Source: Hyphomicrobiales bacterium
GTDB lineage: Bacteria > Pseudomonadota > Alphaproteobacteria > Rhizobiales > Beijerinckiaceae
Direction: 5' to 3'
Length of the DNA stretch: 64,000 nucleotides
Assembly (NCBI GenBank): GCA_019247605.1
Contig: JAFBAS010000100.1
Span: 1-64,000 of the forward strand
The notes under the pieces are model-generated. The model was not told where the DNA came from. It ran no database searches and saw nothing but the letters and a program-made list of their open reading frames with translations. A program made the position numbers and the translations under genes. Positions 1 through 64,000 of the stretch are shown in pieces (the first letter of the stretch is position 1; the number at the start of each line of letters is the position of its first letter).

Positions 1-1
1 C

Positions 2-91
2 CTGCCGGCCGAAGAATTCTCCGTGCTCAACGGGCTCGACAAGACCGCTCATATAGACGCGGGAACCCAGTACAAGGTGGTGGGGGAGTAG
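2..91 (+). CDS. C-terminal end of a protein, possibly an M48-family Zn-protease (truncated by window edge)
   Basis: Open frame from base 2 ends LPAEEFSVLNGLDKTAHIDAGTQYKVVGE*, resembling the C-terminal tail of alphaproteobacterial M48 peptidases; too short to be sure. Confidence 0.45.
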   Translation: MPAEEFSVLNGLDKTAHIDAGTQYKVVGE

Positions 92-283
92 CGTCCCGAT
101 TTGCGCCCATCACCGCGGAATTGCTCCGCTCTTGCCCGTGAAAGCCGGCATCCAGAATTTCATTTCGTAAGCCGGAAAAGGTCTGAAGCCTCGCTCGCGC
201 GAGGATGGGCGGAGGCGCTGGTGCACGGTTGAGCGGAACGTGGAGGCACGTGGACACGCGTGAGCGGATCGCCCAGCCCCGCC

Positions 284-832
284 TCAATCCCAGCCGAAGG
301 CCGTGCTCTCGTAAATGGATTTGCCGAAGCGCCCGGTCGAGCGCTTGAGGATGCGTCCGCCGAGGCGCGTGTAAAAGGCGAGCGCTCGTTCGTTGCCGCT
401 CAGTGCCCAGACGGCAACGCCCTTCAAGCCGGCGCCGCGCGCATTCGCTCGCGTGGCGCGAAACAGTCGCACGCCGAGGCCGAGCCCCTGGAATTCCGGG
501 GCGAGGTAGAGCTCGTAGATCTCCGCTTCCTGCGTCAGCCAGGGTGAGCGGTTGCGGCCATAGCTCGCATAGCCCGCGATCCTGTCCTGATGATCGAGCA
601 CGTTGATGCGAGCACCGCGCCGGATCGCCGATCGCCACCACGAGGCGCCGCGCCGCGCGACCATTCGCTCGAGCTCGACGCCTGGGATGATGCCCCGATA
701 CGCCTCGCGCCAGGCGGCATCATGCACGCTCTCGATGCCACGTGCATCGTCGACCTCCGCCGGACGAATGGTGATGGCGGTCTGCGTCATGACGACAAGC
801 GTAGGACGCGTTCGGCGCGGGTGCAAGCCCAA
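284..832 (-). CDS. GNAT family N-acetyltransferase
   Basis: ITIRPAEVDDARGIESVHDAAWREAYRGIIPG...LYLAPEFQGLGLGVRLFRA...WALSGNERALAFYTRLGG, typical GNAT motifs. Confidence 0.85.
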   Translation of the reverse strand: MGLHPRRTRPTLVVMTQTAITIRPAEVDDARGIESVHDAAWREAYRGIIPGVELERMVARRGASWWRSAIRRGARINVLDHQDRIAGYASYGRNRSPWLTQEAEIYELYLAPEFQGLGLGVRLFRATRANARGAGLKGVAVWALSGNERALAFYTRLGGRILKRSTGRFGKSIYESTAFGWD

Positions 833-1003
833 TGCGAAGCTTGTGGATGCGACGCGCAGGCTTGACCGCTTTGTCGAAATGCGGCTCCCGTTCCGAACCG
901 TCCCGTGGCGGTTTTGTCACCCGACATGCGCGGCGGACGAGGTGACCGGCGCGGCGCCGCATGATAGTCGGATGCCAAGCCTAGCCATGCCACTCCCGCG
1001 ATC

Positions 1004-2017
1004 TTGATTGCCATGACTTTCTTTCGCCCCAGCAAAGCACGCCGCATGCCGGCTCTCGCGCTCCTCGCCTGCGGCGCGCTCGCCGGCCTTTGCGCGCGCG
1101 CCACCGCGCTCGCTGCGGAGACGCGCCCAGCGCCACTTGCGGTCGACGTGACCAATGCGAGCGAAGCGGAGAGCTGCGCCGAGAAAGACAATGTGACGGT
1201 GACGTTCGCCTCGCCACGCCTGCGGCGCTTTCGCATCGAGGCGGTGCACCCTGCCTATATCGGGGCGGTCACGGGCGATGGCGAAAGCCGCGAACCCGAC
1301 TGGACGGATTGCGACATCGCCCATGGCGAGGAGACCGCTGCGCCGACCGAGCGCCGCATCACCTTTTATGAATCGCCGTTCCTTTGGGTGACGGGTTATG
1401 AATTCTCCGATTACTGGCGCCGGCGCGACGTGCCGGTGCGCATCGGTGACCGGGTCGAGCACAACCTCACCATGGTGCAGCTTTGGATTTTCGTGCACGG
1501 CAAGGCCGAGCAGGTCCTCGTCTTCTACCCGACGGACGGCATTTGGCGCATTCACCCGCTGCCTCCGGCGCACCTTCCCTGGAGCGCCTATGGTTCCTCG
1601 TTCTTCGTCGGGCCTGTCCAAATGAAGGAGAGGCCCGTCGTCGAAATCAAGGAGGTCGGGTTTGATCCGGCAAGCAAGAGCTTTCGTCTCACCTTCGCCG
1701 ATGGCGGTCATGGCGAGGTGAAGGTCACCGACGTCGACGAGAGCCACATCACGCTCGATGTCGCCTTCGACCAGGCGATCGAGAACGAGCCCTTCGCGGC
1801 CTTGCGCTCGATGTACGTCACCGAATTCAACGCGGACGTGGCGCGCATCGCGCTGCAACGGCCTGAGGCCAGGAGCTGGCTCGAAGAGCCGATCATGAAC
1901 TTTCACGGCGCCAAGGCGACGAAGGCGTGGATGGGACGCCTCGTGCCTTCGCGCCACAACATCAGCGCGCCGGACCTCGTCTTCAGTGGCTTCACGTCGG
2001 GTGAGGCCGCTCCATGA
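1004..2017 (+). CDS. Hypothetical secreted protein
   Basis: 337 aa ORF with N-terminal signal-like segment (ALALLACGALAGLCARATALAAE); ATGA overlap with nudC downstream. Confidence 0.7.
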   Translation: MIAMTFFRPSKARRMPALALLACGALAGLCARATALAAETRPAPLAVDVTNASEAESCAEKDNVTVTFASPRLRRFRIEAVHPAYIGAVTGDGESREPDWTDCDIAHGEETAAPTERRITFYESPFLWVTGYEFSDYWRRRDVPVRIGDRVEHNLTMVQLWIFVHGKAEQVLVFYPTDGIWRIHPLPPAHLPWSAYGSSFFVGPVQMKERPVVEIKEVGFDPASKSFRLTFADGGHGEVKVTDVDESHITLDVAFDQAIENEPFAALRSMYVTEFNADVARIALQRPEARSWLEEPIMNFHGAKATKAWMGRLVPSRHNISAPDLVFSGFTSGEAAP

Positions 2018-2955
2018 ACGACCTCACGAGTGCCTTCCAGGAGCTTTCGGCCCGCACGGGCTATTCGGTCAATCCAATCGAGCGGCTTTCCGAGCGGCGC
2101 GAGGATGCTGGCTTCGTTGCCGAATGTGCGGCGGACGCTTCGGCGCAGACGCTGCTCGTCGCCGGGGAAGCGATGATCCTTCGCCGGGAGGGCGAAACGA
2201 TCACGTCGTTTTTTCCCTTGCGAGGCATCGAAGCGCGAGAGACGAGGCTCGAGCGCGCCTTTCTCGGACTTGACGGCAAACGCCCGGTCTTCGCAACCCT
2301 CATCGCGCCCGATCGCGCGGAGGCGCTCAAGCAAGAGGGGCTTCTCGCGATCGACCTGCGCTCGATCGCCATGCAAGGCCTCGTGCCGCCGCCCGAGCTC
2401 GGGCTTCTCGCCGAGGCCAAGGCGCTGATGAACTGGCATCAACGCCACCGCTTCTGCGCCAATTGTGGCGCGCCGAGCCGGCCCTCCGTATCCGGCTTCC
2501 GGCGCGATTGCCCAAGCTGCAACACACAGCATTTCCCGCGCACCGATCCGGTCGCGATCATGCTTGCCGTGCGCGAGGACAAGTGCCTTCTCGGTCGCAG
2601 CGCGCGGTTTGCGAGCCGCGTCTATTCGGCGCTCGCCGGCTTCATCGAGCATGGGGAGACGATCGAGTCGGCGGTCCGTCGCGAGATCAAAGAGGAGGCG
2701 GGCGTCGCTTGCGGGCGCGTGACCTATCTCGCCTCGCAACCCTGGCCGTTCCCGATGTCGCTCATGATCGGCTGCCATGCCGAGGCGCTCACGGACGAGA
2801 TCGTCATCGATCGCGAGGAGCTCGAGGATGCGCGCTGGTTCAGCCGTGCCGAATGCAGCTCGATCCTCGCGGGCACACATCCGCAAGGCGTGGCCTGCCC
2901 GGCTCCCTTCGCCATCGCGCATTGGCTGATCAGGAGTTTCGTCGAGGCGGGCTGA
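2014..2955 (+). CDS. nudC: NAD(+) diphosphatase, Nudix
   Basis: Zn ribbon HRFCANCGAPSRPSVSGFRRDCPSC and Nudix box GFIEHGETIESAVRREIKEEAGV. Confidence 0.93.
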   Translation: MNDLTSAFQELSARTGYSVNPIERLSERREDAGFVAECAADASAQTLLVAGEAMILRREGETITSFFPLRGIEARETRLERAFLGLDGKRPVFATLIAPDRAEALKQEGLLAIDLRSIAMQGLVPPPELGLLAEAKALMNWHQRHRFCANCGAPSRPSVSGFRRDCPSCNTQHFPRTDPVAIMLAVREDKCLLGRSARFASRVYSALAGFIEHGETIESAVRREIKEEAGVACGRVTYLASQPWPFPMSLMIGCHAEALTDEIVIDREELEDARWFSRAECSSILAGTHPQGVACPAPFAIAHWLIRSFVEAG

Positions 2956-2958
2956 ATT

Positions 2959-3345
2959 TCACAAAAGCTTTGCGCCTCGCTCCGCGAGAAGCTCGCGAAG
3001 CACGGAGCGGTGGCAGCGCTGCTCGTTCTCACAATAGCAGCCGATCGAGAACCGCGCGTCATGCGAGAGGGCCGCGAGAAGGTCGAGCGTCCGCCTCGGC
3101 ATCGGCTCGTTCATCTCGGCCCGGAAAGCGCGAACGAAGGCTCGCCATTCTTTTTCGCTCCGCGCAGATCTTGCGTGCGAGACAAGATCGGCGCTCGGGG
3201 CGAGATCGGGGTACCAGACGTCGAACCAATTCTGAGAGGCGTAGCTCTGCTTGGGGACGCCGCGAGGCGGGCGCCGCACCGCGCCGATTCGCGTACCCTC
3301 CTGCGGGAAGCGAGGGGTGCCGAGACGCAGGATGCGTAACGCCAT
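2959..3345 (-). CDS. DUF488 family protein
   Basis: MALRILRLGTPR...YASQNWFDVWYPDLAPS...FSIGCYCENEQRCHRSVLRELLAERGA, DUF488-like; start trimmed from the ORF track. Confidence 0.8.
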   Translation of the reverse strand: MALRILRLGTPRFPQEGTRIGAVRRPPRGVPKQSYASQNWFDVWYPDLAPSADLVSHARSARSEKEWRAFVRAFRAEMNEPMPRRTLDLLAALSHDARFSIGCYCENEQRCHRSVLRELLAERGAKLL

Positions 3346-3565
3346 GAGATCACCTCGCGAGGATTTGCGCCGGCGAGGCACTCTCGCACGAGCGCGCCAC
3401 ACGAAGAATGCAAAGCCTAGCGCATTCTGATGCGATCTCGCCAGCCGACCCAACGGCGCACTTCGCCGTTTCAAGCTGCGACCGTCGCCCGGCTCGTCTG
3501 CGGCCTTGCCAGCCGGGCGGGGCTTGCCTATGGCATCACGCTTCCTTCTCGGACGGACAATTCTC

Positions 3566-4675
3566 ATGACTCACAAGCTTCTTCTCTTGCCCGGCGACGG
3601 CATCGGTCCCGAGGTGATGGCCGAGGCCGAAAAGACCTTGCGCGCGCTCAAGGAGATCGGCATCGCTTCCTTCGAGACCGAGCGCGACCTCGTGGGTGGC
3701 TGCGCCTACGACGCGCACAAGGTCGCGATCACCGAGGACGCGATGCGCCGCGCCGAGGAAGCGGACGCGGTTCTCTTCGGTGCCGTGGGCGGTCCCAAAT
3801 GGGACAAGGTCGGTTACGATGTGCGCCCGGAGGCTGGGCTTTTGCGGCTGCGCAAGGATCTCGGGCTCTTCGCCAACATCCGTCCCGCCATCTGCTACCC
3901 CGCGCTCGCCGACGCCTCTTCGCTGAAGCGCGAGGTGGTCGAGGGCCTCGACATCGTCATCCTGCGCGAGCTGACGGGAGGGGTTTATTTCGGCGAGCCC
4001 AAGGAGATCGTGACGCTCGAGAACGGTGACAAGCGCGCCGTCGACACGCAGGTCTACACCACGCCCGAGATCGAGCGCATCGCGCGCGTCGCCTTCGAGC
4101 TCGCTCGCAAGCGGCGGAACAAGGTGACCTCGTCCGACAAGCGCAACGTGATGAAATCGGGGGTGCTGTGGACCAACACCGTCAACGCCTTGCATCAGGC
4201 CGAATATGCCGACGTCAAGCTCGAGCATCAGCTCGCCGACGCGCTCGGCATGCAACTCGTGCGCTGGCCGAAGCAATTCGACGTCATCGTGACCGACAAC
4301 CTCTTCGGCGATATGCTTTCCGACGTGGCGGCGATGCTCACCGGCTCGCTCGGCATGCTGCCTTCGGCTTCGCTCGGCGCCGAGGACAAGAAGAGCAAAA
4401 AGCGCAAGGCGCTCTACGAGCCGGTACATGGCTCGGCGCCCGACATCGCCGGCAAGGGCTTGGCGAATCCGATCGCGATGATCGGCTCGCTCGCGATGTG
4501 CCTTCGCTATTCCTTCGGCCTGGGGGAAGCGGCGGACGCGCTCGAGAAAGCGGTCGCGAATGTGCTTGCCTCGGGCTTGCGCACAAAAGACATCGCCGCG
4601 CCGGGCGCGAATGCGATCGGCACCACCGGGATGGGAGATGCGGTGGTCACGGAGCTGCGCCGCACGCTCAAGTGA
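3566..4675 (+). CDS. leuB: 3-isopropylmalate dehydrogenase
   Basis: [23 protein letters not shown]...[19 protein letters not shown]...[28 protein letters not shown]...[19 protein letters not shown]. Confidence 0.96.
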
Positions 4676-4680
4676 GACAG

Positions 4681-4703
4681 GCGCTACCCCACCTGGGTAG
4701 CGC
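4681..4703 (+). terminator. Perfect inverted repeat just after leuB, candidate terminator/3' stabilising hairpin
   Basis: GCGCTACCC-cacct-GGGTAGCGC (9-bp arms, 5-nt loop) 6 nt after the leuB stop; no clear T-tract. Confidence 0.5.
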
Positions 4704-4790
4704 AGAGAGTCGCTCGAAATCCCTTCCCCGTTCTTTCCCACAAAACGGAGGGAACGCTGCGGCTGGGCGGGAATATTCGAAGGTTTGTGC

Positions 4791-5111
4791 TCAGGGTCCG
4801 CTGAGCGGACCGAAATCGAGATGATCGATGAGCGGAACGGGTTGCTCGGGAAGCGGCGGGCGCCCGTAGTGATTGGTGTACGAGTAGATCGGAAAATACG
4901 GGTATTGCGACGCGTACACGTAATTCGACAATGAGCCGACCGGCACGACCGGTCCCGGGTCGAGGAAGCTGCGCGGCGGCACTTCGACCACGAAGGGCGC
5001 ATGCGCGGGCACCCTGTAACGATAGCGATGCTGGCTTGCGGCGTCGGCCGAAGATGGCCCGAAAGCGCCGGCAGCCAGGACGGCGATCGCCAGAATTGCG
5101 GAAAAGCGCAT
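4791..5111 (-). CDS. Small secreted hypothetical protein
   Basis: 106 aa with signal peptide MRFSAILAIAVLAAGAFGPSSADA and Pro/Tyr-rich mature region. Confidence 0.6.
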   Translation of the reverse strand: MRFSAILAIAVLAAGAFGPSSADAASQHRYRYRVPAHAPFVVEVPPRSFLDPGPVVPVGSLSNYVYASQYPYFPIYSYTNHYGRPPLPEQPVPLIDHLDFGPLSGP

Positions 5112-5258
5112 TAGGATATTCCTTCGTGTCGATCGAGCATGTTGGCGTCCGATCGAGTCGCCATCAGGGCTTCGCGTCCTGCTTTGGCGATTCGCCTCGG
5201 TCAGTTCATGTGGACCGTTCAGGCGCCCTCGTCAAAGGGGCACACGAAGATATGATCG

Positions 5259-6257
5259 TCACGGTATACGCCGCCGGCGCGGCTTCGTTCCCCTCGGGCG
5301 AGGCACAATGGTCTCAAGAAGCGCCTCCATGCTGGCCGCGGAAGCCGAAATCGAAGGCGAGCTCTTTCCCACGACGGTCGAAGCGGCCGCGGGAAGCGCC
5401 TTGCATTCGAGGCGCCGGGCGCGCGCCGACGCGAAGGCTTCCCGCATCGCCTCGTCCTCCATGTTTCCAGAGATCTCGAGGCGGTCGATGAGGCAGGAAA
5501 GCTCGCTGGTGAGCACATGAGTGCCCTCGGGCGGGCAATACCAGCCGAGAAGCCGCAACGCCTCACCCGGAACAGCGCGGCGGAAGGCGAGGCAGGATCG
5601 CTCGACGCCATTCGCGGACAGCCTCGTTTCGGCGCTCTCCATTTCGCCGAATCTGCTCAGCAACGGCTCGCCCGGCGAAGCTTTTGCGACGGCGACCCCG
5701 GCCGCCGCGGCGCGCCGTGAAAGATCGACGAAGAACGGCGCCGCCTCACCCGCTTTGTTTCCGCTATTCGAGATCGCGACTTCCATGAAGAGCTTGTCGG
5801 CACGCGAAGCCACACCGAACACGAGCCGATCCTCACGGCCGTTGCCGAAGGTCGAACGCACGGCCTCATAGATCCTTTCCGTGTTCGAGAGCTCGGCCGC
5901 GTCGAGCGAGAAGAGCGGGGTGGGATGCGCGATCTGCGACCAGGACGGCGTGCCGCCAGCCGGCGATGCCTCCCGCGAAGCCAGCCTCGGCTCCTCGGCC
6001 ATGCTGGCCCCGCCACGCGCAGGCAGGAACAGGAGAGCGGCCAGCAACATGCAGATGAACGCCGATCCGAAAAGCATGATGCTCGCAGAAGCGCCCGCCC
6101 GGCGCCTCCCGAGGCTTTCGATACGCGCCAGACGCGCCGCCTCGCCCGCGCTCACGGCTCCGAGCTTTCGCGCCGCCCATTCTCCCGATCCGCGCGTCAG
6201 GGCACCAACTGCCCTTTCGGCTCTTGCGTCCCGCATGACGAAAGTCGCTCCCCGCAT
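5259..6257 (-). CDS. Hypothetical membrane-anchored protein
   Basis: 332 aa, one TM segment (SIMLFGSAFICMLLAALLFLPA); start may be internal (MRDARAER, near 6236). Confidence 0.6.
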   Translation of the reverse strand: MRGATFVMRDARAERAVGALTRGSGEWAARKLGAVSAGEAARLARIESLGRRRAGASASIMLFGSAFICMLLAALLFLPARGGASMAEEPRLASREASPAGGTPSWSQIAHPTPLFSLDAAELSNTERIYEAVRSTFGNGREDRLVFGVASRADKLFMEVAISNSGNKAGEAAPFFVDLSRRAAAAGVAVAKASPGEPLLSRFGEMESAETRLSANGVERSCLAFRRAVPGEALRLLGWYCPPEGTHVLTSELSCLIDRLEISGNMEDEAMREAFASARARRLECKALPAAASTVVGKSSPSISASAASMEALLETIVPRPRGTKPRRRRIP

Positions 6258-6447
6258 CCCGCGCCAAAACGGCGAAGGAGGGAAGCTGTGGGAGAAGCTT
6301 CACCTTGCGGTTACCGCCTCAATGTTCGATCCAAACAGGGTGAACGCCCGGTTACCGAGGGCAGCGATGACGCAAGGGGCAGCGCCGCGCGGCGCGCCGC
6401 ATCATTGAAACCGGGAGAATTTGCTCGCGCGCCGCCGTCGAAGCTTG

Positions 6448-6822
6448 CTACGCCGCCTTCGCGACCGGCGGCAGCGCGGCTTTCGCCTTCTCGACCACGG
6501 CGTTGAAAGCCGCCGGCTCATGCATCGCGAGGTCGGCGAGCACCTTGCGATCGACGCCCACACCGGCCTTCGTGAGGCCATCGATGAACCGGCTGTAGGT
6601 GAGGCCGTGCTCGCGCACCGCCGCGTTGAGCCGCTGGATCCACAACGCTCTGAAATTGCGCTTGCGCACCTTGCGGTCGCGATAGGCGTATTGCATCGCC
6701 TTCTCGACCGCTTGCTTGGCGACACGAATGGTGTTCTTGCGGCGGCCATAATAGCCCTTCGCCGCCTTGATGACTTTCTTGTGCTTGGCGTGAGAGGTCA
6801 CGCCGCGTTTCACACGGGCCAT
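6448..6822 (-). CDS. rplT: 50S ribosomal protein L20
   Basis: [70 protein letters not shown]. Confidence 0.98.
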
Positions 6823-6856
6823 GGGTCAAGCTCCAATATTCATGAAGGCCGAAGGC

Positions 6857-7060
6857 TCAGATGCCGTTCGGCAGGAAATATTTGCGGATCACACGTCCGT
6901 CGGACTCCGACAGGACCGTCGTGCCGCGCTGATTGCGGATCTGCTTTTGTGTCCGCTTGATCATGCCATGGCGCTTGTTCGCCTGGCCAGATACGACTTT
7001 TCCGGTCGCGGTGAGCTTGAAGCGCTTTTTGGCGCCCGATTTCGTCTTCAGCTTGGGCAT
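6857..7060 (-). CDS. rpmI: 50S ribosomal protein L35
   Basis: [67 protein letters not shown]. Confidence 0.97.
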
Positions 7061-7282
7061 TTCGCATCCTTTCCAAAAGGCCTCGGGTTGCTCCCTTCGA
7101 CGGGAGCTCTTCCGGCCGGAACTGCTCTTCGGAGCGTTCGGAACCGCCACGGCAGCCCTTTTGGCCGGGCGGTTCGCTCAAGCGGCGGTCTATGGCAGAG
7201 CACGAGCGGAAATGCAACGCCGACACGCCGCACAACTACTGCTTTCGTCAACGAATGCCGGGGAATTCAACCCGGTGGGCAC

Positions 7283-7405
7283 GGCGCCCGCCATGCCGTT
7301 CGGCTGCGGTCCGATCACGGCGCCGAGATAGGCCGAGAAGGTGAAGAGCGGCCCCGGTACGGCTTGGGCCGCGCTATAGCCCGCGAGAAACAAATCGTTG
7401 CTCAC
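7283..7405 (-). pseudogene. Remnant of a ChrA-type chromate transporter
   Basis: Frame reads LFLAGYSAAQAVPGPLFTFSAYLGAVIGPQPNGMAGA, the characteristic ChrA GYGAAQAVPGPLFTFAAYLGA motif, with no flanking transporter sequence. Confidence 0.65.
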
Positions 7406-7439
7406 TTTTGTGACGCGAGGGCATCGACAGCCATGAGGC

Positions 7440-8165
7440 TCAAGCCATGTATTGTCCGCCGTTCACCGAGAGCGTCGAGCCAGTGATGAAACCGCCCTTG
7501 TCTCCGGCGAGGTAAAGGACGGCGGCTGCGATCTCATCGGCCTCGCCGAGACGTCCGACTGGAATCTGCGGCAGGATCTTGGTCTTGAGCACCTCGGCAG
7601 GCACGGCTCGCACCATCTCGGTCGCGATGTAACCGGGAGCGATCACGTTCACGGTGATCCCCTTATTCGCGTTCTCCTGCGCCAGGGCCTTGGTGAAGCC
7701 GATCACACCGGCTTTCGCGGTCGAGTAATTCACCTGGCCCATTTGACCTTTCTGACCGTTGATCGAGGAGATCGAGATGATGCGCCCGAAACCGCGCGCC
7801 CGCATGCCCTCGATCACCGGGCGCGTCATGTTGAACAAGGAATCGAGATTGGTGCGGATGACGGCGGACCAGTGCTCCGGCGTCATGCGATGGAACATCG
7901 TGTCTCTCGTGATGCCGGCATTGTTGACCAGCACATCGACCGGCCCGAGCTCGGCCTCGACCTTGGCGACGCCGTCGGAGCAAGCCTTGGGGTCACCAAC
8001 GTCCCATTTGTAAACCGCGACACCCGTTTCCTTCTTGAATTTCTCGGCTGCAGCGTCATTGCCGCCATAGGTTGCAGCCACCTTGTAGCCCGCCTCCTTG
8101 AGCCCTTTCGAAATCGCTTCGCCGATGCCTCGCGTGCCGCCGGTGACGATCGCAATCTTGGACAT
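7440..8165 (-). CDS. phaB: Acetoacetyl-CoA reductase
   Basis: SDR: VTGGTRGIGEAISKGLKEAGYKVAATYGGND...NNAGITRDTMFHRMTPEHW...GQVNYSTAKAGVIGFTKALAQE. Confidence 0.93.
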   Translation of the reverse strand: MSKIAIVTGGTRGIGEAISKGLKEAGYKVAATYGGNDAAAEKFKKETGVAVYKWDVGDPKACSDGVAKVEAELGPVDVLVNNAGITRDTMFHRMTPEHWSAVIRTNLDSLFNMTRPVIEGMRARGFGRIISISSINGQKGQMGQVNYSTAKAGVIGFTKALAQENANKGITVNVIAPGYIATEMVRAVPAEVLKTKILPQIPVGRLGEADEIAAAVLYLAGDKGGFITGSTLSVNGGQYMA

Positions 8166-8271
8166 GATGATCCTCCTTGCCGCTCGCTCGCTCGATCATG
8201 ACGGTATTCGCCGCATTTGTGATCGTTTCACAACAGGCGGGGGAAAGTCCACCTTGCGCCAAGACTTCAAT

Positions 8272-9636
8272 TCAAGCGTTCGCCGGCGAGGCTTTCGCCG
8301 ATGAAGCTCGGCTTGAGAGGAGAATATCTGGGGTCGTTTCGGAACGGCTCGGCGCCTTCGTCGCGGCGAGTGAGGGCTCGAGCATGCGATCGGTGGCTCG
8401 ATTGATGAACGCCACCCAGCGCTCGTTGAAAAGCGCGAATGGCACGGAAGCGAGGAACGAGCCGAGGATCGTTGCGACACCAGCGGCGAGGCCGGCCGTA
8501 AGCGCGCTAGACACCGGCGTCATCAAAATCAGCACCATGCATCCAAGCGAGCATAGGATGAGGATGTGGACGAGGTAGAGGGGAAACGAGAGCACGCCCA
8601 GAAGATGGGCGGCGCGGCCGGACATTCGCCGATGCAAGCCATCGGGCGCGAGTTCGATCGCGGCGATGAGGAGCGCGCTCGCCAGGATATGGATCACGGC
8701 CACGAAGGTAAGGTCGTCTGCCGCATGGCGTGAATGGAGCGCGCGCGCCAAAATCGAGAAGGCGCCGGTCTCGACGCCGGTGTAGCCCAGAAGATAGACG
8801 GCAAGGCCGAGGGCGACAGCCACGGCCCAGCCGGGCAGGAGGCGCGTTCGGGCAGGCAGAAAGGCGGCAAGCGCCACACCTGTCGGGAAAGCCGCGTAAA
8901 GCGACGAGCCAAAATAGCAAAAGAGCACCACCATCGCGATCATCGCGGCGCGCAGGGCCACGAGGCGCGAGGGCACCAGCGACACGAGCAAGGCGAGCCC
9001 GAAAGCAATGAAGCTTCCCGTCAATTCGGGCCGCATCGTCCACAGATTGCTGTCGTAATACGCCTTGCCGCGAAAAAAGGTGAGGAAGGCCCCCTGACCG
9101 AGCGCATCCCAGAACCCAGGCTTGAAACCTTCCCCGATCCCATAGGCGAAAAGGCTCAGCCATTCGGAGCCCGTGATCGCGCCACCTTCCTTGAAGCGAT
9201 AGGCGCCGAGCTTGAACAAGGCCCAGGAGGTGAGCGCCGCCAACAGCGCGGGGCCGGCAAGACGTGGCCAGCGCTTGATCGCGCCGCGCAGGATGATCTG
9301 ATGATCTCCGTCGATAAGAAAGCGCCTCGTCAACACGAACCCCGAGAGCACGAAGAACAAGGTCACGGCACTCGGGCCGTGAATGAGGCCGAACCAGATT
9401 TCGCCATCGAGCGAGGCTCCCGGCCATTTCTCGCGAAACACGCCCGACCATTGCGGAAAGAAGCCCACCGTTACATGCCAGAAAAGCACGGAGATCGCGG
9501 CAAGACCGCGCAGGGCTTCGAGAGGCAGGCTTTTGTGGCTCCCCTGGTTCATCGCGCGAGACTGCTTCATGGCGTGGACCCCGATTGAAGGAGCGAGGGC
9601 TTCCGCGGGCGCGGCTTGTGCATTCGCTTCCTTCAT
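8272..9636 (-). CDS. Acyltransferase 3 family membrane protein (OafA-like)
   Basis: LPLEALRGLAAISVLFWHV...HGPSAVTLFFVLSGFVLTRRFL, acyltransferase-3 motifs with multiple TM segments. Confidence 0.88.
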   Translation of the reverse strand: MKEANAQAAPAEALAPSIGVHAMKQSRAMNQGSHKSLPLEALRGLAAISVLFWHVTVGFFPQWSGVFREKWPGASLDGEIWFGLIHGPSAVTLFFVLSGFVLTRRFLIDGDHQIILRGAIKRWPRLAGPALLAALTSWALFKLGAYRFKEGGAITGSEWLSLFAYGIGEGFKPGFWDALGQGAFLTFFRGKAYYDSNLWTMRPELTGSFIAFGLALLVSLVPSRLVALRAAMIAMVVLFCYFGSSLYAAFPTGVALAAFLPARTRLLPGWAVAVALGLAVYLLGYTGVETGAFSILARALHSRHAADDLTFVAVIHILASALLIAAIELAPDGLHRRMSGRAAHLLGVLSFPLYLVHILILCSLGCMVLILMTPVSSALTAGLAAGVATILGSFLASVPFALFNERWVAFINRATDRMLEPSLAATKAPSRSETTPDILLSSRASSAKASPANA

Positions 9637-11132
9637 CCCGGCTTGCGGTCATGGCCGCCGATGGTCGTCGAACGGGCGAAAGGCGTCGCGGAAGCTTCGG
9701 CAGCAATGAGCGCATTCGAGCGCGCAAGGGCGCGAGCGGGCGCGATGGTTGCTGCAAGGTCGATCGCCCTCGCTTTACGGGAAAGGACGCGCGCAAGAGC
9801 CGAGAAGGCAAGCGCCACCGCGATCGCGACGCAGGGCATGGCCGTGATCTGAAAACGGGGAATGTTGAGAGAAACGAGCGCGTGGAAGACTTCGTTGTAG
9901 ATGCCGACGGACAAGAGAAGAATTTTCAGCGTTTCGCCTCGCCGCCAGCTTCGCCACGTCGCAAAGAACAATGCCGGAATTCCGATGAGCGCAAATTCAT
10001 CGATCCAAAACCCCCTGTAGAGCACGGGAAATATCGTGGCCGCATAGGCGAGCGGATGCTCTGAGATCTCCCCGATCACCTCGCGCTCGATTCTGGCGCT
10101 CGCCGCGAGAATATCGATATGCTCGGCTGTTGCGAGGGCCTCGACGCGTCCGTTGTAGCGATCTTGACCGCCCAGGAAAAAGCCGTCCGGTTCCTCGAGG
10201 CCGAGCGGGGCCGTGAGCTCGGGCCCAAAGAGCCGCCGGGCCAGGCCAGGGCCGGGGCCGCGCGTCCAGTAGATGAAAGACGCCACGTATTGCGTCGGCG
10301 TCATGTGGTCGAGCGCCTCCCGCGTGCTCAGCATGAGGCCGGCGCGGTTGTCGGTGATACGCAATTCCCCCGAGACGGCAAAATTGCGAAGCACCCAGCC
10401 GCCGACCAGGACGGCGTAGACACAGGTGACGAGGCCGAGAATGCGGAGTTTGCTTCGGACGTCCGTCGGACGAGCGAAGATCCACAAAAACGCGCCAAGT
10501 CCGGCGAGAACCGAATAGGGCAAAAACACCGCTTTGGTCAGCGTCAATGCCGAAAGGGCCGTGGCGAATAAGCTCCAGCGCGCGGCGCACCTCGTGCCCC
10601 AGGCGAAACTGAACGCCAGCATCGTCGCGACGACAAGAAACATCGCGAGCCGGTCGGAGACCGGATCTTGCCAGAAGCGGTTCATGTGAAGATTGAGGAG
10701 CGTGTAGCCGGCGGCGACGAGCGAGGCGCTCATGCTTCCCGTCACGCGAAAGGCGAGGAGGAACAGCAACACGCCGCTGAGCTCGACGAGCATGAGGTTC
10801 GCGAGTGACGCCAAGCGAAACTGAGCGAGATCACAGCTTCCCACATGGCGCGCGCATTCGGGCGTATAGGCGCCGAGCCCCGGATCGACGCTCATCAGCG
10901 CGGCGGCAAAGAGAGGATAGCCGGGCTCGCGTCCGATTCCCGGCGCAACCTCGGCTGCGGTCGGGTCGCGAGCAAATACGCGGTGATGAGCGAGATGGTA
11001 GGCGGTCGCGAGATAATCGGGAGCATCGCCGCCGGTGAAATTGGCAGGCTTGCTCGTCGCGAGATTCATGGCAACGCTCAAGAGGAGCATGGCCAAAAGC
11101 GCCCCGACGGGCCATGCTCTTGCAAAGCGCAT
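9633..11132 (-). CDS. Polytopic membrane protein, putative GT-C-like glycosyltransferase
   Basis: 499 aa, many TM segments, N-terminal NFTGGDAPDYLATAYHLAH acidic motif; overlaps the acyltransferase by 4 bp. Confidence 0.6.
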   Translation of the reverse strand: MRFARAWPVGALLAMLLLSVAMNLATSKPANFTGGDAPDYLATAYHLAHHRVFARDPTAAEVAPGIGREPGYPLFAAALMSVDPGLGAYTPECARHVGSCDLAQFRLASLANLMLVELSGVLLFLLAFRVTGSMSASLVAAGYTLLNLHMNRFWQDPVSDRLAMFLVVATMLAFSFAWGTRCAARWSLFATALSALTLTKAVFLPYSVLAGLGAFLWIFARPTDVRSKLRILGLVTCVYAVLVGGWVLRNFAVSGELRITDNRAGLMLSTREALDHMTPTQYVASFIYWTRGPGPGLARRLFGPELTAPLGLEEPDGFFLGGQDRYNGRVEALATAEHIDILAASARIEREVIGEISEHPLAYAATIFPVLYRGFWIDEFALIGIPALFFATWRSWRRGETLKILLLSVGIYNEVFHALVSLNIPRFQITAMPCVAIAVALAFSALARVLSRKARAIDLAATIAPARALARSNALIAAEASATPFARSTTIGGHDRKPG

Positions 11133-11360
11133 GGCCGGAAATGAACCTTGCGAGACCTCGCAGTCTAGTTAGCTTCGCGCAGGTCGCGATCAATTATCTG
11201 TGAGGCGATCTCAACGATAATAAGGCCCGAGCCGAAGTCGAACACTCGGCCGATGGGCAGGGCGAGAACGTGGCGCCGGCTCTGCCGGCTTCACCGTGGC
11301 GCGGCAGCACGGTCTTGTGCCGCCGCTCCGGCAAAAAGCGGACCTGTCTTCGACGCCGTT

Positions 11361-12539
11361 TCAGCGCTCGACGCACATGGCGATGCCCATGCCGCCGCCG
11401 ATGCACAAGGTGGCGAGTCCCTTCTTCGCGTTGCGACGGCCCATCTCGTAAAGAAGCGTCGTGAGCACGCGAGCGCCCGAGGCGCCGATCGGATGACCGA
11501 TCGCGATGGCACCACCGTTCACGTTGACCTTGGACGTATCGAGGCCGAGATCCTTGTTCACCGCGAGCGCCTGGGCCGCGAAGGCTTCGTTGGCCTCCAC
11601 GAGGTCGAGGTCGCCGATTTTCCACCCGGCCTTCTCGAGGGCCTTGCGCGAGGCCGGAATCGGCCCCGTTCCCATCACGGCGGGATCGACTCCGGCAGTC
11701 GCCCAGGAGACGATCCGGGCGAGCGGCTTGAGGCCGCGCTTCTTCGCGTTCTCGGCCGTCATCAGGACCACTGCCGCGGCGCCGTCATTGATCCCGGAGG
11801 CGTTGGCCGCGGTTACCGAGCCCTCCTTCGAGAAAGCTGGTCGCAGCTTGGTCATCGCATCGTAGGTGGCGCCATGGCGGATGTATTCGTCGTTCTCGAC
11901 GACGACGTCGCCCTTGCGGCTCTTCACTGTCACGGGGACGATCTCATCCTTGAAGCGCCCGGCTTTTTGGGCGGCCTCGGCTTTGTTCTGCGAATGGGTG
12001 GCGAACTTATCCTGGTCTTCGCGGGTGATTTGCCATCGCGCCGCGACATTCTCGGCCGTGTTGCCCATATGGTAGCCGTTGAAGGCGTCGATGAGCCCGT
12101 CCTTCAGCATAGTGTCGACGAATTTCGTGTCGCCCATTTTCGTGCCGTTGCGCAGATGGGCCGCGTGCGGCGCCATGGACATCGATTCCTGGCCACCGGC
12201 CACGATGATGTCGGCATCGCCATTGGCGATCTGCTGCATGCCGATCGCGACGGCGCGCAAACCCGAGCCGCAAAGCTGATTGAGGCCCCAGGCGGTCTTC
12301 TCTTGCGGCACGCCGGCCTTCATGGCGGCTTGGCGCGCGGGATTTTGCCCCTCACCCGCGCTCAGGATCTGCCCGAGGATCACCTCGTCGACCTCGTCGG
12401 GCTTGACCTTCGCACGCTCGAGCGCGGCCTTGATCGCGACTGCACCGAGCTCATGGGCCGGCAAATTGCCGAAAGCGCCATTGAAGCTTCCGACCGGCGT
12501 GCGTGCCGCCGCGACGATGACGATGTCCTTATCCGACAT
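11361..12539 (-). CDS. phaA: Acetyl-CoA acetyltransferase (beta-ketothiolase)
   Basis: [24 protein letters not shown]...[15 protein letters not shown]...[21 protein letters not shown]...[15 protein letters not shown]. Confidence 0.96.
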
Positions 12540-12900
12540 GAAACTCTCCCATTGAGAAGGCCCTCAAGCCTGAAATCTTCGCAATCATCCCCTGTCTGTC
12601 GAAATCCGGTGCGGAATTCCGTCTACTCGGAACATCCGTCAGGTGAACTCCTCTCGTCGGCGCCGCGCGAATATTCGCCCGCTCTCGCGGATAGTAAGGC
12701 GCCGAACCGGCTGGCCGTGACAAAGAGCAACGCGCTACGCCACGATCCCTCTATGTGATGAATTTCGTGCCCGGACGCAACCAGCACCTCGTGTTTTCTG
12801 CGCGGAACCTCTCCTGCGAACCGGCTCCGGGCGGTTTGCCGGCCTCGCTGGCGCGCATTAGCCCATGCATCATGCATTTGCAGTCGATGAGACGTGATGC

Positions 12901-13575
12901 TTGAATGCCCTGATGACGAAGAATGATCCCGGGGCACAGGACAAGGCCAAGCCCGACGAGAAGGCCCAGGCCGCGAAAGGCCCGGTCGCCATCAAGAAAT
13001 ACGCCAATCGCCGCCTCTACCACACCGGGTCGAGCGAATACGTCACCCTCGAAGATCTCGCCCGCATGGTGAAGGCGGGCGAGGATTTCGTCGTCAGCGA
13101 TGCCAAGACCGGCGAGGATTTGACGCGCTCTGTGCTCGCCCAGATCATCTTCGAACAGGAGAACAAGGGGCAGAATCTCTTGCCGATCACCTTCATGCGC
13201 CAGCTCATCCGCCTTTATGGGGATAGTCTCGAGGCGCTGGTGCCGCAATATCTCGATTTCTCGCTTGAAAGCCTGATCAGCAATCAACAGAAGCTGCGCG
13301 AGCAATTCACCCAAGCGCTGGGACAGACGCCCTTCGCACTACTCGAGGAGCAGACGCGGAAGAACATGGCCGCCTTCGCCAACGCGTTGCGCATGATGTC
13401 TCCCTTCGCCATGGCCGGCGGGGAAGTGCCGGCCGATACGCCGTCCCGCAAGGGCGAGCGACCCGACGAGATCGAGGAGATGCGACGCGAGATGGACCGG
13501 ATGCGCGAGCGGCTCGAGCGCCTGGCGCCGAGCACCAAGCCCTCGGGGAACGAGCCCCCCGGATCGAAGAGCTGA
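12901..13575 (+). CDS. phaR: Polyhydroxyalkanoate synthesis repressor
   Basis: IKKYANRRLYHTGSSEYVTLEDLARMVKAGEDFVVSDAKTGEDLTRSVLAQIIFEQE, PHB/PHA accumulation regulator domain; start may be 12913. Confidence 0.94.
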   Translation: MNALMTKNDPGAQDKAKPDEKAQAAKGPVAIKKYANRRLYHTGSSEYVTLEDLARMVKAGEDFVVSDAKTGEDLTRSVLAQIIFEQENKGQNLLPITFMRQLIRLYGDSLEALVPQYLDFSLESLISNQQKLREQFTQALGQTPFALLEEQTRKNMAAFANALRMMSPFAMAGGEVPADTPSRKGERPDEIEEMRREMDRMRERLERLAPSTKPSGNEPPGSKS

Positions 13576-13581
13576 GGGGCG

Positions 13582-16500
13582 CTATTCGGCCGCGACCTTG
13601 AAGGCCGCAAGTGGAGGCGTCGCGGGAAGCGTGGCTCGGTTCTCCGGAAGGACCGGCTGCACGTCAAGGCTCTTGCGGAACCAGAGCGCGTAGAGCGCCG
13701 GCAGGAAGAGCAGCGTGAGGAACGTCGCGACGAAGAGGCCGCCCATGATGGTCGTCGCCATCGGACCCCAAAAGGCGCTCTCCGAAAGCGGGATCATCGC
13801 CAAAATGGCGGCGAGTGCCGTGAGGATCACGGGTCGAGCCCGGCGCACTGTCGCCTCGACGATCGCCTCGCGGCGCGTGTGACGACCCGAGCTTACATCG
13901 GCCTCGATCTGATCGACGAGGATCACCGCGTTGCGCATGATCATGCCGGCGAGCGCGATGAGGCCGAGCAGCGCCACGAAGCCGAACGGCCTGTCGGACA
14001 GATTGAGCGCGAGCGAAGCCCCGATGATGCCGAGCGGCGCGGTGAGGAAGACCAGGAAGAGCCGCGAGAAGCTCTGCAGCTGCACCATGAGCACGCCGAG
14101 CATGAGCACGAACATCACCGGGAAAAGCTTGAAGATCGAGGCATTGGCTTTCCCGGATTCCTCGACGGCGCCGCCCGTATCGATGCGATAACCGGCGGGA
14201 AGCGCATCGACGATCGGCTTGAGCTTCGCGAGAAGCGCATTCGTCACATCCGGGGGCTGCACGCCGTCGATCGTCTGGGCGCGCACCGCGAGCTCCATGT
14301 CGCGGTTCCAGCGCCAGATCAGCGGCTCTTCGGAGGTGCGCTCGATCTTCACGATCTGCGCGAGCGGCACCGCGTGGCCGTTGCGCGCCGTGATCGTGAG
14401 GTCCGCGACTTTCGCGGGATCGAGACGCTCGGAGCTTGCCGCGCGCCCGAGCACGGCAATCTTCTCCGTGCCGTCGCGGATAGTGGTGATGGTCGCGCCG
14501 TTGACCAGGAACTCGAGCCTCTCGGCGACGTCCTGCGGCGTCAAGCCGAGTGCGCGCGCACGATCCTGATCGACGACGAGACGCAGCGAAGGCTCCCGCT
14601 CGTTCCATTGCAAATTGGGATCGACGACGCGCGGGTCGGTGAGCATCACACGGCGCACGTCTTCGGCGATTTGGCGCAGCCGCAACGGATCGGTGCCGAC
14701 CACCCGGAACTCGACCGGATAATCGACCGGCGGACCGAAGTCGAAACGGGTGACGCGCACGCGCGCGCCGGAGAGCGCTCCTTCCGCGAGCGCCTTCTCG
14801 ATCTTCGCCTTGACGCGCTCGCGCGCTTCCACATCCGGCGGCAGGATCACGATCTGCGCATAGGCGCTGTCGGGGAGCTGCGGGTTGAGACCGAGCCAGA
14901 AGCGGGGCGAACCCTGCCCCACATAGGACGTGTAGGAGCGGATGTCCGGATCGCCGGCAATGATCTTCTCAGCCTCGCGAGCTGCCGCATCCGTCGCCTC
15001 GATCGATGTTCCGGCCGGCATGCGAATCTCGAAGAAGAGCTCAGGGCGATCGGAGGTGGGAAAAAACTGCTGCTGGACATGCCCGAAGGCGACAACCGCG
15101 ACGGCGAATATGCCAAGTGTCGCAAGCGTCACCATGCCGCGACGACGCACGCAAAAGTCGACGATTCGGCGCAAGAGATTGTAGCTGCGCGTCTGGTAGA
15201 TCGCTTCCGGATCCGCATGGACGCTCGCGAGCTTCTTGCGGTCGGGCAAGAGGAGGACGCCGAAGAGCGGGGTGAACAGCACCGCCACGACCCAGGAGGC
15301 GAGAAGCGCGATCGCCACCACCCAGAAGATGCCGCCCGCATATTCGCCGACCGCCGACACCGCAAAGCCGATTGGCACGAAGCCGATGGCAGTGACCAGT
15401 GTTCCGGTGAGCATGGGAAAGGCGGTCGAGGTCCATGCGAAGGCCGCGGCCCGTGCGCGCGACCAGCCCTGCTCCATCTTCACCACCATCATCTCGACCG
15501 CGATGATCGCATCGTCGACGAGAAGGCCGAGCGCGATGATCAATGCGCCGAGCGTGATGCGGTTGAGGTCCATCGCGAGACCGCTCATCACGAGCGCGAC
15601 GACGGCGAGGACCAGCGGCACCGAGGTCGCGACCACGATTCCGGTGCGCCAGCCGAGCGAGAGGAAGCTCACGCCGAGAACGATGACGAGCGCCTCGGCG
15701 AAGGAACGCAGGAACTCGAAGACGGCGCGGTCGACGACCGCCGGCTGATCCGCAATCTGCGTCACCTCGATACCGACCGGCATCGTGGCGAGATGCGCAT
15801 CGAGCGCTTCCCTCACCTCCTTGCCGAAGGTGATGATGTTGGCACCCTTCGCCATGACGACGCCGACGCCCAGCGCCGGTTGCGAATCCTGGCGCACGAG
15901 GAAGTTCGGAGGGTCCGCATAGCCGGCCGACACCTTGGCGATGTCGCCGAGCGCGAAGGTAACGCCGTTCACCGAAACCGGCGTCGCCTTGACCGCTTCG
16001 ACGCCGTCGAGCGCGCCCGTCACGCGCAAGGGGATGTGCTGACCGTCGGTCTCGAAAGTGCCGGCCGCGGTCACGGCGTTCTGTTTGGCGAGGCTGTCGA
16101 AAACGGTCTGAGGCGCGATGCCGAGACTCGCGAGCTTCGCGGTGTCGAAATCGACGAAGATCGTCTGTTGCTGCGCGCCGTAGATATCGACCTTGGTGAC
16201 GTTCCGGACGCGCAACAACGTTTTCTTCAGGTCCTCGGCCGCGTCCTTGAGCTGCCGATAGGAGGCATTCTTGCCGGTGAGCATGAAGAGAAGGCTGTCG
16301 ACATCGCCGAATTCGTCATTGACGTCGGGCCCGACGAGGCCGGAAGGCAGGTCGGAGCGGATGTCGGTGAGCTTCTTGCGCAGCTGGTAGAAAAGCTCAG
16401 GCACGGCGCTTGGCGGCGTGTCATCCCGGAAGGAGAGCTGCAAGGCCATGAAGCCCGGCGTCACATAGGTGCGCGCCCGGTCGAAATAAGGAAGCTCCTG

Positions 16501-16770
16501 CAGCTTTTTCTCGATCGGGTCGGCGACCTGATCTTGCATCTCGCGCGAGGTGGCGCCAGGCCAGGTGGCGGTGACATTCGCGACCTTGATGGTGAAATTC
16601 GGATCCTCGGCTCGCCCGAGCCTGGTGTAGGCAAAAGCGCCGCCGAGCGCGAGCGCGATCACGAAAAAAAGCGCGAGCGAGCGGTGGGTTATCGCCCAGG
16701 CCGAGAGGTTGAAGCGGGAGCTTGCGGCCGCCTCATCGAGGCGGCGCGGCTCGAATGTGGACGGTTCCAT
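13582..16770 (-). CDS. RND efflux transporter permease (AcrB/MMPL-type)
   Basis: 1062 aa; AITHRSLALFFVIALALGGAFAYTRLGRAEDPNFTIKVANVTATWPGAT...GLLVDDAIIAVEMM...GLIALAGMIMRNAVILVDQIE. Confidence 0.95.
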   Translation of the reverse strand: MEPSTFEPRRLDEAAASSRFNLSAWAITHRSLALFFVIALALGGAFAYTRLGRAEDPNFTIKVANVTATWPGATSREMQDQVADPIEKKLQELPYFDRARTYVTPGFMALQLSFRDDTPPSAVPELFYQLRKKLTDIRSDLPSGLVGPDVNDEFGDVDSLLFMLTGKNASYRQLKDAAEDLKKTLLRVRNVTKVDIYGAQQQTIFVDFDTAKLASLGIAPQTVFDSLAKQNAVTAAGTFETDGQHIPLRVTGALDGVEAVKATPVSVNGVTFALGDIAKVSAGYADPPNFLVRQDSQPALGVGVVMAKGANIITFGKEVREALDAHLATMPVGIEVTQIADQPAVVDRAVFEFLRSFAEALVIVLGVSFLSLGWRTGIVVATSVPLVLAVVALVMSGLAMDLNRITLGALIIALGLLVDDAIIAVEMMVVKMEQGWSRARAAAFAWTSTAFPMLTGTLVTAIGFVPIGFAVSAVGEYAGGIFWVVAIALLASWVVAVLFTPLFGVLLLPDRKKLASVHADPEAIYQTRSYNLLRRIVDFCVRRRGMVTLATLGIFAVAVVAFGHVQQQFFPTSDRPELFFEIRMPAGTSIEATDAAAREAEKIIAGDPDIRSYTSYVGQGSPRFWLGLNPQLPDSAYAQIVILPPDVEARERVKAKIEKALAEGALSGARVRVTRFDFGPPVDYPVEFRVVGTDPLRLRQIAEDVRRVMLTDPRVVDPNLQWNEREPSLRLVVDQDRARALGLTPQDVAERLEFLVNGATITTIRDGTEKIAVLGRAASSERLDPAKVADLTITARNGHAVPLAQIVKIERTSEEPLIWRWNRDMELAVRAQTIDGVQPPDVTNALLAKLKPIVDALPAGYRIDTGGAVEESGKANASIFKLFPVMFVLMLGVLMVQLQSFSRLFLVFLTAPLGIIGASLALNLSDRPFGFVALLGLIALAGMIMRNAVILVDQIEADVSSGRHTRREAIVEATVRRARPVILTALAAILAMIPLSESAFWGPMATTIMGGLFVATFLTLLFLPALYALWFRKSLDVQPVLPENRATLPATPPLAAFKVAAE

Positions 16771-16782
16771 GGTCTGCCACCC

Positions 16783-17895
16783 TCACGCGCCAGCGCCGTT
16801 CACGGGGCGCACCGCATCACCGTCGTGCAGTTTCTGCACGCCGAGCGCGATCACGGCATCGCCCTCGGCGAGGCCCGACGAAATGATCGCGTCCTGTGCG
16901 TCGTAACCGGCGATCACCACCGGGCGGCGCACCAGTTCCTTGGTCTGCGGATCGATGACGAAGACGTTCGCGCCCTTGCCGTCGTCGAGAATGGCGCCGA
17001 GGGGGAGCCGCGCGACCGAGGGCGAGGCATCGATGATCGTCACGGTGGCGCTCATGCCGAGCTCGATCTGGTCGCCCGGATTGTCGAGCGTAAAGCGCGC
17101 CGGATAGGTCCGCGTCGCCGGATCGGCCGAGGGCGTGAGCTCGCGCAGTTTCGCCGCATAGACCTTGTCGGGTTGCGACCACAACGTGACGGTCGCCTGG
17201 CCGGTGCGGACGCGCTCGAGAAGCGCTTCGGGAATTGAGACATCGGCCTCGGGCTCCCCCGCATGGGCAAGGGTGACGACCGCCTGGCCTGAGGCCACCA
17301 CCTGACCGGGCTCGGCCAGGGTCGCGGTGACGACACCGTCGGCATCGGCGAGAAGCGTCGCGTAGGAGAGCGCGTTTTGCTGGAGCGTGACCGCTCTTTC
17401 GGCCTGCACGAACGCGCCGACCGCCTGATCGGCCGTCGCGCTCGCCTTGTCGAGATCGGAGGCGGTCGACCAACCCCTGGTGCGAAGGTGCGAGACCCGG
17501 TCTCGCTCGGCCACCGCCTGGTCGCGCGAGGCGCGAGCCGCGGAAAGCGCTGCTTCGCCCTGCTGCAGCTGCAGCTTCCAATCGGTCTGATCGAGAATGG
17601 CGAGCGGCTGGCCGGCTTTCACCACCGCGCCTCGATCGACGAGCCTTTGGGCGATCTTGCCGGTCACACGGAAACCGAGATTGCTTTCGACCCGCGCCCT
17701 GATGACGCCGACGAGATTTCGAGGCGCGACGGCGGGCGCAAAATGCGCCGTCACCACGAGAACGGGATGCTCAGCGCGGCTCGTGCTTTGCGCGGTCGGC
17801 TTGCCGCAGGCGGAAAGCGCCAAGGCCATTGCCCCGACAGCGAGTGTGGCAAGAACGACTGGGCGCCTCACGCGCTTGCGAATACCGTTCGGCAT
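16783..17895 (-). CDS. RND efflux periplasmic adaptor subunit
   Basis: Signal/lipobox-like N-terminus (ALALSACGK), HlyD-like LGFRVTGKIAQRLVDRGAVVKAGQPLAILDQTD. Confidence 0.93.
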   Translation of the reverse strand: MPNGIRKRVRRPVVLATLAVGAMALALSACGKPTAQSTSRAEHPVLVVTAHFAPAVAPRNLVGVIRARVESNLGFRVTGKIAQRLVDRGAVVKAGQPLAILDQTDWKLQLQQGEAALSAARASRDQAVAERDRVSHLRTRGWSTASDLDKASATADQAVGAFVQAERAVTLQQNALSYATLLADADGVVTATLAEPGQVVASGQAVVTLAHAGEPEADVSIPEALLERVRTGQATVTLWSQPDKVYAAKLRELTPSADPATRTYPARFTLDNPGDQIELGMSATVTIIDASPSVARLPLGAILDDGKGANVFVIDPQTKELVRRPVVIAGYDAQDAIISSGLAEGDAVIALGVQKLHDGDAVRPVNGAGA

Positions 17896-17897
17896 GA

Positions 17898-18533
17898 TCA
17901 GCCTCCCGATCCTGGAAGAGGAATGACGTCGCCGCTGTTTGCCCGCAGCCCGCGCACGAGCAGCCGCGCGAGGCCGCGGACCTTCACTTCGGAATCTTCT
18001 TCCGAGCAGTCGGCGATCATCGCCGGATGGAAGACACCGCAGCAGCCGAGCCCGAGAAGGTCCGCCAGAATTCCCGGTTCTCCGGCGGCGAACTCACCCG
18101 CTTCCATGCCTTCGCCGATCAGGCGCGCGAAGAGCGCCTTCATGAATTCGATGTGCTCCTCGATGGCCTGCCAATTCTCTTCCATGGCAACGGCCACCAT
18201 TTCGTGCACGGTCTGCTGATGCGTCAGGCGGGCCTTGTTGTGGGTGTGCACGGCGACGATGAGCTCTTCAAGCCGCCGTGAGGGCTTCCCCGGTTGCGCC
18301 GCGACGCTCTCGGCGAGCACGTGAAGCGCGCCGAGCATGCGCCGGCACAGCGCATCGTTGATCGCGCCTTTGGAAGGGAAGAAGCGATAGACATTCGCCG
18401 CCGACATGGACAACGACGCCGCAATATCGGCGACCGTTGTCTTCGAGTAGCCAATTCGCCGAAACAGCGATTCCGCAGCGTCGAGAATGAGCTCGCGGGC
18501 TTCGTCCGGTTCGTAGCGAGGCTTGATGCTCAC
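17898..18533 (-). CDS. TetR/AcrR family regulator of the RND operon
   Basis: ARELILDAAESLFRRIGYSKTTVADIAASLSMSAANVYRFFPSKGAINDAL; GTG at 18533 preferred over the track start (18575), which lies inside an operator-like palindrome. Confidence 0.88.
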   Translation of the reverse strand: MSIKPRYEPDEARELILDAAESLFRRIGYSKTTVADIAASLSMSAANVYRFFPSKGAINDALCRRMLGALHVLAESVAAQPGKPSRRLEELIVAVHTHNKARLTHQQTVHEMVAVAMEENWQAIEEHIEFMKALFARLIGEGMEAGEFAAGEPGILADLLGLGCCGVFHPAMIADCSEEDSEVKVRGLARLLVRGLRANSGDVIPLPGSGG

Positions 18534-18546
18534 CGACCTGATTCCT

Positions 18547-18580
18547 GATGAGTGATGATTTTCATTTATCATCACTCATC
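18547..18580. promoter_or_regulatory. Perfect 12-bp inverted repeat, candidate TetR operator
   Basis: GATGAGTGATGA-ttttcattta-TCATCACTCATC immediately upstream of the TetR-RND operon. Confidence 0.75.
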
Positions 18581-18784
18581 CGGATTTGTCAAGTATGACC
18601 AGCCTGATGCTTATTTTGTCGCATCTCTCTGGCTTCTCGGGGCTATTCTGGCCGCCCTTCGATCGGCGCGATAGTCGGAACCCAATTGGCGAGGGGTCGC
18701 GCGAGGCGCGCTGACGTTTTGGTGGTTTCTTCGAGCTGCTGCGTCGAACTTGGACACGGGGTCGAATGGAAGGAAAAGACTGGG

Positions 18785-19420
18785 ATGTACGCGCTCTATT
18801 ACTTTCCGGGGAACGCCAGCCTGTTTCCGCATATGGCGCTGCGGGAGATCGGGGCGGCTTTCGAATTGCGTCTCGTGGACCGAACAAAGGATGCGCAGAG
18901 GAGCGAAGAATACCTCAGGCTGAACCCAAACGGGCGGATTCCGGTACTGGTCGACGGCGACCTCGTGCTCTTCGAGACGGCAGCGATCGTGCTGCATCTC
19001 GTCGATCGGCACCCAAGGACCGGCCTCGCGCCGCCGCTCGGCACGCCTCAACGTGGCGAGTTCTACAAATGGATGGTTCACCTCACCAACACGCCGCAAG
19101 CCGAATACCGCGCCTGGTTCTACCCTTGGCAGCATGTCGCCGATCGCGCGATGGCCGGAAGCGTCAAGCAAGCGGCAGGCGAGCGCCTCGGCCGCATGTT
19201 TGATGTCATCGCTGAGCAATTGGGCGTAGGTCCGTGGCTTTTGGGCGAGCACTTTTCGGCAGCCGACCTCTTCCTCTTCATGCTCGTGAGGTGGGGACGC
19301 GAGATGCCGCACCCCCCACGCGATCGGCCGGAGCTCGCCGCCCATGCGGGCCGCGTGCTCGAGCGCCCGGCCGTGCAGGCGGCGCTCGAGGCCGAAGGGC
19401 TGAAGGCGCCGATCTTTTGA
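18785..19420 (+). CDS. Glutathione S-transferase family protein
   Basis: MYALYYFPGNASLFPHMALREIGAAFELRLVDRTKD...YLRLNPNGRIPVLVDGDLVLFETAAIVLHLVDRHP. Confidence 0.9.
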   Translation: MYALYYFPGNASLFPHMALREIGAAFELRLVDRTKDAQRSEEYLRLNPNGRIPVLVDGDLVLFETAAIVLHLVDRHPRTGLAPPLGTPQRGEFYKWMVHLTNTPQAEYRAWFYPWQHVADRAMAGSVKQAAGERLGRMFDVIAEQLGVGPWLLGEHFSAADLFLFMLVRWGREMPHPPRDRPELAAHAGRVLERPAVQAALEAEGLKAPIF

Positions 19421-19501
19421 TGACCGGCCTGACGTGCCATGCTCGACAGCCATTCGGGCATGGGCCCGAAACGTTGCGCAATCTCAAGCAAGTAGATCGA
19501 G

Positions 19502-20833
19502 GTGAATGTGAGCAAGAGCTTGCGCATCCCGCCTTCCCTCACCCGCTATCAGCTCGTGAATGCGCGCGTACCGACCTCGATGAGCGCGCTGGGCGGTGCC
19601 CGTTCTGACGAAGACGGGCTCGCGCCAGCCTCCCTTCTGATCGAGAACGGGCGGATCGCGGCGATCAAGGCCGGAGCCGTCGCGATCGAGGCAGCGACGC
19701 CGCTTTTCGATCTCGACGGCGGTATCGTCCTGCCGACCTTCACGGATGTGCACACCCACCTCGACAAGGGCCACATCTGGCCACGGCGGCGAAACCCGGA
19801 CGGGAGCTTCGCCTCGGCGCTCCTTGCCTGCAGGACCGACCGCGAAAATTGGAACGCCGCCGATCTTCGCGCGCGCATGCGGTTCGGCCTTGAATGCGCC
19901 TATGCGCATGGCACCTCGGCGCTGCGCACCCATATCGATTCGATGTCGCCGCAGACGGCGATCACCTGGCCGATATTCGCTGAGCTTCGCGACGCCTGGC
20001 GCGGGCGAATCGCCCTGCAAGCCTCGCCTCTCTTCGCAATCGAGCTCGCGCTCGACGACGCTCATTTTGACGAGATCCGACTGGCGGTGCGCGAATTCAA
20101 GGCCCTGGTCGGCGCAGTGACCTATATGAGCGCCGCTCTCGAGCCCGCCCTCGAGCGCCTCTTCCGGCTCGCCGAGGAGACGGGCTCAGATCTCGACTTT
20201 CATGTCGACGAGACCAATGACCCCGAGTCGTGCTCACTCGAAGCGATTGCCGACATGGCAATCATGCGGCGCTTCCAAGGAAAGATCCTCTGCGCCCATT
20301 GTTGCTCGCTCGCGCTCCAGCCCGAGGAGTACGCCAAGCGCGTCATCGAGAAGGTGGCGCGAGCCGGGATCGCGATCGTATCGCTGCCCATGTGCAACCT
20401 CTACCTCCAGGACCGCGATGTGAAAGCCGAGCGCACGCCGCGCTGGCGTGGCGTCACCGCCGTGCATGAGCTCAAGCGCGCCGGTGTTCCCGTGATGGTT
20501 GCGAGCGACAATACGCGCGATCCTTTTTACGCCTATGGAGACCTCGACATGCTCGAAGTCTTCCGCGAAGCGACACGCATCCTCCACTTCGACCATCCAG
20601 CGGCCGATTGGCTCAAGACCGTGACGGAGACCTCTGCCGCCATCATGGGAATGGAAGAGAAGCCGTCGCTGCGCCCAGGCGCTGTGGCCGATCTCGTCGC
20701 CTTCAAGGCGCGTTCCTTTACCGAATTGTTCGCCCGGCCGCAGAACGACCGCACGGTGATCCGCGCCGGCAATGCGATCATGGCCGAGCCTCCCGACCAT
20801 CGCGAGCTCGACGGGCTTGTCGCTGGCGAATAA
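19502..20833 (+). CDS. Amidohydrolase, cytosine deaminase-like
   Basis: VLPTFTDVHTHLDKGHIWPRRRNPDGSF...DFHVDETNDPES...CAHCCSLALQ...VMVASDNTRDPFYAYGDLDML. Confidence 0.85.
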   Translation: MNVSKSLRIPPSLTRYQLVNARVPTSMSALGGARSDEDGLAPASLLIENGRIAAIKAGAVAIEAATPLFDLDGGIVLPTFTDVHTHLDKGHIWPRRRNPDGSFASALLACRTDRENWNAADLRARMRFGLECAYAHGTSALRTHIDSMSPQTAITWPIFAELRDAWRGRIALQASPLFAIELALDDAHFDEIRLAVREFKALVGAVTYMSAALEPALERLFRLAEETGSDLDFHVDETNDPESCSLEAIADMAIMRRFQGKILCAHCCSLALQPEEYAKRVIEKVARAGIAIVSLPMCNLYLQDRDVKAERTPRWRGVTAVHELKRAGVPVMVASDNTRDPFYAYGDLDMLEVFREATRILHFDHPAADWLKTVTETSAAIMGMEEKPSLRPGAVADLVAFKARSFTELFARPQNDRTVIRAGNAIMAEPPDHRELDGLVAGE

Positions 20834-20926
20834 CGACAAACTCGCCTTCCGCCGGATCGATGCGTCGTATCGCTAATGGTTGCGGGCACCAGCTCGCTTC
20901 CGTCGAGGGCGCTATCTGCGATCGGA

Positions 20927-21553
20927 TCAGAAGGTCGGCGGCGTGTTGATCCAGATCACCTGAGTCTCGACCGCTCCGGGATTTGAATAGCCATGCGGGA
21001 GGTTTGAGGGAAAAAAGAAGGAATCGCCAGCGCTCAGAAGATAGGTCTTCTCATCGATACGAAGCTCGAGATCGCCTTGCAAAATGTAGCCGATCTCTTC
21101 TCCCTCGTGCTCGATCCTCCCATCGCTTTCTCCGCCGGGATCGATGCGGTGGATGTTGGCTTGCAAAAGCGTGCTTCTCGCTTGTGAGAGAAGACGCTCG
21201 AGCACGATGCCCTTGCCGTGGCGCAACGGGTCCATGCGGATCAGCGGACGAGAGCCCGGGCGAAAAATCTGGACGGAGCTGTCGTCGGCCCCGTCGGAGA
21301 ACAGGGCCGCAATATTGGTCTCGAGGACGCGCACCAGCTTGTGCAGGGTAGTGAGGGAAGGGTTCACCTTGTCGTTCTCGATCTTCGAGACGAAACTTTC
21401 CGAGCAGCCCACCTGATCCGCGACCGCGCGCAACGACAAGCCTTTCGTCAGCCGTGCGTGACGCAGCCGCACGCCGATGGCGACGGCGCCGGCCTTTGGG
21501 TTTTCGCGGGAAAGCGTTGATTGCGAAACCCGTTTTTTGGCGCTGGACACCAT
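20927..21553 (-). CDS. XRE-family regulator with C-terminal cupin domain
   Basis: IGVRLRHARLTKGLSLRAVADQVGCSESFVSKIENDKVNPSLTTLHKLVRVLETNIAALF + cupin EGEEIGYILQGDLELRIDEKTYLLSAGDSFFFPSNLPHGYSNPG. Confidence 0.9.
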   Translation of the reverse strand: MVSSAKKRVSQSTLSRENPKAGAVAIGVRLRHARLTKGLSLRAVADQVGCSESFVSKIENDKVNPSLTTLHKLVRVLETNIAALFSDGADDSSVQIFRPGSRPLIRMDPLRHGKGIVLERLLSQARSTLLQANIHRIDPGGESDGRIEHEGEEIGYILQGDLELRIDEKTYLLSAGDSFFFPSNLPHGYSNPGAVETQVIWINTPPTF

Positions 21554-21630
21554 CGATGGCCCTTTCTGACGTTGCGGACAAATACTCGATTCTGGCTTCA
21601 CAAGCCAGTAGCCCAGACTTTTTGGCAAGT

Positions 21631-21654
21631 AAGTGACTTATAGGAAAGTGACTT
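21631..21654. promoter_or_regulatory. Two direct copies of palindrome AAGT-N-ACTT, candidate XRE-cupin operator
   Basis: AAGTGACTT at 21631-21639 and 21646-21654, abutting a TTGACA hexamer (21653-21658) between the divergent regulator and the DUF1989 gene. Confidence 0.6.
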
Positions 21655-21684
21655 GACAAGACGTACTGCGGTGCTAGCCTTCGA

Positions 21685-22320
21685 ATGGGATCATCGGAGG
21701 GCGCAGCGGTGCTCGGACAGATCAAGCAAACCCATCGCATCCCAGCGCGAACGGGCCGCGCCTTCGTGGTCGCCAAGGGAGATCTGATCAAGATCACGGA
21801 TTGCGAAGGCGCGCAGCCGGTCGATTTCTGGGCTTTCAACAGGGAAAACCTGTCCGAATATCTTTCGTGCATGCACACCAAGCCGTCGATCGAAAGGCTC
21901 TTCCCGCGCGAAGGGGACGCGGCCTACACCAACCACCGTCGCCCCATCGTCACGCTTCTCCAGGATCGCTCACCGGGCCAGCACGACATGCAATATGCCG
22001 CCTGCGATCGCTGGCGCTACATCGAGTTGGGCGGACCTGAGCACGCCGATCATGCGAGCTGCGAAAACAATCTTCATGGGGCGCTGGAGGGCCTTTCCAT
22101 CCGGCTCCCTTTTACGCCGCAACCTTGGAATCTTTTCACGAATTTCTTCATCAACCCGGATGGCACGTTCACCATCAAGGCGCCCGAATCCAAGGCAGGC
22201 GATTACGTGATTCTCAGAGCCGAGCTCGATGCCTACATCGTGCTCTCCGCCTGTCCGCAAGACTTCAACGACACATGCGGCGGGAAACCGACCGACGTTC
22301 TCGCCGAGGTCGGGAGGTGA
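21685..22320 (+). CDS. DUF1989 family (urea carboxylase-associated-type) protein
   Basis: RIPARTGRAFVVAKGDLIKITDCEGAQPVDFWAFN...CENNLHGAL...PWNLFTNFFINPDGTFTIKAPESKAGDYVILRAELDAYIVLSACPQDFNDTCGGKPTDV. Confidence 0.88.
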   Translation: MGSSEGAAVLGQIKQTHRIPARTGRAFVVAKGDLIKITDCEGAQPVDFWAFNRENLSEYLSCMHTKPSIERLFPREGDAAYTNHRRPIVTLLQDRSPGQHDMQYAACDRWRYIELGGPEHADHASCENNLHGALEGLSIRLPFTPQPWNLFTNFFINPDGTFTIKAPESKAGDYVILRAELDAYIVLSACPQDFNDTCGGKPTDVLAEVGR

Positions 22321-23579
22321 TCGAGGCGCCCGCCGGCAAGATCGACGTCGATCGTTTTCGAGCGCGACATGAGGCGATGGCCGCCATCGGCGCGACCGGT
22401 CGAGGCGGCATCGATCGTCAGGCACTCACCGAAGCGGAGATCGAGGCGCGCGCCCTTGTCATCGGCTGGGCGCGCCTGCGCGGTTACGCACTCAGCGTCG
22501 ATCCGATCGGCAACCTGTTCATTCGCCGGCCAGGCCGCGGTGGCGGTTTCGCGCCGGTGCTCGCCGGCTCCCATCTCGACAGCCAGCCCAACGGTGGAAA
22601 TTTCGACGGCGTCTACGGCGTGCTGGCCGCCCTCGAAGTGCTCGAGGCGCTCGACGATGGCGGCATCGAGACGGACCGGCCGATCGAGGTTGTGGTCTGG
22701 ACCAATGAGGAGGGCGCCCGCTTCCAGCCCACCACCATGGGCTCGGCCGTCTATGTCGGCGCGCTCCCCTTGCAGCAGGCGCTCGCGGTGCGCGGCCGAG
22801 ATGGCGTGACCGTGTCGGAGGCTCTCGCGTGCATGCTCCGCAAGCTGCCCCATTGCGCCGATCGCGCGCTTGCGACCCCGCTGCATGCCTATGTCGAAGC
22901 CCACATCGAGCAAGGACCCATTCTCGAATCCGCGCGCCGCAAAATCGGCGTCGTGCTCGGCATTCAGGGCCTTCGCCAATACGCCGTCACGGTCGAGGGA
23001 ACGGAAGCGCATGCGGGCACCACGCCGCGTCTGCGGCGTCGGGACGCATTCGTCGCGGCACGACGCATCGCCGCCGAGTTCGACCGGGTCGCCACCGATG
23101 CAAAGGACATTGCCCGCCTGACGATCGGCCGGTTCGATGTCTCGCCCGGAACGACGAACACCATTCCCGGAAAAGTCACAATGACCGTCGACGTCCGTCA
23201 TCCGGACGAGCATGAGCTCGAAAGGCTCGATCGGGCGATCCGCGAGATTTGTCGCGAACGGGCGCAGCCTTGCAGCGCCAGCATCGAAACGCTGCTCACC
23301 TCGCGGACCGTGAACTTCGCCACAAGCGTGGTCGATGCGGTGCGCGAGGAAGCGGCCCGACTCGGACATGGTGCTCTCGACATCATGTCAGGAGCGACGC
23401 ATGACGCAGCCTTTCTCGCGCGCTTGTGTCCGACCGGGATGATCTTCGTTCCCTGTCGCGACGGCGTCAGCCATAACGAGGCGGAGTACACTTCGCTCGA
23501 GAATATGGTCGCGGGCGTCGAAGTCTTGGCCGGAGTCGTTCAGCGGCTGTCGCGCCGCGAGGCCGGGGTCGGCGCATGA
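22317..23579 (+). CDS. Zn-dependent M20 hydrolase (allantoate amidohydrolase / N-carbamoyl-amino acid hydrolase family)
   Basis: GSHLDSQPNGGNFDGVYGVLAALEVLEAL...VVWTNEEGARFQPTTMGSAVYVG...EAHIEQGPILES...GATHDAAFLARLCPTGMIFVPCRDGVSHNEAEYT; GTG start overlaps the upstream stop. Confidence 0.9.
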   Translation: MIEAPAGKIDVDRFRARHEAMAAIGATGRGGIDRQALTEAEIEARALVIGWARLRGYALSVDPIGNLFIRRPGRGGGFAPVLAGSHLDSQPNGGNFDGVYGVLAALEVLEALDDGGIETDRPIEVVVWTNEEGARFQPTTMGSAVYVGALPLQQALAVRGRDGVTVSEALACMLRKLPHCADRALATPLHAYVEAHIEQGPILESARRKIGVVLGIQGLRQYAVTVEGTEAHAGTTPRLRRRDAFVAARRIAAEFDRVATDAKDIARLTIGRFDVSPGTTNTIPGKVTMTVDVRHPDEHELERLDRAIREICRERAQPCSASIETLLTSRTVNFATSVVDAVREEAARLGHGALDIMSGATHDAAFLARLCPTGMIFVPCRDGVSHNEAEYTSLENMVAGVEVLAGVVQRLSRREAGVGA

Positions 23580-24532
23580 TCCAGAACCCGGTCCCCTGGC
23601 CCAATGGCGCGCGCTGCGCGGTCGCGTTCACGTTCGACATGGACGCCGATTCGATCCTGCACCTCGCCCATCCGGATCGCGCTCATCAGATGGTGGCGAC
23701 CTTGTCGATGCTGCGTTACGGCCCGCTCGTTGCCGTGCCGCGCATTCTGGAGACCTGGCGCAAATTCAACCTCAAGCAGACTTTCTTCGTCCCCGCCTGG
23801 TGTATCGAAAGCTATCCGGGCGTGGTGGAAGCGATCGTACGCGACGGTCACGAAATCGGCCATCACGGCTACATTCACGAGCACCCGAACGAGCTTTCGC
23901 GTGACGAGGAGCTGTACTGGTTGCAGCGTGGCATCGAGGTCATCGTGAAGCACACGGGCCAGCGGCCGCGCGGCTGGCGGGCTCCCCTTTACAACTTCTC
24001 GAACCACTCGTTGGAGCTGCTGCTTCAGGAAGCCTTCCTCTACGACGCCTCACTGATGGGCGACGACGTGCCGTATCTTTTGCGCGGCAAGACGGGCGAG
24101 CTCGTCGAGCTTCCATCCCATTGGGGGCTCGATGACTGGCCGCAATTCACCCACAGCCTCGACCTCGGATATCAGAAGCCCATCCGCGCGCCGGAGAGAG
24201 CCTGGGAAGTCTTCTGGGCGGAGTTCGAAGCGGCCGTAAAATATGGCGGCCTGTGGATTGCAGTGTGGCACCCGATGGTGTCGGGCCGTCTGGCCCGCTG
24301 GCATCGCACCGAAAAGATGATCGAGTCCATGCTCGCGCGAGGTGATGTGTGGATTGCGACTCTCGAAGAGATCGCACGCCACGTCCGTGCCTGCATCGGT
24401 GCCGGGACGTGGAAGCCGCGTGTCGACGAGCTGCCTTATTACGACGCACCCGTTCGCGTGAATGGCCCCGTCACAACCGAGTATGGCGACCAAAACGCGG
24501 CCATCGGCGCTGATCCGAGGAGGAAATCATGA
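23576..24532 (+). CDS. Polysaccharide deacetylase family protein
   Basis: AVAFTFDMDADS...KQTFFVPAWCIESYPGVVEAIVRDGHEIGHHGYIHEHPNELSRDEE...PRGWRAPLYNFSNHSLELL. Confidence 0.9.
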   Translation: MIQNPVPWPNGARCAVAFTFDMDADSILHLAHPDRAHQMVATLSMLRYGPLVAVPRILETWRKFNLKQTFFVPAWCIESYPGVVEAIVRDGHEIGHHGYIHEHPNELSRDEELYWLQRGIEVIVKHTGQRPRGWRAPLYNFSNHSLELLLQEAFLYDASLMGDDVPYLLRGKTGELVELPSHWGLDDWPQFTHSLDLGYQKPIRAPERAWEVFWAEFEAAVKYGGLWIAVWHPMVSGRLARWHRTEKMIESMLARGDVWIATLEEIARHVRACIGAGTWKPRVDELPYYDAPVRVNGPVTTEYGDQNAAIGADPRRKS

Positions 24533-25572
24533 AGCTCTCTGCCTATTTTGCCGCTCTTGCCATCGCGGCTTCTTCGGTGGCCTTCGCCCAGGAGAAGACG
24601 CTCGTCATCGCCGGCACCGGCGGGGCGAGCCAGGATGCGGCGCGCAAGGCCTGGTACGAGCCGTTCTCGAAAGAGATGGGCGTTCGCGTGGTCGAGGACG
24701 AATATGACCAGAAGCTTTCACAAATCCGCGCGCAGATCGAGGCGAACAACGTCAAATGGGACGTCGCGACCGTGCCGATTCTGGTGCTTTATGCAGGCTG
24801 CGCGGAGGGCATGTTCGAAAAGGTCGAGTGGAACAAGCTTCTCAACCCGGCCGATTTCGGCGAGCCGCTCTCGCCTTGCGGCGTTCCGGTGGTGAATTCC
24901 TCGGGCGTTCTCGTCTATGACGCGGACCGCATCAAGGACGGCCCCAAGACCTGGGCCGACTTCTGGAACGTGGCCAAATGGCCCGGCAAGCGCGGCCTGT
25001 GGTACGGGCCCCAGGAGACGCTCGAGGTCGCGCTCATGGCCGACGGCGTGCTGCCCGCCAAGGTGATGGAGGTGTTGGCGGGCCCGGGTGGCGTCGATCG
25101 TGCCTTCGCCAAGCTCGATGAGCTCAAGCCCAATATCCAATGGTGGAAGAGCGGAAGCGAAAGCCTTCAACTCCTCGGTTCGGGCGAGACCGTGATGAGC
25201 TACGCCTGGAACGGGCGGGTGGCCGCTGCCAATCAAGCGGATAAGAAGCATTTGCGCATGGTCTGGGACGCCGGCCACGTCAATGGAAGCTCGCATCTCG
25301 TCATCCTGAAGGGCGCGCCTCACAAGCAAACCGCGATCGATTTCATCAAATATGCCGCGTCCGCTCCCGCGCAAGCGCGCTATGCCGAAGCCATTCCTTA
25401 CGGGCCGCCCAACACACGTGCGCTCGACCTCGTCCCCGCGACGCTGCGCGACCAGCTCCCGACCGCGCATCTCGAGACGGCGCAACCGCAGAACACGCAA
25501 GCGTACGCGGATTTCTGGACGGAACACGAAGGCGAGTTGAGCGAGCGCTTCGCGCGCTGGGTATCGAAGTGA
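24529..25572 (+). CDS. ABC transporter substrate-binding protein, PotD-like (copy A)
   Basis: Signal peptide; LVIAGTGGASQDAARKAWYEPFSKEMGVRVVEDEYDQ...ADKKHLRMVWDAGHVNGSSHLVILKGAPHK. Confidence 0.9.
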   Translation: MKLSAYFAALAIAASSVAFAQEKTLVIAGTGGASQDAARKAWYEPFSKEMGVRVVEDEYDQKLSQIRAQIEANNVKWDVATVPILVLYAGCAEGMFEKVEWNKLLNPADFGEPLSPCGVPVVNSSGVLVYDADRIKDGPKTWADFWNVAKWPGKRGLWYGPQETLEVALMADGVLPAKVMEVLAGPGGVDRAFAKLDELKPNIQWWKSGSESLQLLGSGETVMSYAWNGRVAAANQADKKHLRMVWDAGHVNGSSHLVILKGAPHKQTAIDFIKYAASAPAQARYAEAIPYGPPNTRALDLVPATLRDQLPTAHLETAQPQNTQAYADFWTEHEGELSERFARWVSK

Positions 25573-25608
25573 CATCCGGCACACCCAACCGCCGTTAAGG
25601 GCCGCTCC

Positions 25609-26835
25609 ATGTCCGCGTCTTGGGCCACCCACCAAACTCTTCTCGCCGCCGTCAGGCGATCCGGACGGGCCCGATCCTTGCGCGCGGCGCTCCTCGTCGC
25701 CCCGGCCGCGGCGTTTCTCGCGATTGTTTTTCTCGTCCCGATCATCGGTTTCATGTTGCGCAGCGTGGACAACTGGGAGGTTCCCGAGGCGCTTCCGCGT
25801 ACGAGTGTCACACTTGCCGATTGGAACCGGGAAGGCCTTCCCAACGAAGCCGCGTTCTCGTCGCTAGTTCTCGATCTGCGCGCGCTCGACGGGGCGTCCG
25901 CGGCCGCGTTGGCGCGGCGCCTGAACTATAGCCGTACCGGCTTGCGCACCCTGATCTTGAAGACGCGCGCCAGCGCCGATGCGATCGAGCCCGAGAAGGC
26001 GCGCGCGGCGCTCCCGGCGCTCGATTCGCAATGGGAAAACCAGGACGTGTGGGGCACGTTGCGCAACGAGAGCAGCGCGCTCACTCCGTTTTTCCTCCTC
26101 GCCGCCCTCGATCTTTCCCGTGATGCCGCGGGAGCGATCCACCCCTCGCGCGATGGGGCGCTCTATCGCGAGGTGTTCTTGCGCACTTTCGGCATCAGTG
26201 CGGCCGTAACCTCCTTCTGTGTCCTGTTGGGCATGCCGCTTGCCTTCTATCTCGCGGCGGCGCCCACGAAAGTCGCGAGCCTCGTGCTGGCGCTCGTCCT
26301 CTTGCCGTTCTGGACATCCGTTCTCGTCAGGACGACGGCCTGGGTCATCCTGCTCCAAGGCCAAGGGCTGGTGAATCAGCTTTTGCTCGGGCTTGGGCTC
26401 ATTGCCGCCCCCGCGAAGCTGATCTTCAACCGGATCGGCGTCTATGTGGCGATGACGCATGTGATGCTGCCGTTCTTCGTGCTTCCGCTCTACGGGGTGA
26501 TGCGCCGAGTGCCACGTGAGCATCTGCGTGCCGCCGCGAGCCTCGGCGCGCCGCCTCTCCTCGTGTTCCGCAAGGTTTATCTGCCGCAAATCCTGCCGGG
26601 CGTAATGGCCGGAGCGCTTTTGGTTTTCGTCACCTCGCTCGGCTACTACATTACGCCCGCGCTGGTCGGCGGACCGAGCGACCAGATGGTCAGCTATTTC
26701 GTCGGCTTTTTCACGAACGAATCGGTGAATTGGGGAATGGCCGCGGCGCTCGGGTCGCTCCTGCTCGCGGCTGTCGTCGGCATTTATGTCGCCCTCGCGG
26801 GCCCGGCCAACATCAACCCCGCGCGGACGGTCTGA
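25609..26835 (+). CDS. ABC transporter permease, PotB-like (copy A)
   Basis: 408 aa with binding-protein-dependent transport motif VPREHLRAAASLGAPPLLVFRKVYLPQILPG. Confidence 0.9.
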   Translation: MSASWATHQTLLAAVRRSGRARSLRAALLVAPAAAFLAIVFLVPIIGFMLRSVDNWEVPEALPRTSVTLADWNREGLPNEAAFSSLVLDLRALDGASAAALARRLNYSRTGLRTLILKTRASADAIEPEKARAALPALDSQWENQDVWGTLRNESSALTPFFLLAALDLSRDAAGAIHPSRDGALYREVFLRTFGISAAVTSFCVLLGMPLAFYLAAAPTKVASLVLALVLLPFWTSVLVRTTAWVILLQGQGLVNQLLLGLGLIAAPAKLIFNRIGVYVAMTHVMLPFFVLPLYGVMRRVPREHLRAAASLGAPPLLVFRKVYLPQILPGVMAGALLVFVTSLGYYITPALVGGPSDQMVSYFVGFFTNESVNWGMAAALGSLLLAAVVGIYVALAGPANINPARTV

Positions 26836-26837
26836 AC

Positions 26838-27677
26838 GTGCGCGAGAAACCCCATGATCCGTTGACCGGGCGCCTCGGAAAGCCGCTCATCAGCATCGTT
26901 GCGTGGTCGGTCCTGGCGTTCCTCGTCCTGCCAATCCTCGTCGTCGTTCCGCTTTCGCTGACCTCCGGCACGCTCCTGACTTACCCGTTGCCCGGCCTCT
27001 CGCTTCGCTGGTATGCGGAATTTCTCGGCAATCCCGTCTGGCTCGCCGCGACCCGCAACAGCTTGGCGCTCGCGACGGGCGTGACGCTCCTTGCGACCCC
27101 GCTCGGAACGCTTGCCGCCTTCGGGCTCGTGCGTCCGGAATTTCCTTTCCGGCAATCGGTCACCGCGCTTTTGCTGACACCTCTGCTCGTGCCGCTCATC
27201 ATCGTGGCAGTGGCGAGCTTCCTCGCCTTCTCGCGTGTCGGCTTGAGCGGCGGCTATCTGAGCCTTCTTCTGGCCCACACGGCACTGGCGCTTCCGCTCG
27301 TCGTGATCACCGTGCTCGCGAGCCTACGAACGCTCGATCCCTGGTTCGAGCGCGCCGCGGCGACGCTCGGCGCCATGCCGGCCCAGACATTCCGCCGCAT
27401 CACCTTGCCGCTGATCCTTCCGGGCGTCGCGAGCGGTGCGCTGTTTGCCTTCGTGACCTCATTCGATGAGGTCGTCGTCGCGCTTTTCCTCGGCGGACCC
27501 GAATTCCGCACCTTACCGCGCCAAATCTGGAGCGGCGTTCGAGAAAGCATCACGCCGACCGTGACCGCGGCGGCGGTGTTGCTCGTGCTTTTGTCGCTCT
27601 TGGCGATGGCAGCGGTCGAGCACATGCGTCGCCAGGCGGAGCGCAGCCGGATGGCTGGCATCGGAGGCGCGCCATGA
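26838..27677 (+). CDS. ABC transporter permease, PotC-like (copy A)
   Basis: GTG start; FERAAATLGAMPAQTFRRITLPLILPGVASGALFAFVTSFDEVVVALFLGG. Confidence 0.9.
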   Translation: MREKPHDPLTGRLGKPLISIVAWSVLAFLVLPILVVVPLSLTSGTLLTYPLPGLSLRWYAEFLGNPVWLAATRNSLALATGVTLLATPLGTLAAFGLVRPEFPFRQSVTALLLTPLLVPLIIVAVASFLAFSRVGLSGGYLSLLLAHTALALPLVVITVLASLRTLDPWFERAAATLGAMPAQTFRRITLPLILPGVASGALFAFVTSFDEVVVALFLGGPEFRTLPRQIWSGVRESITPTVTAAAVLLVLLSLLAMAAVEHMRRQAERSRMAGIGGAP

Positions 27678-29167
27678 GCGCTCGAACGACCCTCATCAAG
27701 GCGCGCTGGGTCGTGGGCTTCGACGGGCGCGAGCATCGGCTCATCGAGAATGGGTGCGTCGTCTATGCGGCCGACAAGATCCTCCACGTAGGCAAAGCCT
27801 GGGATGGCGAGGCGAGCGAGACCATCGTGGCACCGGAGCACCTCGTCATCCCGGGGCTGATCAGCACCCATGCCCATATTGGGGCCGGACTCGGCGACCG
27901 CCTCATCGTGGACGCGGGACGGCGCGATCTTTTGCGCTCGGGCTTCCTCAACTACGAACCGCGCAGCGAGGGACGGGCGAGCTTCGGCGAGAACGAGGAC
28001 AAGGAAGCCTCAATCCGTTTCGGCATGGCGAGCCTGATCCGCCATGGCGTGACGACGGTCGTCGAGATGGGCGGCGCGGTTTTCGACAAGGGCCGCACCA
28101 TGGCCCGCCTCATCGGTGAATCGGGTTTGCGTGTCTATTACGCGCCGATGATCACCGCCGGCGACTATCGCTTCGGCAGCCGCGGCGAGCTCGAGCGCAT
28201 CCTCGACGAGCGCGAGGGAGACCGCACGCTGGATGAGGCTTGCGCCTTCGCGGACGAGTTTCACGCCAACCATGATGGGCGCCTTCAGGCCATTTTGGTG
28301 ATCAACGAGGCGTACAACGCAACGCCCCGGCTGATGCGCAGAACGAAGGAAGAGGCGCGCCGCAGGGGGCTTGGCATCACGCTGCATATCGGCGAGCAGG
28401 TCTGGGAGTTTCATCACGCGCTGCGCAACACCGGAAAAACGCCCGTTGCCATTCTCGAAGCTGAAGGCCTGCTTGGGCCGGAGGTGATCCTCGGCCATTG
28501 CCGCTTCACCGGCGGCAACAGCATGACCGCCTATCCCTATGACGACGACCTCGACATCGTGGCGAGCAGCGGCGCGAGCGTGGCGCACGCACCGCTCGCC
28601 GGAACGCGCCGAGGCGGCGCGCTCGAAAGCTTCGATCGCTATCGAAAGCGCGGCATCAAGATGTCCATCGGCACCGACACCTACCCGCTCGACATCATCA
28701 GCGAGATGCGCTGGGCCTCGATCATCTGCAAGATCGAGGACGCCAATCACGAGGCGGCACCCGCGAGTGCCGTGTTCAACGCGGCCACGCTTGGGGGCGC
28801 GGGTGCCTTGCGCCGCCCGGATCTCGGGCGGCTTCAGCCGGGCGCCAAGGCGGATATCGCCATCGTCGACCTCGGGGGTCTGCGCGCCGGGCCGGTGCGC
28901 GATCCTATCCGCTCGCTGGTGCACGCCGCGACGGGCGAGTGCGTCGACACCGTGATCGTCGATGGCCGCACGCTGCTGCGCCATCGCAAGCTCACGCTGT
29001 GGGACGAAAAGGAGATCCTGTGCGCGGCGCGCCGCTCGGCGAAGGCCGTTTGGGATGCGTTCCCGAGCTATCACTGGAGCGGACAAAGCATCGATCAGGT
29101 TTTCCCGCCCTCATTTCCCGAGTGGATCGAGCCGGCTCCGCCGATGGCATCGGACAACGCCCCATGA
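27674..29167 (+). CDS. Amidohydrolase, chlorohydrolase-like (paralogue A)
   Basis: IPGLISTHAHIGAGLGDRLIVDAGRRDLLRSGFLNYEPR...ITLHIGEQVWEFH...KMSIGTDTYPLDIISEMRWAS; same fold motifs as 30297-31823. Confidence 0.88.
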   Translation: MSARTTLIKARWVVGFDGREHRLIENGCVVYAADKILHVGKAWDGEASETIVAPEHLVIPGLISTHAHIGAGLGDRLIVDAGRRDLLRSGFLNYEPRSEGRASFGENEDKEASIRFGMASLIRHGVTTVVEMGGAVFDKGRTMARLIGESGLRVYYAPMITAGDYRFGSRGELERILDEREGDRTLDEACAFADEFHANHDGRLQAILVINEAYNATPRLMRRTKEEARRRGLGITLHIGEQVWEFHHALRNTGKTPVAILEAEGLLGPEVILGHCRFTGGNSMTAYPYDDDLDIVASSGASVAHAPLAGTRRGGALESFDRYRKRGIKMSIGTDTYPLDIISEMRWASIICKIEDANHEAAPASAVFNAATLGGAGALRRPDLGRLQPGAKADIAIVDLGGLRAGPVRDPIRSLVHAATGECVDTVIVDGRTLLRHRKLTLWDEKEILCAARRSAKAVWDAFPSYHWSGQSIDQVFPPSFPEWIEPAPPMASDNAP

Positions 29168-30300
29168 ATTCGCCCCTGCACGTGCGTGAATTCGAGAAGC
29201 GGCGTTCGGAAGCTTCGCCGCTCGTACGCTTCATGGGCGTGCAAAAAAGCTATGACGGCACGGTGCTTGTCGTGAAGGGCCTCGATCTCGACGTCACGCG
29301 CGGCGAGTTCCTCACTCTTCTCGGCCCTTCCGGTTCCGGGAAGACCACCTGCCTCATGATGCTCGCCGGCTTCGAGCTGCCGACGGCTGGCGAGATCCTT
29401 CTCGACGGGCGGCCGATCTCGCGTTTGCCGCCGAACCGGCGCGGCATCGGCGTCGTTTTCCAAAACTACGCTCTGTTTCCGCACATGACCGTCGCCGAGA
29501 ATGTCGCCTTTCCGCTCTCGGTGCGTCGCATGTCGCGCGACGTGATCGCAACCCATGTGCGCCGCGCCCTCGACATGGTGCAGCTCAAAGGCTTCGATCA
29601 GCGCAAGCCCGCGCAGCTCTCGGGCGGACAGCAGCAGCGTGTCGCTGTCGCACGCGCGCTCGTGTTTGAGCCCGAGCTCGTCTTGATGGATGAGCCGCTG
29701 GGCGCGCTCGACAAGCAGTTACGCGAGCAGATGCAGCTCGAGATCAAGCACCTGCAACAGCGTGTCGGCGTGACGCTCGTCTACGTCACCCATGATCAGG
29801 CCGAGGCGCTCACCATGTCCGACAGGATCGCGGTCTTCGACCGCGGCGAGGTGCAGCAGCTCGCAACGCCGACGGAGCTTTATGAGGCGCCGCGCAATGC
29901 CTTCGTCGCGGGCTTCATCGGCGAGAACAACCGTTTGCCTGGAACCGTCATCTCGGCGGATGGGGAATGGTGCACCGTCAAGTTGGAGGATGGGCCGGTC
30001 GTCGAGGCCGTGCGCGTCGGCGAGCACGGGCCGGGGGACGGCGTGATCTTGTCGCTCAGGCCGGAACGCATTTCGCCGCTCGCCGATGCGGGTCGCCACG
30101 CGAACCGCTTCCCGGCCATCGTCGAGGAGCTCATCTATCTCGGCGATCACCTGAGGGTGCGGGTCTCGGGCGTGGGCCGATCCGATCTCGTCATGAAGAT
30201 TCCCAATCAGGCGGGCGATCTCGCCTTGAGGGTCGGATCGAGCGTGCACTGCGGCTGGCGACGGGAAGATGTGCGCGCACTGAAAGACGACCCTCGATGA
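29164..30300 (+). CDS. ABC transporter ATP-binding protein, PotA-like
   Basis: LLGPSGSGKTTCLMMLAGFELP...VFQNYALFPHMTVAENVAFPL...LSGGQQQRVAVARALVFEPELVLMDEPLGALD + C-terminal TOBE-like region. Confidence 0.95.
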   Translation: MNSPLHVREFEKRRSEASPLVRFMGVQKSYDGTVLVVKGLDLDVTRGEFLTLLGPSGSGKTTCLMMLAGFELPTAGEILLDGRPISRLPPNRRGIGVVFQNYALFPHMTVAENVAFPLSVRRMSRDVIATHVRRALDMVQLKGFDQRKPAQLSGGQQQRVAVARALVFEPELVLMDEPLGALDKQLREQMQLEIKHLQQRVGVTLVYVTHDQAEALTMSDRIAVFDRGEVQQLATPTELYEAPRNAFVAGFIGENNRLPGTVISADGEWCTVKLEDGPVVEAVRVGEHGPGDGVILSLRPERISPLADAGRHANRFPAIVEELIYLGDHLRVRVSGVGRSDLVMKIPNQAGDLALRVGSSVHCGWRREDVRALKDDPR

Positions 30301-31823
30301 CCTCGACATCGCGCAACTCGACATCGCCCACGACGCTCATTCGGGGCGGCACGGTCGTTGGCTGGCAGAATGGTGGCCATCGGATTCTCGAAAACGGAGT
30401 CGTCGTTTATCGCGGCGACAGCATCGTGCATGTCGGCCGGACCTGGTCGGGAGTCGTCCATGAAATCGTCGAAGCCGCCGGAAAGCTCGTTTGCCCCGGA
30501 TTTATCAGCACGCATGCGCATGTCTCCGATCATGTGGGCGACCGCCTCGTCGTCGACACGGGACGTCGCGATTTCCTTCGCTCGGGGTTTCTCAACTATG
30601 CGCCGCGCCGATGGCCAAACGGGCCTGGTTTTTCTTCACCCGACAACCAGGACGCGTCGTTGCGCTACGGCTTCGCGAGCCTGATCCGCAACGGCGTGAC
30701 GACGGTCGTTCACCTCGACGGCGGGCCGGGCGATGGCGGCAAGGCGATCACGCGGATCGGCGCCGAATCCGGCATGCGCCTCTATTACGGGCCCTACTGC
30801 AACGGCGGCGATTACTTCTTCGATGATAGAGGGCAGCTGGAACGCCACGAGGATGAGGCAGCCGGACTAGCCTCGCTCGACCGCGCGGGCGAGGCGATCG
30901 CGCGCTTCGATGGAAGCGCTGAAGGAAGGCTGCGCGGCATCGTGGTCTTCGACGAGCTGTTCCAGGCCACCCCGCGCCTGCTGCGACGCGTGAAGGAATT
31001 GGCGGCGCATCTCGACGTCGGGATCACCTTGCATGCGAGCGAGCAGGTCCATGAGTTCCACGAGATCCTGCGGCGTACCATGCGCACGCCGATCGGGTGG
31101 CTGGAGGATGAAGGTTTTCTCGGGCCGGAGGTCATTCTCGGCCATTGCATCTACGTGTCCGGCCACCGCTTCACGTCCTATCCGTTCAAGGGCGATCTCG
31201 AAGCGATCGCCGCGTCCGGCGCAAGCGTCGCCCACTCTCCCGTTGCGCTCGCCAGGCGCGGCGTGACGCTCGACAGCTTCCAACGCTATCGCGATCACGG
31301 GATCAATCTCGCGATCGGCACCGATTCCTACCCGCAGGACATTCTCGCCGAGATGAGATGGGCGAGCCTCACCTGCAAAGTCACCGAGCGCAACAACGAG
31401 TCGGCGAGCGCGGCCGCTGTCTTCGAGGCGGCCACCATCGGCGGCGCGAAAGCACTCCGGCGAGACGATCTCGGCAGGCTCGCTCCCGGAGCCAAGGCGG
31501 ACCTCGTTTTGGTGGATCTCGACACGTTGCGCTTCGGACCGATCCACGACCCCATTCGCGCGCTCGTCTATTGCGGCACGGGCGAACTCGTGGACACCGT
31601 GATCGTGGCCGGGCGAAAGCTCATGGAAAACAAGTCGCTCATCGCCTGGGACGAAGCCTGCATCCTGGCCGAGATGCGCAAGGGCGTGAAGCGGGTCTGG
31701 TCCGCGTGCGCCGATTGGCACTGGTCGGGGCAGGACATCGATGAGGTCTTTCCGCCATCCCTTTTGCCTTGGGAAGAAAGGCTCGGTTCGCGAAAGCAGC
31801 GAGGCCTTGTGGTCGAGCCGTGA
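30297..31823 (+). CDS. Amidohydrolase, chlorohydrolase-like (paralogue B)
   Basis: CPGFISTHAHVSDHVGDRLVVDTGRRDFLRSGFLNYAPR...ITLHASEQVHEFHE...NLAIGTDSYPQDILAEMRWASLTCKV. Confidence 0.88.
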   Translation: MTSTSRNSTSPTTLIRGGTVVGWQNGGHRILENGVVVYRGDSIVHVGRTWSGVVHEIVEAAGKLVCPGFISTHAHVSDHVGDRLVVDTGRRDFLRSGFLNYAPRRWPNGPGFSSPDNQDASLRYGFASLIRNGVTTVVHLDGGPGDGGKAITRIGAESGMRLYYGPYCNGGDYFFDDRGQLERHEDEAAGLASLDRAGEAIARFDGSAEGRLRGIVVFDELFQATPRLLRRVKELAAHLDVGITLHASEQVHEFHEILRRTMRTPIGWLEDEGFLGPEVILGHCIYVSGHRFTSYPFKGDLEAIAASGASVAHSPVALARRGVTLDSFQRYRDHGINLAIGTDSYPQDILAEMRWASLTCKVTERNNESASAAAVFEAATIGGAKALRRDDLGRLAPGAKADLVLVDLDTLRFGPIHDPIRALVYCGTGELVDTVIVAGRKLMENKSLIAWDEACILAEMRKGVKRVWSACADWHWSGQDIDEVFPPSLLPWEERLGSRKQRGLVVEP

Positions 31824-31899
31824 GGCGGCGCGGCGCAAGTGAGTTCGGTTTTGCAACGATGGATTCGAAAAATACACGAAAACCAAAAGGAGGTGCACC

Positions 31900-32955
31900 A
31901 TGCCCATGAAGAAAACCATCCTCGGAGCCGGGACGTTCCTTGCGATCTGCTCGTTGCTCGTCACCGCGAGCGAAGCGCAAGAGCACAAGATCACGGTCGT
32001 GAGCTATGGAGGCGTGTATACGCAAAGCCAGCGGGAGGCTTTCTACAAGCCCTTCAGCGCCGCGACCGGGGTTCGCGTTCAGGAAGAGGACGCGGTCGAG
32101 GCCTGGCCGCAGGTCAAGGCCCAGATCGAAACCGGAAAGGTCACCTGGGACGTCGTGAACGGCGAGACAGCGACCATCCTTCAGGGCTGCGAAACCGGGC
32201 TTCTCGAGCCGTTCGACTGGAAGCTCGTCGACAAATCGAAGCTCATTCCCGAAGCCGTCACCGAATGCGGCGTGGGCGGGATCGTACAGGCGAGCGTCAT
32301 TGCCTATGACGCGGACAAGATCAAAGGCGACGCGCCGAAGACGGTTGCCGATTTCTGGGATCTAAAGAAGTTTCCCGGCAAGCGCGGCGTTCGCAAGACA
32401 CCCATCACAACGCTGGAATTCGCCTTGATGGCGGACGGCGTGCCCCATGACAAGGTCTATCAGGTTCTCGCCACGAAGGAGGGCGTCGATCGAGCCTTCC
32501 GCAAGCTCGACGAAATCAAGCCGAGCATCGTGTGGTGGGAGTCTTCCTCCTCGCCGCCGCAGCTTCTCGCGGACGGCGAAGTCGCGATGACAACCTCGTG
32601 GAACGGGCGCATCACGCAAGCCAAGCGGGCCGACAAGAAGAATTTCGTCATCGTCTGGGACGGGCAGAATTACGATGTCGACTTCTGGGCGGTGGTCAAA
32701 GGCGCACCCAACAAGGAGAACGCGATGAAGTTCGTCGCCTCGGCGACCGATCCGCAAAGGCAAGCAAAGCAGATGGACTATGTCGCCTATGGTCCGACCG
32801 CGGTCGCGGCCATGTCGCTCTTGCCTGCCGATTTCGCTGCCGAGCTGCCGAGCAGCCCGAACAACCTGAAGCAAGGCATCCGCAACGACGCGAAGTTCTG
32901 GGCCGAGCATCTCGAGGATTTGCAGGCGCGCTTTCAGGCGTGGCTGAGCCGATAG
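31900..32955 (+). CDS. ABC transporter substrate-binding protein, PotD-like (copy B)
   Basis: Signal peptide; ITVVSYGGVYTQSQREAFYKPFSAATGVRVQEEDAVEAWPQVKAQIETGKVTWDVVNGE. Confidence 0.9.
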   Translation: MPMKKTILGAGTFLAICSLLVTASEAQEHKITVVSYGGVYTQSQREAFYKPFSAATGVRVQEEDAVEAWPQVKAQIETGKVTWDVVNGETATILQGCETGLLEPFDWKLVDKSKLIPEAVTECGVGGIVQASVIAYDADKIKGDAPKTVADFWDLKKFPGKRGVRKTPITTLEFALMADGVPHDKVYQVLATKEGVDRAFRKLDEIKPSIVWWESSSSPPQLLADGEVAMTTSWNGRITQAKRADKKNFVIVWDGQNYDVDFWAVVKGAPNKENAMKFVASATDPQRQAKQMDYVAYGPTAVAAMSLLPADFAAELPSSPNNLKQGIRNDAKFWAEHLEDLQARFQAWLSR

Positions 32956-32981
32956 GCAAGGAATGCAGGGGGAGGCGGTTG

Positions 32982-33006
32982 GCGCCTCCTCCTCGCGAGG
33001 AGGCGC
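32982..33006 (+). promoter_or_regulatory. Intercistronic hairpin containing the likely permease Shine-Dalgarno
   Basis: GCGCCTCCTC-ctcgc-GAGGAGGCGC, perfect 10-bp stem, 3' arm holds GAGGAGG just before ATG 33008. Confidence 0.65.
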
Positions 33007-33007
33007 G

Positions 33008-34240
33008 ATGACGAGCCAAGCCGCGATCCTCGGCGGAGCAGACCTTTCGGGAGCGTTGCGCGTCCGCAAGCCTTTGCGAGCGCGGCTCGGGCCGGCTCTC
33101 CTCGTCGCGCCGCTCCTTGCGTTTTTGGTCGTCGGCTACGTGCTGCCCATCCTGGGCGTGCTCTGGCGAAGCGTCGACAACACCGAGTTCCGCACCGAGC
33201 TGCCACGAACCGTGAAGGCGCTTGCGAGCTTTGATGGTGGGGACCTGCCCCCGGAGAGCGCCTACGAGGCCTTGCATCAGGATCTCGTGGATGCGCAAAA
33301 TGCCCGCAGCGTCGGGATCGTGGCACGCCGTCTCAATCTCGTGACCACGGGCTATCGCAGCCTCATTCTGTCGACTGCCGCCAAGGCGCAAGCGATGCGG
33401 CCGCCCTACCGGGAGGCTTTCGCCGCCGCCGATCCTCGCTGGGGCGAAACCGCGATCTGGGTCTCCCTGAGGCGGCTGAGCCGCCCGGTCGTGCCCGATT
33501 TCCTGCTTGTCGCGATCGATCTCGAAGAGAGCGAGAACGGCATTCGGCATGTCGATCCGGATCGTGCCATATACCTCGACGTGCTTTGGCGCACCTTCGA
33601 GATCAGCCTCTTGGTGTGCGGGCTCTGCCTTGTGCTCGGTGCACCGCTTGCTTTTCTCATCGCCGCCAAGCCGCGATGGTCCAATGTGCTTTTGACCTTC
33701 GTCCTTCTACCGTTCTGGATGTCGCTCTTGGCGAGGACTGCGGCCTGGGTCGCTCTCCTGCAATCGCAAGGTCTCGTCAACAAGGCGCTCCTCGAGCTTG
33801 GCCTGATCGCGCAACCGCTCGCGCTCATGTTCAACCGGGCAGGCGTGCTGATCGCCATGACGCACATTCTCCTGCCCTACATGGTGCTGCCGCTCTACGC
33901 TTCGATGCGCGCTGTTCCCATCGAGCTCGTCCGCGCCGGGATTTCGCTCGGGGCAAGTCCGCTCACTGTGCTTTCGCGCGTGTACCTTCCCTTGATACTT
34001 CCGGGCATCACGGCAGGTGCGATGCTCGTGATGATCCTGGCGCTCGGCTACTACATCACGCCAGCCCTTGTCGGGGGAACGCAAGACCAGATGCTGTCCT
34101 ATTTCGTCGCATTCAACGCCAGTCAGGTCCTCAACTGGGGGCTCGCCTCGGCCCTGGCTGTGCTCCTTCTTCTCGTGCTCGCGCTTTTGTTTGCTCTCTA
34201 CCGGCTCCTGGCGCGCGTAGCTGGGCCGGTTCCGGCCTGA
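33008..34240 (+). CDS. ABC transporter permease, PotB-like (copy B)
   Basis: VPIELVRAGISLGASPLTVLSRVYLPLILPGITAGAMLVMILALGYYITPALVGG; start chosen at 33008 (track start 32963). Confidence 0.9.
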   Translation: MTSQAAILGGADLSGALRVRKPLRARLGPALLVAPLLAFLVVGYVLPILGVLWRSVDNTEFRTELPRTVKALASFDGGDLPPESAYEALHQDLVDAQNARSVGIVARRLNLVTTGYRSLILSTAAKAQAMRPPYREAFAAADPRWGETAIWVSLRRLSRPVVPDFLLVAIDLEESENGIRHVDPDRAIYLDVLWRTFEISLLVCGLCLVLGAPLAFLIAAKPRWSNVLLTFVLLPFWMSLLARTAAWVALLQSQGLVNKALLELGLIAQPLALMFNRAGVLIAMTHILLPYMVLPLYASMRAVPIELVRAGISLGASPLTVLSRVYLPLILPGITAGAMLVMILALGYYITPALVGGTQDQMLSYFVAFNASQVLNWGLASALAVLLLLVLALLFALYRLLARVAGPVPA

Positions 34241-34243
34241 GCC

Positions 34244-35065
34244 ATGTTCGACCTTCTCGTCCGCCATCCACTCGGCAAATGCCTCCTTCTCGGATTCTGC
34301 GCGGCGGTGCTGATCTTCCTGATGGGGCCGCTCCTCGTCATCGTGCCGCTTTCCTTCAACAGCGAGCCTTACTTCACCTTCCCCATGGCCGGCGTCTCGG
34401 TTCGCTGGTATCAGGCCTTCTTCGAAAGCGACAATTGGCGCCTCGCGCTTCGCAACAGCGTCGTTGTCGGGAGTTCGGTCGCCTTCATCTCGGTCGTGCT
34501 CGGAACCATGGCGGCGATCGGGCTCGCGCGGCTTAATCCAAGATTGCGGCGGCCGCTCACCGCGATCTTGCTCGCGCCGATGATCCTGCCGCTCGTGATC
34601 AGCGGCCTGGCCATCTACTTCGCTTATGTGCGTGCCGGTCTCACGGACAGCCTCTTTGGCCTCGTGCTGGCGCACACCATGATCGCCTCACCTTTCGTGG
34701 TGATCGCGGTCACGGCCGCGCTCGCCCGCTTCGACGAGACGCTCATGCGCGCCGCCGCGAGCCTCGGAGCGGGAAGCTTCACGGCCTTCCTTCGCGTGCG
34801 GCTTCCCCTCATCCTCCCCGGCATCCTCACCGGTGCGATCTTCGCCTTCGTCGCGTCCTTCGACGACATCGTGATCGCGCTCTTCGTCACCTCGGCCGAG
34901 CAGCGCACCCTGCCCCGGCAAATGTGGAGCGGCGTGCGCGAGAATCTCGACCCGACCATTCTCGCCGTGGCGACGATGCTCGTCGCCTTGTCGGCTCTCG
35001 TCACCCTTTCCACTGCCTGGCTCGGTGCGCGGCGCCAGCGTCAAAGCTTTGGACCTTTCGCATGA
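34244..35065 (+). CDS. ABC transporter permease, PotC-like (copy B)
   Basis: LMRAAASLGAGSFTAFLRVRLPLILPGILTGAIFAFVASFDDIVIALFVT. Confidence 0.92.
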   Translation: MFDLLVRHPLGKCLLLGFCAAVLIFLMGPLLVIVPLSFNSEPYFTFPMAGVSVRWYQAFFESDNWRLALRNSVVVGSSVAFISVVLGTMAAIGLARLNPRLRRPLTAILLAPMILPLVISGLAIYFAYVRAGLTDSLFGLVLAHTMIASPFVVIAVTAALARFDETLMRAAASLGAGSFTAFLRVRLPLILPGILTGAIFAFVASFDDIVIALFVTSAEQRTLPRQMWSGVRENLDPTILAVATMLVALSALVTLSTAWLGARRQRQSFGPFA

Positions 35066-35679
35066 AGCTCAGCTATTCGCCGACCTCGCCTTACGCGCGA
35101 AAGGTGCGCGCCGTCGCCCATCTCAAGGGGATTTCCGACCGCATCGAGCTCGTCGCGATCGACACCTGGAACATCCCGGAAAGCCTGCGCGCCGCAAACC
35201 CTCTGGGCAAAGTCCCTTGTCTGACGCGCGACGACGGCTCGAGCCTTTATGATTCGCCCGTGATTTGCGAATACCTCGATCGCTTGACCCCAGCGCCGAG
35301 CCTTTTTCCGAGCGAGGGCGAGCCGAGATGGTCGGCGCTGCGGCTCCAGGCGCTTGGGGATGGAATCATGGACGCGGCAGTCGAGCGCTACGTCGAGATG
35401 CATCGCCCGCCCGGAACACAGATGCGGGAGTGGTCCGAACGCCAGGCGAATGGCATTGCGCGTGCGCTCGATCGCATGGAAAGCGTCCCGGAAGAATTCG
35501 CAGGCGAAACCATCGGCACCGTCTCGCTTGCCTGCGCGCTCGGCTATCTGGATTTACGCTTCCCTGGCGACCATTGGCGGGAGGGGCGCCCGGCGCTCGC
35601 CTTCTGGTACGAGATGTGCTCGAACCAAGCGTGGATGATCGAGACCGCCCCAAGCCTTGCGCGGCAAGCAAGCAAGTGA
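35062..35679 (+). CDS. Glutathione S-transferase family protein
   Basis: MKLSYSPTSPYARKVRAVAHLKGISDRIELVAIDTWN...LRAANPLGKVPCLTRDDGSSLYDSPVICEYLDRL; ATGA overlap with upstream permease. Confidence 0.92.
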   Translation: MKLSYSPTSPYARKVRAVAHLKGISDRIELVAIDTWNIPESLRAANPLGKVPCLTRDDGSSLYDSPVICEYLDRLTPAPSLFPSEGEPRWSALRLQALGDGIMDAAVERYVEMHRPPGTQMREWSERQANGIARALDRMESVPEEFAGETIGTVSLACALGYLDLRFPGDHWREGRPALAFWYEMCSNQAWMIETAPSLARQASK

Positions 35680-35720
35680 ATCCCGCTGGAGTGCGACCTG
35701 AGTTTAGCTACCCCTCATTT

Positions 35721-37235
35721 TCACTGTTCACGCTTCCCTGTTCCCCTCTCATAAGGGTTTTGTCCCTGCCGCAACGAGAGACGGATCGGGGTTCCGGGCA
35801 GCCGGAAAGTCTCGCGCAAGCTGTGCGTGAGATAGCGCGTGTAGGCGGCGGGCAGGTGATCGAGCTGGTTGCCGAAGATCGCGAAATGGGGTGGGCGGGT
35901 CTTCGCTTGCGTCGCGTAGCGAAGCTTGATGCGCCGGCCCGAGACGGCGGGCGGGGGATGTCGTGCCGTCACGCCCGAGAGCCAGCGGTTGAGCTTGGCC
36001 GTCGGCACGCGCCTGTTCCAAACCTCATGGGCGTCGAGGACGGCCTGCATCATCGCGTCGAGGCCGCGCCCGGCAAGGCCTGAGACCGGCACAACCGCGA
36101 CGCCGTCGAGCTGAGCGAGGAGGCGGCTCGCTTCGGTTCGCAGCTCCTGCAGCAGGCCCGGCCGATCCGACACGAGGTCCCATTTGTTGACCGCGATCAC
36201 GAGCGCGCGGCCCTCGCGCTCGACCAGCGAAGCGAGCGTGAGGTCCTGCTTCTCGAAAGGAATGGTCGCATCGAGGAGAAGCACCACCACTTCGGCGAAG
36301 CGCACCGCCCGCAGCGCATCTGCGGCCGCGAGCTTCTCGAGCTTGTCCTCGACGCGCGCGCGCTTGCGCAGACCCGCCGTATCGAAGAGCTTGAACAGGC
36401 GGCCCCGCCATTCGTAATCGAGGCCAATGGCGTCGCGCGTGATGCCCGGTTCCGGCCCGGTGAGAAGCCGCTCCTCGCCGAGCATTGCGTTGATGAGCGT
36501 CGACTTGCCCGCATTGGGACGCCCGATCACCGCGATGTGCAAAGCCCGCGACGGACCGGTGTGCTCCTCGATGCCGTCTTCGGCGGCGTCATCTGCTTGC
36601 AGCTCCAGTAACGAATCTGGATGCGGGCGGTCTTGGATGCCCTTAGCTTTCGCGCTCAGCCGCGCTTTGCGCTTGGACGCCCGAGCGAGGTCGGCTTCGT
36701 CTGTTTCATTCGCCGGTGGCTCGGGCGACGGCAACAGCGCGGCGAGCGCCTGGTGGAGATCGCCGAGCCCGAGCCCATGCTCCGCCGAAAAGCCGATGGG
36801 CTCGCCGAGCCCGAGCGCGAAGGCCGAGTAAGCGCCTTGCTCGCCTTCTCGACTTTCCGCCTTGTTGGCGATGACGAGAACGGGCTTGCCGGAGCGCCGC
36901 ACGAGCGTCGCAATGTCGCGATCCGCCGGAAGGAGGCCTGAACGCGCATCGACGAGCATCAGCACCACATCGCAAGCCTCGATCGCGGCCTTGGTCTGCG
37001 CCCGCATGCGTCCGGTCAGCGAGGCTGAGGCCGCCTCCTCGAGCCCTGCCGTGTCGATCACCGTGAAGGAAAGGTCGCCGAGCCTCGCCTCGCCCTCGCG
37101 ACGATCGCGCGTGACGCCGGGGCGGTCGTCGACGAGCGCCAGCCTTCGCCCGACGAGCCGGTTGAACAAGGTGGACTTGCCGACGTTCGGGCGCCCGATG
37201 ATGGCGACCACGGGCATGGGTGAAGGTGAGCTCAT
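35721..37235 (-). CDS. der: Ribosome biogenesis GTPase Der (EngA)
   Basis: Two GTPase domains: [37 protein letters not shown] and [36 protein letters not shown]. Confidence 0.96.
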
Positions 37236-37281
37236 CGCGCGCCAAGAGTCGCATGGGCAGCACGAAAAGGAAGAAGCAGGT

Positions 37282-38055
37282 TCAAGCGGGGCGCGCCGAC
37301 GAGAAGGAAGCGACCTTGATCTTCGCCTGATCGAGACGCTGGCGCACGGCCTTGGCGAGCGATACGGCCGCTTGCGTATCGCCATGGATGCACACGGTGT
37401 CGATTGCGATCTTCTTCACCTTCCCGTTGACGCTCGTGATCGCCTGCTCCTCCACCATGCGCTGCACGCGCTCGGCGACCTTCTGAGGGTCGTGCAGCAC
37501 GGCGCCCTGTTTTCGGCGCGAGACGAGAAGGCCGTTATCCTCATAGGCGCGGTCGGCGAAGACTTCCATGATCGTCTTGAGTCCGGCCTTCTCGCCCGCA
37601 TCGACGAGCTTCGAAAACGGCAGGACGACGAAGGCGAGCTTGGCATCGACACCTTTGATGGCGGCGGCGAGCGCATTCGCCATCATTTCATCCTCGCAAG
37701 CCATGTTGGACAAAGCGCCGTGGATTTTGACGTAAGTAACCTCGTGCCCAGCGAGCGCCGCGATGCCTTGCAAAGCACCGATCTGATAAGCGACGAGCGT
37801 CTCGATCTCGTTTGCCGAGAGCCCTTGGATCTGCCGCCTTCCGAAGCCTTCGAGGTCGTGGAAGCCCGGATGAGCACCAATCGCCACGCCCTTCTGTTTC
37901 GCGACCTTCGCGGTCTTGAGCATGATCTGCGGGTCGCCACCATGAAGACCGCAAGCCACGTTGGCACTCGTGATCAAATCGAGCATGGCGTCGTCATCGC
38001 CCATCTTCCAAGGACCGAAGCTTTCTCCCATGTCGCAATTCAGGTCGACTTGCAT
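37282..38055 (-). CDS. pxpA: 5-oxoprolinase subunit PxpA (LamB/YcsF family)
   Basis: [45 protein letters not shown]...[20 protein letters not shown]. Confidence 0.96.
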
Positions 38056-38116
38056 GGCGAGCTCCTTTGCGAGCGAATGACGACGCGTCTCTTTGACCTA
38101 GTTCACTCGGAAGCCG

Positions 38117-39040
38117 CTAAGACTTCATTGCAATATTCCAGTCAACATCGAAGCCGGCCGCCTGTAGCTCACGGCTAAGCGCCTGCTTCCAGGCCCCACC
38201 GGAATCAAATGCCTGATAGATGACACCGCCAAAGTCGGACGGCACTTCTATGTCACCACGTTTGAGCGCGCATACGCGTGAGCGTCCAAGCCGACCGACA
38301 AAGTACCCTAACTCCAAGAGAACATTTTGCCGCGCTCTGGCTTGAAGTTCGCCGCCCTGAACGCTACCAACATCATCGGGCGTCAGTAGGATAACTGCGA
38401 ATCCAACATCACTATGGGCTTCAATCTTTTCTATTATAGTTCGGCCTTGGTCGGCTTGTTCATGGAGAATGATAGGCTCAAATTTGAGCTGCCCTAGGAA
38501 CCGGGCAACTGATTCGCGAGACCCTTCATCGTGGCCATGGACTATGAAGACTTTGCGGGCGGCAGGCCCAGAATCGATCGGTAGCAAAGTCGGCTCCGCC
38601 ATGCCCGTCACCGCTTTAACGTGGTCTATATAGTCGCGCGCAAATGGTGCGATCATCTGTGCTACCATATTCTGGATATCGGTAGATACCTTACGTCCGG
38701 TATAATAAAAAAGATGCGAAAATTGCACCGCGTCGTCTGGATTAGTGGCAAATCGGTCAATGAGGAGAATAACCAGGCCTAGTTCCTCTCGCGGTTCACT
38801 TGGCCATTGCAACCTCGCGCTACCCACGCCACCCTGTCTTGCTTGCCCTCCTGCAATCCACGCATTGAGATCGATGCCCTGCGTAAGGGTTGTCGAAAAC
38901 GGCTCGAGCGTCTCGGAATGTAGTATACGTGAAAGTTTTTTAAAATGGCGTTCAAAGGTGTTAAATTCGGCCGAACTTAGGTCACTGACTATATTTTCCA
39001 ACTGGCGAAAAATACTTGGATCGATGGGTTCACTACTCAT
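38117..39040 (-). CDS. TIR-like predicted nucleotide-binding protein with uncharacterised N-terminal domain
   Basis: C-terminal RKVFIVHGHDEGSRESVARFLGQLKFEPIILHEQADQGRTIIEKIEAHSDVGFAVILLTPDDVG...RARQNVLLELGYFVGRLGRSRVCALKRGDIEVPSDFGGVIY matches the PF10137-type TIR-like family pattern. Confidence 0.88.
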   Translation of the reverse strand: MSSEPIDPSIFRQLENIVSDLSSAEFNTFERHFKKLSRILHSETLEPFSTTLTQGIDLNAWIAGGQARQGGVGSARLQWPSEPREELGLVILLIDRFATNPDDAVQFSHLFYYTGRKVSTDIQNMVAQMIAPFARDYIDHVKAVTGMAEPTLLPIDSGPAARKVFIVHGHDEGSRESVARFLGQLKFEPIILHEQADQGRTIIEKIEAHSDVGFAVILLTPDDVGSVQGGELQARARQNVLLELGYFVGRLGRSRVCALKRGDIEVPSDFGGVIYQAFDSGGAWKQALSRELQAAGFDVDWNIAMKS

Positions 39041-39076
39041 TACGTTTCCCTGCTACTTGGCCCTAGTCGCTACCGC

Positions 39077-40042
39077 TCATATGCTTCTTAGCTTCTCACG
39101 ATTAAGGAGACTCTCGACCCGCTCCTCGATATGCGCGAGCATCGCGGCGAAGCGGCGCGCCTCCTTCTGCGCTTCCTCCATCGGAACGCAGACGAAGCGA
39201 ACGCGCCCGCCGGCTTGCGTCTGCGCGAAGCGCGACAGATCGGCCGTGATGATCGTCGCGATTTTCGGGTAGCCGCCGGTCGTGCCCCGGTCGGCGAGGA
39301 GCGCAAGCGGCTGGCCATTTCCGGGTACCTGAATACTGCCGGCGACCGTTCCGTCGGAGACGATGTTGAAACCATCCGCATGGGCGAGCTTGGGGCCTTC
39401 AAGCCGGTATCCCATGCGATCCGAGCGCGGGGACACCCGCCACTCGGCGCCCAAGAACAAGGCCACGGCCTCTGGCGTCATGGCGTCGTCCTGCGGCCCC
39501 AACACGACGCGGATCGGCCCTGGCTCGACGGGGAAAGGCTTGAAGCGGCGCTCGAATTCCCGGTTCTCCGCCGTGCCGACCTCGAGCCGGTCGCCACCCT
39601 GGAGTGGACGCGGATAGGGGCTTCCAAGCCCCGCCCTCGCCGAGACCGACAAGCTGCCGTAGACCGGCTTCCCCGCGATGCCGCCCTCGATCCCAAGATA
39701 GCTGAAGACCCCCGACCGCGCGGCGCTCACCGCAAATGTCGCGCCGTGGGGAAGCAACACGGTCTCATTCACCCAGGCGCCTCGCCCGTTGAGCGTCGCG
39801 GCACGGTCGGCGCCGGCGAGCGAAACGCGCACGGCACCGCCCATGACACGGAATTCCGCGCCGAGCGGGCCGATCTCGATCGCCGCCGCGCCAGGCTCGC
39901 CGCCCACGAGCGCGTTGGCGATCGCGAGCGATTTGAGGTCCATCGCGCCGCTTGGGGTCAAGCCGTAACGCTGCGCCCCCGAGCGGCCTTTGTCCTGCAC
40001 GGAAGTTGCCGGGCCGACCTTGTCGACGACGAGAACGCTCAT
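39077..40042 (-). CDS. pxpC: 5-oxoprolinase subunit PxpC (biotin-dependent carboxyltransferase family)
   Basis: MSVLVVDKVGPATSVQDKGRSGAQRYGLTPSGAMDLKSLAIANALVGG...GYRLEGPKLAHADGFNIVSDGTVAGSIQVPGNGQPLALLADRGTTGGYPKIATI; start by frame. Confidence 0.94.
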   Translation of the reverse strand: MSVLVVDKVGPATSVQDKGRSGAQRYGLTPSGAMDLKSLAIANALVGGEPGAAAIEIGPLGAEFRVMGGAVRVSLAGADRAATLNGRGAWVNETVLLPHGATFAVSAARSGVFSYLGIEGGIAGKPVYGSLSVSARAGLGSPYPRPLQGGDRLEVGTAENREFERRFKPFPVEPGPIRVVLGPQDDAMTPEAVALFLGAEWRVSPRSDRMGYRLEGPKLAHADGFNIVSDGTVAGSIQVPGNGQPLALLADRGTTGGYPKIATIITADLSRFAQTQAGGRVRFVCVPMEEAQKEARRFAAMLAHIEERVESLLNREKLRSI

Positions 40043-40764
40043 GCGTCGACGATCTCCGCGACCATTTCGCCGGCTTCCCCTGCCCGCTCGAGCGCATTCC
40101 ATTCGCTTGCCGGAACCGGCACGAAGGTGACGTGATCTCCAGGCTCGATGAGAAAGATCGGATCGCGGCGCGGATGATAAGTGCGCACCGGCGTGCGGCC
40201 CAGTATGTTCCAGCCGCTCGGGGCGGCGATGCATTGAATGCCGGTCTGAATGCCGCCTATGGCGATCATTCCGGCAGGTGCCTCGAGGCGCGGCTCCTGC
40301 CGGCGCGGCGTCGCGAGCTTCGGGTCGAGCCCGCCGAGATAGGTGAAGCCCGGCAAGAAACCGAGCATGTAGACGCGGTAGTCCGCGCCCGAATGGCGAG
40401 CGATCACCTCCTGCGGCGTGAGCTCGGCGCGCTTCGCCACGGCCTCGAGATCGATGCCGAATTCCCCGCCGTACACCACCGGCACGCGCCAATGGCGACC
40501 TTGGCGCGACGGCAAGCCCTTGCGGGCGGCGAATTCCATGAGCGTCCCGCCAAGCTGCGCATAATCGACCACGGTCGGATCGTAATGCACGAGGAGGGAA
40601 CGATATGTCGGGACCGTCTCGCGAATGCCGGCGAGCTTCTCTTGCGCGACGAGCGCGTCGAAGGCCAGCACGCGCCGGTTCAGCTCCGGATCGATACTGT
40701 TGCCGAATTCGACGACGAGCGCGCTATCGCCGCAAGCGAGGAGACGGGGGTAAGAGGTGGACAT
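40039..40764 (-). CDS. pxpB: 5-oxoprolinase subunit PxpB (allophanate hydrolase subunit 1 family)
   Basis: LACGDSALVVEFGNSIDPELNRRVLAFDALV...VYMLGFLPGFTYLGGLDPKLATPRRQEPRLEAPAGMIAIGGIQTGIQCIAAPSGWNILGRTP. Confidence 0.95.
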   Translation of the reverse strand: MSTSYPRLLACGDSALVVEFGNSIDPELNRRVLAFDALVAQEKLAGIRETVPTYRSLLVHYDPTVVDYAQLGGTLMEFAARKGLPSRQGRHWRVPVVYGGEFGIDLEAVAKRAELTPQEVIARHSGADYRVYMLGFLPGFTYLGGLDPKLATPRRQEPRLEAPAGMIAIGGIQTGIQCIAAPSGWNILGRTPVRTYHPRRDPIFLIEPGDHVTFVPVPASEWNALERAGEAGEMVAEIVDA

Positions 40765-40951
40765 GAGGCGTCAATGATGATGGTGCCCCGTCTCAATCAT
40801 GCCCGACGCGTGAAGTCGAGCCTTTCCTCGCGCCTGGGCCGAGACTGAATACGAGCTTTCCACCCGCTCTTCCCATTCCTCTTGCAATGAGCGAAGCTTA
40901 CGATCCGCATCAAGAGGGAAGGCGAGGGCGCGATCCGATGAGGGAAGTCTG

Positions 40952-41788
40952 ATGCCGAAGGTCGCCCGCAGATTCGACGCGAAGCTCGATTCGCCAGGCT
41001 TGGAGCCCGACCTTTCGAGCCCGAAGGGCGCCCGGGCGGCGGGCCGTTCGGGCGCGCTCGACGGGCCGACTTCCGGCCTCGCACCTGGCTTCGTGCAAGG
41101 CAACCTTGCCGTGCTGCCGGCGGACCTCGCCGGCGATTTCCTGCATTTCTGCCAGCGCAATCCGAAGCCCTGCCCGTTGATCGGCGTTTCCGAGGCGGGC
41201 GATCCGAGACTTCACTTACTCGGCGAGGATCTCGACATCCGCACCGACATTCCCCGCTACCGCGTCTGGAAGAATGGCGCGCTCGTCGACGAGCCGCAAG
41301 ACATCTTGAAATGGTGGCGCTCCGATCTCGTCGCCTTCATCCTCGGCTGCTCGCACTCCTTCGAGGAGGCGCTTATCGAGGATGGGCTTTCGGTTCGCCA
41401 CATCGATCGATCGACCACCGTGCCGATGTATCGCACCAACATCGCTTGCGTGCGCGCGGGCGCGTTCCAAGGGCCGATGGTGGTGTCGATGCGACCTTTC
41501 CGGCCGGCCGATGCCATTCGGGCCGTCCAAATCACGACGCGCTTTCCTGCCGTGCATGGCGCGCCGGTGCATATCGGCTTGCCTCAACTCATCGGCATCG
41601 AAGACATCGCCAAGCCCGATTACGGCGAGGCGGTGCCGATCGCCGATGACGAGCTGCCCGTGTTCTGGGCCTGTGGCGTCACGCCCCAGGCCGTCATCCA
41701 GGCGGTGAGACCGCCTTTCGCGATCACCCACGCGCCCGGAAGGATGATCGTGACCGATATTCGTAACAGCAGGCTCGCGGCGCTTTGA
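40952..41788 (+). CDS. Putative hydro-lyase, DUF1445 (D-glutamate cyclase-like) family
   Basis: [43 protein letters not shown]...[18 protein letters not shown]...MVVSMRPF...[27 protein letters not shown]. Confidence 0.92.
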
Positions 41789-41899
41789 ACATCGCAAGCG
41801 CGTGCGGCGCGGCCCACCATCGGGAGGGGTCACGACCTTGCGCGACGCCGCTCATTGGCCGAAACATTGCATTGCTCGCGATGCGAAAGAGGTGACGAC

Positions 41900-43147
41900 A
41901 TGAACCGCAGAGAGATCATCCTGGGCGGCGCCTCGACCGCCGCCGTGCTCGGCACTACCGGGCTTCACGCGCAACAGCCAGCCGAGGTTCTGATCGGCGC
42001 CGTTTACCAGATGTCGGGCGCGAGCGCGCAAGTCGGGGTCGATGCGCAGCATGCCTTCGACACGGCGCTCGACGTCATCAACAACGTGCACGACCTCGAT
42101 CTGCCGCTCGCCAAGACCGCCGGGCTTCCTGGACTTGGAGGCGCCAAGGTGCGCGTCATCGTCGCCGATCACCAGGGCGACCCGCAAAAGGGGCGCGCCG
42201 AGGCCGAGCGGCTGATCACTCGCGAAAAGGTCGCGGCCCTCATCGGTTCCTACCAGAGCGCCGTCGCCGTCACCATCAGCCAAACCGCCGAACGCTATCA
42301 GGTCCCGTTCATCTCGGCGGATAATTCCTCGCCGAGCCTCCATCGGCAAGGCTTGAAATTCTATTTCCGCGCCGGCGCCCATGACGAGATGTTCTCGAAG
42401 GCGATGTTCGACTTCTTCGACGCGTTGAGACAGAAGGGCCACAAGATCGAGACGCTCGCGCTATTCCACGAGGACACGATCTTCGGCACGGATTCGGCGA
42501 ACGCCCAACAAAAGCTCGCCGAAGAACGCGGCTACAAGATCGTGACCAACATCAAATACCGCGCGAACTCGCCATCCCTGACCGCGGAAGTTCAACAATT
42601 GAAGTCCGCGGACGCGGATGTGCTCATGCCCTCGAGCTACACCACGGACGGCATTTTGCTCGTCAAGACGATGGGCGAGCTCGGCTACCGGCCCAAGGCC
42701 ATGGTGGCGCAGGACGCGGGCTTCTCCGAGAAGGCCCTCTATGACGCGGTGGGCGACAAAATCGAAGGGGTGATCAGCCGGGCGAGCTTCTCGCTCGATC
42801 TCGCCGCAAAACGGCCCTCGGTCGGCAAGATCAACGAGCTGTTCAAGGCGCGATCCGGCAAGGACCTCAACGATCTCACCTCGCGCGAATTCATGGGACT
42901 TCTCATTCTCGCCGATGGCATCGATCGGGCGAAATCGACCGATGGCGAGAAGATCCGAGAAGCGCTCGCCGCGACCGACATCCCGGGAGAGCGCACCATC
43001 ATGCCGTGGAAACGGGTGAAGTTCGGTCCCGACGGGCAAAACCTCGACGCCGACCCGGTGCTCCTGCAATGGGTGGGTGGAAAGTTCGTCACGATCTTCC
43101 CGCAATCGGCGGCGATCGCCGAGGCGAAATGGCCGATGAACACGTGA
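41900..43147 (+). CDS. Branched-chain amino acid-type ABC substrate-binding protein
   Basis: MNRREIILGGASTAAVLG...VLIGAVYQMSGASAQVGVDAQHAFDTAL, periplasmic binding protein type 1. Confidence 0.92.
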   Translation: MNRREIILGGASTAAVLGTTGLHAQQPAEVLIGAVYQMSGASAQVGVDAQHAFDTALDVINNVHDLDLPLAKTAGLPGLGGAKVRVIVADHQGDPQKGRAEAERLITREKVAALIGSYQSAVAVTISQTAERYQVPFISADNSSPSLHRQGLKFYFRAGAHDEMFSKAMFDFFDALRQKGHKIETLALFHEDTIFGTDSANAQQKLAEERGYKIVTNIKYRANSPSLTAEVQQLKSADADVLMPSSYTTDGILLVKTMGELGYRPKAMVAQDAGFSEKALYDAVGDKIEGVISRASFSLDLAAKRPSVGKINELFKARSGKDLNDLTSREFMGLLILADGIDRAKSTDGEKIREALAATDIPGERTIMPWKRVKFGPDGQNLDADPVLLQWVGGKFVTIFPQSAAIAEAKWPMNT

Positions 43148-43214
43148 GGCCGAGCGCCCGCATGGCCGGCGGCCTGGCGAAGCGCCCGAAAGCCGCACGC
43201 GGGGCGTTCGTCTC

Positions 43215-44093
43215 GTGACGCTTCAGAGTCTCGCCCAAATCCTGGCGAGCGGCCTTTTGATGGGGCTCATCTACGCGCTCATCGCTGCCGGCCTCTCGCT
43301 CATCTTCGGCCTCATGGACGTGGTGAACTTCGCCCATGGCGAATTTCTCATGCTCGCCATGTATGCGACCTTCGGCATCTTTGCCGCGACCGCGCTCGAT
43401 CCGGTGCTCGCCACGCCCATCGTGGTCGGCGCGATGTTCGTGCTCGGCGCCTTCGTCTACCTCGCCGTCATCCGCTACGCCATGCGGGCCAAGGCCAATA
43501 TCGGCATGGTGCAGGTCTTCGCGACATTCGGCCTCGGTATCACCATCCGCGGCCTCGCCCAGCATTTTTTCACCCCCGATTACCGCAGCATCCAGACGAG
43601 CTGGCTCGCGGGGCACACTCTTGATCTTGCGGGCATCTTCCTGCCGGTTCCCCAGCTCTTCGGAGCGGTCCTCTCGTGCTTGAGCTTCGTCGCGCTTTTC
43701 TTCGTCATCCGGCGCACCGATTTCGGCCGTGCGCTCGAGGCCACGCGCGAGGATGCGGGCGCCGTCGCGCTCGTGGGCATCGACAAGAATCGGGTGTTTG
43801 CGCTCGGCTGGGGGCTCGGCGCCGCGCTCGTCGGCATCGCGGGTTCGGTGATGGCGATCTTCTTTTACATCCACCCCGATGTCGGTTCCTCTTTCGCGCT
43901 CATCGCCTATGTGACGGTCGCGCTCGGCGGCTTCGGCTCGATCTTCGGCGCGCTCGCCGCGGGTCTTCTCGTCGGCCTTGTCGAGGCGATCTCGGCGACC
44001 GTGCTTTCACCTTCGATGAAGGCGATCGGCATCTATGCGGTCTATCTGGTCGTGGTCTTCATGCGCCCGCGCGGCCTTTTTGGAAACCTCTGA
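43215..44093 (+). CDS. livH: Branched-chain amino acid ABC permease LivH-like
   Basis: LASGLLMGLIYALIAAGLSLIFGLMDVVNFAHGEFLMLAMY. Confidence 0.93.
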   Translation: MTLQSLAQILASGLLMGLIYALIAAGLSLIFGLMDVVNFAHGEFLMLAMYATFGIFAATALDPVLATPIVVGAMFVLGAFVYLAVIRYAMRAKANIGMVQVFATFGLGITIRGLAQHFFTPDYRSIQTSWLAGHTLDLAGIFLPVPQLFGAVLSCLSFVALFFVIRRTDFGRALEATREDAGAVALVGIDKNRVFALGWGLGAALVGIAGSVMAIFFYIHPDVGSSFALIAYVTVALGGFGSIFGALAAGLLVGLVEAISATVLSPSMKAIGIYAVYLVVVFMRPRGLFGNL

Positions 44094-44096
44094 GGA

Positions 44097-45212
44097 ATGG
44101 CGTCGCAAGAGCTTCCCGGCCGAGACTCGTCCGCCGTCGCGCCTCGCGCCGAAGCGGGAGGCCGCGAACGCGAACGTATCGATCACGATGCATCGCTCGG
44201 CAGCTTCGCAAGGCGCCGACATCGAAAGCTTGCCGTCGCGGCGCTCACGACCGTTGCGATCGCGCTGTTGCCGCTCGTCATCCACGATGTCTATCTGCAA
44301 AACATCATCGTCCTCACCTTGATGTATGCGGCGCTCTCGCAGAGCTGGAACATTCTCGGCGGCTATTGCGGTCAGATCTCGCTCGGTCACGCCATCTATT
44401 TCGGCATCGGCGCCTACGTTTCGACCTTGCTCTTCGTGCATGCTGGCCTCACGCCCTGGCTCGGCATGCTCATCGGCGGCGTGTTCGCCGCCCTTGTCGC
44501 GCTTGCGCTCGGCTATCCGTTCTTTCGCCTTCGCGGACATTACTTCACGATCGCCACGATCGTGGTTGCCGAGACCGGGCTCCTGCTCATGCTCAACTGG
44601 GATTTCGCCGGCGGCGCGCAGGGCATCCAGATCCCTTACGGGCCCGATAGCTGGGCGCATCTGCAATTCGCGCGCGACAAGCTCCCCTACGTCTATTTTG
44701 CGCTCGGTTTTGCGCTCCTCACCTGGCTCGTGACCTTCCTGATAGAGGATTCGAGATGGGGCTATTGGTGGCGCGCCGTGAAGGACAATGCCGAAGCCGC
44801 CGAAAGCCTCGGCGTCGTTGTGTTCCGATCGAAGATGGCGGCGGCCGCGCTCTCGGCCTTCTTCACCGCGATCGGAGGAAGCTTCTATGCGGCTTTCGTT
44901 TCCTACATCGATCCCGACAGCGTGATGGGGTTTCAATTGTCGCTCCTCATCGCGCTGCCCGCCGTGCTCGGCGGCATCGGCACGCTCTGGGGTCCGGCGC
45001 TCGGCGCGCTCGTGCTCATACCCTTGACCGAGCTCACGCGGAGCTATTTCGGCGGATCGGGAAACGGGCTCGACCTCATCATATATGGCGTCCTCATCAT
45101 GGTGATCGCGCTCGCGCGGCCCGAGGGCCTGACGAGCCTCTTCGGCCGGACGCGCAAAGCGAGGGCGACGCCGCAAGCGCGGGCAAATCCAGAAGCGCGA
45201 GCAAACCCGTGA
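44097..45212 (+). CDS. livM: Branched-chain amino acid ABC permease LivM-like
   Basis: IIVLTLMYAALSQSWNILGGYCGQISLGHAIYFGIGAYVS...C-terminal ARATPQARANPEARANP repeat. Confidence 0.93.
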   Translation: MASQELPGRDSSAVAPRAEAGGRERERIDHDASLGSFARRRHRKLAVAALTTVAIALLPLVIHDVYLQNIIVLTLMYAALSQSWNILGGYCGQISLGHAIYFGIGAYVSTLLFVHAGLTPWLGMLIGGVFAALVALALGYPFFRLRGHYFTIATIVVAETGLLLMLNWDFAGGAQGIQIPYGPDSWAHLQFARDKLPYVYFALGFALLTWLVTFLIEDSRWGYWWRAVKDNAEAAESLGVVVFRSKMAAAALSAFFTAIGGSFYAAFVSYIDPDSVMGFQLSLLIALPAVLGGIGTLWGPALGALVLIPLTELTRSYFGGSGNGLDLIIYGVLIMVIALARPEGLTSLFGRTRKARATPQARANPEARANP

Positions 45213-45940
45213 GCGCGCGTCTTCTCGAGGTGCGCAACGTGACCCGCCGTTTCGGCGGCCTCGTTGCCAACGCCGATGTGTCGCTCGTGGTCGACGAGGG
45301 TGAGATCCTCGGCCTCATCGGCCCGAACGGTGCGGGAAAATCGACGCTCTTCAACCTCATCGCCGGACTTTATCCGCCGAGCTCGGGCAGCATCGTTTTC
45401 GCCGGTGAAGAGATCACGCGGCTTTCCGCGCCCGCCCGTTGCGCGCTCGGCATCGCCCGCACCTTCCAGGTGGTGCGCAGCTTCGACTCGATGTCGGTCG
45501 TCGAGAATGTCGTCGTCGGCGCCTTGATGCGTCATGCAGGCGCGCGCGAGGCGCGGCTGAAAGCGCTCGAAACGCTCGAGCTCACAGGGCTCATCGGTCG
45601 CGCCAATGCGCCGGCCGTCGCGCTCACCCCGCCCGAGAAGCGCAGGCTTGAGATCGCGCGCGCTCTCGCGACGCACCCCAAGCTCCTGCTTCTCGACGAG
45701 GCGCTCGCCGGTCTTACGCCATCGGAAGCGCGCGAGGGAGTCGAGCTTGTCCGTCGCATCCGTGAGCGCGGCATCACCATTGTCATGGTCGAGCATGTCA
45801 TGGAGGTGGTGATGCCGCTCGTCGATCGCGCCGTGGTGCTCGATCTCGGCAAGGTTTTGGCTCAAGGCCTGCCGGCCGAGCTCGTGCGCGACGAGCGCGT
45901 GATCGAGGCCTATCTCGGGGCGCGTCACCGTGCTGCTTGA
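45209..45940 (+). CDS. livG: Branched-chain amino acid ABC ATP-binding protein LivG-like
   Basis: GTG start; NVTRRFGGLVANADVSLVVDEGEILGLIGPNGAGKSTLFNLIAGLYPPSSG. Confidence 0.93.
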   Translation: MSARLLEVRNVTRRFGGLVANADVSLVVDEGEILGLIGPNGAGKSTLFNLIAGLYPPSSGSIVFAGEEITRLSAPARCALGIARTFQVVRSFDSMSVVENVVVGALMRHAGAREARLKALETLELTGLIGRANAPAVALTPPEKRRLEIARALATHPKLLLLDEALAGLTPSEAREGVELVRRIRERGITIVMVEHVMEVVMPLVDRAVVLDLGKVLAQGLPAELVRDERVIEAYLGARHRAA

Positions 45941-46637
45941 AGTTTCGTCAATCACCACGACCTATCAGGGCCTCGTCGCGCTCGATGCGGCTTCGATCGA
46001 TGTGGCCCAAGGCGAGATCGTCGTGGTGGCGGGCGCGAATGGCGCCGGCAAATCCACCTTGTTGAAATCGATCGCCGGGATGGAGCGGCCGCGCTCCGGC
46101 ATGGTGATGTTTCAGGGCGAGCGTGTCGACGGCCTCGCGGCGCATCTCGTCACGGCGCGTGGCATCGCGTTCGTGCCGGAGAACCGGCGCCTCTTCCCGC
46201 GCCTCTCGGTCGCCGACAATCTACGCCTCGGCAGCTATCTGTTCCGACGCGAGGCTGATCGCGAGGCGCCGATCGAGCGTGTCTTCGCGCTCTTTCCGCG
46301 CTTGCGCGAGCGCCTCGAGCAGCGCGCCGAGACCCTTTCGGGAGGCGAGCAGCAGATGCTCGCCATCGCTCGCGCGCTGATGACTCGTCCAAAGCTCTTG
46401 ATGCTCGACGAGCCTTCGCAAGGCATCGCGCCCAAGCTCGTCGACGAGGTGTTCGAAGCCATCCTCGCGACGCGCCGATCAGGCCTGACCGTGCTCCTCG
46501 TCGAGCAGCGGCTGTCCGAAAGCCTCGAGATCGCCGATCGCGGTTTCATCCTGCAGACCGGAAGGGTGATACTTTCGGGCCGAGCCGGCGAGCTTCGCGA
46601 CAATCCTGAGGTACGCAGGGCTTATCTGGGTATTTAG
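45930..46637 (+). CDS. livF: Branched-chain amino acid ABC ATP-binding protein LivF-like
   Basis: VVAGANGAGKSTLLKSIAGMERPRSG...LFPRLSVADNLRLGSYLFRR...LSGGEQQMLAIARALMTRPKLLMLDEPSQGIAP. Confidence 0.94.
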   Translation: MLLEVSSITTTYQGLVALDAASIDVAQGEIVVVAGANGAGKSTLLKSIAGMERPRSGMVMFQGERVDGLAAHLVTARGIAFVPENRRLFPRLSVADNLRLGSYLFRREADREAPIERVFALFPRLRERLEQRAETLSGGEQQMLAIARALMTRPKLLMLDEPSQGIAPKLVDEVFEAILATRRSGLTVLLVEQRLSESLEIADRGFILQTGRVILSGRAGELRDNPEVRRAYLGI

Positions 46638-46827
46638 GAAGCCGTGACAAAGGAGGTGTCCAACACTCTCTCACTTTTCACCGTTCATTCTTGACCACTA
46701 GCTCTTCGCTTTCGCCAGGTCGCGTCCCCATCTGGGGATTTGAGCGCAAGAATCGAGGTGTTAGATTCAAGGGCGCGTGCGAGGTTCGTGGCAGCGCGCG
46801 TCACTTACGCTAATATAGACCCGATCA

Positions 46828-47823
46828 TTGAACCGCCTTGAGCGCGCACACTCATCCGTTCTGACCAAGCCAATTATGCCGGCACTTGGCCGTAAAAAGG
46901 ATCGTGCTTTGGATCAATTATTGACCAAGATACGTACCCCCTTGCATGTCTCGCGACTTCACCTGGGCTATGCCGGTATCATTGGAGCGTGCCTATGTGT
47001 CAGCGTGGCCACATTGCTGACCAAGCATCTGGTTCAAAACGTGCCGCCTCAGGCGCTGGTATTCCTGCAGCTTCTAGCAAGCGCGACGGTGATTTGGCCC
47101 GCTGCCGCCCTGACCGGCCGCCTGCCGCCGCGACGCACGGCGCTGCGCTTGGCCCTACCCGGCTTTCTACAACCCGGGCTGGTCTATCTTTTCGCCTTCG
47201 CCGGCCTGGCGATCACGCCGGCAAATGTCGAAAGCCTGCTGTTTGCGTTTGAGAGCGTGCTCGTTGTGCTGCTCGCCTGGCCTCTGCTGCGCGAGCGGCC
47301 GAAGGCGAGCACGCTCCTTTCAGTGGCTCTTGGAACGTTAGGCGTAATCTTGATCACCGGCGCCGCGCCGGATCGCACCGCGCCGGTCGTTGGGGTGGTC
47401 TTGATTTTACTGGGTGTATTAGCGGCAGCGTTGGACACCGTGGCGAGCCGTGCCCTGGCCATCAATGCCCATCCGCTCGCGATGGCCGCCGCGAGCCACA
47501 CCGCCGGCCTGGTGATCATCGCCGTGGCGCTGATGATCTGGCCGGTGCAAAGCTGGGAGCTCGTGTGGAGGGCGGCGCCGCTGCCCGCAATCGCAGTTTC
47601 GGGCATCTTGCTGCACGGAGTTGCCACAATTTTATTCAACTACGGCCTCTCGCATGTCGAGGCAGGGCCGGCGGCGGCGCTCTTTCCCGCGGTCTCGGTG
47701 TTCACCGGCATTGGTGCCTACATTTTCCTAGGCGAACGCCTCAACTCGCCGCAACTAGCCGGCGCGGCACTGGTGATCGGGGCCGCCTTTGTGATGGCGC
47801 GACAGAGTGAGGCGAAGCACTAG
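46828..47823 (+). CDS. DMT/EamA family transporter
   Basis: About 10 hydrophobic segments in two EamA-like repeats; SVATLLTKHLVQNVPPQALVFLQLLASATVIWPAA. Confidence 0.88.
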   Translation: MNRLERAHSSVLTKPIMPALGRKKDRALDQLLTKIRTPLHVSRLHLGYAGIIGACLCVSVATLLTKHLVQNVPPQALVFLQLLASATVIWPAAALTGRLPPRRTALRLALPGFLQPGLVYLFAFAGLAITPANVESLLFAFESVLVVLLAWPLLRERPKASTLLSVALGTLGVILITGAAPDRTAPVVGVVLILLGVLAAALDTVASRALAINAHPLAMAAASHTAGLVIIAVALMIWPVQSWELVWRAAPLPAIAVSGILLHGVATILFNYGLSHVEAGPAAALFPAVSVFTGIGAYIFLGERLNSPQLAGAALVIGAAFVMARQSEAKH

Positions 47824-47831
47824 GGACCCTG

Positions 47832-48998
47832 ATGATGTCCAAGCCCAGCGCGGCAAGCCTCGCAATGATCGAGCGGTTCGTCGGTTTCGATACGACCAGC
47901 CACAAGTCCAACCTGCCGCTGATTCTTTTCGTGCGCGACGAATTGGCCCAGCAAGGCGTGCCTTCCATTCTGACATTCGATGACACCGGCACAAAGGCCA
48001 ATCTCTTCGCAACCCTGGGCCCCTCCGACCAGCCCGGTTTCATTCTGTCAGGGCACACCGACACCGTGCCGGTCGACGATCAGTCCTGGTCAACTGATCC
48101 CTTCAAGCTTGTGCGCCGCGGCGAGCGACTCTTCGGGCGCGGCACTTGCGACATGAAAAGTTTCTCCGCGATTGCGCTCGCGCTCGTACCGGAATTCTTG
48201 GCGCGCGGCCTCAAGACGCCGATCCATCTCGCTCTCTCGTACGACGAGGAGATCGGCTGCATCGGTGTCAGGCGGCTTATTGCCGATCTGGCCACGCGCA
48301 ACTTTCGTCCGCTCGGCTGCATAGTCGGCGAACCGACCGCGATGGGGATCGTTTGTGCGCACAAGGGCAGGCGCACGACGCGTGTGAGGGTTCGTGGCCT
48401 GGAGGCCCATACCGGCGTCCCGCATCTCGGCGTCAACGCGATCGAGGCGGCGGCGGAGGTGATCGCGTTCTTCAAGCAGGTCGGGCGACGGCTGCGCGTG
48501 GAAGGCCCTCACGACAAATCTTTCGAGACACCGAGCCACGCCACAATTCAGACATCCACGATTAAGGGCGGCACGACGAGCAACATCGTCGCCGGGCATT
48601 GCAAATTCGATGTCGATATCCGCTATTTGCCCGGCCAAGATACGTCGATCTTGCTTGACGAAGGCAAGGCATTCGTCGAGCGCGATATTCTCCCCGAGAT
48701 GCGTTCTGTCGCTCCCGAGGCAGGATTTACCTGGGAAACCGGCGCCGACTTTCCGAGCTTCTCCAATGACGAGGACTCGCAGATTGTCCGGCTCGCGAAG
48801 GAGCTCACCGGCGCTGAGCGAACCTCCAAGGTGGGGTTCGGCACCGAGGCCGGCCTTTTTCAGGAGGCTGGCATTCCGACCGTCGTCTGCGGGCCGGGCG
48901 ACATCGGCCAAGCCCATAAGCCCGACGAATTCATCGATATCGCACAAGTGAGGCTGTGCGAGGATTTCTTGCGCCGGCTCATGGATCGCCTCGCATAA
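47832..48998 (+). CDS. argE: Acetylornithine deacetylase-type M20 peptidase
   Basis: FILSGHTDTVPVDDQSWSTDPFKLVRRGERLFGRGTCDMKSFSAIALA...YDEEIGCIGVRRLI...ACGPGDIGQAHKPDEF-like end (VVCGPGDIGQAHKPDEFIDI). Confidence 0.88.
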   Translation: MMSKPSAASLAMIERFVGFDTTSHKSNLPLILFVRDELAQQGVPSILTFDDTGTKANLFATLGPSDQPGFILSGHTDTVPVDDQSWSTDPFKLVRRGERLFGRGTCDMKSFSAIALALVPEFLARGLKTPIHLALSYDEEIGCIGVRRLIADLATRNFRPLGCIVGEPTAMGIVCAHKGRRTTRVRVRGLEAHTGVPHLGVNAIEAAAEVIAFFKQVGRRLRVEGPHDKSFETPSHATIQTSTIKGGTTSNIVAGHCKFDVDIRYLPGQDTSILLDEGKAFVERDILPEMRSVAPEAGFTWETGADFPSFSNDEDSQIVRLAKELTGAERTSKVGFGTEAGLFQEAGIPTVVCGPGDIGQAHKPDEFIDIAQVRLCEDFLRRLMDRLA

Positions 48999-49030
48999 TC
49001 GCCCGCACGCCCAATCTTCAGAAACGCCCT

Positions 49031-49660
49031 TTACGCGAGCTGCGCCTCGATCCCATAGAGAGGCACTGGATAGCTCGGCCCGATCTCGGTCGACACACGC
49101 TCGCGCCAAGCAGCGAAGGCGGGATAATTCTTGAAGGAAAAGCCGCAATCCTCGGCGCGATGCGTATAGGCATAGAGCGCAATGTCGGCGATCGTGAAGC
49201 TCTCGCCGACCAGGAAGGGGCTGATCTTCAGCACTCGCTCCATCGCAGCCAGCGCCCGCGCGCCCGTCTCCCGGCGAGCATCAATCATGCCTCCGGCATT
49301 GCGCTCGAGCCGGCCGGTCAAGGTCCAGAAGCGCAACGTCCCAATCGCGGGCTCGACGTAGTACTGTTCAAAGAACAGCCACTGCATCACTTTGGCGCGC
49401 AAATATCGGTCCTCGGGTAAGAACGGCGTCCCCTCGGCCAAATAGGTCAGGATCGCATTCGATTCCGCCAAGGCGCGTCCGTCTTCCAGCTCCAGCACCG
49501 GAATGGCACCCACGGGGTTTTTCGCCAAGAACTCCTCGGTTCGATTTTCGCCGCCGAAGATCGCAACCGGTTTTGTCTGGTAGGGAATCCCGAGTTTCCC
49601 AAGGAGGACCCGGATCTTCCAGCCATTGAGCGACGGCAGATAGTCGTGAAGAGTGAGCAT
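49031..49660 (-). CDS. Glutathione S-transferase family protein
   Basis: MLTLHDYLPSLNGWKIRVLLGKLGIPYQTKPVAIFGGENRTEEFLAKNPVGAIPVLELEDGRALAESNAILTYLAE. Confidence 0.93.
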   Translation of the reverse strand: MLTLHDYLPSLNGWKIRVLLGKLGIPYQTKPVAIFGGENRTEEFLAKNPVGAIPVLELEDGRALAESNAILTYLAEGTPFLPEDRYLRAKVMQWLFFEQYYVEPAIGTLRFWTLTGRLERNAGGMIDARRETGARALAAMERVLKISPFLVGESFTIADIALYAYTHRAEDCGFSFKNYPAFAAWRERVSTEIGPSYPVPLYGIEAQLA

Positions 49661-50297
49661 GGCGTTCCTTTTCGCGAAGGGATGTCGCGTGACTAGCTTG
49701 GTCGGGGAGCCGGCACCTCCCGTTTCTTGCGATGGAATTGCCTCGGTAATGCGGGGGCGTGAAAGAGAGAGCGATCGGGACGCTCCGACAGCGTCATACG
49801 CAAGGCGCAGGTGCTGGAATGTTTGGAACCGCGATACCCAGTGGCCAGCGCTCGTGAACCGCGTTCACCAGGCCGGATACATGACCGCTCCAGACTTGGA
49901 CCCGTCAATTCCATCTGCCCCCATCCAACGGGGCGGTCCATTCATGCGCGGAGTTTGGGGCAAACGCTCCATGAATCTCCGCAGGGTCGAGGCTACTCAA
50001 AAGCCGAGTCTACGATCCGTCGAGGATGGATTTACTCAAACGCAAATTAGCGCCGCAAGCGGGGGCGCCAAGGTGGACGCGTGTATCAGTCACCCCGGAC
50101 GAAGACCAGGATCACATCTTCTCGATAGACAAATGGCTGATTCGTCCCGAGCGCTTCTTGTTAACGCTCGAATGCCGCTTTGGAACTAAGCTCGAGGAAG
50201 CCGGCGAAGTGGCGCGCCACATCCTCGCGCTCCTCACCGCTCGGCCGGAAAGCCCGCGATGCTCACGCGCCTCTGCGATGGCATTTGCGAATGAGGC

Positions 50298-51908
50298 TTA
50301 TGCCGCGATCAACGCTGCCGGTGCGGCGGCTTTCACGCTTTCGTCCACATGCGCCTCGAAGCGTTTGAAGTTCTCGCGGAACATGGCGATCAATCGGCGC
50401 GCCGTCTTGTCGAACTCGGGCTTGTTGGCCCAAGTCTTCACCGGATAAAGGATGTGCGGCTCGACGCCGGGCACCGAGGAGGGCACGGCGAAGCCGAAAT
50501 AAGGGTCGCGCCGGAAATCGGCCCGCGCCAGGGAGCCGTCGAGCGCTGCCGCGAGCAGTCTTCGCGTCACGCGGATCGGCATGCGCCGGCCCTCGCCGTA
50601 TTTCCCCCCGGTCCAGCCCGTGTTCACGAGCCAGCAATCGACATGGTGCTTGGCGATGAGGTCGCGCAGCAAATTTCCGTAAACCGAAGGATGGCGCGGC
50701 ATGAAAGGTGCGCCGAAGCAGGTCGAGAAGGTGGCCTCCGGATCCTTCACGCCCTTTTCGGTACCCGCGACCTTGGCGGTGTAGCCCGAAAGGAAGTGAT
50801 ACATCGCTTCAGCCGGGGTCAGCTTGGCGATCGGGGGCAAGACCCCGAAAGCGTCGCAAGTGAGCATCACGATGTTCTTCGGCGTGCCCGCCCGCCCGGT
50901 TGGGCTCGCATTGGCGATGAACTCGAGTGGATAAGCGGCGCGCGTGTTCTCGGTCTTCGAACCGTCGTCGAAATCGGGCAGGCGCGTCACCGGGTCGACG
51001 ATGACATTCTCGAGCACCGTGCCGAAGCGCGAAGTCGTGGCGTAGATCTCGGGCTCAGCTTCCCGCGACAAGCGAATGGTCTTGGCGTAGCAGCCGCCTT
51101 CGAAATTGAACACACCCCTCGACGACCAGCCATGCTCGTCATCGCCGAGAAGAATGCGCGAGGCATCCGCCGAAAGTGTCGTCTTTCCGGTGCCCGAAAG
51201 GCCGAAAAAGACCGCGACGTCGCCGGCCGGCCCGCAATTTGCCGAGCAATGCATCGGCATCACGCCCTTGGCCGGCAGGATGTAGTTGAGATAGGTGAAG
51301 ACCGATTTCTTCATCTCGCCCGCATAGCTCGTGCCGCCGATGAGCACGATGCCGCGCGCGAAATCGCAAGCGATGATCGTCTCGCTTCGTGCGCCGTGGC
51401 GTTCCTTGTCCGCCTTGAAGGAGGGCAGATCGACGATGGTGAGGTCCGGCAAGAAGGTCGAGAGCTCGCCCGAATCGGGGCGTATCAACAAGTTGCGAAT
51501 GAAAAGGGAATGCCAGGCGTATTCGGTGAAGACGCGCACGCGCACCCGGTGCGTCGCATCGGCGCCTCCGTAAAGATCTTGCACGAAAAGCTCGCGGCCA
51601 CGGGCATGCGCGATGAAATCGCCGCGCAGAGCCTCGAATTGCGCCTGTGTGATCGCACCGTTGTTGGCCCACCAGATCTCGCCCTCGGTCGCCTCGTCCT
51701 TGACGATGAATTTGTCTTTCGGCGAGCGACCCGTGTGGATGCCCGTATCGGCGAGGAGAGCGCCGCCATGCGCAAGCCGGGCTTCGCCCCTTTTGAGCGC
51801 CTCCTCCACGAGAACCGGCGCGTCGAGATTGGCATGGACGCGTTTGAGCTTCTCGAAGCCGAAGGCTCCGGGCCCTTGCGCGGCGTTCAACGTCCCGATC
51901 ACGTCCAT
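50298..51908 (-). CDS. pckA: Phosphoenolpyruvate carboxykinase (ATP)
   Basis: [17 protein letters not shown]...[50 protein letters not shown]. Confidence 0.97.
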
Positions 51909-52111
51909 GATGGCGTTCCTTCCCTGGTATCGAGAGGCTTCTCGCGCTCGGTCACGAGAATTTTTGGCCGTGCCGCCTCTTTGGCCTCTCAGAGATAATC
52001 CCGGACCGGCGCAAAGAAAAGTCGCGCGACCTCACCTGTCGAGGTATCACATCCGTGCATAGTGAGCATGAACGGAACCTTCCACCAGCGGTTCCGGCCG
52101 AGGAAAGGTTA

Positions 52112-53101
52112 ATGATGAACGAGATGATGAAACCTAAAGGGAGCGCCAGCGCCCATCAGCCTGGGCGCGGTCGCATCTTCGAGGATATCACGGCCACGAT
52201 CGGGGACACGCCCATCGTGCGGCTCAAACGGCTCGCTGCAGCCAAGGGTCTAAAGGCCAATCTCCTCGCGAAACTCGAATTCTTCAACCCGATCGCGAGC
52301 GTGAAGGATCGCATCGGCGTCGCCATGATCGACGCGCTCGAGCGCGACGGGAAGGTGAAACCTGGCGGCACGCTCATCGAGCCCACCTCCGGCAACACCG
52401 GAATCGCGCTCGCATTCGTTGCCGCGGCGCGCGGTTATCGCCTGATCCTCACCATGCCCGAGACCATGTCGGTCGAGCGCCGCAAGATGCTCGCGCTGCT
52501 CGGCGCCGAGCTCGTGCTCACGCCGGGATCGCTCGGCATGAAGGGCGCGCTCGACAAGGCCGAGGAACTCCGAAACGAAATCCCAGGCGCGGTGATCCCT
52601 GGCCAATTCGACAATCCGGCGAATCCGGAAATCCATCGGCGCACCACGGCCGAGGAGATCTGGAACGACGCGCAAGGCGAGATCGATGTGTTCGTCGCCG
52701 GTGTCGGCACGGGCGGGACGATCACGGGCGTCGGCCAGGTGTTGAAGCCGCGGCGGCCTTCGCTTCGGATCATCGCGGTCGAGCCGGAGGATTCCCCGCT
52801 GCTTTCGGGCGGCAAGGCCGGCCCGCACAAGATTCAAGGCATCGGGGCGAATTTCATCCCGTCGATTCTCGATCGTACCGTCATCGACGAGGTCGTGAAG
52901 ATCGGCAACCAGCCTTCCTTCGACACGGCCCGTGAAATGGCGCGGCTCGAGGGGATTCCTTGCGGCATTTCGGCAGGCGCAGCGGTCGCCGCCGCGCTTC
53001 AGATCGGCGCGCGACCGGGGATGGAGGGAAAGAACATCGTGATCGTCATCCCCTCCTTCGCCGAGCGCTACCTCTCGACCGCATTGTTCGAGGGATTGTG
53101 A
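52112..53101 (+). CDS. cysK: Cysteine synthase A
   Basis: [23 protein letters not shown]...[19 protein letters not shown]...[49 protein letters not shown]. Confidence 0.95.
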
Positions 53102-53295
53102 CGGTGCCGGTGCCCGGTCAGGACGAAATTGGCTCGGTTATGCGCAGGGACGCCTCCGGCAATGACGGAGCAGCGAGAACTTGTCGCAACGATGAATGGC
53201 TCCTTCGTCGTGCGCGCACTCGGCGTGCATGACACGCCAACGCTGGCGACGCGTAGCGAAGGGAAGGCATCGGCACTCGCCCAAACGCAAGCACC

Positions 53296-53718
53296 TCACT
53301 CTCCCCTGAAAAGAGCGATCACCTCCTCGGGTATCGCTTGCGATTTCATCCGCGTCGGATCATCGGGATGTCGTCCGGCCCAGACGCGGGTCTCGCGACC
53401 TTCGGTTGCGAGCGAGCCTTGATTGAAGAGCTTGTGCACGACATCGAAGCTCGAACGCTTGAAGTTTACGATCGAGCTTTCGATCGTGATCGTCTCGCCG
53501 AAACGCGACGGATGGATGAATTTCGCCTGCGTCTCGACGAGCGGGATCCCGACGATGCCGAAGCGCTCGATGAGTCGCGGCTTCGGCAGGCCCACATGAG
53601 CGAAGAGCCCCGCGGTCGCGGCATCGAACCACTCGAAGAAGCGCGGATTGAAGACGATGCCGGCAGGATCGCAATGACCCCATTCCACGAGGATTTCACG
53701 CTTGCTGATCACCGCCAA
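53296..53718 (-). CDS. Thioesterase, 4-hydroxybenzoyl-CoA thioesterase-like (hotdog fold)
   Basis: KREILVEWGHCDPAGIVFNPRFFEWFDAATAGLF, hotdog thioesterase active-site pattern. Confidence 0.92.
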   Translation of the reverse strand: MAVISKREILVEWGHCDPAGIVFNPRFFEWFDAATAGLFAHVGLPKPRLIERFGIVGIPLVETQAKFIHPSRFGETITIESSIVNFKRSSFDVVHKLFNQGSLATEGRETRVWAGRHPDDPTRMKSQAIPEEVIALFRGE

Positions 53719-53844
53719 GATCGAGGCTCCTTCCGCAGGTCAGAGGTTTGACGTCCCGATGGCACACCGTGCCGCCACCATCCCACTTTCGCAGCCGTTC
53801 GGGGGGAATTCAGACGGGTTCGCGAGCCTGTCGAGGCTGCAACT

Positions 53845-54255
53845 CTATCCGGCACCCGACCTCATCGGCGCGAGCCAGCGGCGTGATACCTCGCGCGGAT
53901 CGTCGAAAGAAGCCTCGAAGCTCGAGGCGGCGAGCGCCGCCTGGACGTGCAGCACCTTGTCGCCGACGTTGCGAAAGCCGTGCCGCCGGCCCGCCGGTAT
54001 AACGACCGATTGATTGGCTGCAACGGTCGCTTTCTCGTCTTCCACCCAGATTTCGGCCTGGCCATCGAGTACCGTCAGCACCTCCTCCACCGCATGCAGA
54101 TGCGTCGGCGCCCCGTGGCCGGGCGTGCACCATTGCTCGAAAAGGCAAAGCTGCACCGTGCCGATGCTGGCGGAAGCGCGCATACGGGTCGTCACGCCTT
54201 CGCGCCATTCCTCGCAAGCGTCGTGCTCATGATCGATAATTCGCATCACAACCAC
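53845..54255 (-). CDS. Cupin domain protein
   Basis: QWCTPGHGAPTHLHAVEEVLTVLDGQAEIWVEDEKATVAANQSVVIPAGRRHGFRNVGDKVLHVQAAL. Confidence 0.88.
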   Translation of the reverse strand: MVVMRIIDHEHDACEEWREGVTTRMRASASIGTVQLCLFEQWCTPGHGAPTHLHAVEEVLTVLDGQAEIWVEDEKATVAANQSVVIPAGRRHGFRNVGDKVLHVQAALAASSFEASFDDPREVSRRWLAPMRSGAG

Positions 54256-54413
54256 CTTTCAGTCTCGCGCATTTGCGTCGGCTGCTCGTTCCGGCCTTCA
54301 TTTTGCGATGGCCGGCCTTAACCGCTCCAATCGTTTCGCCTTGACACCCGTATTGGCCTCATCACCTATTCGGGCCGCTCGGCCGCGTCATTAACCAAAG
54401 AGGGGAGGCTTCG

Positions 54414-55415
54414 ATGCCGATCAGCGCTTTTGGTATCTTCGTGATCGTCATCGTGGTGTTCGCCATACTGACTCTGCTTTCGGGCATCCGTACCGTGCCG
54501 CAAGGGTATAATTACACCGTCGAACGCTTCCGCCGCTACACTTTCACGCTCCAGCCGGGCCTTGGCCTCATCGTTCCCTATCTCGACACGATCGGGAACA
54601 AGGTGAACATGATGGAGCAGGTGCTCGACGTACCTTCGCAAGAAGTGATCACCAAGGATAATGCTTCGGTGAAGGTCGACGGTGTGACCTTCTTCCAGAT
54701 CATCGATGCGGCGCGCGCGTCCTACGAGGTGGCCAATCTCGCGACGGCCCTGCTCAATATCGTCACCACCAATATCCGCACCGTGATGGGGTCGATGGAT
54801 CTCGATCAGCTTTTGTCGCACAGGGATGCCATCAACGAACGGTTGCTGACCGTCGTGGATTCGGCGGCTTCTCCCTGGGGCTTGAAGATCAACCGCATCG
54901 AGATCAAGGACATCTTGCCGCCCGCCGATCTCGTCGAATCGATGGGCCGCCAGATGAAGGCCGAACGCGAGAAGCGCGCCGCCATCTTGGAGGCGGAAGG
55001 TGCGCGCCAAGCGGAAATTTTGCGCGCCGAGGGTTTGAAGCAGGCCGCCATTCTTTCGGCCGAGGGCCGCAAGGAAGCGGCCTTCCGAGATGCCGAAGCG
55101 CGCGAGCGCTCGGCCGCCGCCGAGGCGGCCGCGACCAGCGCCGTCTCCGAAGCGATCGCGCGCGGCAATCTCGCCGCCGCCAATTACCTCATCGCCGAGA
55201 AATATACGCGCGTGTTGCAGGCGCTCGCCGCCGCGCCCAACCAGAAGGTGATCGTCATCCCGATCGAGGCCGCCTCGCTCGGCGGCTCGGTTGCCGGCAT
55301 CGGCGAGATCGCCAAGGCCGTTTTTGGCGCGGACGGCGTCACGGGCGGCTCGGCCCGCATCGGGAGCATGACGGTGCCGTCGGTGAGCTCGGGCAGCAAT
55401 TCGGGCGGAGGTTGA
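54414..55415 (+). CDS. SPFH/band 7 protein QmcA-like
   Basis: GIRTVPQGYNYTVERFRRYTFTLQPGLGLIVPYLDTIGNKVNMMEQVLDVPSQEVITKDNASVKVDGVTFFQI. Confidence 0.94.
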   Translation: MPISAFGIFVIVIVVFAILTLLSGIRTVPQGYNYTVERFRRYTFTLQPGLGLIVPYLDTIGNKVNMMEQVLDVPSQEVITKDNASVKVDGVTFFQIIDAARASYEVANLATALLNIVTTNIRTVMGSMDLDQLLSHRDAINERLLTVVDSAASPWGLKINRIEIKDILPPADLVESMGRQMKAEREKRAAILEAEGARQAEILRAEGLKQAAILSAEGRKEAAFRDAEARERSAAAEAAATSAVSEAIARGNLAAANYLIAEKYTRVLQALAAAPNQKVIVIPIEAASLGGSVAGIGEIAKAVFGADGVTGGSARIGSMTVPSVSSGSNSGGG

Positions 55416-55418
55416 GGC

Positions 55419-55865
55419 ATGGAATTTCTCGATCTCGGTTCGCCTTGGAGCTGGGCGATCGGCGGCGTCATTCTGATGGCGCTCGAGATTGCCGCGCCGG
55501 GCTTCTTCCTGATCTGGCTCGGGCTTGCGGCGCTCCTCGTCGGGATGGGAAATTTCATCAAGCCTTTGCCCTGGGAGGCCAATGGGCTTTTGTTCGCGGC
55601 GCTCGCCATCGCGCTCGTCTTCGTGGGCAAGCACCTCACCCGTCGCCAGGGCGATGACGAGGCGACGGTGGCCTATCTCAACCAGCGGGCGCATGCGCTC
55701 GTCGGACGGGTCACCACGCTCGACCAGCCGATCGTCGCAGGCGAAGGCAAGGTTCGCTTCGACGATGCGATCTGGCTCGCCACCGGGCCGGATTTGCCGG
55801 CAGGAGCGCGGGTAAAGGTGGTCAGGGCCGCCGGAAAAGTGTTGAGCGTCGAAGCAGCGGTTTGA
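55419..55865 (+). CDS. NfeD-like membrane protein
   Basis: 148 aa with TM segments and C-terminal OB-like domain (VGRVTTLDQPIVAGEGKVRFDDAIWLATGPDLPAGARVKVV), paired with the SPFH gene. Confidence 0.9.
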   Translation: MEFLDLGSPWSWAIGGVILMALEIAAPGFFLIWLGLAALLVGMGNFIKPLPWEANGLLFAALAIALVFVGKHLTRRQGDDEATVAYLNQRAHALVGRVTTLDQPIVAGEGKVRFDDAIWLATGPDLPAGARVKVVRAAGKVLSVEAAV

Positions 55866-56107
55866 TTTCCGCGCGAGCGCGAGCCGGATCTGCCGAATGC
55901 CGATCCGGAAGGTCGAGCATTTTCGCTCCCGACTGTTTCTCCTCACCCGCCTCTCAAATCGTTGAGACAGGGGCGCGAAGCAAAGTTGTGGAAAACGCCA
56001 GCGATCGCTCTCGCCGCCTCCTCGCGTATCGAGCATCAATCCAGTAGCTCACGATAACGTGAGTCGCGTTCGGCGCTGAGCGCATTGCGCCGCGCCCCGT
56101 GCGTTGG

Positions 56108-56122
56108 CTAATTCGGAATTAG
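56108..56122. promoter_or_regulatory. Perfect palindrome upstream of the pagL-like gene
   Basis: CTAATTC-G-GAATTAG, AT-rich in a GC-rich background. Confidence 0.45.
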
Positions 56123-56243
56123 AGTCGGCTGTGCATTTAAATGAAGACCGTCCTTGAGGTCTTCGTCTGCTGGGGAGACTCGATACTTGGCGATCTTCAA
56201 TCGCGCTTCCGAACACGTCACGTCCAGATTCAGTTCGCTAAGA

Positions 56244-56864
56244 ATGGCCCCCACTGGTGCCTCCCTGGCCCGGTTTGCCTGGGTCTGGCTCCTCACGCTG
56301 GGCTTTCTCGCCAACTCCGAGGGCTTGGGTTTCGCGGCCGATTTGCACGCGTCACCGCCGCCGGATTTCGGCCAAACCGCCTCCGCGCTTGCCGGATTCG
56401 AGTTCAGGGCGGGCGTCTTCGGCTCCACCTGGGGTCCTGAGCGAGGCGAGCTGAACCTCAACGGCGAAGTCCTTTTTCCCAAATTCCTGAAGGTCGAAAG
56501 TTGGGCCGATATTCTCATTCCGCGCCTGCAGATCGGCGCCACTGGCAGTGTCGGCGGCGGCACGAGCTATGCGTATGTCGGTCCGATCTGGACCGCGGCT
56601 TACGAACGCGTCTTCGTCGACCTGTCCTTGGGCGGCGCCATCCATAATGGCGAGACAGGCAACGTGACGGATCCAAACCGAAACAAGCTCGGCGGCTGTC
56701 GCGTGATTTATCATGTGGGTTCAGACATCGGTTACAGGCTTACGGATAATTGGAGCGCCATGCTGACCTTCGACCACATCTCGAACGGTAGCGGGACATT
56801 ATCGAGTTGCGGTGAGAACCAGGGCGTGACGATCGTGGGGGTCCGGCTCGGCTACACGTTCTGA
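56244..56864 (+). CDS. PagL-like outer-membrane lipid A deacylase (acyloxyacyl hydrolase family)
   Basis: Signal peptide then beta-barrel; ...LTDNWSAMLTFDHISNGSGTLSSCGENQGVTIVGVRLGYTF, PagL-type H-x-S motif and aromatic C-terminus. Confidence 0.8.
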   Translation: MAPTGASLARFAWVWLLTLGFLANSEGLGFAADLHASPPPDFGQTASALAGFEFRAGVFGSTWGPERGELNLNGEVLFPKFLKVESWADILIPRLQIGATGSVGGGTSYAYVGPIWTAAYERVFVDLSLGGAIHNGETGNVTDPNRNKLGGCRVIYHVGSDIGYRLTDNWSAMLTFDHISNGSGTLSSCGENQGVTIVGVRLGYTF

Positions 56865-57150
56865 CTGAAGCTGCCGGCGAGAATGCGGGCTAAGCCGCGT
56901 TTGTGCACCACCTCGCCCAGCAATCCCGTATGGGCTCAGTTCCGCGTCACGCAATTTGCGGCGCCTCTCGCCGGTCATCGTCGCGCATCAGCGCCTGCCC
57001 CATGATACGGAGCGCCGGTTTCGAGACGTTGAAAGTCTCGAATGCGCGCGATTGCCGAAAGGCTTGCACAAACTCGCTGTCTGGGCCTTAAGCAGGGGTC
57101 GAGCGTTCATCCCGGCCTCGCCGCTGGCGATGTCACCACGGACAGCCCCC

Positions 57151-57789
57151 ATGCCCAATCTCAAAATCGGTATCATCCCCGTCACGCTCTTCGATCAGAA
57201 TTGCAGCCTCGTCTGGAACGACGAGACGATGAAGGGCGTGGTGATCGATCCGGGCGGTGATTTGCCGCGCATCCGTGATGCCATCGCCAAGGCCGGCGTG
57301 AGCGTCGAGAAGATCCTTCTCACCCACGGCCATATCGATCACGCTGGCGGAGCGGCCGAGCTTGCGGCCGAGCTCGGCGTTCCGGTCGAAGGTCCGCATC
57401 AGGCGGACGGATTCCTGCTCGAACGCCTTCCCGAGACGGGAAATTCGTACGGAATGCCGGGCGCGCGCCCGATCACGCCCGACCGATGGCTGGAGGAGGG
57501 CGATACGGTCAGCATCGGGGGCGAGAACTTCAACGTGTTGCATTGCCCCGGCCATTCGCCCGGAAGCGTGGTTTTCGTCTCGCCAGGGCGCAAGCTCGCG
57601 ATCGTAGGCGACGTGCTGTTTCGGGGATCGGTCGGACGAAGCGACATCGCGGGCGGCGATCACGCGACGCTCATTTCTTCCATAAAGACGAAGCTTCTCC
57701 CCCTCGGTGATGATTTTGCCTTTCTTTGCGGGCACGGGCCCGGGGGCAATATCGGCGAGGAGAAGCGCACCAATCCGTTCTTGCGCTGA
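57151..57789 (+). CDS. MBL-fold hydrolase (YcbL/glyoxalase II-like)
   Basis: ILLTHGHIDHAGGAAELA...HCPGHSPGSVVFVSPGRKLAIVGDVLFRGSVGRSDIAGGD...CGHGPGGNIGEEKRTNPFLR. Confidence 0.94.
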   Translation: MPNLKIGIIPVTLFDQNCSLVWNDETMKGVVIDPGGDLPRIRDAIAKAGVSVEKILLTHGHIDHAGGAAELAAELGVPVEGPHQADGFLLERLPETGNSYGMPGARPITPDRWLEEGDTVSIGGENFNVLHCPGHSPGSVVFVSPGRKLAIVGDVLFRGSVGRSDIAGGDHATLISSIKTKLLPLGDDFAFLCGHGPGGNIGEEKRTNPFLR

Positions 57790-57827
57790 TCGAAGTTCTC
57801 GGTCGCGCCTCGTGGGCGGCACAGCGC

Positions 57828-58535
57828 TCAGCGCCCGAGCGCGTGCTCGAGATAGGCGCGGGCGAAGAGTGGCATTCTCGCCTCGTCGATTTCGCTTCTC
57901 GACCGGACGATGTGAATATCGGCGAGTTCCGGATGGGCCTGTTTGGCGAGGCGAGACAAGATGAGAGCGCGCGCCGCTTTCGCCTCCATGTCGATCGTGA
58001 CGGGGCGCATGAAGGCGATGCGCTGGCCTTCGAACACGGCGGTCCAGCCTTCTCCCACGCTCACCTCGCTCGGCTTCAGCCCCGTCTCCTCCTCGAGCTC
58101 CCGCATGAGATTGGCCAGAAGATCGACTTCTCCGCTCGGCGTGATGTCGTCTGGATCGGGCGTGCCGGCAGCGAAGTACACCTTGCCCGGGTTGGCCGTG
58201 TGGCCCGCCATCTCGCCGAGAAGGAAGGCGCCGTCCTTGGCGCGCAGCGCCGCCATGGAGAAGCCGTTGACGATGTCCTTGTCGGGCCAGCCGAAATCCC
58301 GCCAGGCCAAAAAGGCCGAATAATTCGTGGCGAGATAGCGCGCACGAAAGACGCCGTCCTCGAGGTGGCGCTCATATTGCAAGAGCACGCGCCCATCGAA
58401 GAGCGTGGGGCTGCGTTTCTTGAACGCCTCCCAATGTGCCTTGATCTCATGGGCATGATCGCGCGCGAACTCCCATTCGCGCTGTTCGAAAAGCGCCTCG
58501 ATCCGCACGACCGGGATGATCCTAACGTCCGTCAC
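57828..58535 (-). CDS. NUDIX hydrolase family protein
   Basis: GEVDLLANLMRELEEETGLKPSEVSVGEGWTAVFEGQRIAF, degenerate Nudix-like motif. Confidence 0.75.
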   Translation of the reverse strand: MTDVRIIPVVRIEALFEQREWEFARDHAHEIKAHWEAFKKRSPTLFDGRVLLQYERHLEDGVFRARYLATNYSAFLAWRDFGWPDKDIVNGFSMAALRAKDGAFLLGEMAGHTANPGKVYFAAGTPDPDDITPSGEVDLLANLMRELEEETGLKPSEVSVGEGWTAVFEGQRIAFMRPVTIDMEAKAARALILSRLAKQAHPELADIHIVRSRSEIDEARMPLFARAYLEHALGR

Positions 58536-58587
58536 CGGATGAGACCGCGGTCGAGCCGAGGAGAGCCGCGTCGCGGAAAGTAATCGC

Positions 58588-59499
58588 TCACGCCCGCAAA
58601 CGTCCTTCGCTCACGATCACGGCTTGCCCGCCGATCTTCGCCTCCCGCAACTCCCCGCCGGCCACGGTGAGCATCAAGGCGATGCGCGACGGACGTCCCA
58701 TCGCATCCCCCTGCTCGATGACGAACCGATGCTCGCCATCGCGCGGTTTGTCGCTCTTCATGATCGCGCCCGCGAAGGCTGCGGCGGCGGAGCCCGTCGC
58801 CGGATCTTCACGTACTCCCATTGCGGGCGCGAACATGCGAGCGTGATAGGAATGCGCCGCCTCGAGCGGATCGGCGCAATACACATAGGCGTTCGGGTCG
58901 CTCACTGCCGCATTCGCGAAAGCCGCATCGAAGCTTTCGCCTTGTGGTCGTGCCCGGGTGACAGCATCGCGATTGCGCAGCGGCACGCAAGCGAAGGGAA
59001 CGCCGGCCGAGTAGACGCCGGGTTCGTGCGCGCCAAACCCGATATCGCGAGCCTCGATGCCGAGGCCTTTGGCGAGCTTGGATTTGTCCGGCAGATCGCC
59101 GACGCGCTCGGGAAGCTGCGGGATGGTGAAAACCGCTTGACCTCGCTCGGCGCTCGAGACCTCGAGCGCGCAGGGCACGACCCCGACCTTTTCCTCGAGC
59201 TCGAAAGCGGTCGTGCCGGGCTTGCCGCCGCGATCGAGGATGGCGAGGAGCACGGCCGTCCCGACGGTCGGGTGCCCGGCGAAAGGCAATTCCCGGCCCG
59301 GCGTGAATATCCGCAGGCTCGCCCGATGCTCGGGCTTTGCCGCCTCGCTCACGAACACGGTTTCGGAAAGATTGAACTCCTTGGCGATCGCCTGCATGCG
59401 CCGATCATCGAGGCCCTGAGAATCCAGCACGACTGCAAGCGGGTTGCCGGCGAGAATCTCGCTCGTGAACACATCGAGCGTGTAAAAGCGGCGCGTCAT
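58588..59499 (-). CDS. PhzF family isomerase/epimerase
   Basis: YTLDVFTSEILAGNPLAVVLDSQGLDDRRMQAIAKEFNLSETVFV...FTPGRELPFAGHPTVGTAVLL...REDPATGSAAAAFAGAI. Confidence 0.95.
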   Translation of the reverse strand: MTRRFYTLDVFTSEILAGNPLAVVLDSQGLDDRRMQAIAKEFNLSETVFVSEAAKPEHRASLRIFTPGRELPFAGHPTVGTAVLLAILDRGGKPGTTAFELEEKVGVVPCALEVSSAERGQAVFTIPQLPERVGDLPDKSKLAKGLGIEARDIGFGAHEPGVYSAGVPFACVPLRNRDAVTRARPQGESFDAAFANAAVSDPNAYVYCADPLEAAHSYHARMFAPAMGVREDPATGSAAAAFAGAIMKSDKPRDGEHRFVIEQGDAMGRPSRIALMLTVAGGELREAKIGGQAVIVSEGRLRA

Positions 59500-59548
59500 G
59501 AGAGGGGTTCCTTTTGAATCAGGCGAGCGCTCGTTGATCCGGTGCCTT

Positions 59549-59589
59549 GTTCTTTATAAGAACCAATGTGTTTGTTTTGTCGGACAAAA
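59549..59589. promoter_or_regulatory. Two adjacent perfect palindromes upstream of the phzF-family gene
   Basis: GTTCTT-TAT-AAGAAC (59549-59563) and TTTTGTC-G-GACAAAA (59575-59589); the second fits the FadR/GntR-type pattern TNGTNNNACNA. Confidence 0.65.
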
Positions 59590-59652
59590 ACTTTTGCGTC
59601 AAGGGGCTGGTCTTGGAACGCCATAGGCTTTCGAGGCGCAAAGCCGCTTCGC

Positions 59653-60540
59653 CTATTCGCAAAACTCCTCGCGCCGATACCCCTGGAAATAAAGAAGCGC
59701 CGACAGATCGGCGTGCTCGATGCGAAAATCCGCCTCCGCCGCAACAGCGGGCTTGGCACGATAAGCGACACCCCATGCGGCTTCCGCCAGCATGGCGAGG
59801 TCGTTGGCGCCGTCTCCGACCGCAAGCACGTCCTCGCGGGAAATGCCCAGGCTGGCGCGCAGATCGACGAGCGCGTCGCGCTTGGCGTCGCGCCCGAGAA
59901 TGGGCTCCTCGATCGTTCCCGTGAGATGGCCCTGGCGCAACCCGAGGCGATTGGCGCGGTGCTCATCAAAGCCGAGCTTCTCGGCGATGACTGCGGTGAA
60001 CAAGGTGAAGCCGCCGGAGACGAGACAGCAATGCGCACCATGCTGGCGCATCGTGCGCACCAGCGTGTGCGCTCCGGGGGACAAGGTGATGCCCGAGAGA
60101 ACCTCCTGGATGACGGCGATCGGCAGCCCCTCGAAAAGCGCGACGCGCTCGCGCAACGCAGGCTCGAAGGCGATCTCGCCGCGCATGGCGCGTTCGGTGA
60201 TGGCCGAAACCTCCTCGCGCAAGCCGATGCGCGCTGCGAGCTCGTCGATGCACTCCTGTTCGATCATGGTCGAATCCATGTCGGCCAGGAGCAAAAGCTT
60301 GCGACGCGCAAGCGCCGGCACGATCGCAAGATCGATGGCCGCATCCCCGAGCCTCTCGCGGATTTGCGCAAGAAGGCCCGCGTGATCGATCGGCATCGGC
60401 AACGCGATCTCGGCCGCGATGCCCTCATCGAGCCAGGCTGCCACCGCTTGGCGGTCGACAATCCGCGCACAAGCGCGCAAAACCTCGTTGCCGAGAGCAG
60501 GGTTTTGCCGGGCGCTGGCGAGGACGAGGACATGAGGCAT
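59653..60540 (-). CDS. serB: Phosphoserine phosphatase
   Basis: [59 protein letters not shown]...[27 protein letters not shown]...[11 protein letters not shown]. Confidence 0.95.
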
Positions 60541-60583
60541 GCTTTGCCTGCGTGCGTCGACGCGGCTATCGGTATCCGGCTTC

Positions 60584-61657
60584 ATGCATTCCCATGAGAA
60601 AATGGGATCGAAGAAAGACCCGGCTGTGCTGACCCGATCAAGCGAAAACCTCGTGCGCACCGATGCACCGAGCCAAGCTCGTGCGTGCTCCGCGATTTTG
60701 ATCGCAGGTCCGACGGCGTCGGGCAAGTCGGCGCTCGCGATGCGGCTCGCGCGACGTGTGGGCGGGGCCGTGATCAATTGCGATTCGATGCAGGTTTACC
60801 GGGATCTTCGCATCCTCACCGCCAGACCCAGCGAGAAGGACGAGCGCGAAGCGTCGCATCTTCTCTTCGGCTATGTCGATGCGGCCTGCAATTGGTCGGT
60901 CGGCCTCTGGTTGAACGATGCCGAGGGCGCGATCGCGCAAGCACGCGCGCGCGGCCTTGTCCCGATCCTCACGGGCGGCACTGGGCTTTACTTCAAGGCC
61001 CTGACGCAGGGTCTCTCCGCAATGCCTCAAATCCCCGCGGCGCTGCGCGAGAAGATCCGTGAAGACGCAAAAACGCGTAGCTCGGCCGAGCTGCATCGCG
61101 TGCTGGCGGCGAGCGACCCTCTCGCTGCCGAAAAGCTTCGGCAAAGCGATCGCCAGCGGATCATCCGCGCGCTCGAGATTTTCGAGGCGACCGGGCGCTC
61201 GCTTTTCGAGTGGCAGGAGGGGCAGCGTCCACCCCCGCTTCTCGTGCCGGAGCTCTGCGTCTCGCTTTTCATTCAACCCGCGCGCGAAGAGCTTCGCCAT
61301 CGCATCGACCGGCGTTTCGACGCGATGCTCGGGGAAGGCGCCCTCGAGGAAATACGCTGTCTCGCGGATCGCCGGCTCGACCCTTCGCTTCCCGCGATGC
61401 GCGCCCATGGGGTGCCTTGGCTTCTCTCACATTTGCGCGGCGAGATGGGGCTCGAAGAGGCTGCCGACGCCGCCAAGGCCGACACGCGCCGCTATGCGCG
61501 GCGCCAGTTCACCTGGTTCCGGCACCAGATGCCGGGCTGGTCGTGGCAGCCACCCGAGCTTGCCGAGGAGCACGCCCTTGCGGCATTCGAAGGGCTCTGC
61601 GGTCGCGACATCGGGGCGCCGCGCCTCGGCGCGTCGAAAATCGGGGAGACAAGATGA
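60584..61657 (+). CDS. miaA: tRNA dimethylallyltransferase
   Basis: [64 protein letters not shown]...[17 protein letters not shown]; start uncertain. Confidence 0.95.
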
Positions 61658-62433
61658 AACCGGCAACGCTCATCACGGGCGCTTCCGCGGGCATCGGGGC
61701 TGAATTCGCGCGGCTTCTCGCCGCCGAAGGCGAGACGGTCGTCATCACGGCGCGCCGAAAGGACAGGCTCGAGGCGCTCGCGGAGGAATTTCGGGGCGCG
61801 CATGGGGTGCGCGTCGAGCCCATCGTCGCGGATCTGGCCCTCAAGGAGAGCGCCGAACGTCTCGCCGAAGAAACACGCGCGCTCGGGCTCGAGGTTACGA
61901 CGTTGATCAACAATGCGGGGTTTGGCCTCGCGAGCCCTTTCGCGGATCAGCCGCTCGATCGCGCGACGCAGATGCTCGAGCTCAATATCGTGGCACTGAC
62001 CCGCCTCACCCGAATTTTCCTTCCCGCGATGCAAGCCCGGCGCGCCGGCGGGATCATCAACGTCGCGTCGATCGCGGCCTTTCTTCCTGGCCCCTATATG
62101 AGCGTCTATTACGCGAGCAAAGCTTACGTTCTCTCCTTTTCCGAGGCCATCGCGCATGAGCTTCGCGGCAGCGGCGTCGTGGTGACGGCGCTGTGTCCGG
62201 GAGCGACCCAAAGCGAGTTTCAGGAAGTCGCCGGCATGACCGAGACAGCACTGTTGCGGCGGCTCTCGATGTCCTCGCGAGAGGTGGCAAGGCTCGGCCT
62301 TGCAGGCCATCGCGCCGGCAAGCCCGTGGTGATCACGGGCGCGGGCAACAAGCTTGCTCCTCTCGTGGCGCGCCTCGCTCCGCGCAACCTCTTGGCGCGG
62401 GTCGCCGCCAGGGTGCAAAGAGGTCGCGCATGA
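61654..62433 (+). CDS. SDR family oxidoreductase
   Basis: [43 protein letters not shown]...[23 protein letters not shown]. Confidence 0.93.
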
Positions 62434-62993
62434 GCGCGCCTTCCGTGCGAGCGGCTCTTCACATGTGGGTTCCTGTCGCGATTCTCGCTTGCCTCGTGCT
62501 CGCCGTGTTCGCGGCCGGCCAGCTCCATTGGCTCGACAGCCTTTATGAAAAGCTCTTCGGGCCCCCTGATCTCGGCGAGATCGCGTTCGAGACGATCCAG
62601 CGGCGTGCCTCCCCCAACGACGCGCTCGCCTGCCCGCCGGGTTTTTGCGGCAGCGCGCGAAGCAACGTCGTGCCGCCCACTTACCCGGCGACTGCCGACG
62701 CGCTGCGGCGCCGCGTGCGCCGCTATTTCGCGGCGCAAGGCGGTGGCCTCGTCGCCTCCGATGACACGAGACTGCACGACCGCTTCGTCGTGCGGACCCG
62801 GTTCTTGCGTTTCCCTGACACGGTAGACGTCGAGATCGTGCCTACCGATGCCGAGCACGCGACGCTCGCGGTCTACTCGCGAAGCCAGCTCGGTGGCTTC
62901 GACCTCGGCACCAATCTTCGGCGCGTTCGCGCGCTTCTCGAAGCGCTCGGTCCCGGCGTCGCCTCCGCCTCGCGCGAGCTGCGGCGCGTCTGA
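62430..62993 (+). CDS. DUF1499 family membrane-associated protein
   Basis: N-terminal TM; PNDALACPPGFCGSARSNVVPPTYPATADALRRRV...RTRFLRFPDTVDVEIVP. Confidence 0.75.
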   Translation: MSAPSVRAALHMWVPVAILACLVLAVFAAGQLHWLDSLYEKLFGPPDLGEIAFETIQRRASPNDALACPPGFCGSARSNVVPPTYPATADALRRRVRRYFAAQGGGLVASDDTRLHDRFVVRTRFLRFPDTVDVEIVPTDAEHATLAVYSRSQLGGFDLGTNLRRVRALLEALGPGVASASRELRRV

Positions 62994-63177
62994 CGCGGCT
63001 TGTTGCAAGACATGGCAGGAGGCGAGCGGCGACTGGCAAGCTGGCACTTGGGTCTGGCCCGAATATGATTTTATTCTCCAGAAATCCCAGACCGCGGGTC
63101 CGCGATGTTCACATTGCTTTTGCAGGCGGAAAGGAAGCATGCGTCTCCATACTCTCCGTTATGGTGTATAACCTCGC

Positions 63178-64000
63178 ATGACCTCTAAGCCACTCGATTT
63201 CGGCTCCTATGATTACATCGTCGTCGGCGCGGGCTCGGCGGGATGCGTGCTCGCCAACCGCTTGTCGGCCGATCCGAGCCGGCGCGTGCTCGTCCTCGAA
63301 GCGGGCGGACACGACAATTGGATCTGGTTTCACATCCCGGTCGGTTATCTTTTCGCCATCGGCAATCCACGCGCGGATTGGCTGTTCACCACGCAAGAAG
63401 AGGCTGGGCTCAACGGGCGCCAGCTTGCCTATCCGCGCGGAAAGGTAATCGGAGGGTGCTCCTCCATCAACGCCATGATCTATATGCGCGGCCAAGCCGC
63501 CGATTATGACGGCTGGCGTCAACTCGGCCTTCCCGGCTGGAGCTGGAGCGATGTGCTGCCCGTATTCCTCTCGCATGAGGATCATGTGGCGCCGCCGAAC
63601 GAAGCGCATCGCAGCGGCGGTGAATGGCGCGTCGAGTATCCGCGCGTGCGCTGGGACATTCTCGATGCCATTCGGGACGCCTGTGAAACGGCGGGCATTC
63701 CGAAGATCGCGGATTTCAACACCGGTGACAACGAGGGCTCTTCCTATTTCCAGGTGAACCAGAAGCGCGGGCGGCGTTGGAGCACCGCGCGAGGTTTTCT
63801 CAAGCCCGTGCTGAAGCGTTCCAATCTTCGCCTGGAGACCGGCGTCCACGCCGAGCGCATCACCTTCGATCGAGGACGCGCAACGGGTGTCGTGTTTTCC
63901 AGGGGCGGTGAGCATTGTCATGCGCTCGCCAAACAGGAGGTCGTGCTCGCGGCCGGAGCCATCGCCTCGCCGAAGCTTCTCGAGCTCTCGGGAATCGGCG
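63178..64000 (+). CDS. GMC family oxidoreductase (N-terminal part; runs off window)
   Basis: YDYIVVGAGSAGCVLANRLSADPSRRVLVLEAGGHDN...YPRGKVIGGCSSINAMIYMRGQAADYDGW...EVVLAAGAIASPKLLELSGIG. Confidence 0.95.
   Translation, partial: MTSKPLDFGSYDYIVVGAGSAGCVLANRLSADPSRRVLVLEAGGHDNWIWFHIPVGYLFAIGNPRADWLFTTQEEAGLNGRQLAYPRGKVIGGCSSINAMIYMRGQAADYDGWRQLGLPGWSWSDVLPVFLSHEDHVAPPNEAHRSGGEWRVEYPRVRWDILDAIRDACETAGIPKIADFNTGDNEGSSYFQVNQKRGRRWSTARGFLKPVLKRSNLRLETGVHAERITFDRGRATGVVFSRGGEHCHALAKQEVVLAAGAIASPKLLELSGIG

Follow-up and report, generated by a model that had tools for sequence, protein, structure and literature searches.

SpbK of B. subtilis ICEBs1 binds the phage portal through its helical N-terminal domain; its TIR domains assemble into a TIR-STING-like filament and consume NAD+ (PMC12847820). 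Two further described systems, Cap12/TIR-STING of CBASS and PycTIR of Pycsar, have TIR domains of the subfamily considered here. TIR effector systems themselves are already known, whereas a two-part module consisting of such an effector and a small partner protein is apparently undescribed. We analyzed a stretch of 64,000 nucleotides from a Hyphomicrobiales bacterium (assembly GCA_019247605.1, contig JAFBAS010000100.1, hereafter the window), in which a TIR gene lies among the genes for 5-oxoprolinase. The features of the locus are as follows:

37282..38055, minus strand: pxpA, 5-oxoprolinase subunit A (PF03746, 3e-98)
38056..38116, minus strand: 61-bp spacer between the TIR gene and pxpA, with the pxpA ribosome-binding site AAAGGAG
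38117..39040, minus strand: TIR-effector gene, accessory insertion between pxpC and pxpA (307 aa, ATG start)
38120..38557, minus strand: TIR domain of the CAP12/Pycsar type, PF10137 (residues 162-307)
38312..38314, minus strand: predicted catalytic glutamate E243, motif RxNVxxELGxF
38606..39016, minus strand: all-helical N-terminal domain with the GSxxLxWP motif (residues 9-145), proposed sensor or regulatory part (AF2 pLDDT 89.8)
39041..39076, minus strand: 36-bp spacer between pxpC and the TIR gene; the partner-coding position in relatives, empty here
39077..40042, minus strand: pxpC, 5-oxoprolinase subunit C (PF02626; NF045499, 223 bits)
40039..40764, minus strand: pxpB, 5-oxoprolinase subunit B (TIGR00370, 181 bits)

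Our preferred reading, to which we assign a probability of about 0.6, is that the TIR gene encodes a horizontally acquired effector of the anti-phage type, which derives from a fusion, has lost its partner and was inserted between pxpC and pxpA; its helical sensor would cluster the predicted TIR NADases upon a phage cue, as in SpbK.

The TIR domain and its described relatives

A reading of the same DNA made from the letters alone (the sequence-only reading) had proposed a TIR-type predicted nucleotide-binding protein, and both the HMM search and the structure model bear this out. The match to PF10137 (CAP12-PCTIR_TIR) spans residues 163-279 and reaches 132.3 bits against a cut-off of 24.7 (E 1e-38). 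An AlphaFold2 model of the window protein, based on a 70-sequence alignment (mean pLDDT 89.8), consists of seven helices (residues 9-145), a linker, and an alpha/beta TIR domain; the aligned relatives are 42-79% identical to the window protein. TIR-STING filaments were the top Foldseek matches of this model, and a profile search of the PDB found TIR-STING and PycTIR (8jsj). Glu243, which is kept in the window protein and invariant in 70 of 70 homologues, falls in the column of the catalytic glutamate of TIR-STING, where that protein has the E of its NVVFEFG stretch. Judging by these sequence features, the protein is a putative NADase.

Among catalogued defence candidates, the TIR part of the window protein matches PDC-S35 of PADLOC, a putative single-gene system, at 141-239 bits. 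This match covers the TIR half alone (profile positions 110-261 or 133-276); the PDC-S35 models align only from residue 112 or beyond, and both the helical domain and the partner gene described below lie outside them. A search of one literature library for PDC-S35, or for a two-gene TIR system with a partner of ~95 aa, returned nothing. SpbK has the same layout as the window protein, i.e., a helical N-terminal domain, a linker, and a C-terminal TIR domain; however, its N-terminal domain has 94 residues versus about 145 in the window protein, and the relatives of the window protein, unlike SpbK, have a dedicated partner. SpbK was absent from the results of the PDB profile and fold searches with the window protein, and the likeness is one of architecture only.

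Since its TIR domain belongs to the CAP12/Pycsar Pfam family, the window protein could be viewed as an effector of CBASS or Pycsar, responding to a cyclic nucleotide whose cyclase is encoded at another locus of the genome. Cap12/TIR-STING has the TIR subfamily, the fold and the catalytic Glu in common with it; however, that system also has a STING domain and a CD-NTase, and the window protein has neither. The Cap12 NCBIfam equivalog models, whose cut-off is 450, score it at 44.9 and 36.4 bits, and its N-terminal domain is unrelated. PycTIR likewise shares the TIR subfamily (36 bits in PADLOC), but a Pfam search of residues 1-145 found no cyclic-nucleotide-binding domain in the window protein, and no PycC cyclase adjoins the TIR gene at this locus. 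No SMODS cyclase (PF18144) was detected in the window's genome, whereas control genomes were positive. On account of the domain content and the lack of SMODS, we reject a cyclic-nucleotide effector as very improbable. The sequence-only reading had correctly noted that no cyclase is adjacent, the neighbors being pxpC and pxpA; of the membership in the CBASS/Pycsar effectors that it suggested, the TIR domain alone is left.

An accessory gene in the pxp locus

On the minus strand, the order is pxpB, pxpC, the TIR ORF and pxpA, all in the same direction, with gaps of exactly 36 bp (pxpC side) and 61 bp (pxpA side) around the TIR gene. This order and these gaps were already given in the sequence-only reading, and the pxp identities are upheld by Pfam and NCBIfam. 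Its view that the gene probably shares the operon transcript also seems right, in that the TIR gene is probably expressed together with the housekeeping pxp operon. An N-terminal extension of the protein is excluded by an in-frame stop codon (TAG) 15 bp before the ATG and by the stop of pxpC. The GC content of the gene is 51% (GC3 49%) versus 60-68% in the pxp genes (GC3 77-82%), and its product is the only PF10137 protein of the genome. Another pxpA paralogue, only distantly related (48% identity), is also encoded in this genome (G000:C175:9613-10356).

The same-strand position within pxpBCA would suit a gene that takes part in 5-oxoproline catabolism or regulates it, a link that the sequence-only reading had offered beside that of an accessory gene. 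Comparison of the relatives, however, contradicts it; this was the refuting check that the sequence-only reading itself had named, and its outcome favors an accessory gene. In three congeners (L003, L004 and L005) and another member of the family (L006), the gene that comes after pxpC is pxpA, and the TIR gene is absent; among all pxp loci of the order that we examined, it is found in the window only. A related TIR of any kind occurs in 21 of 298 genomes of the order, and none of the homologue loci examined has pxp genes nearby. The metabolic role is therefore rejected as hardly credible, and the TIR gene is an accessory insertion.

No clear target-site duplication was found at the TIR gene when flanking repeats were sought as a mark of insertion. 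The pxpC-pxpA junction of the three congeners is a spacer, and short palindromic repeats fill two of the three. A palindromic heptamer repeat, (AGTAGCG)n, is dispersed across the genus (genomes G000-G003): its 19-mer, with at most 2 mismatches, has 18 matches in the window's genome and 195 in G001, versus 0 for the reversed control. In a congener, this repeat is found where pxpC and pxpA meet (spacers of L003 and L004), and the spacer in the window, GAGCGGTAGCGACTAGGGCCAAGTAGC, is perhaps left over from it.

The partner and the helical domain

In annotated plasmids, the TIR gene is preceded by a gene for a hypothetical protein of ~95 aa, the two frames overlapping or abutting. Using a partner profile, we found this partner in 80 of the 80 closest relatives in the genome collection, either immediately upstream or fused to the N-terminus; in 75 of the 88 non-fused cases, the two frames share 1, 4 or slightly more bases. 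The partner and the helical-TIR part form one chain of 405 aa in Agrobacterium and Neorhizobium. A maximum likelihood tree of 90 helical-TIR sequences places the window copy within the fused clade (support 100/100), where its sister is Rhabdaerophilum L063 (99/85) and Bradyrhizobium L064 joins next (99/92). The fusion junction in L063 reads NEANN-MTNGPIDQTILRQIEN, and the window protein starts with M-SSEPIDPSIFRQLEN, at the junction Met. The DNA upstream of the window TIR gene bears no resemblance to the partner. The partner profile has no match in the window's genome at E up to 10, although the same profile finds the partner in order members G251 and G143 at 3e-39 and 4e-32; with 191 contigs and a completeness of 98.85%, the partner could sit on missing sequence. 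The nesting in the fused clade, the start at the junction Met and the lack of a partner in the genome together indicate that the partner domain was secondarily lost, which is the simplest account, and the window copy is most simply an orphaned derivative. The stand-alone effector that the sequence-only reading considered is thus not naturally one.

The partner matched no family in Pfam, PADLOC or PHROG and nothing in known phages. In an AlphaFold2 model of the L063 fusion (pLDDT 91.3), it consists of three helices. Its N-terminus, KITGLDxLxxxL, recalls HK97 gp10, and a phage tail-completion protein was considered as a candidate; given a PHROG match at E=0.15 only, no match in Pfam and the three-helix model, this identification is unsupported.

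The helical domain (residues 1-145) likewise has no Pfam match, and the PDB contains no relative or similar fold that our searches could find. Searches with the partner or with the helical domain did, however, find the latter without a TIR domain at three loci. In L234, the partner is present and the helical domain, which shares 34% identity with the window protein across 134 residues, is followed by a hydrophobic C-terminus. In L246 (helical domain by hhalign, E 6e-18), the C-terminus matches PDC-S32; in this one case, the gene starts before the BREX pglX-type gene directly upstream has ended. In L247 (hhalign, E 3e-17), the C-terminus is again hydrophobic, as judged in both cases from the sequence rather than by a membrane predictor, and the gene adjoins a weak phage Mu F-like match. 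PADLOC candidates PDC-S32 and PDC-M14B are matched by proteins that share the helical domain, whereas their effector domains differ from TIR; the PDC-M14B match to the helical domain itself is weak. No relatives of the swapped effector were found in viral contigs and plasmids. One domain with exchanged effectors is a typical pattern of immune sensors. Because the effectors behind it are exchanged, residues 1-145 are proposed to be the sensing or gating part of the protein.

The genomic setting of the relatives can be described as follows. The TIR protein is found in 1,154 plasmid records (Klebsiella 619, Escherichia 368) and the partner in 989, i.e., the module occurs on ~1,000 plasmid records of Klebsiella, Escherichia and Salmonella. 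Chromosomal relatives have BrxA, BrxL, ThsA, ThsB, type I methyltransferases, MADS and Lamassu-like proteins among their neighbors, with integrases and transposases also nearby; overall, relatives are carried by plasmids and have genes of BREX, Thoeris, restriction-modification and toxin-antitoxin systems next to them.

Taken as a family, these proteins may represent an undescribed modular immune system, in which the ~95-aa partner and the GSxxLxWP helical sensor are combined with interchangeable effectors (a TIR NADase, a PDC-S32-type domain, or hydrophobic C-termini) on about a thousand enterobacterial plasmids, the window copy being a natural, partner-independent, single-gene derivative in a housekeeping operon; we put this forward tentatively, at somewhat less than even odds. 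The TIR protein has so far been catalogued as the single-gene candidate PDC-S35 or as a mere nucleotide-binding protein, while the natural unit has two parts, with a conserved, unannotated partner and a sensor domain exchanged among effectors. The chief interest of the locus lies in this unrecognized partner and in the natural orphan, which amounts to a natural experiment on the need for the partner. The trigger and the restraint of the predicted TIR NADases thereby become directly testable.

Constraint on the orphan and proposed mechanism

With L064 as the outgroup, 40 lineage-specific changes were counted in the window copy versus 11 in L063 (p=6e-5). The acceleration is alike in the helical and TIR domains (Fisher p=1), which speaks against a domain-specific relaxation that would have mapped the partner interface. 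The orphan gene looks constrained, yet faster evolving, and both an altered function and partial decay are compatible with this pattern; the faster evolution by itself fits decay and adaptation equally. Because all close relatives keep the partner that the window copy lost, impaired function is suggested. It is conceivable, if rather doubtful, that the gene is a non-functional relic, i.e., a piece that recombination took from a partner-helical-TIR fusion and that is now drifting, for which the lost partner, the faster evolution of both domains and a GC content of 51%, below that of the closest relatives (61% and 57%), would speak. Conversely, the reading frame is open across all 307 codons, 0 of the 69 columns conserved at >=90% are altered, amino-acid change is far below silent change (silent sites being saturated), and the start codon and operon position are neat.

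Under the preferred reading of an acquired anti-phage-type effector, the ancestor would have been a single chain of the 95-aa partner domain, the helical domain and the TIR domain, formed by fusion of the widespread two-gene module; the gene would have been acquired horizontally and have landed in the pxpC-pxpA spacer, and the partner part would have been lost. For the mode of action, SpbK is suggested as the best precedent by analogy. In the resting state, the helical N-terminal domain would hold the TIR domains apart. Once a phage-derived or host cue brought the TIR domains into clusters, composite active sites would arise around Glu243, and hydrolysis of NAD+ would stop the infected cell. 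Where the system is complete, aiding cue detection or gating the clustering is the partner's most likely task; the orphan may work without it, or less efficiently.

A different role of the partner would follow if the two genes were a toxin-antitoxin-like pair, with the 95-aa protein as the antitoxin and the window protein as a toxin without its antitoxin. The small gene comes first, the frames mostly overlap, the module is abundant on plasmids, and VapBC genes are neighbors in several plasmids that carry relatives. However, permanent fusion of the partner throughout a whole clade leaves no separable, labile antitoxin, and we infer from it that the partner is a stable sensing or gating subunit. 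In addition, the orphan persists in a housekeeping operon with intact catalytic residues, and on two plasmids examined, an IS5 or IS21 family element parts the partner from the TIR gene. We consider such a pair unlikely, and the anti-phage-type effector with a lost sensing or gating subunit is preferred.

Some minor observations concern the relatives. The two plasmids with intervening elements are K. pneumoniae pKpVP (L241, IS5) and an E. coli plasmid (L058, IS21); because of these elements, the two copies are split and perhaps inactive. On a plasmid of Pseudorhodobacter turbinis (L242), the partner and the helical domain are present and interrupted by an IS3-like element. In L068, a stretch of DNA resembling the TIR gene lies ~2 kb upstream (4226-4418) and is perhaps a tandem paralogue.
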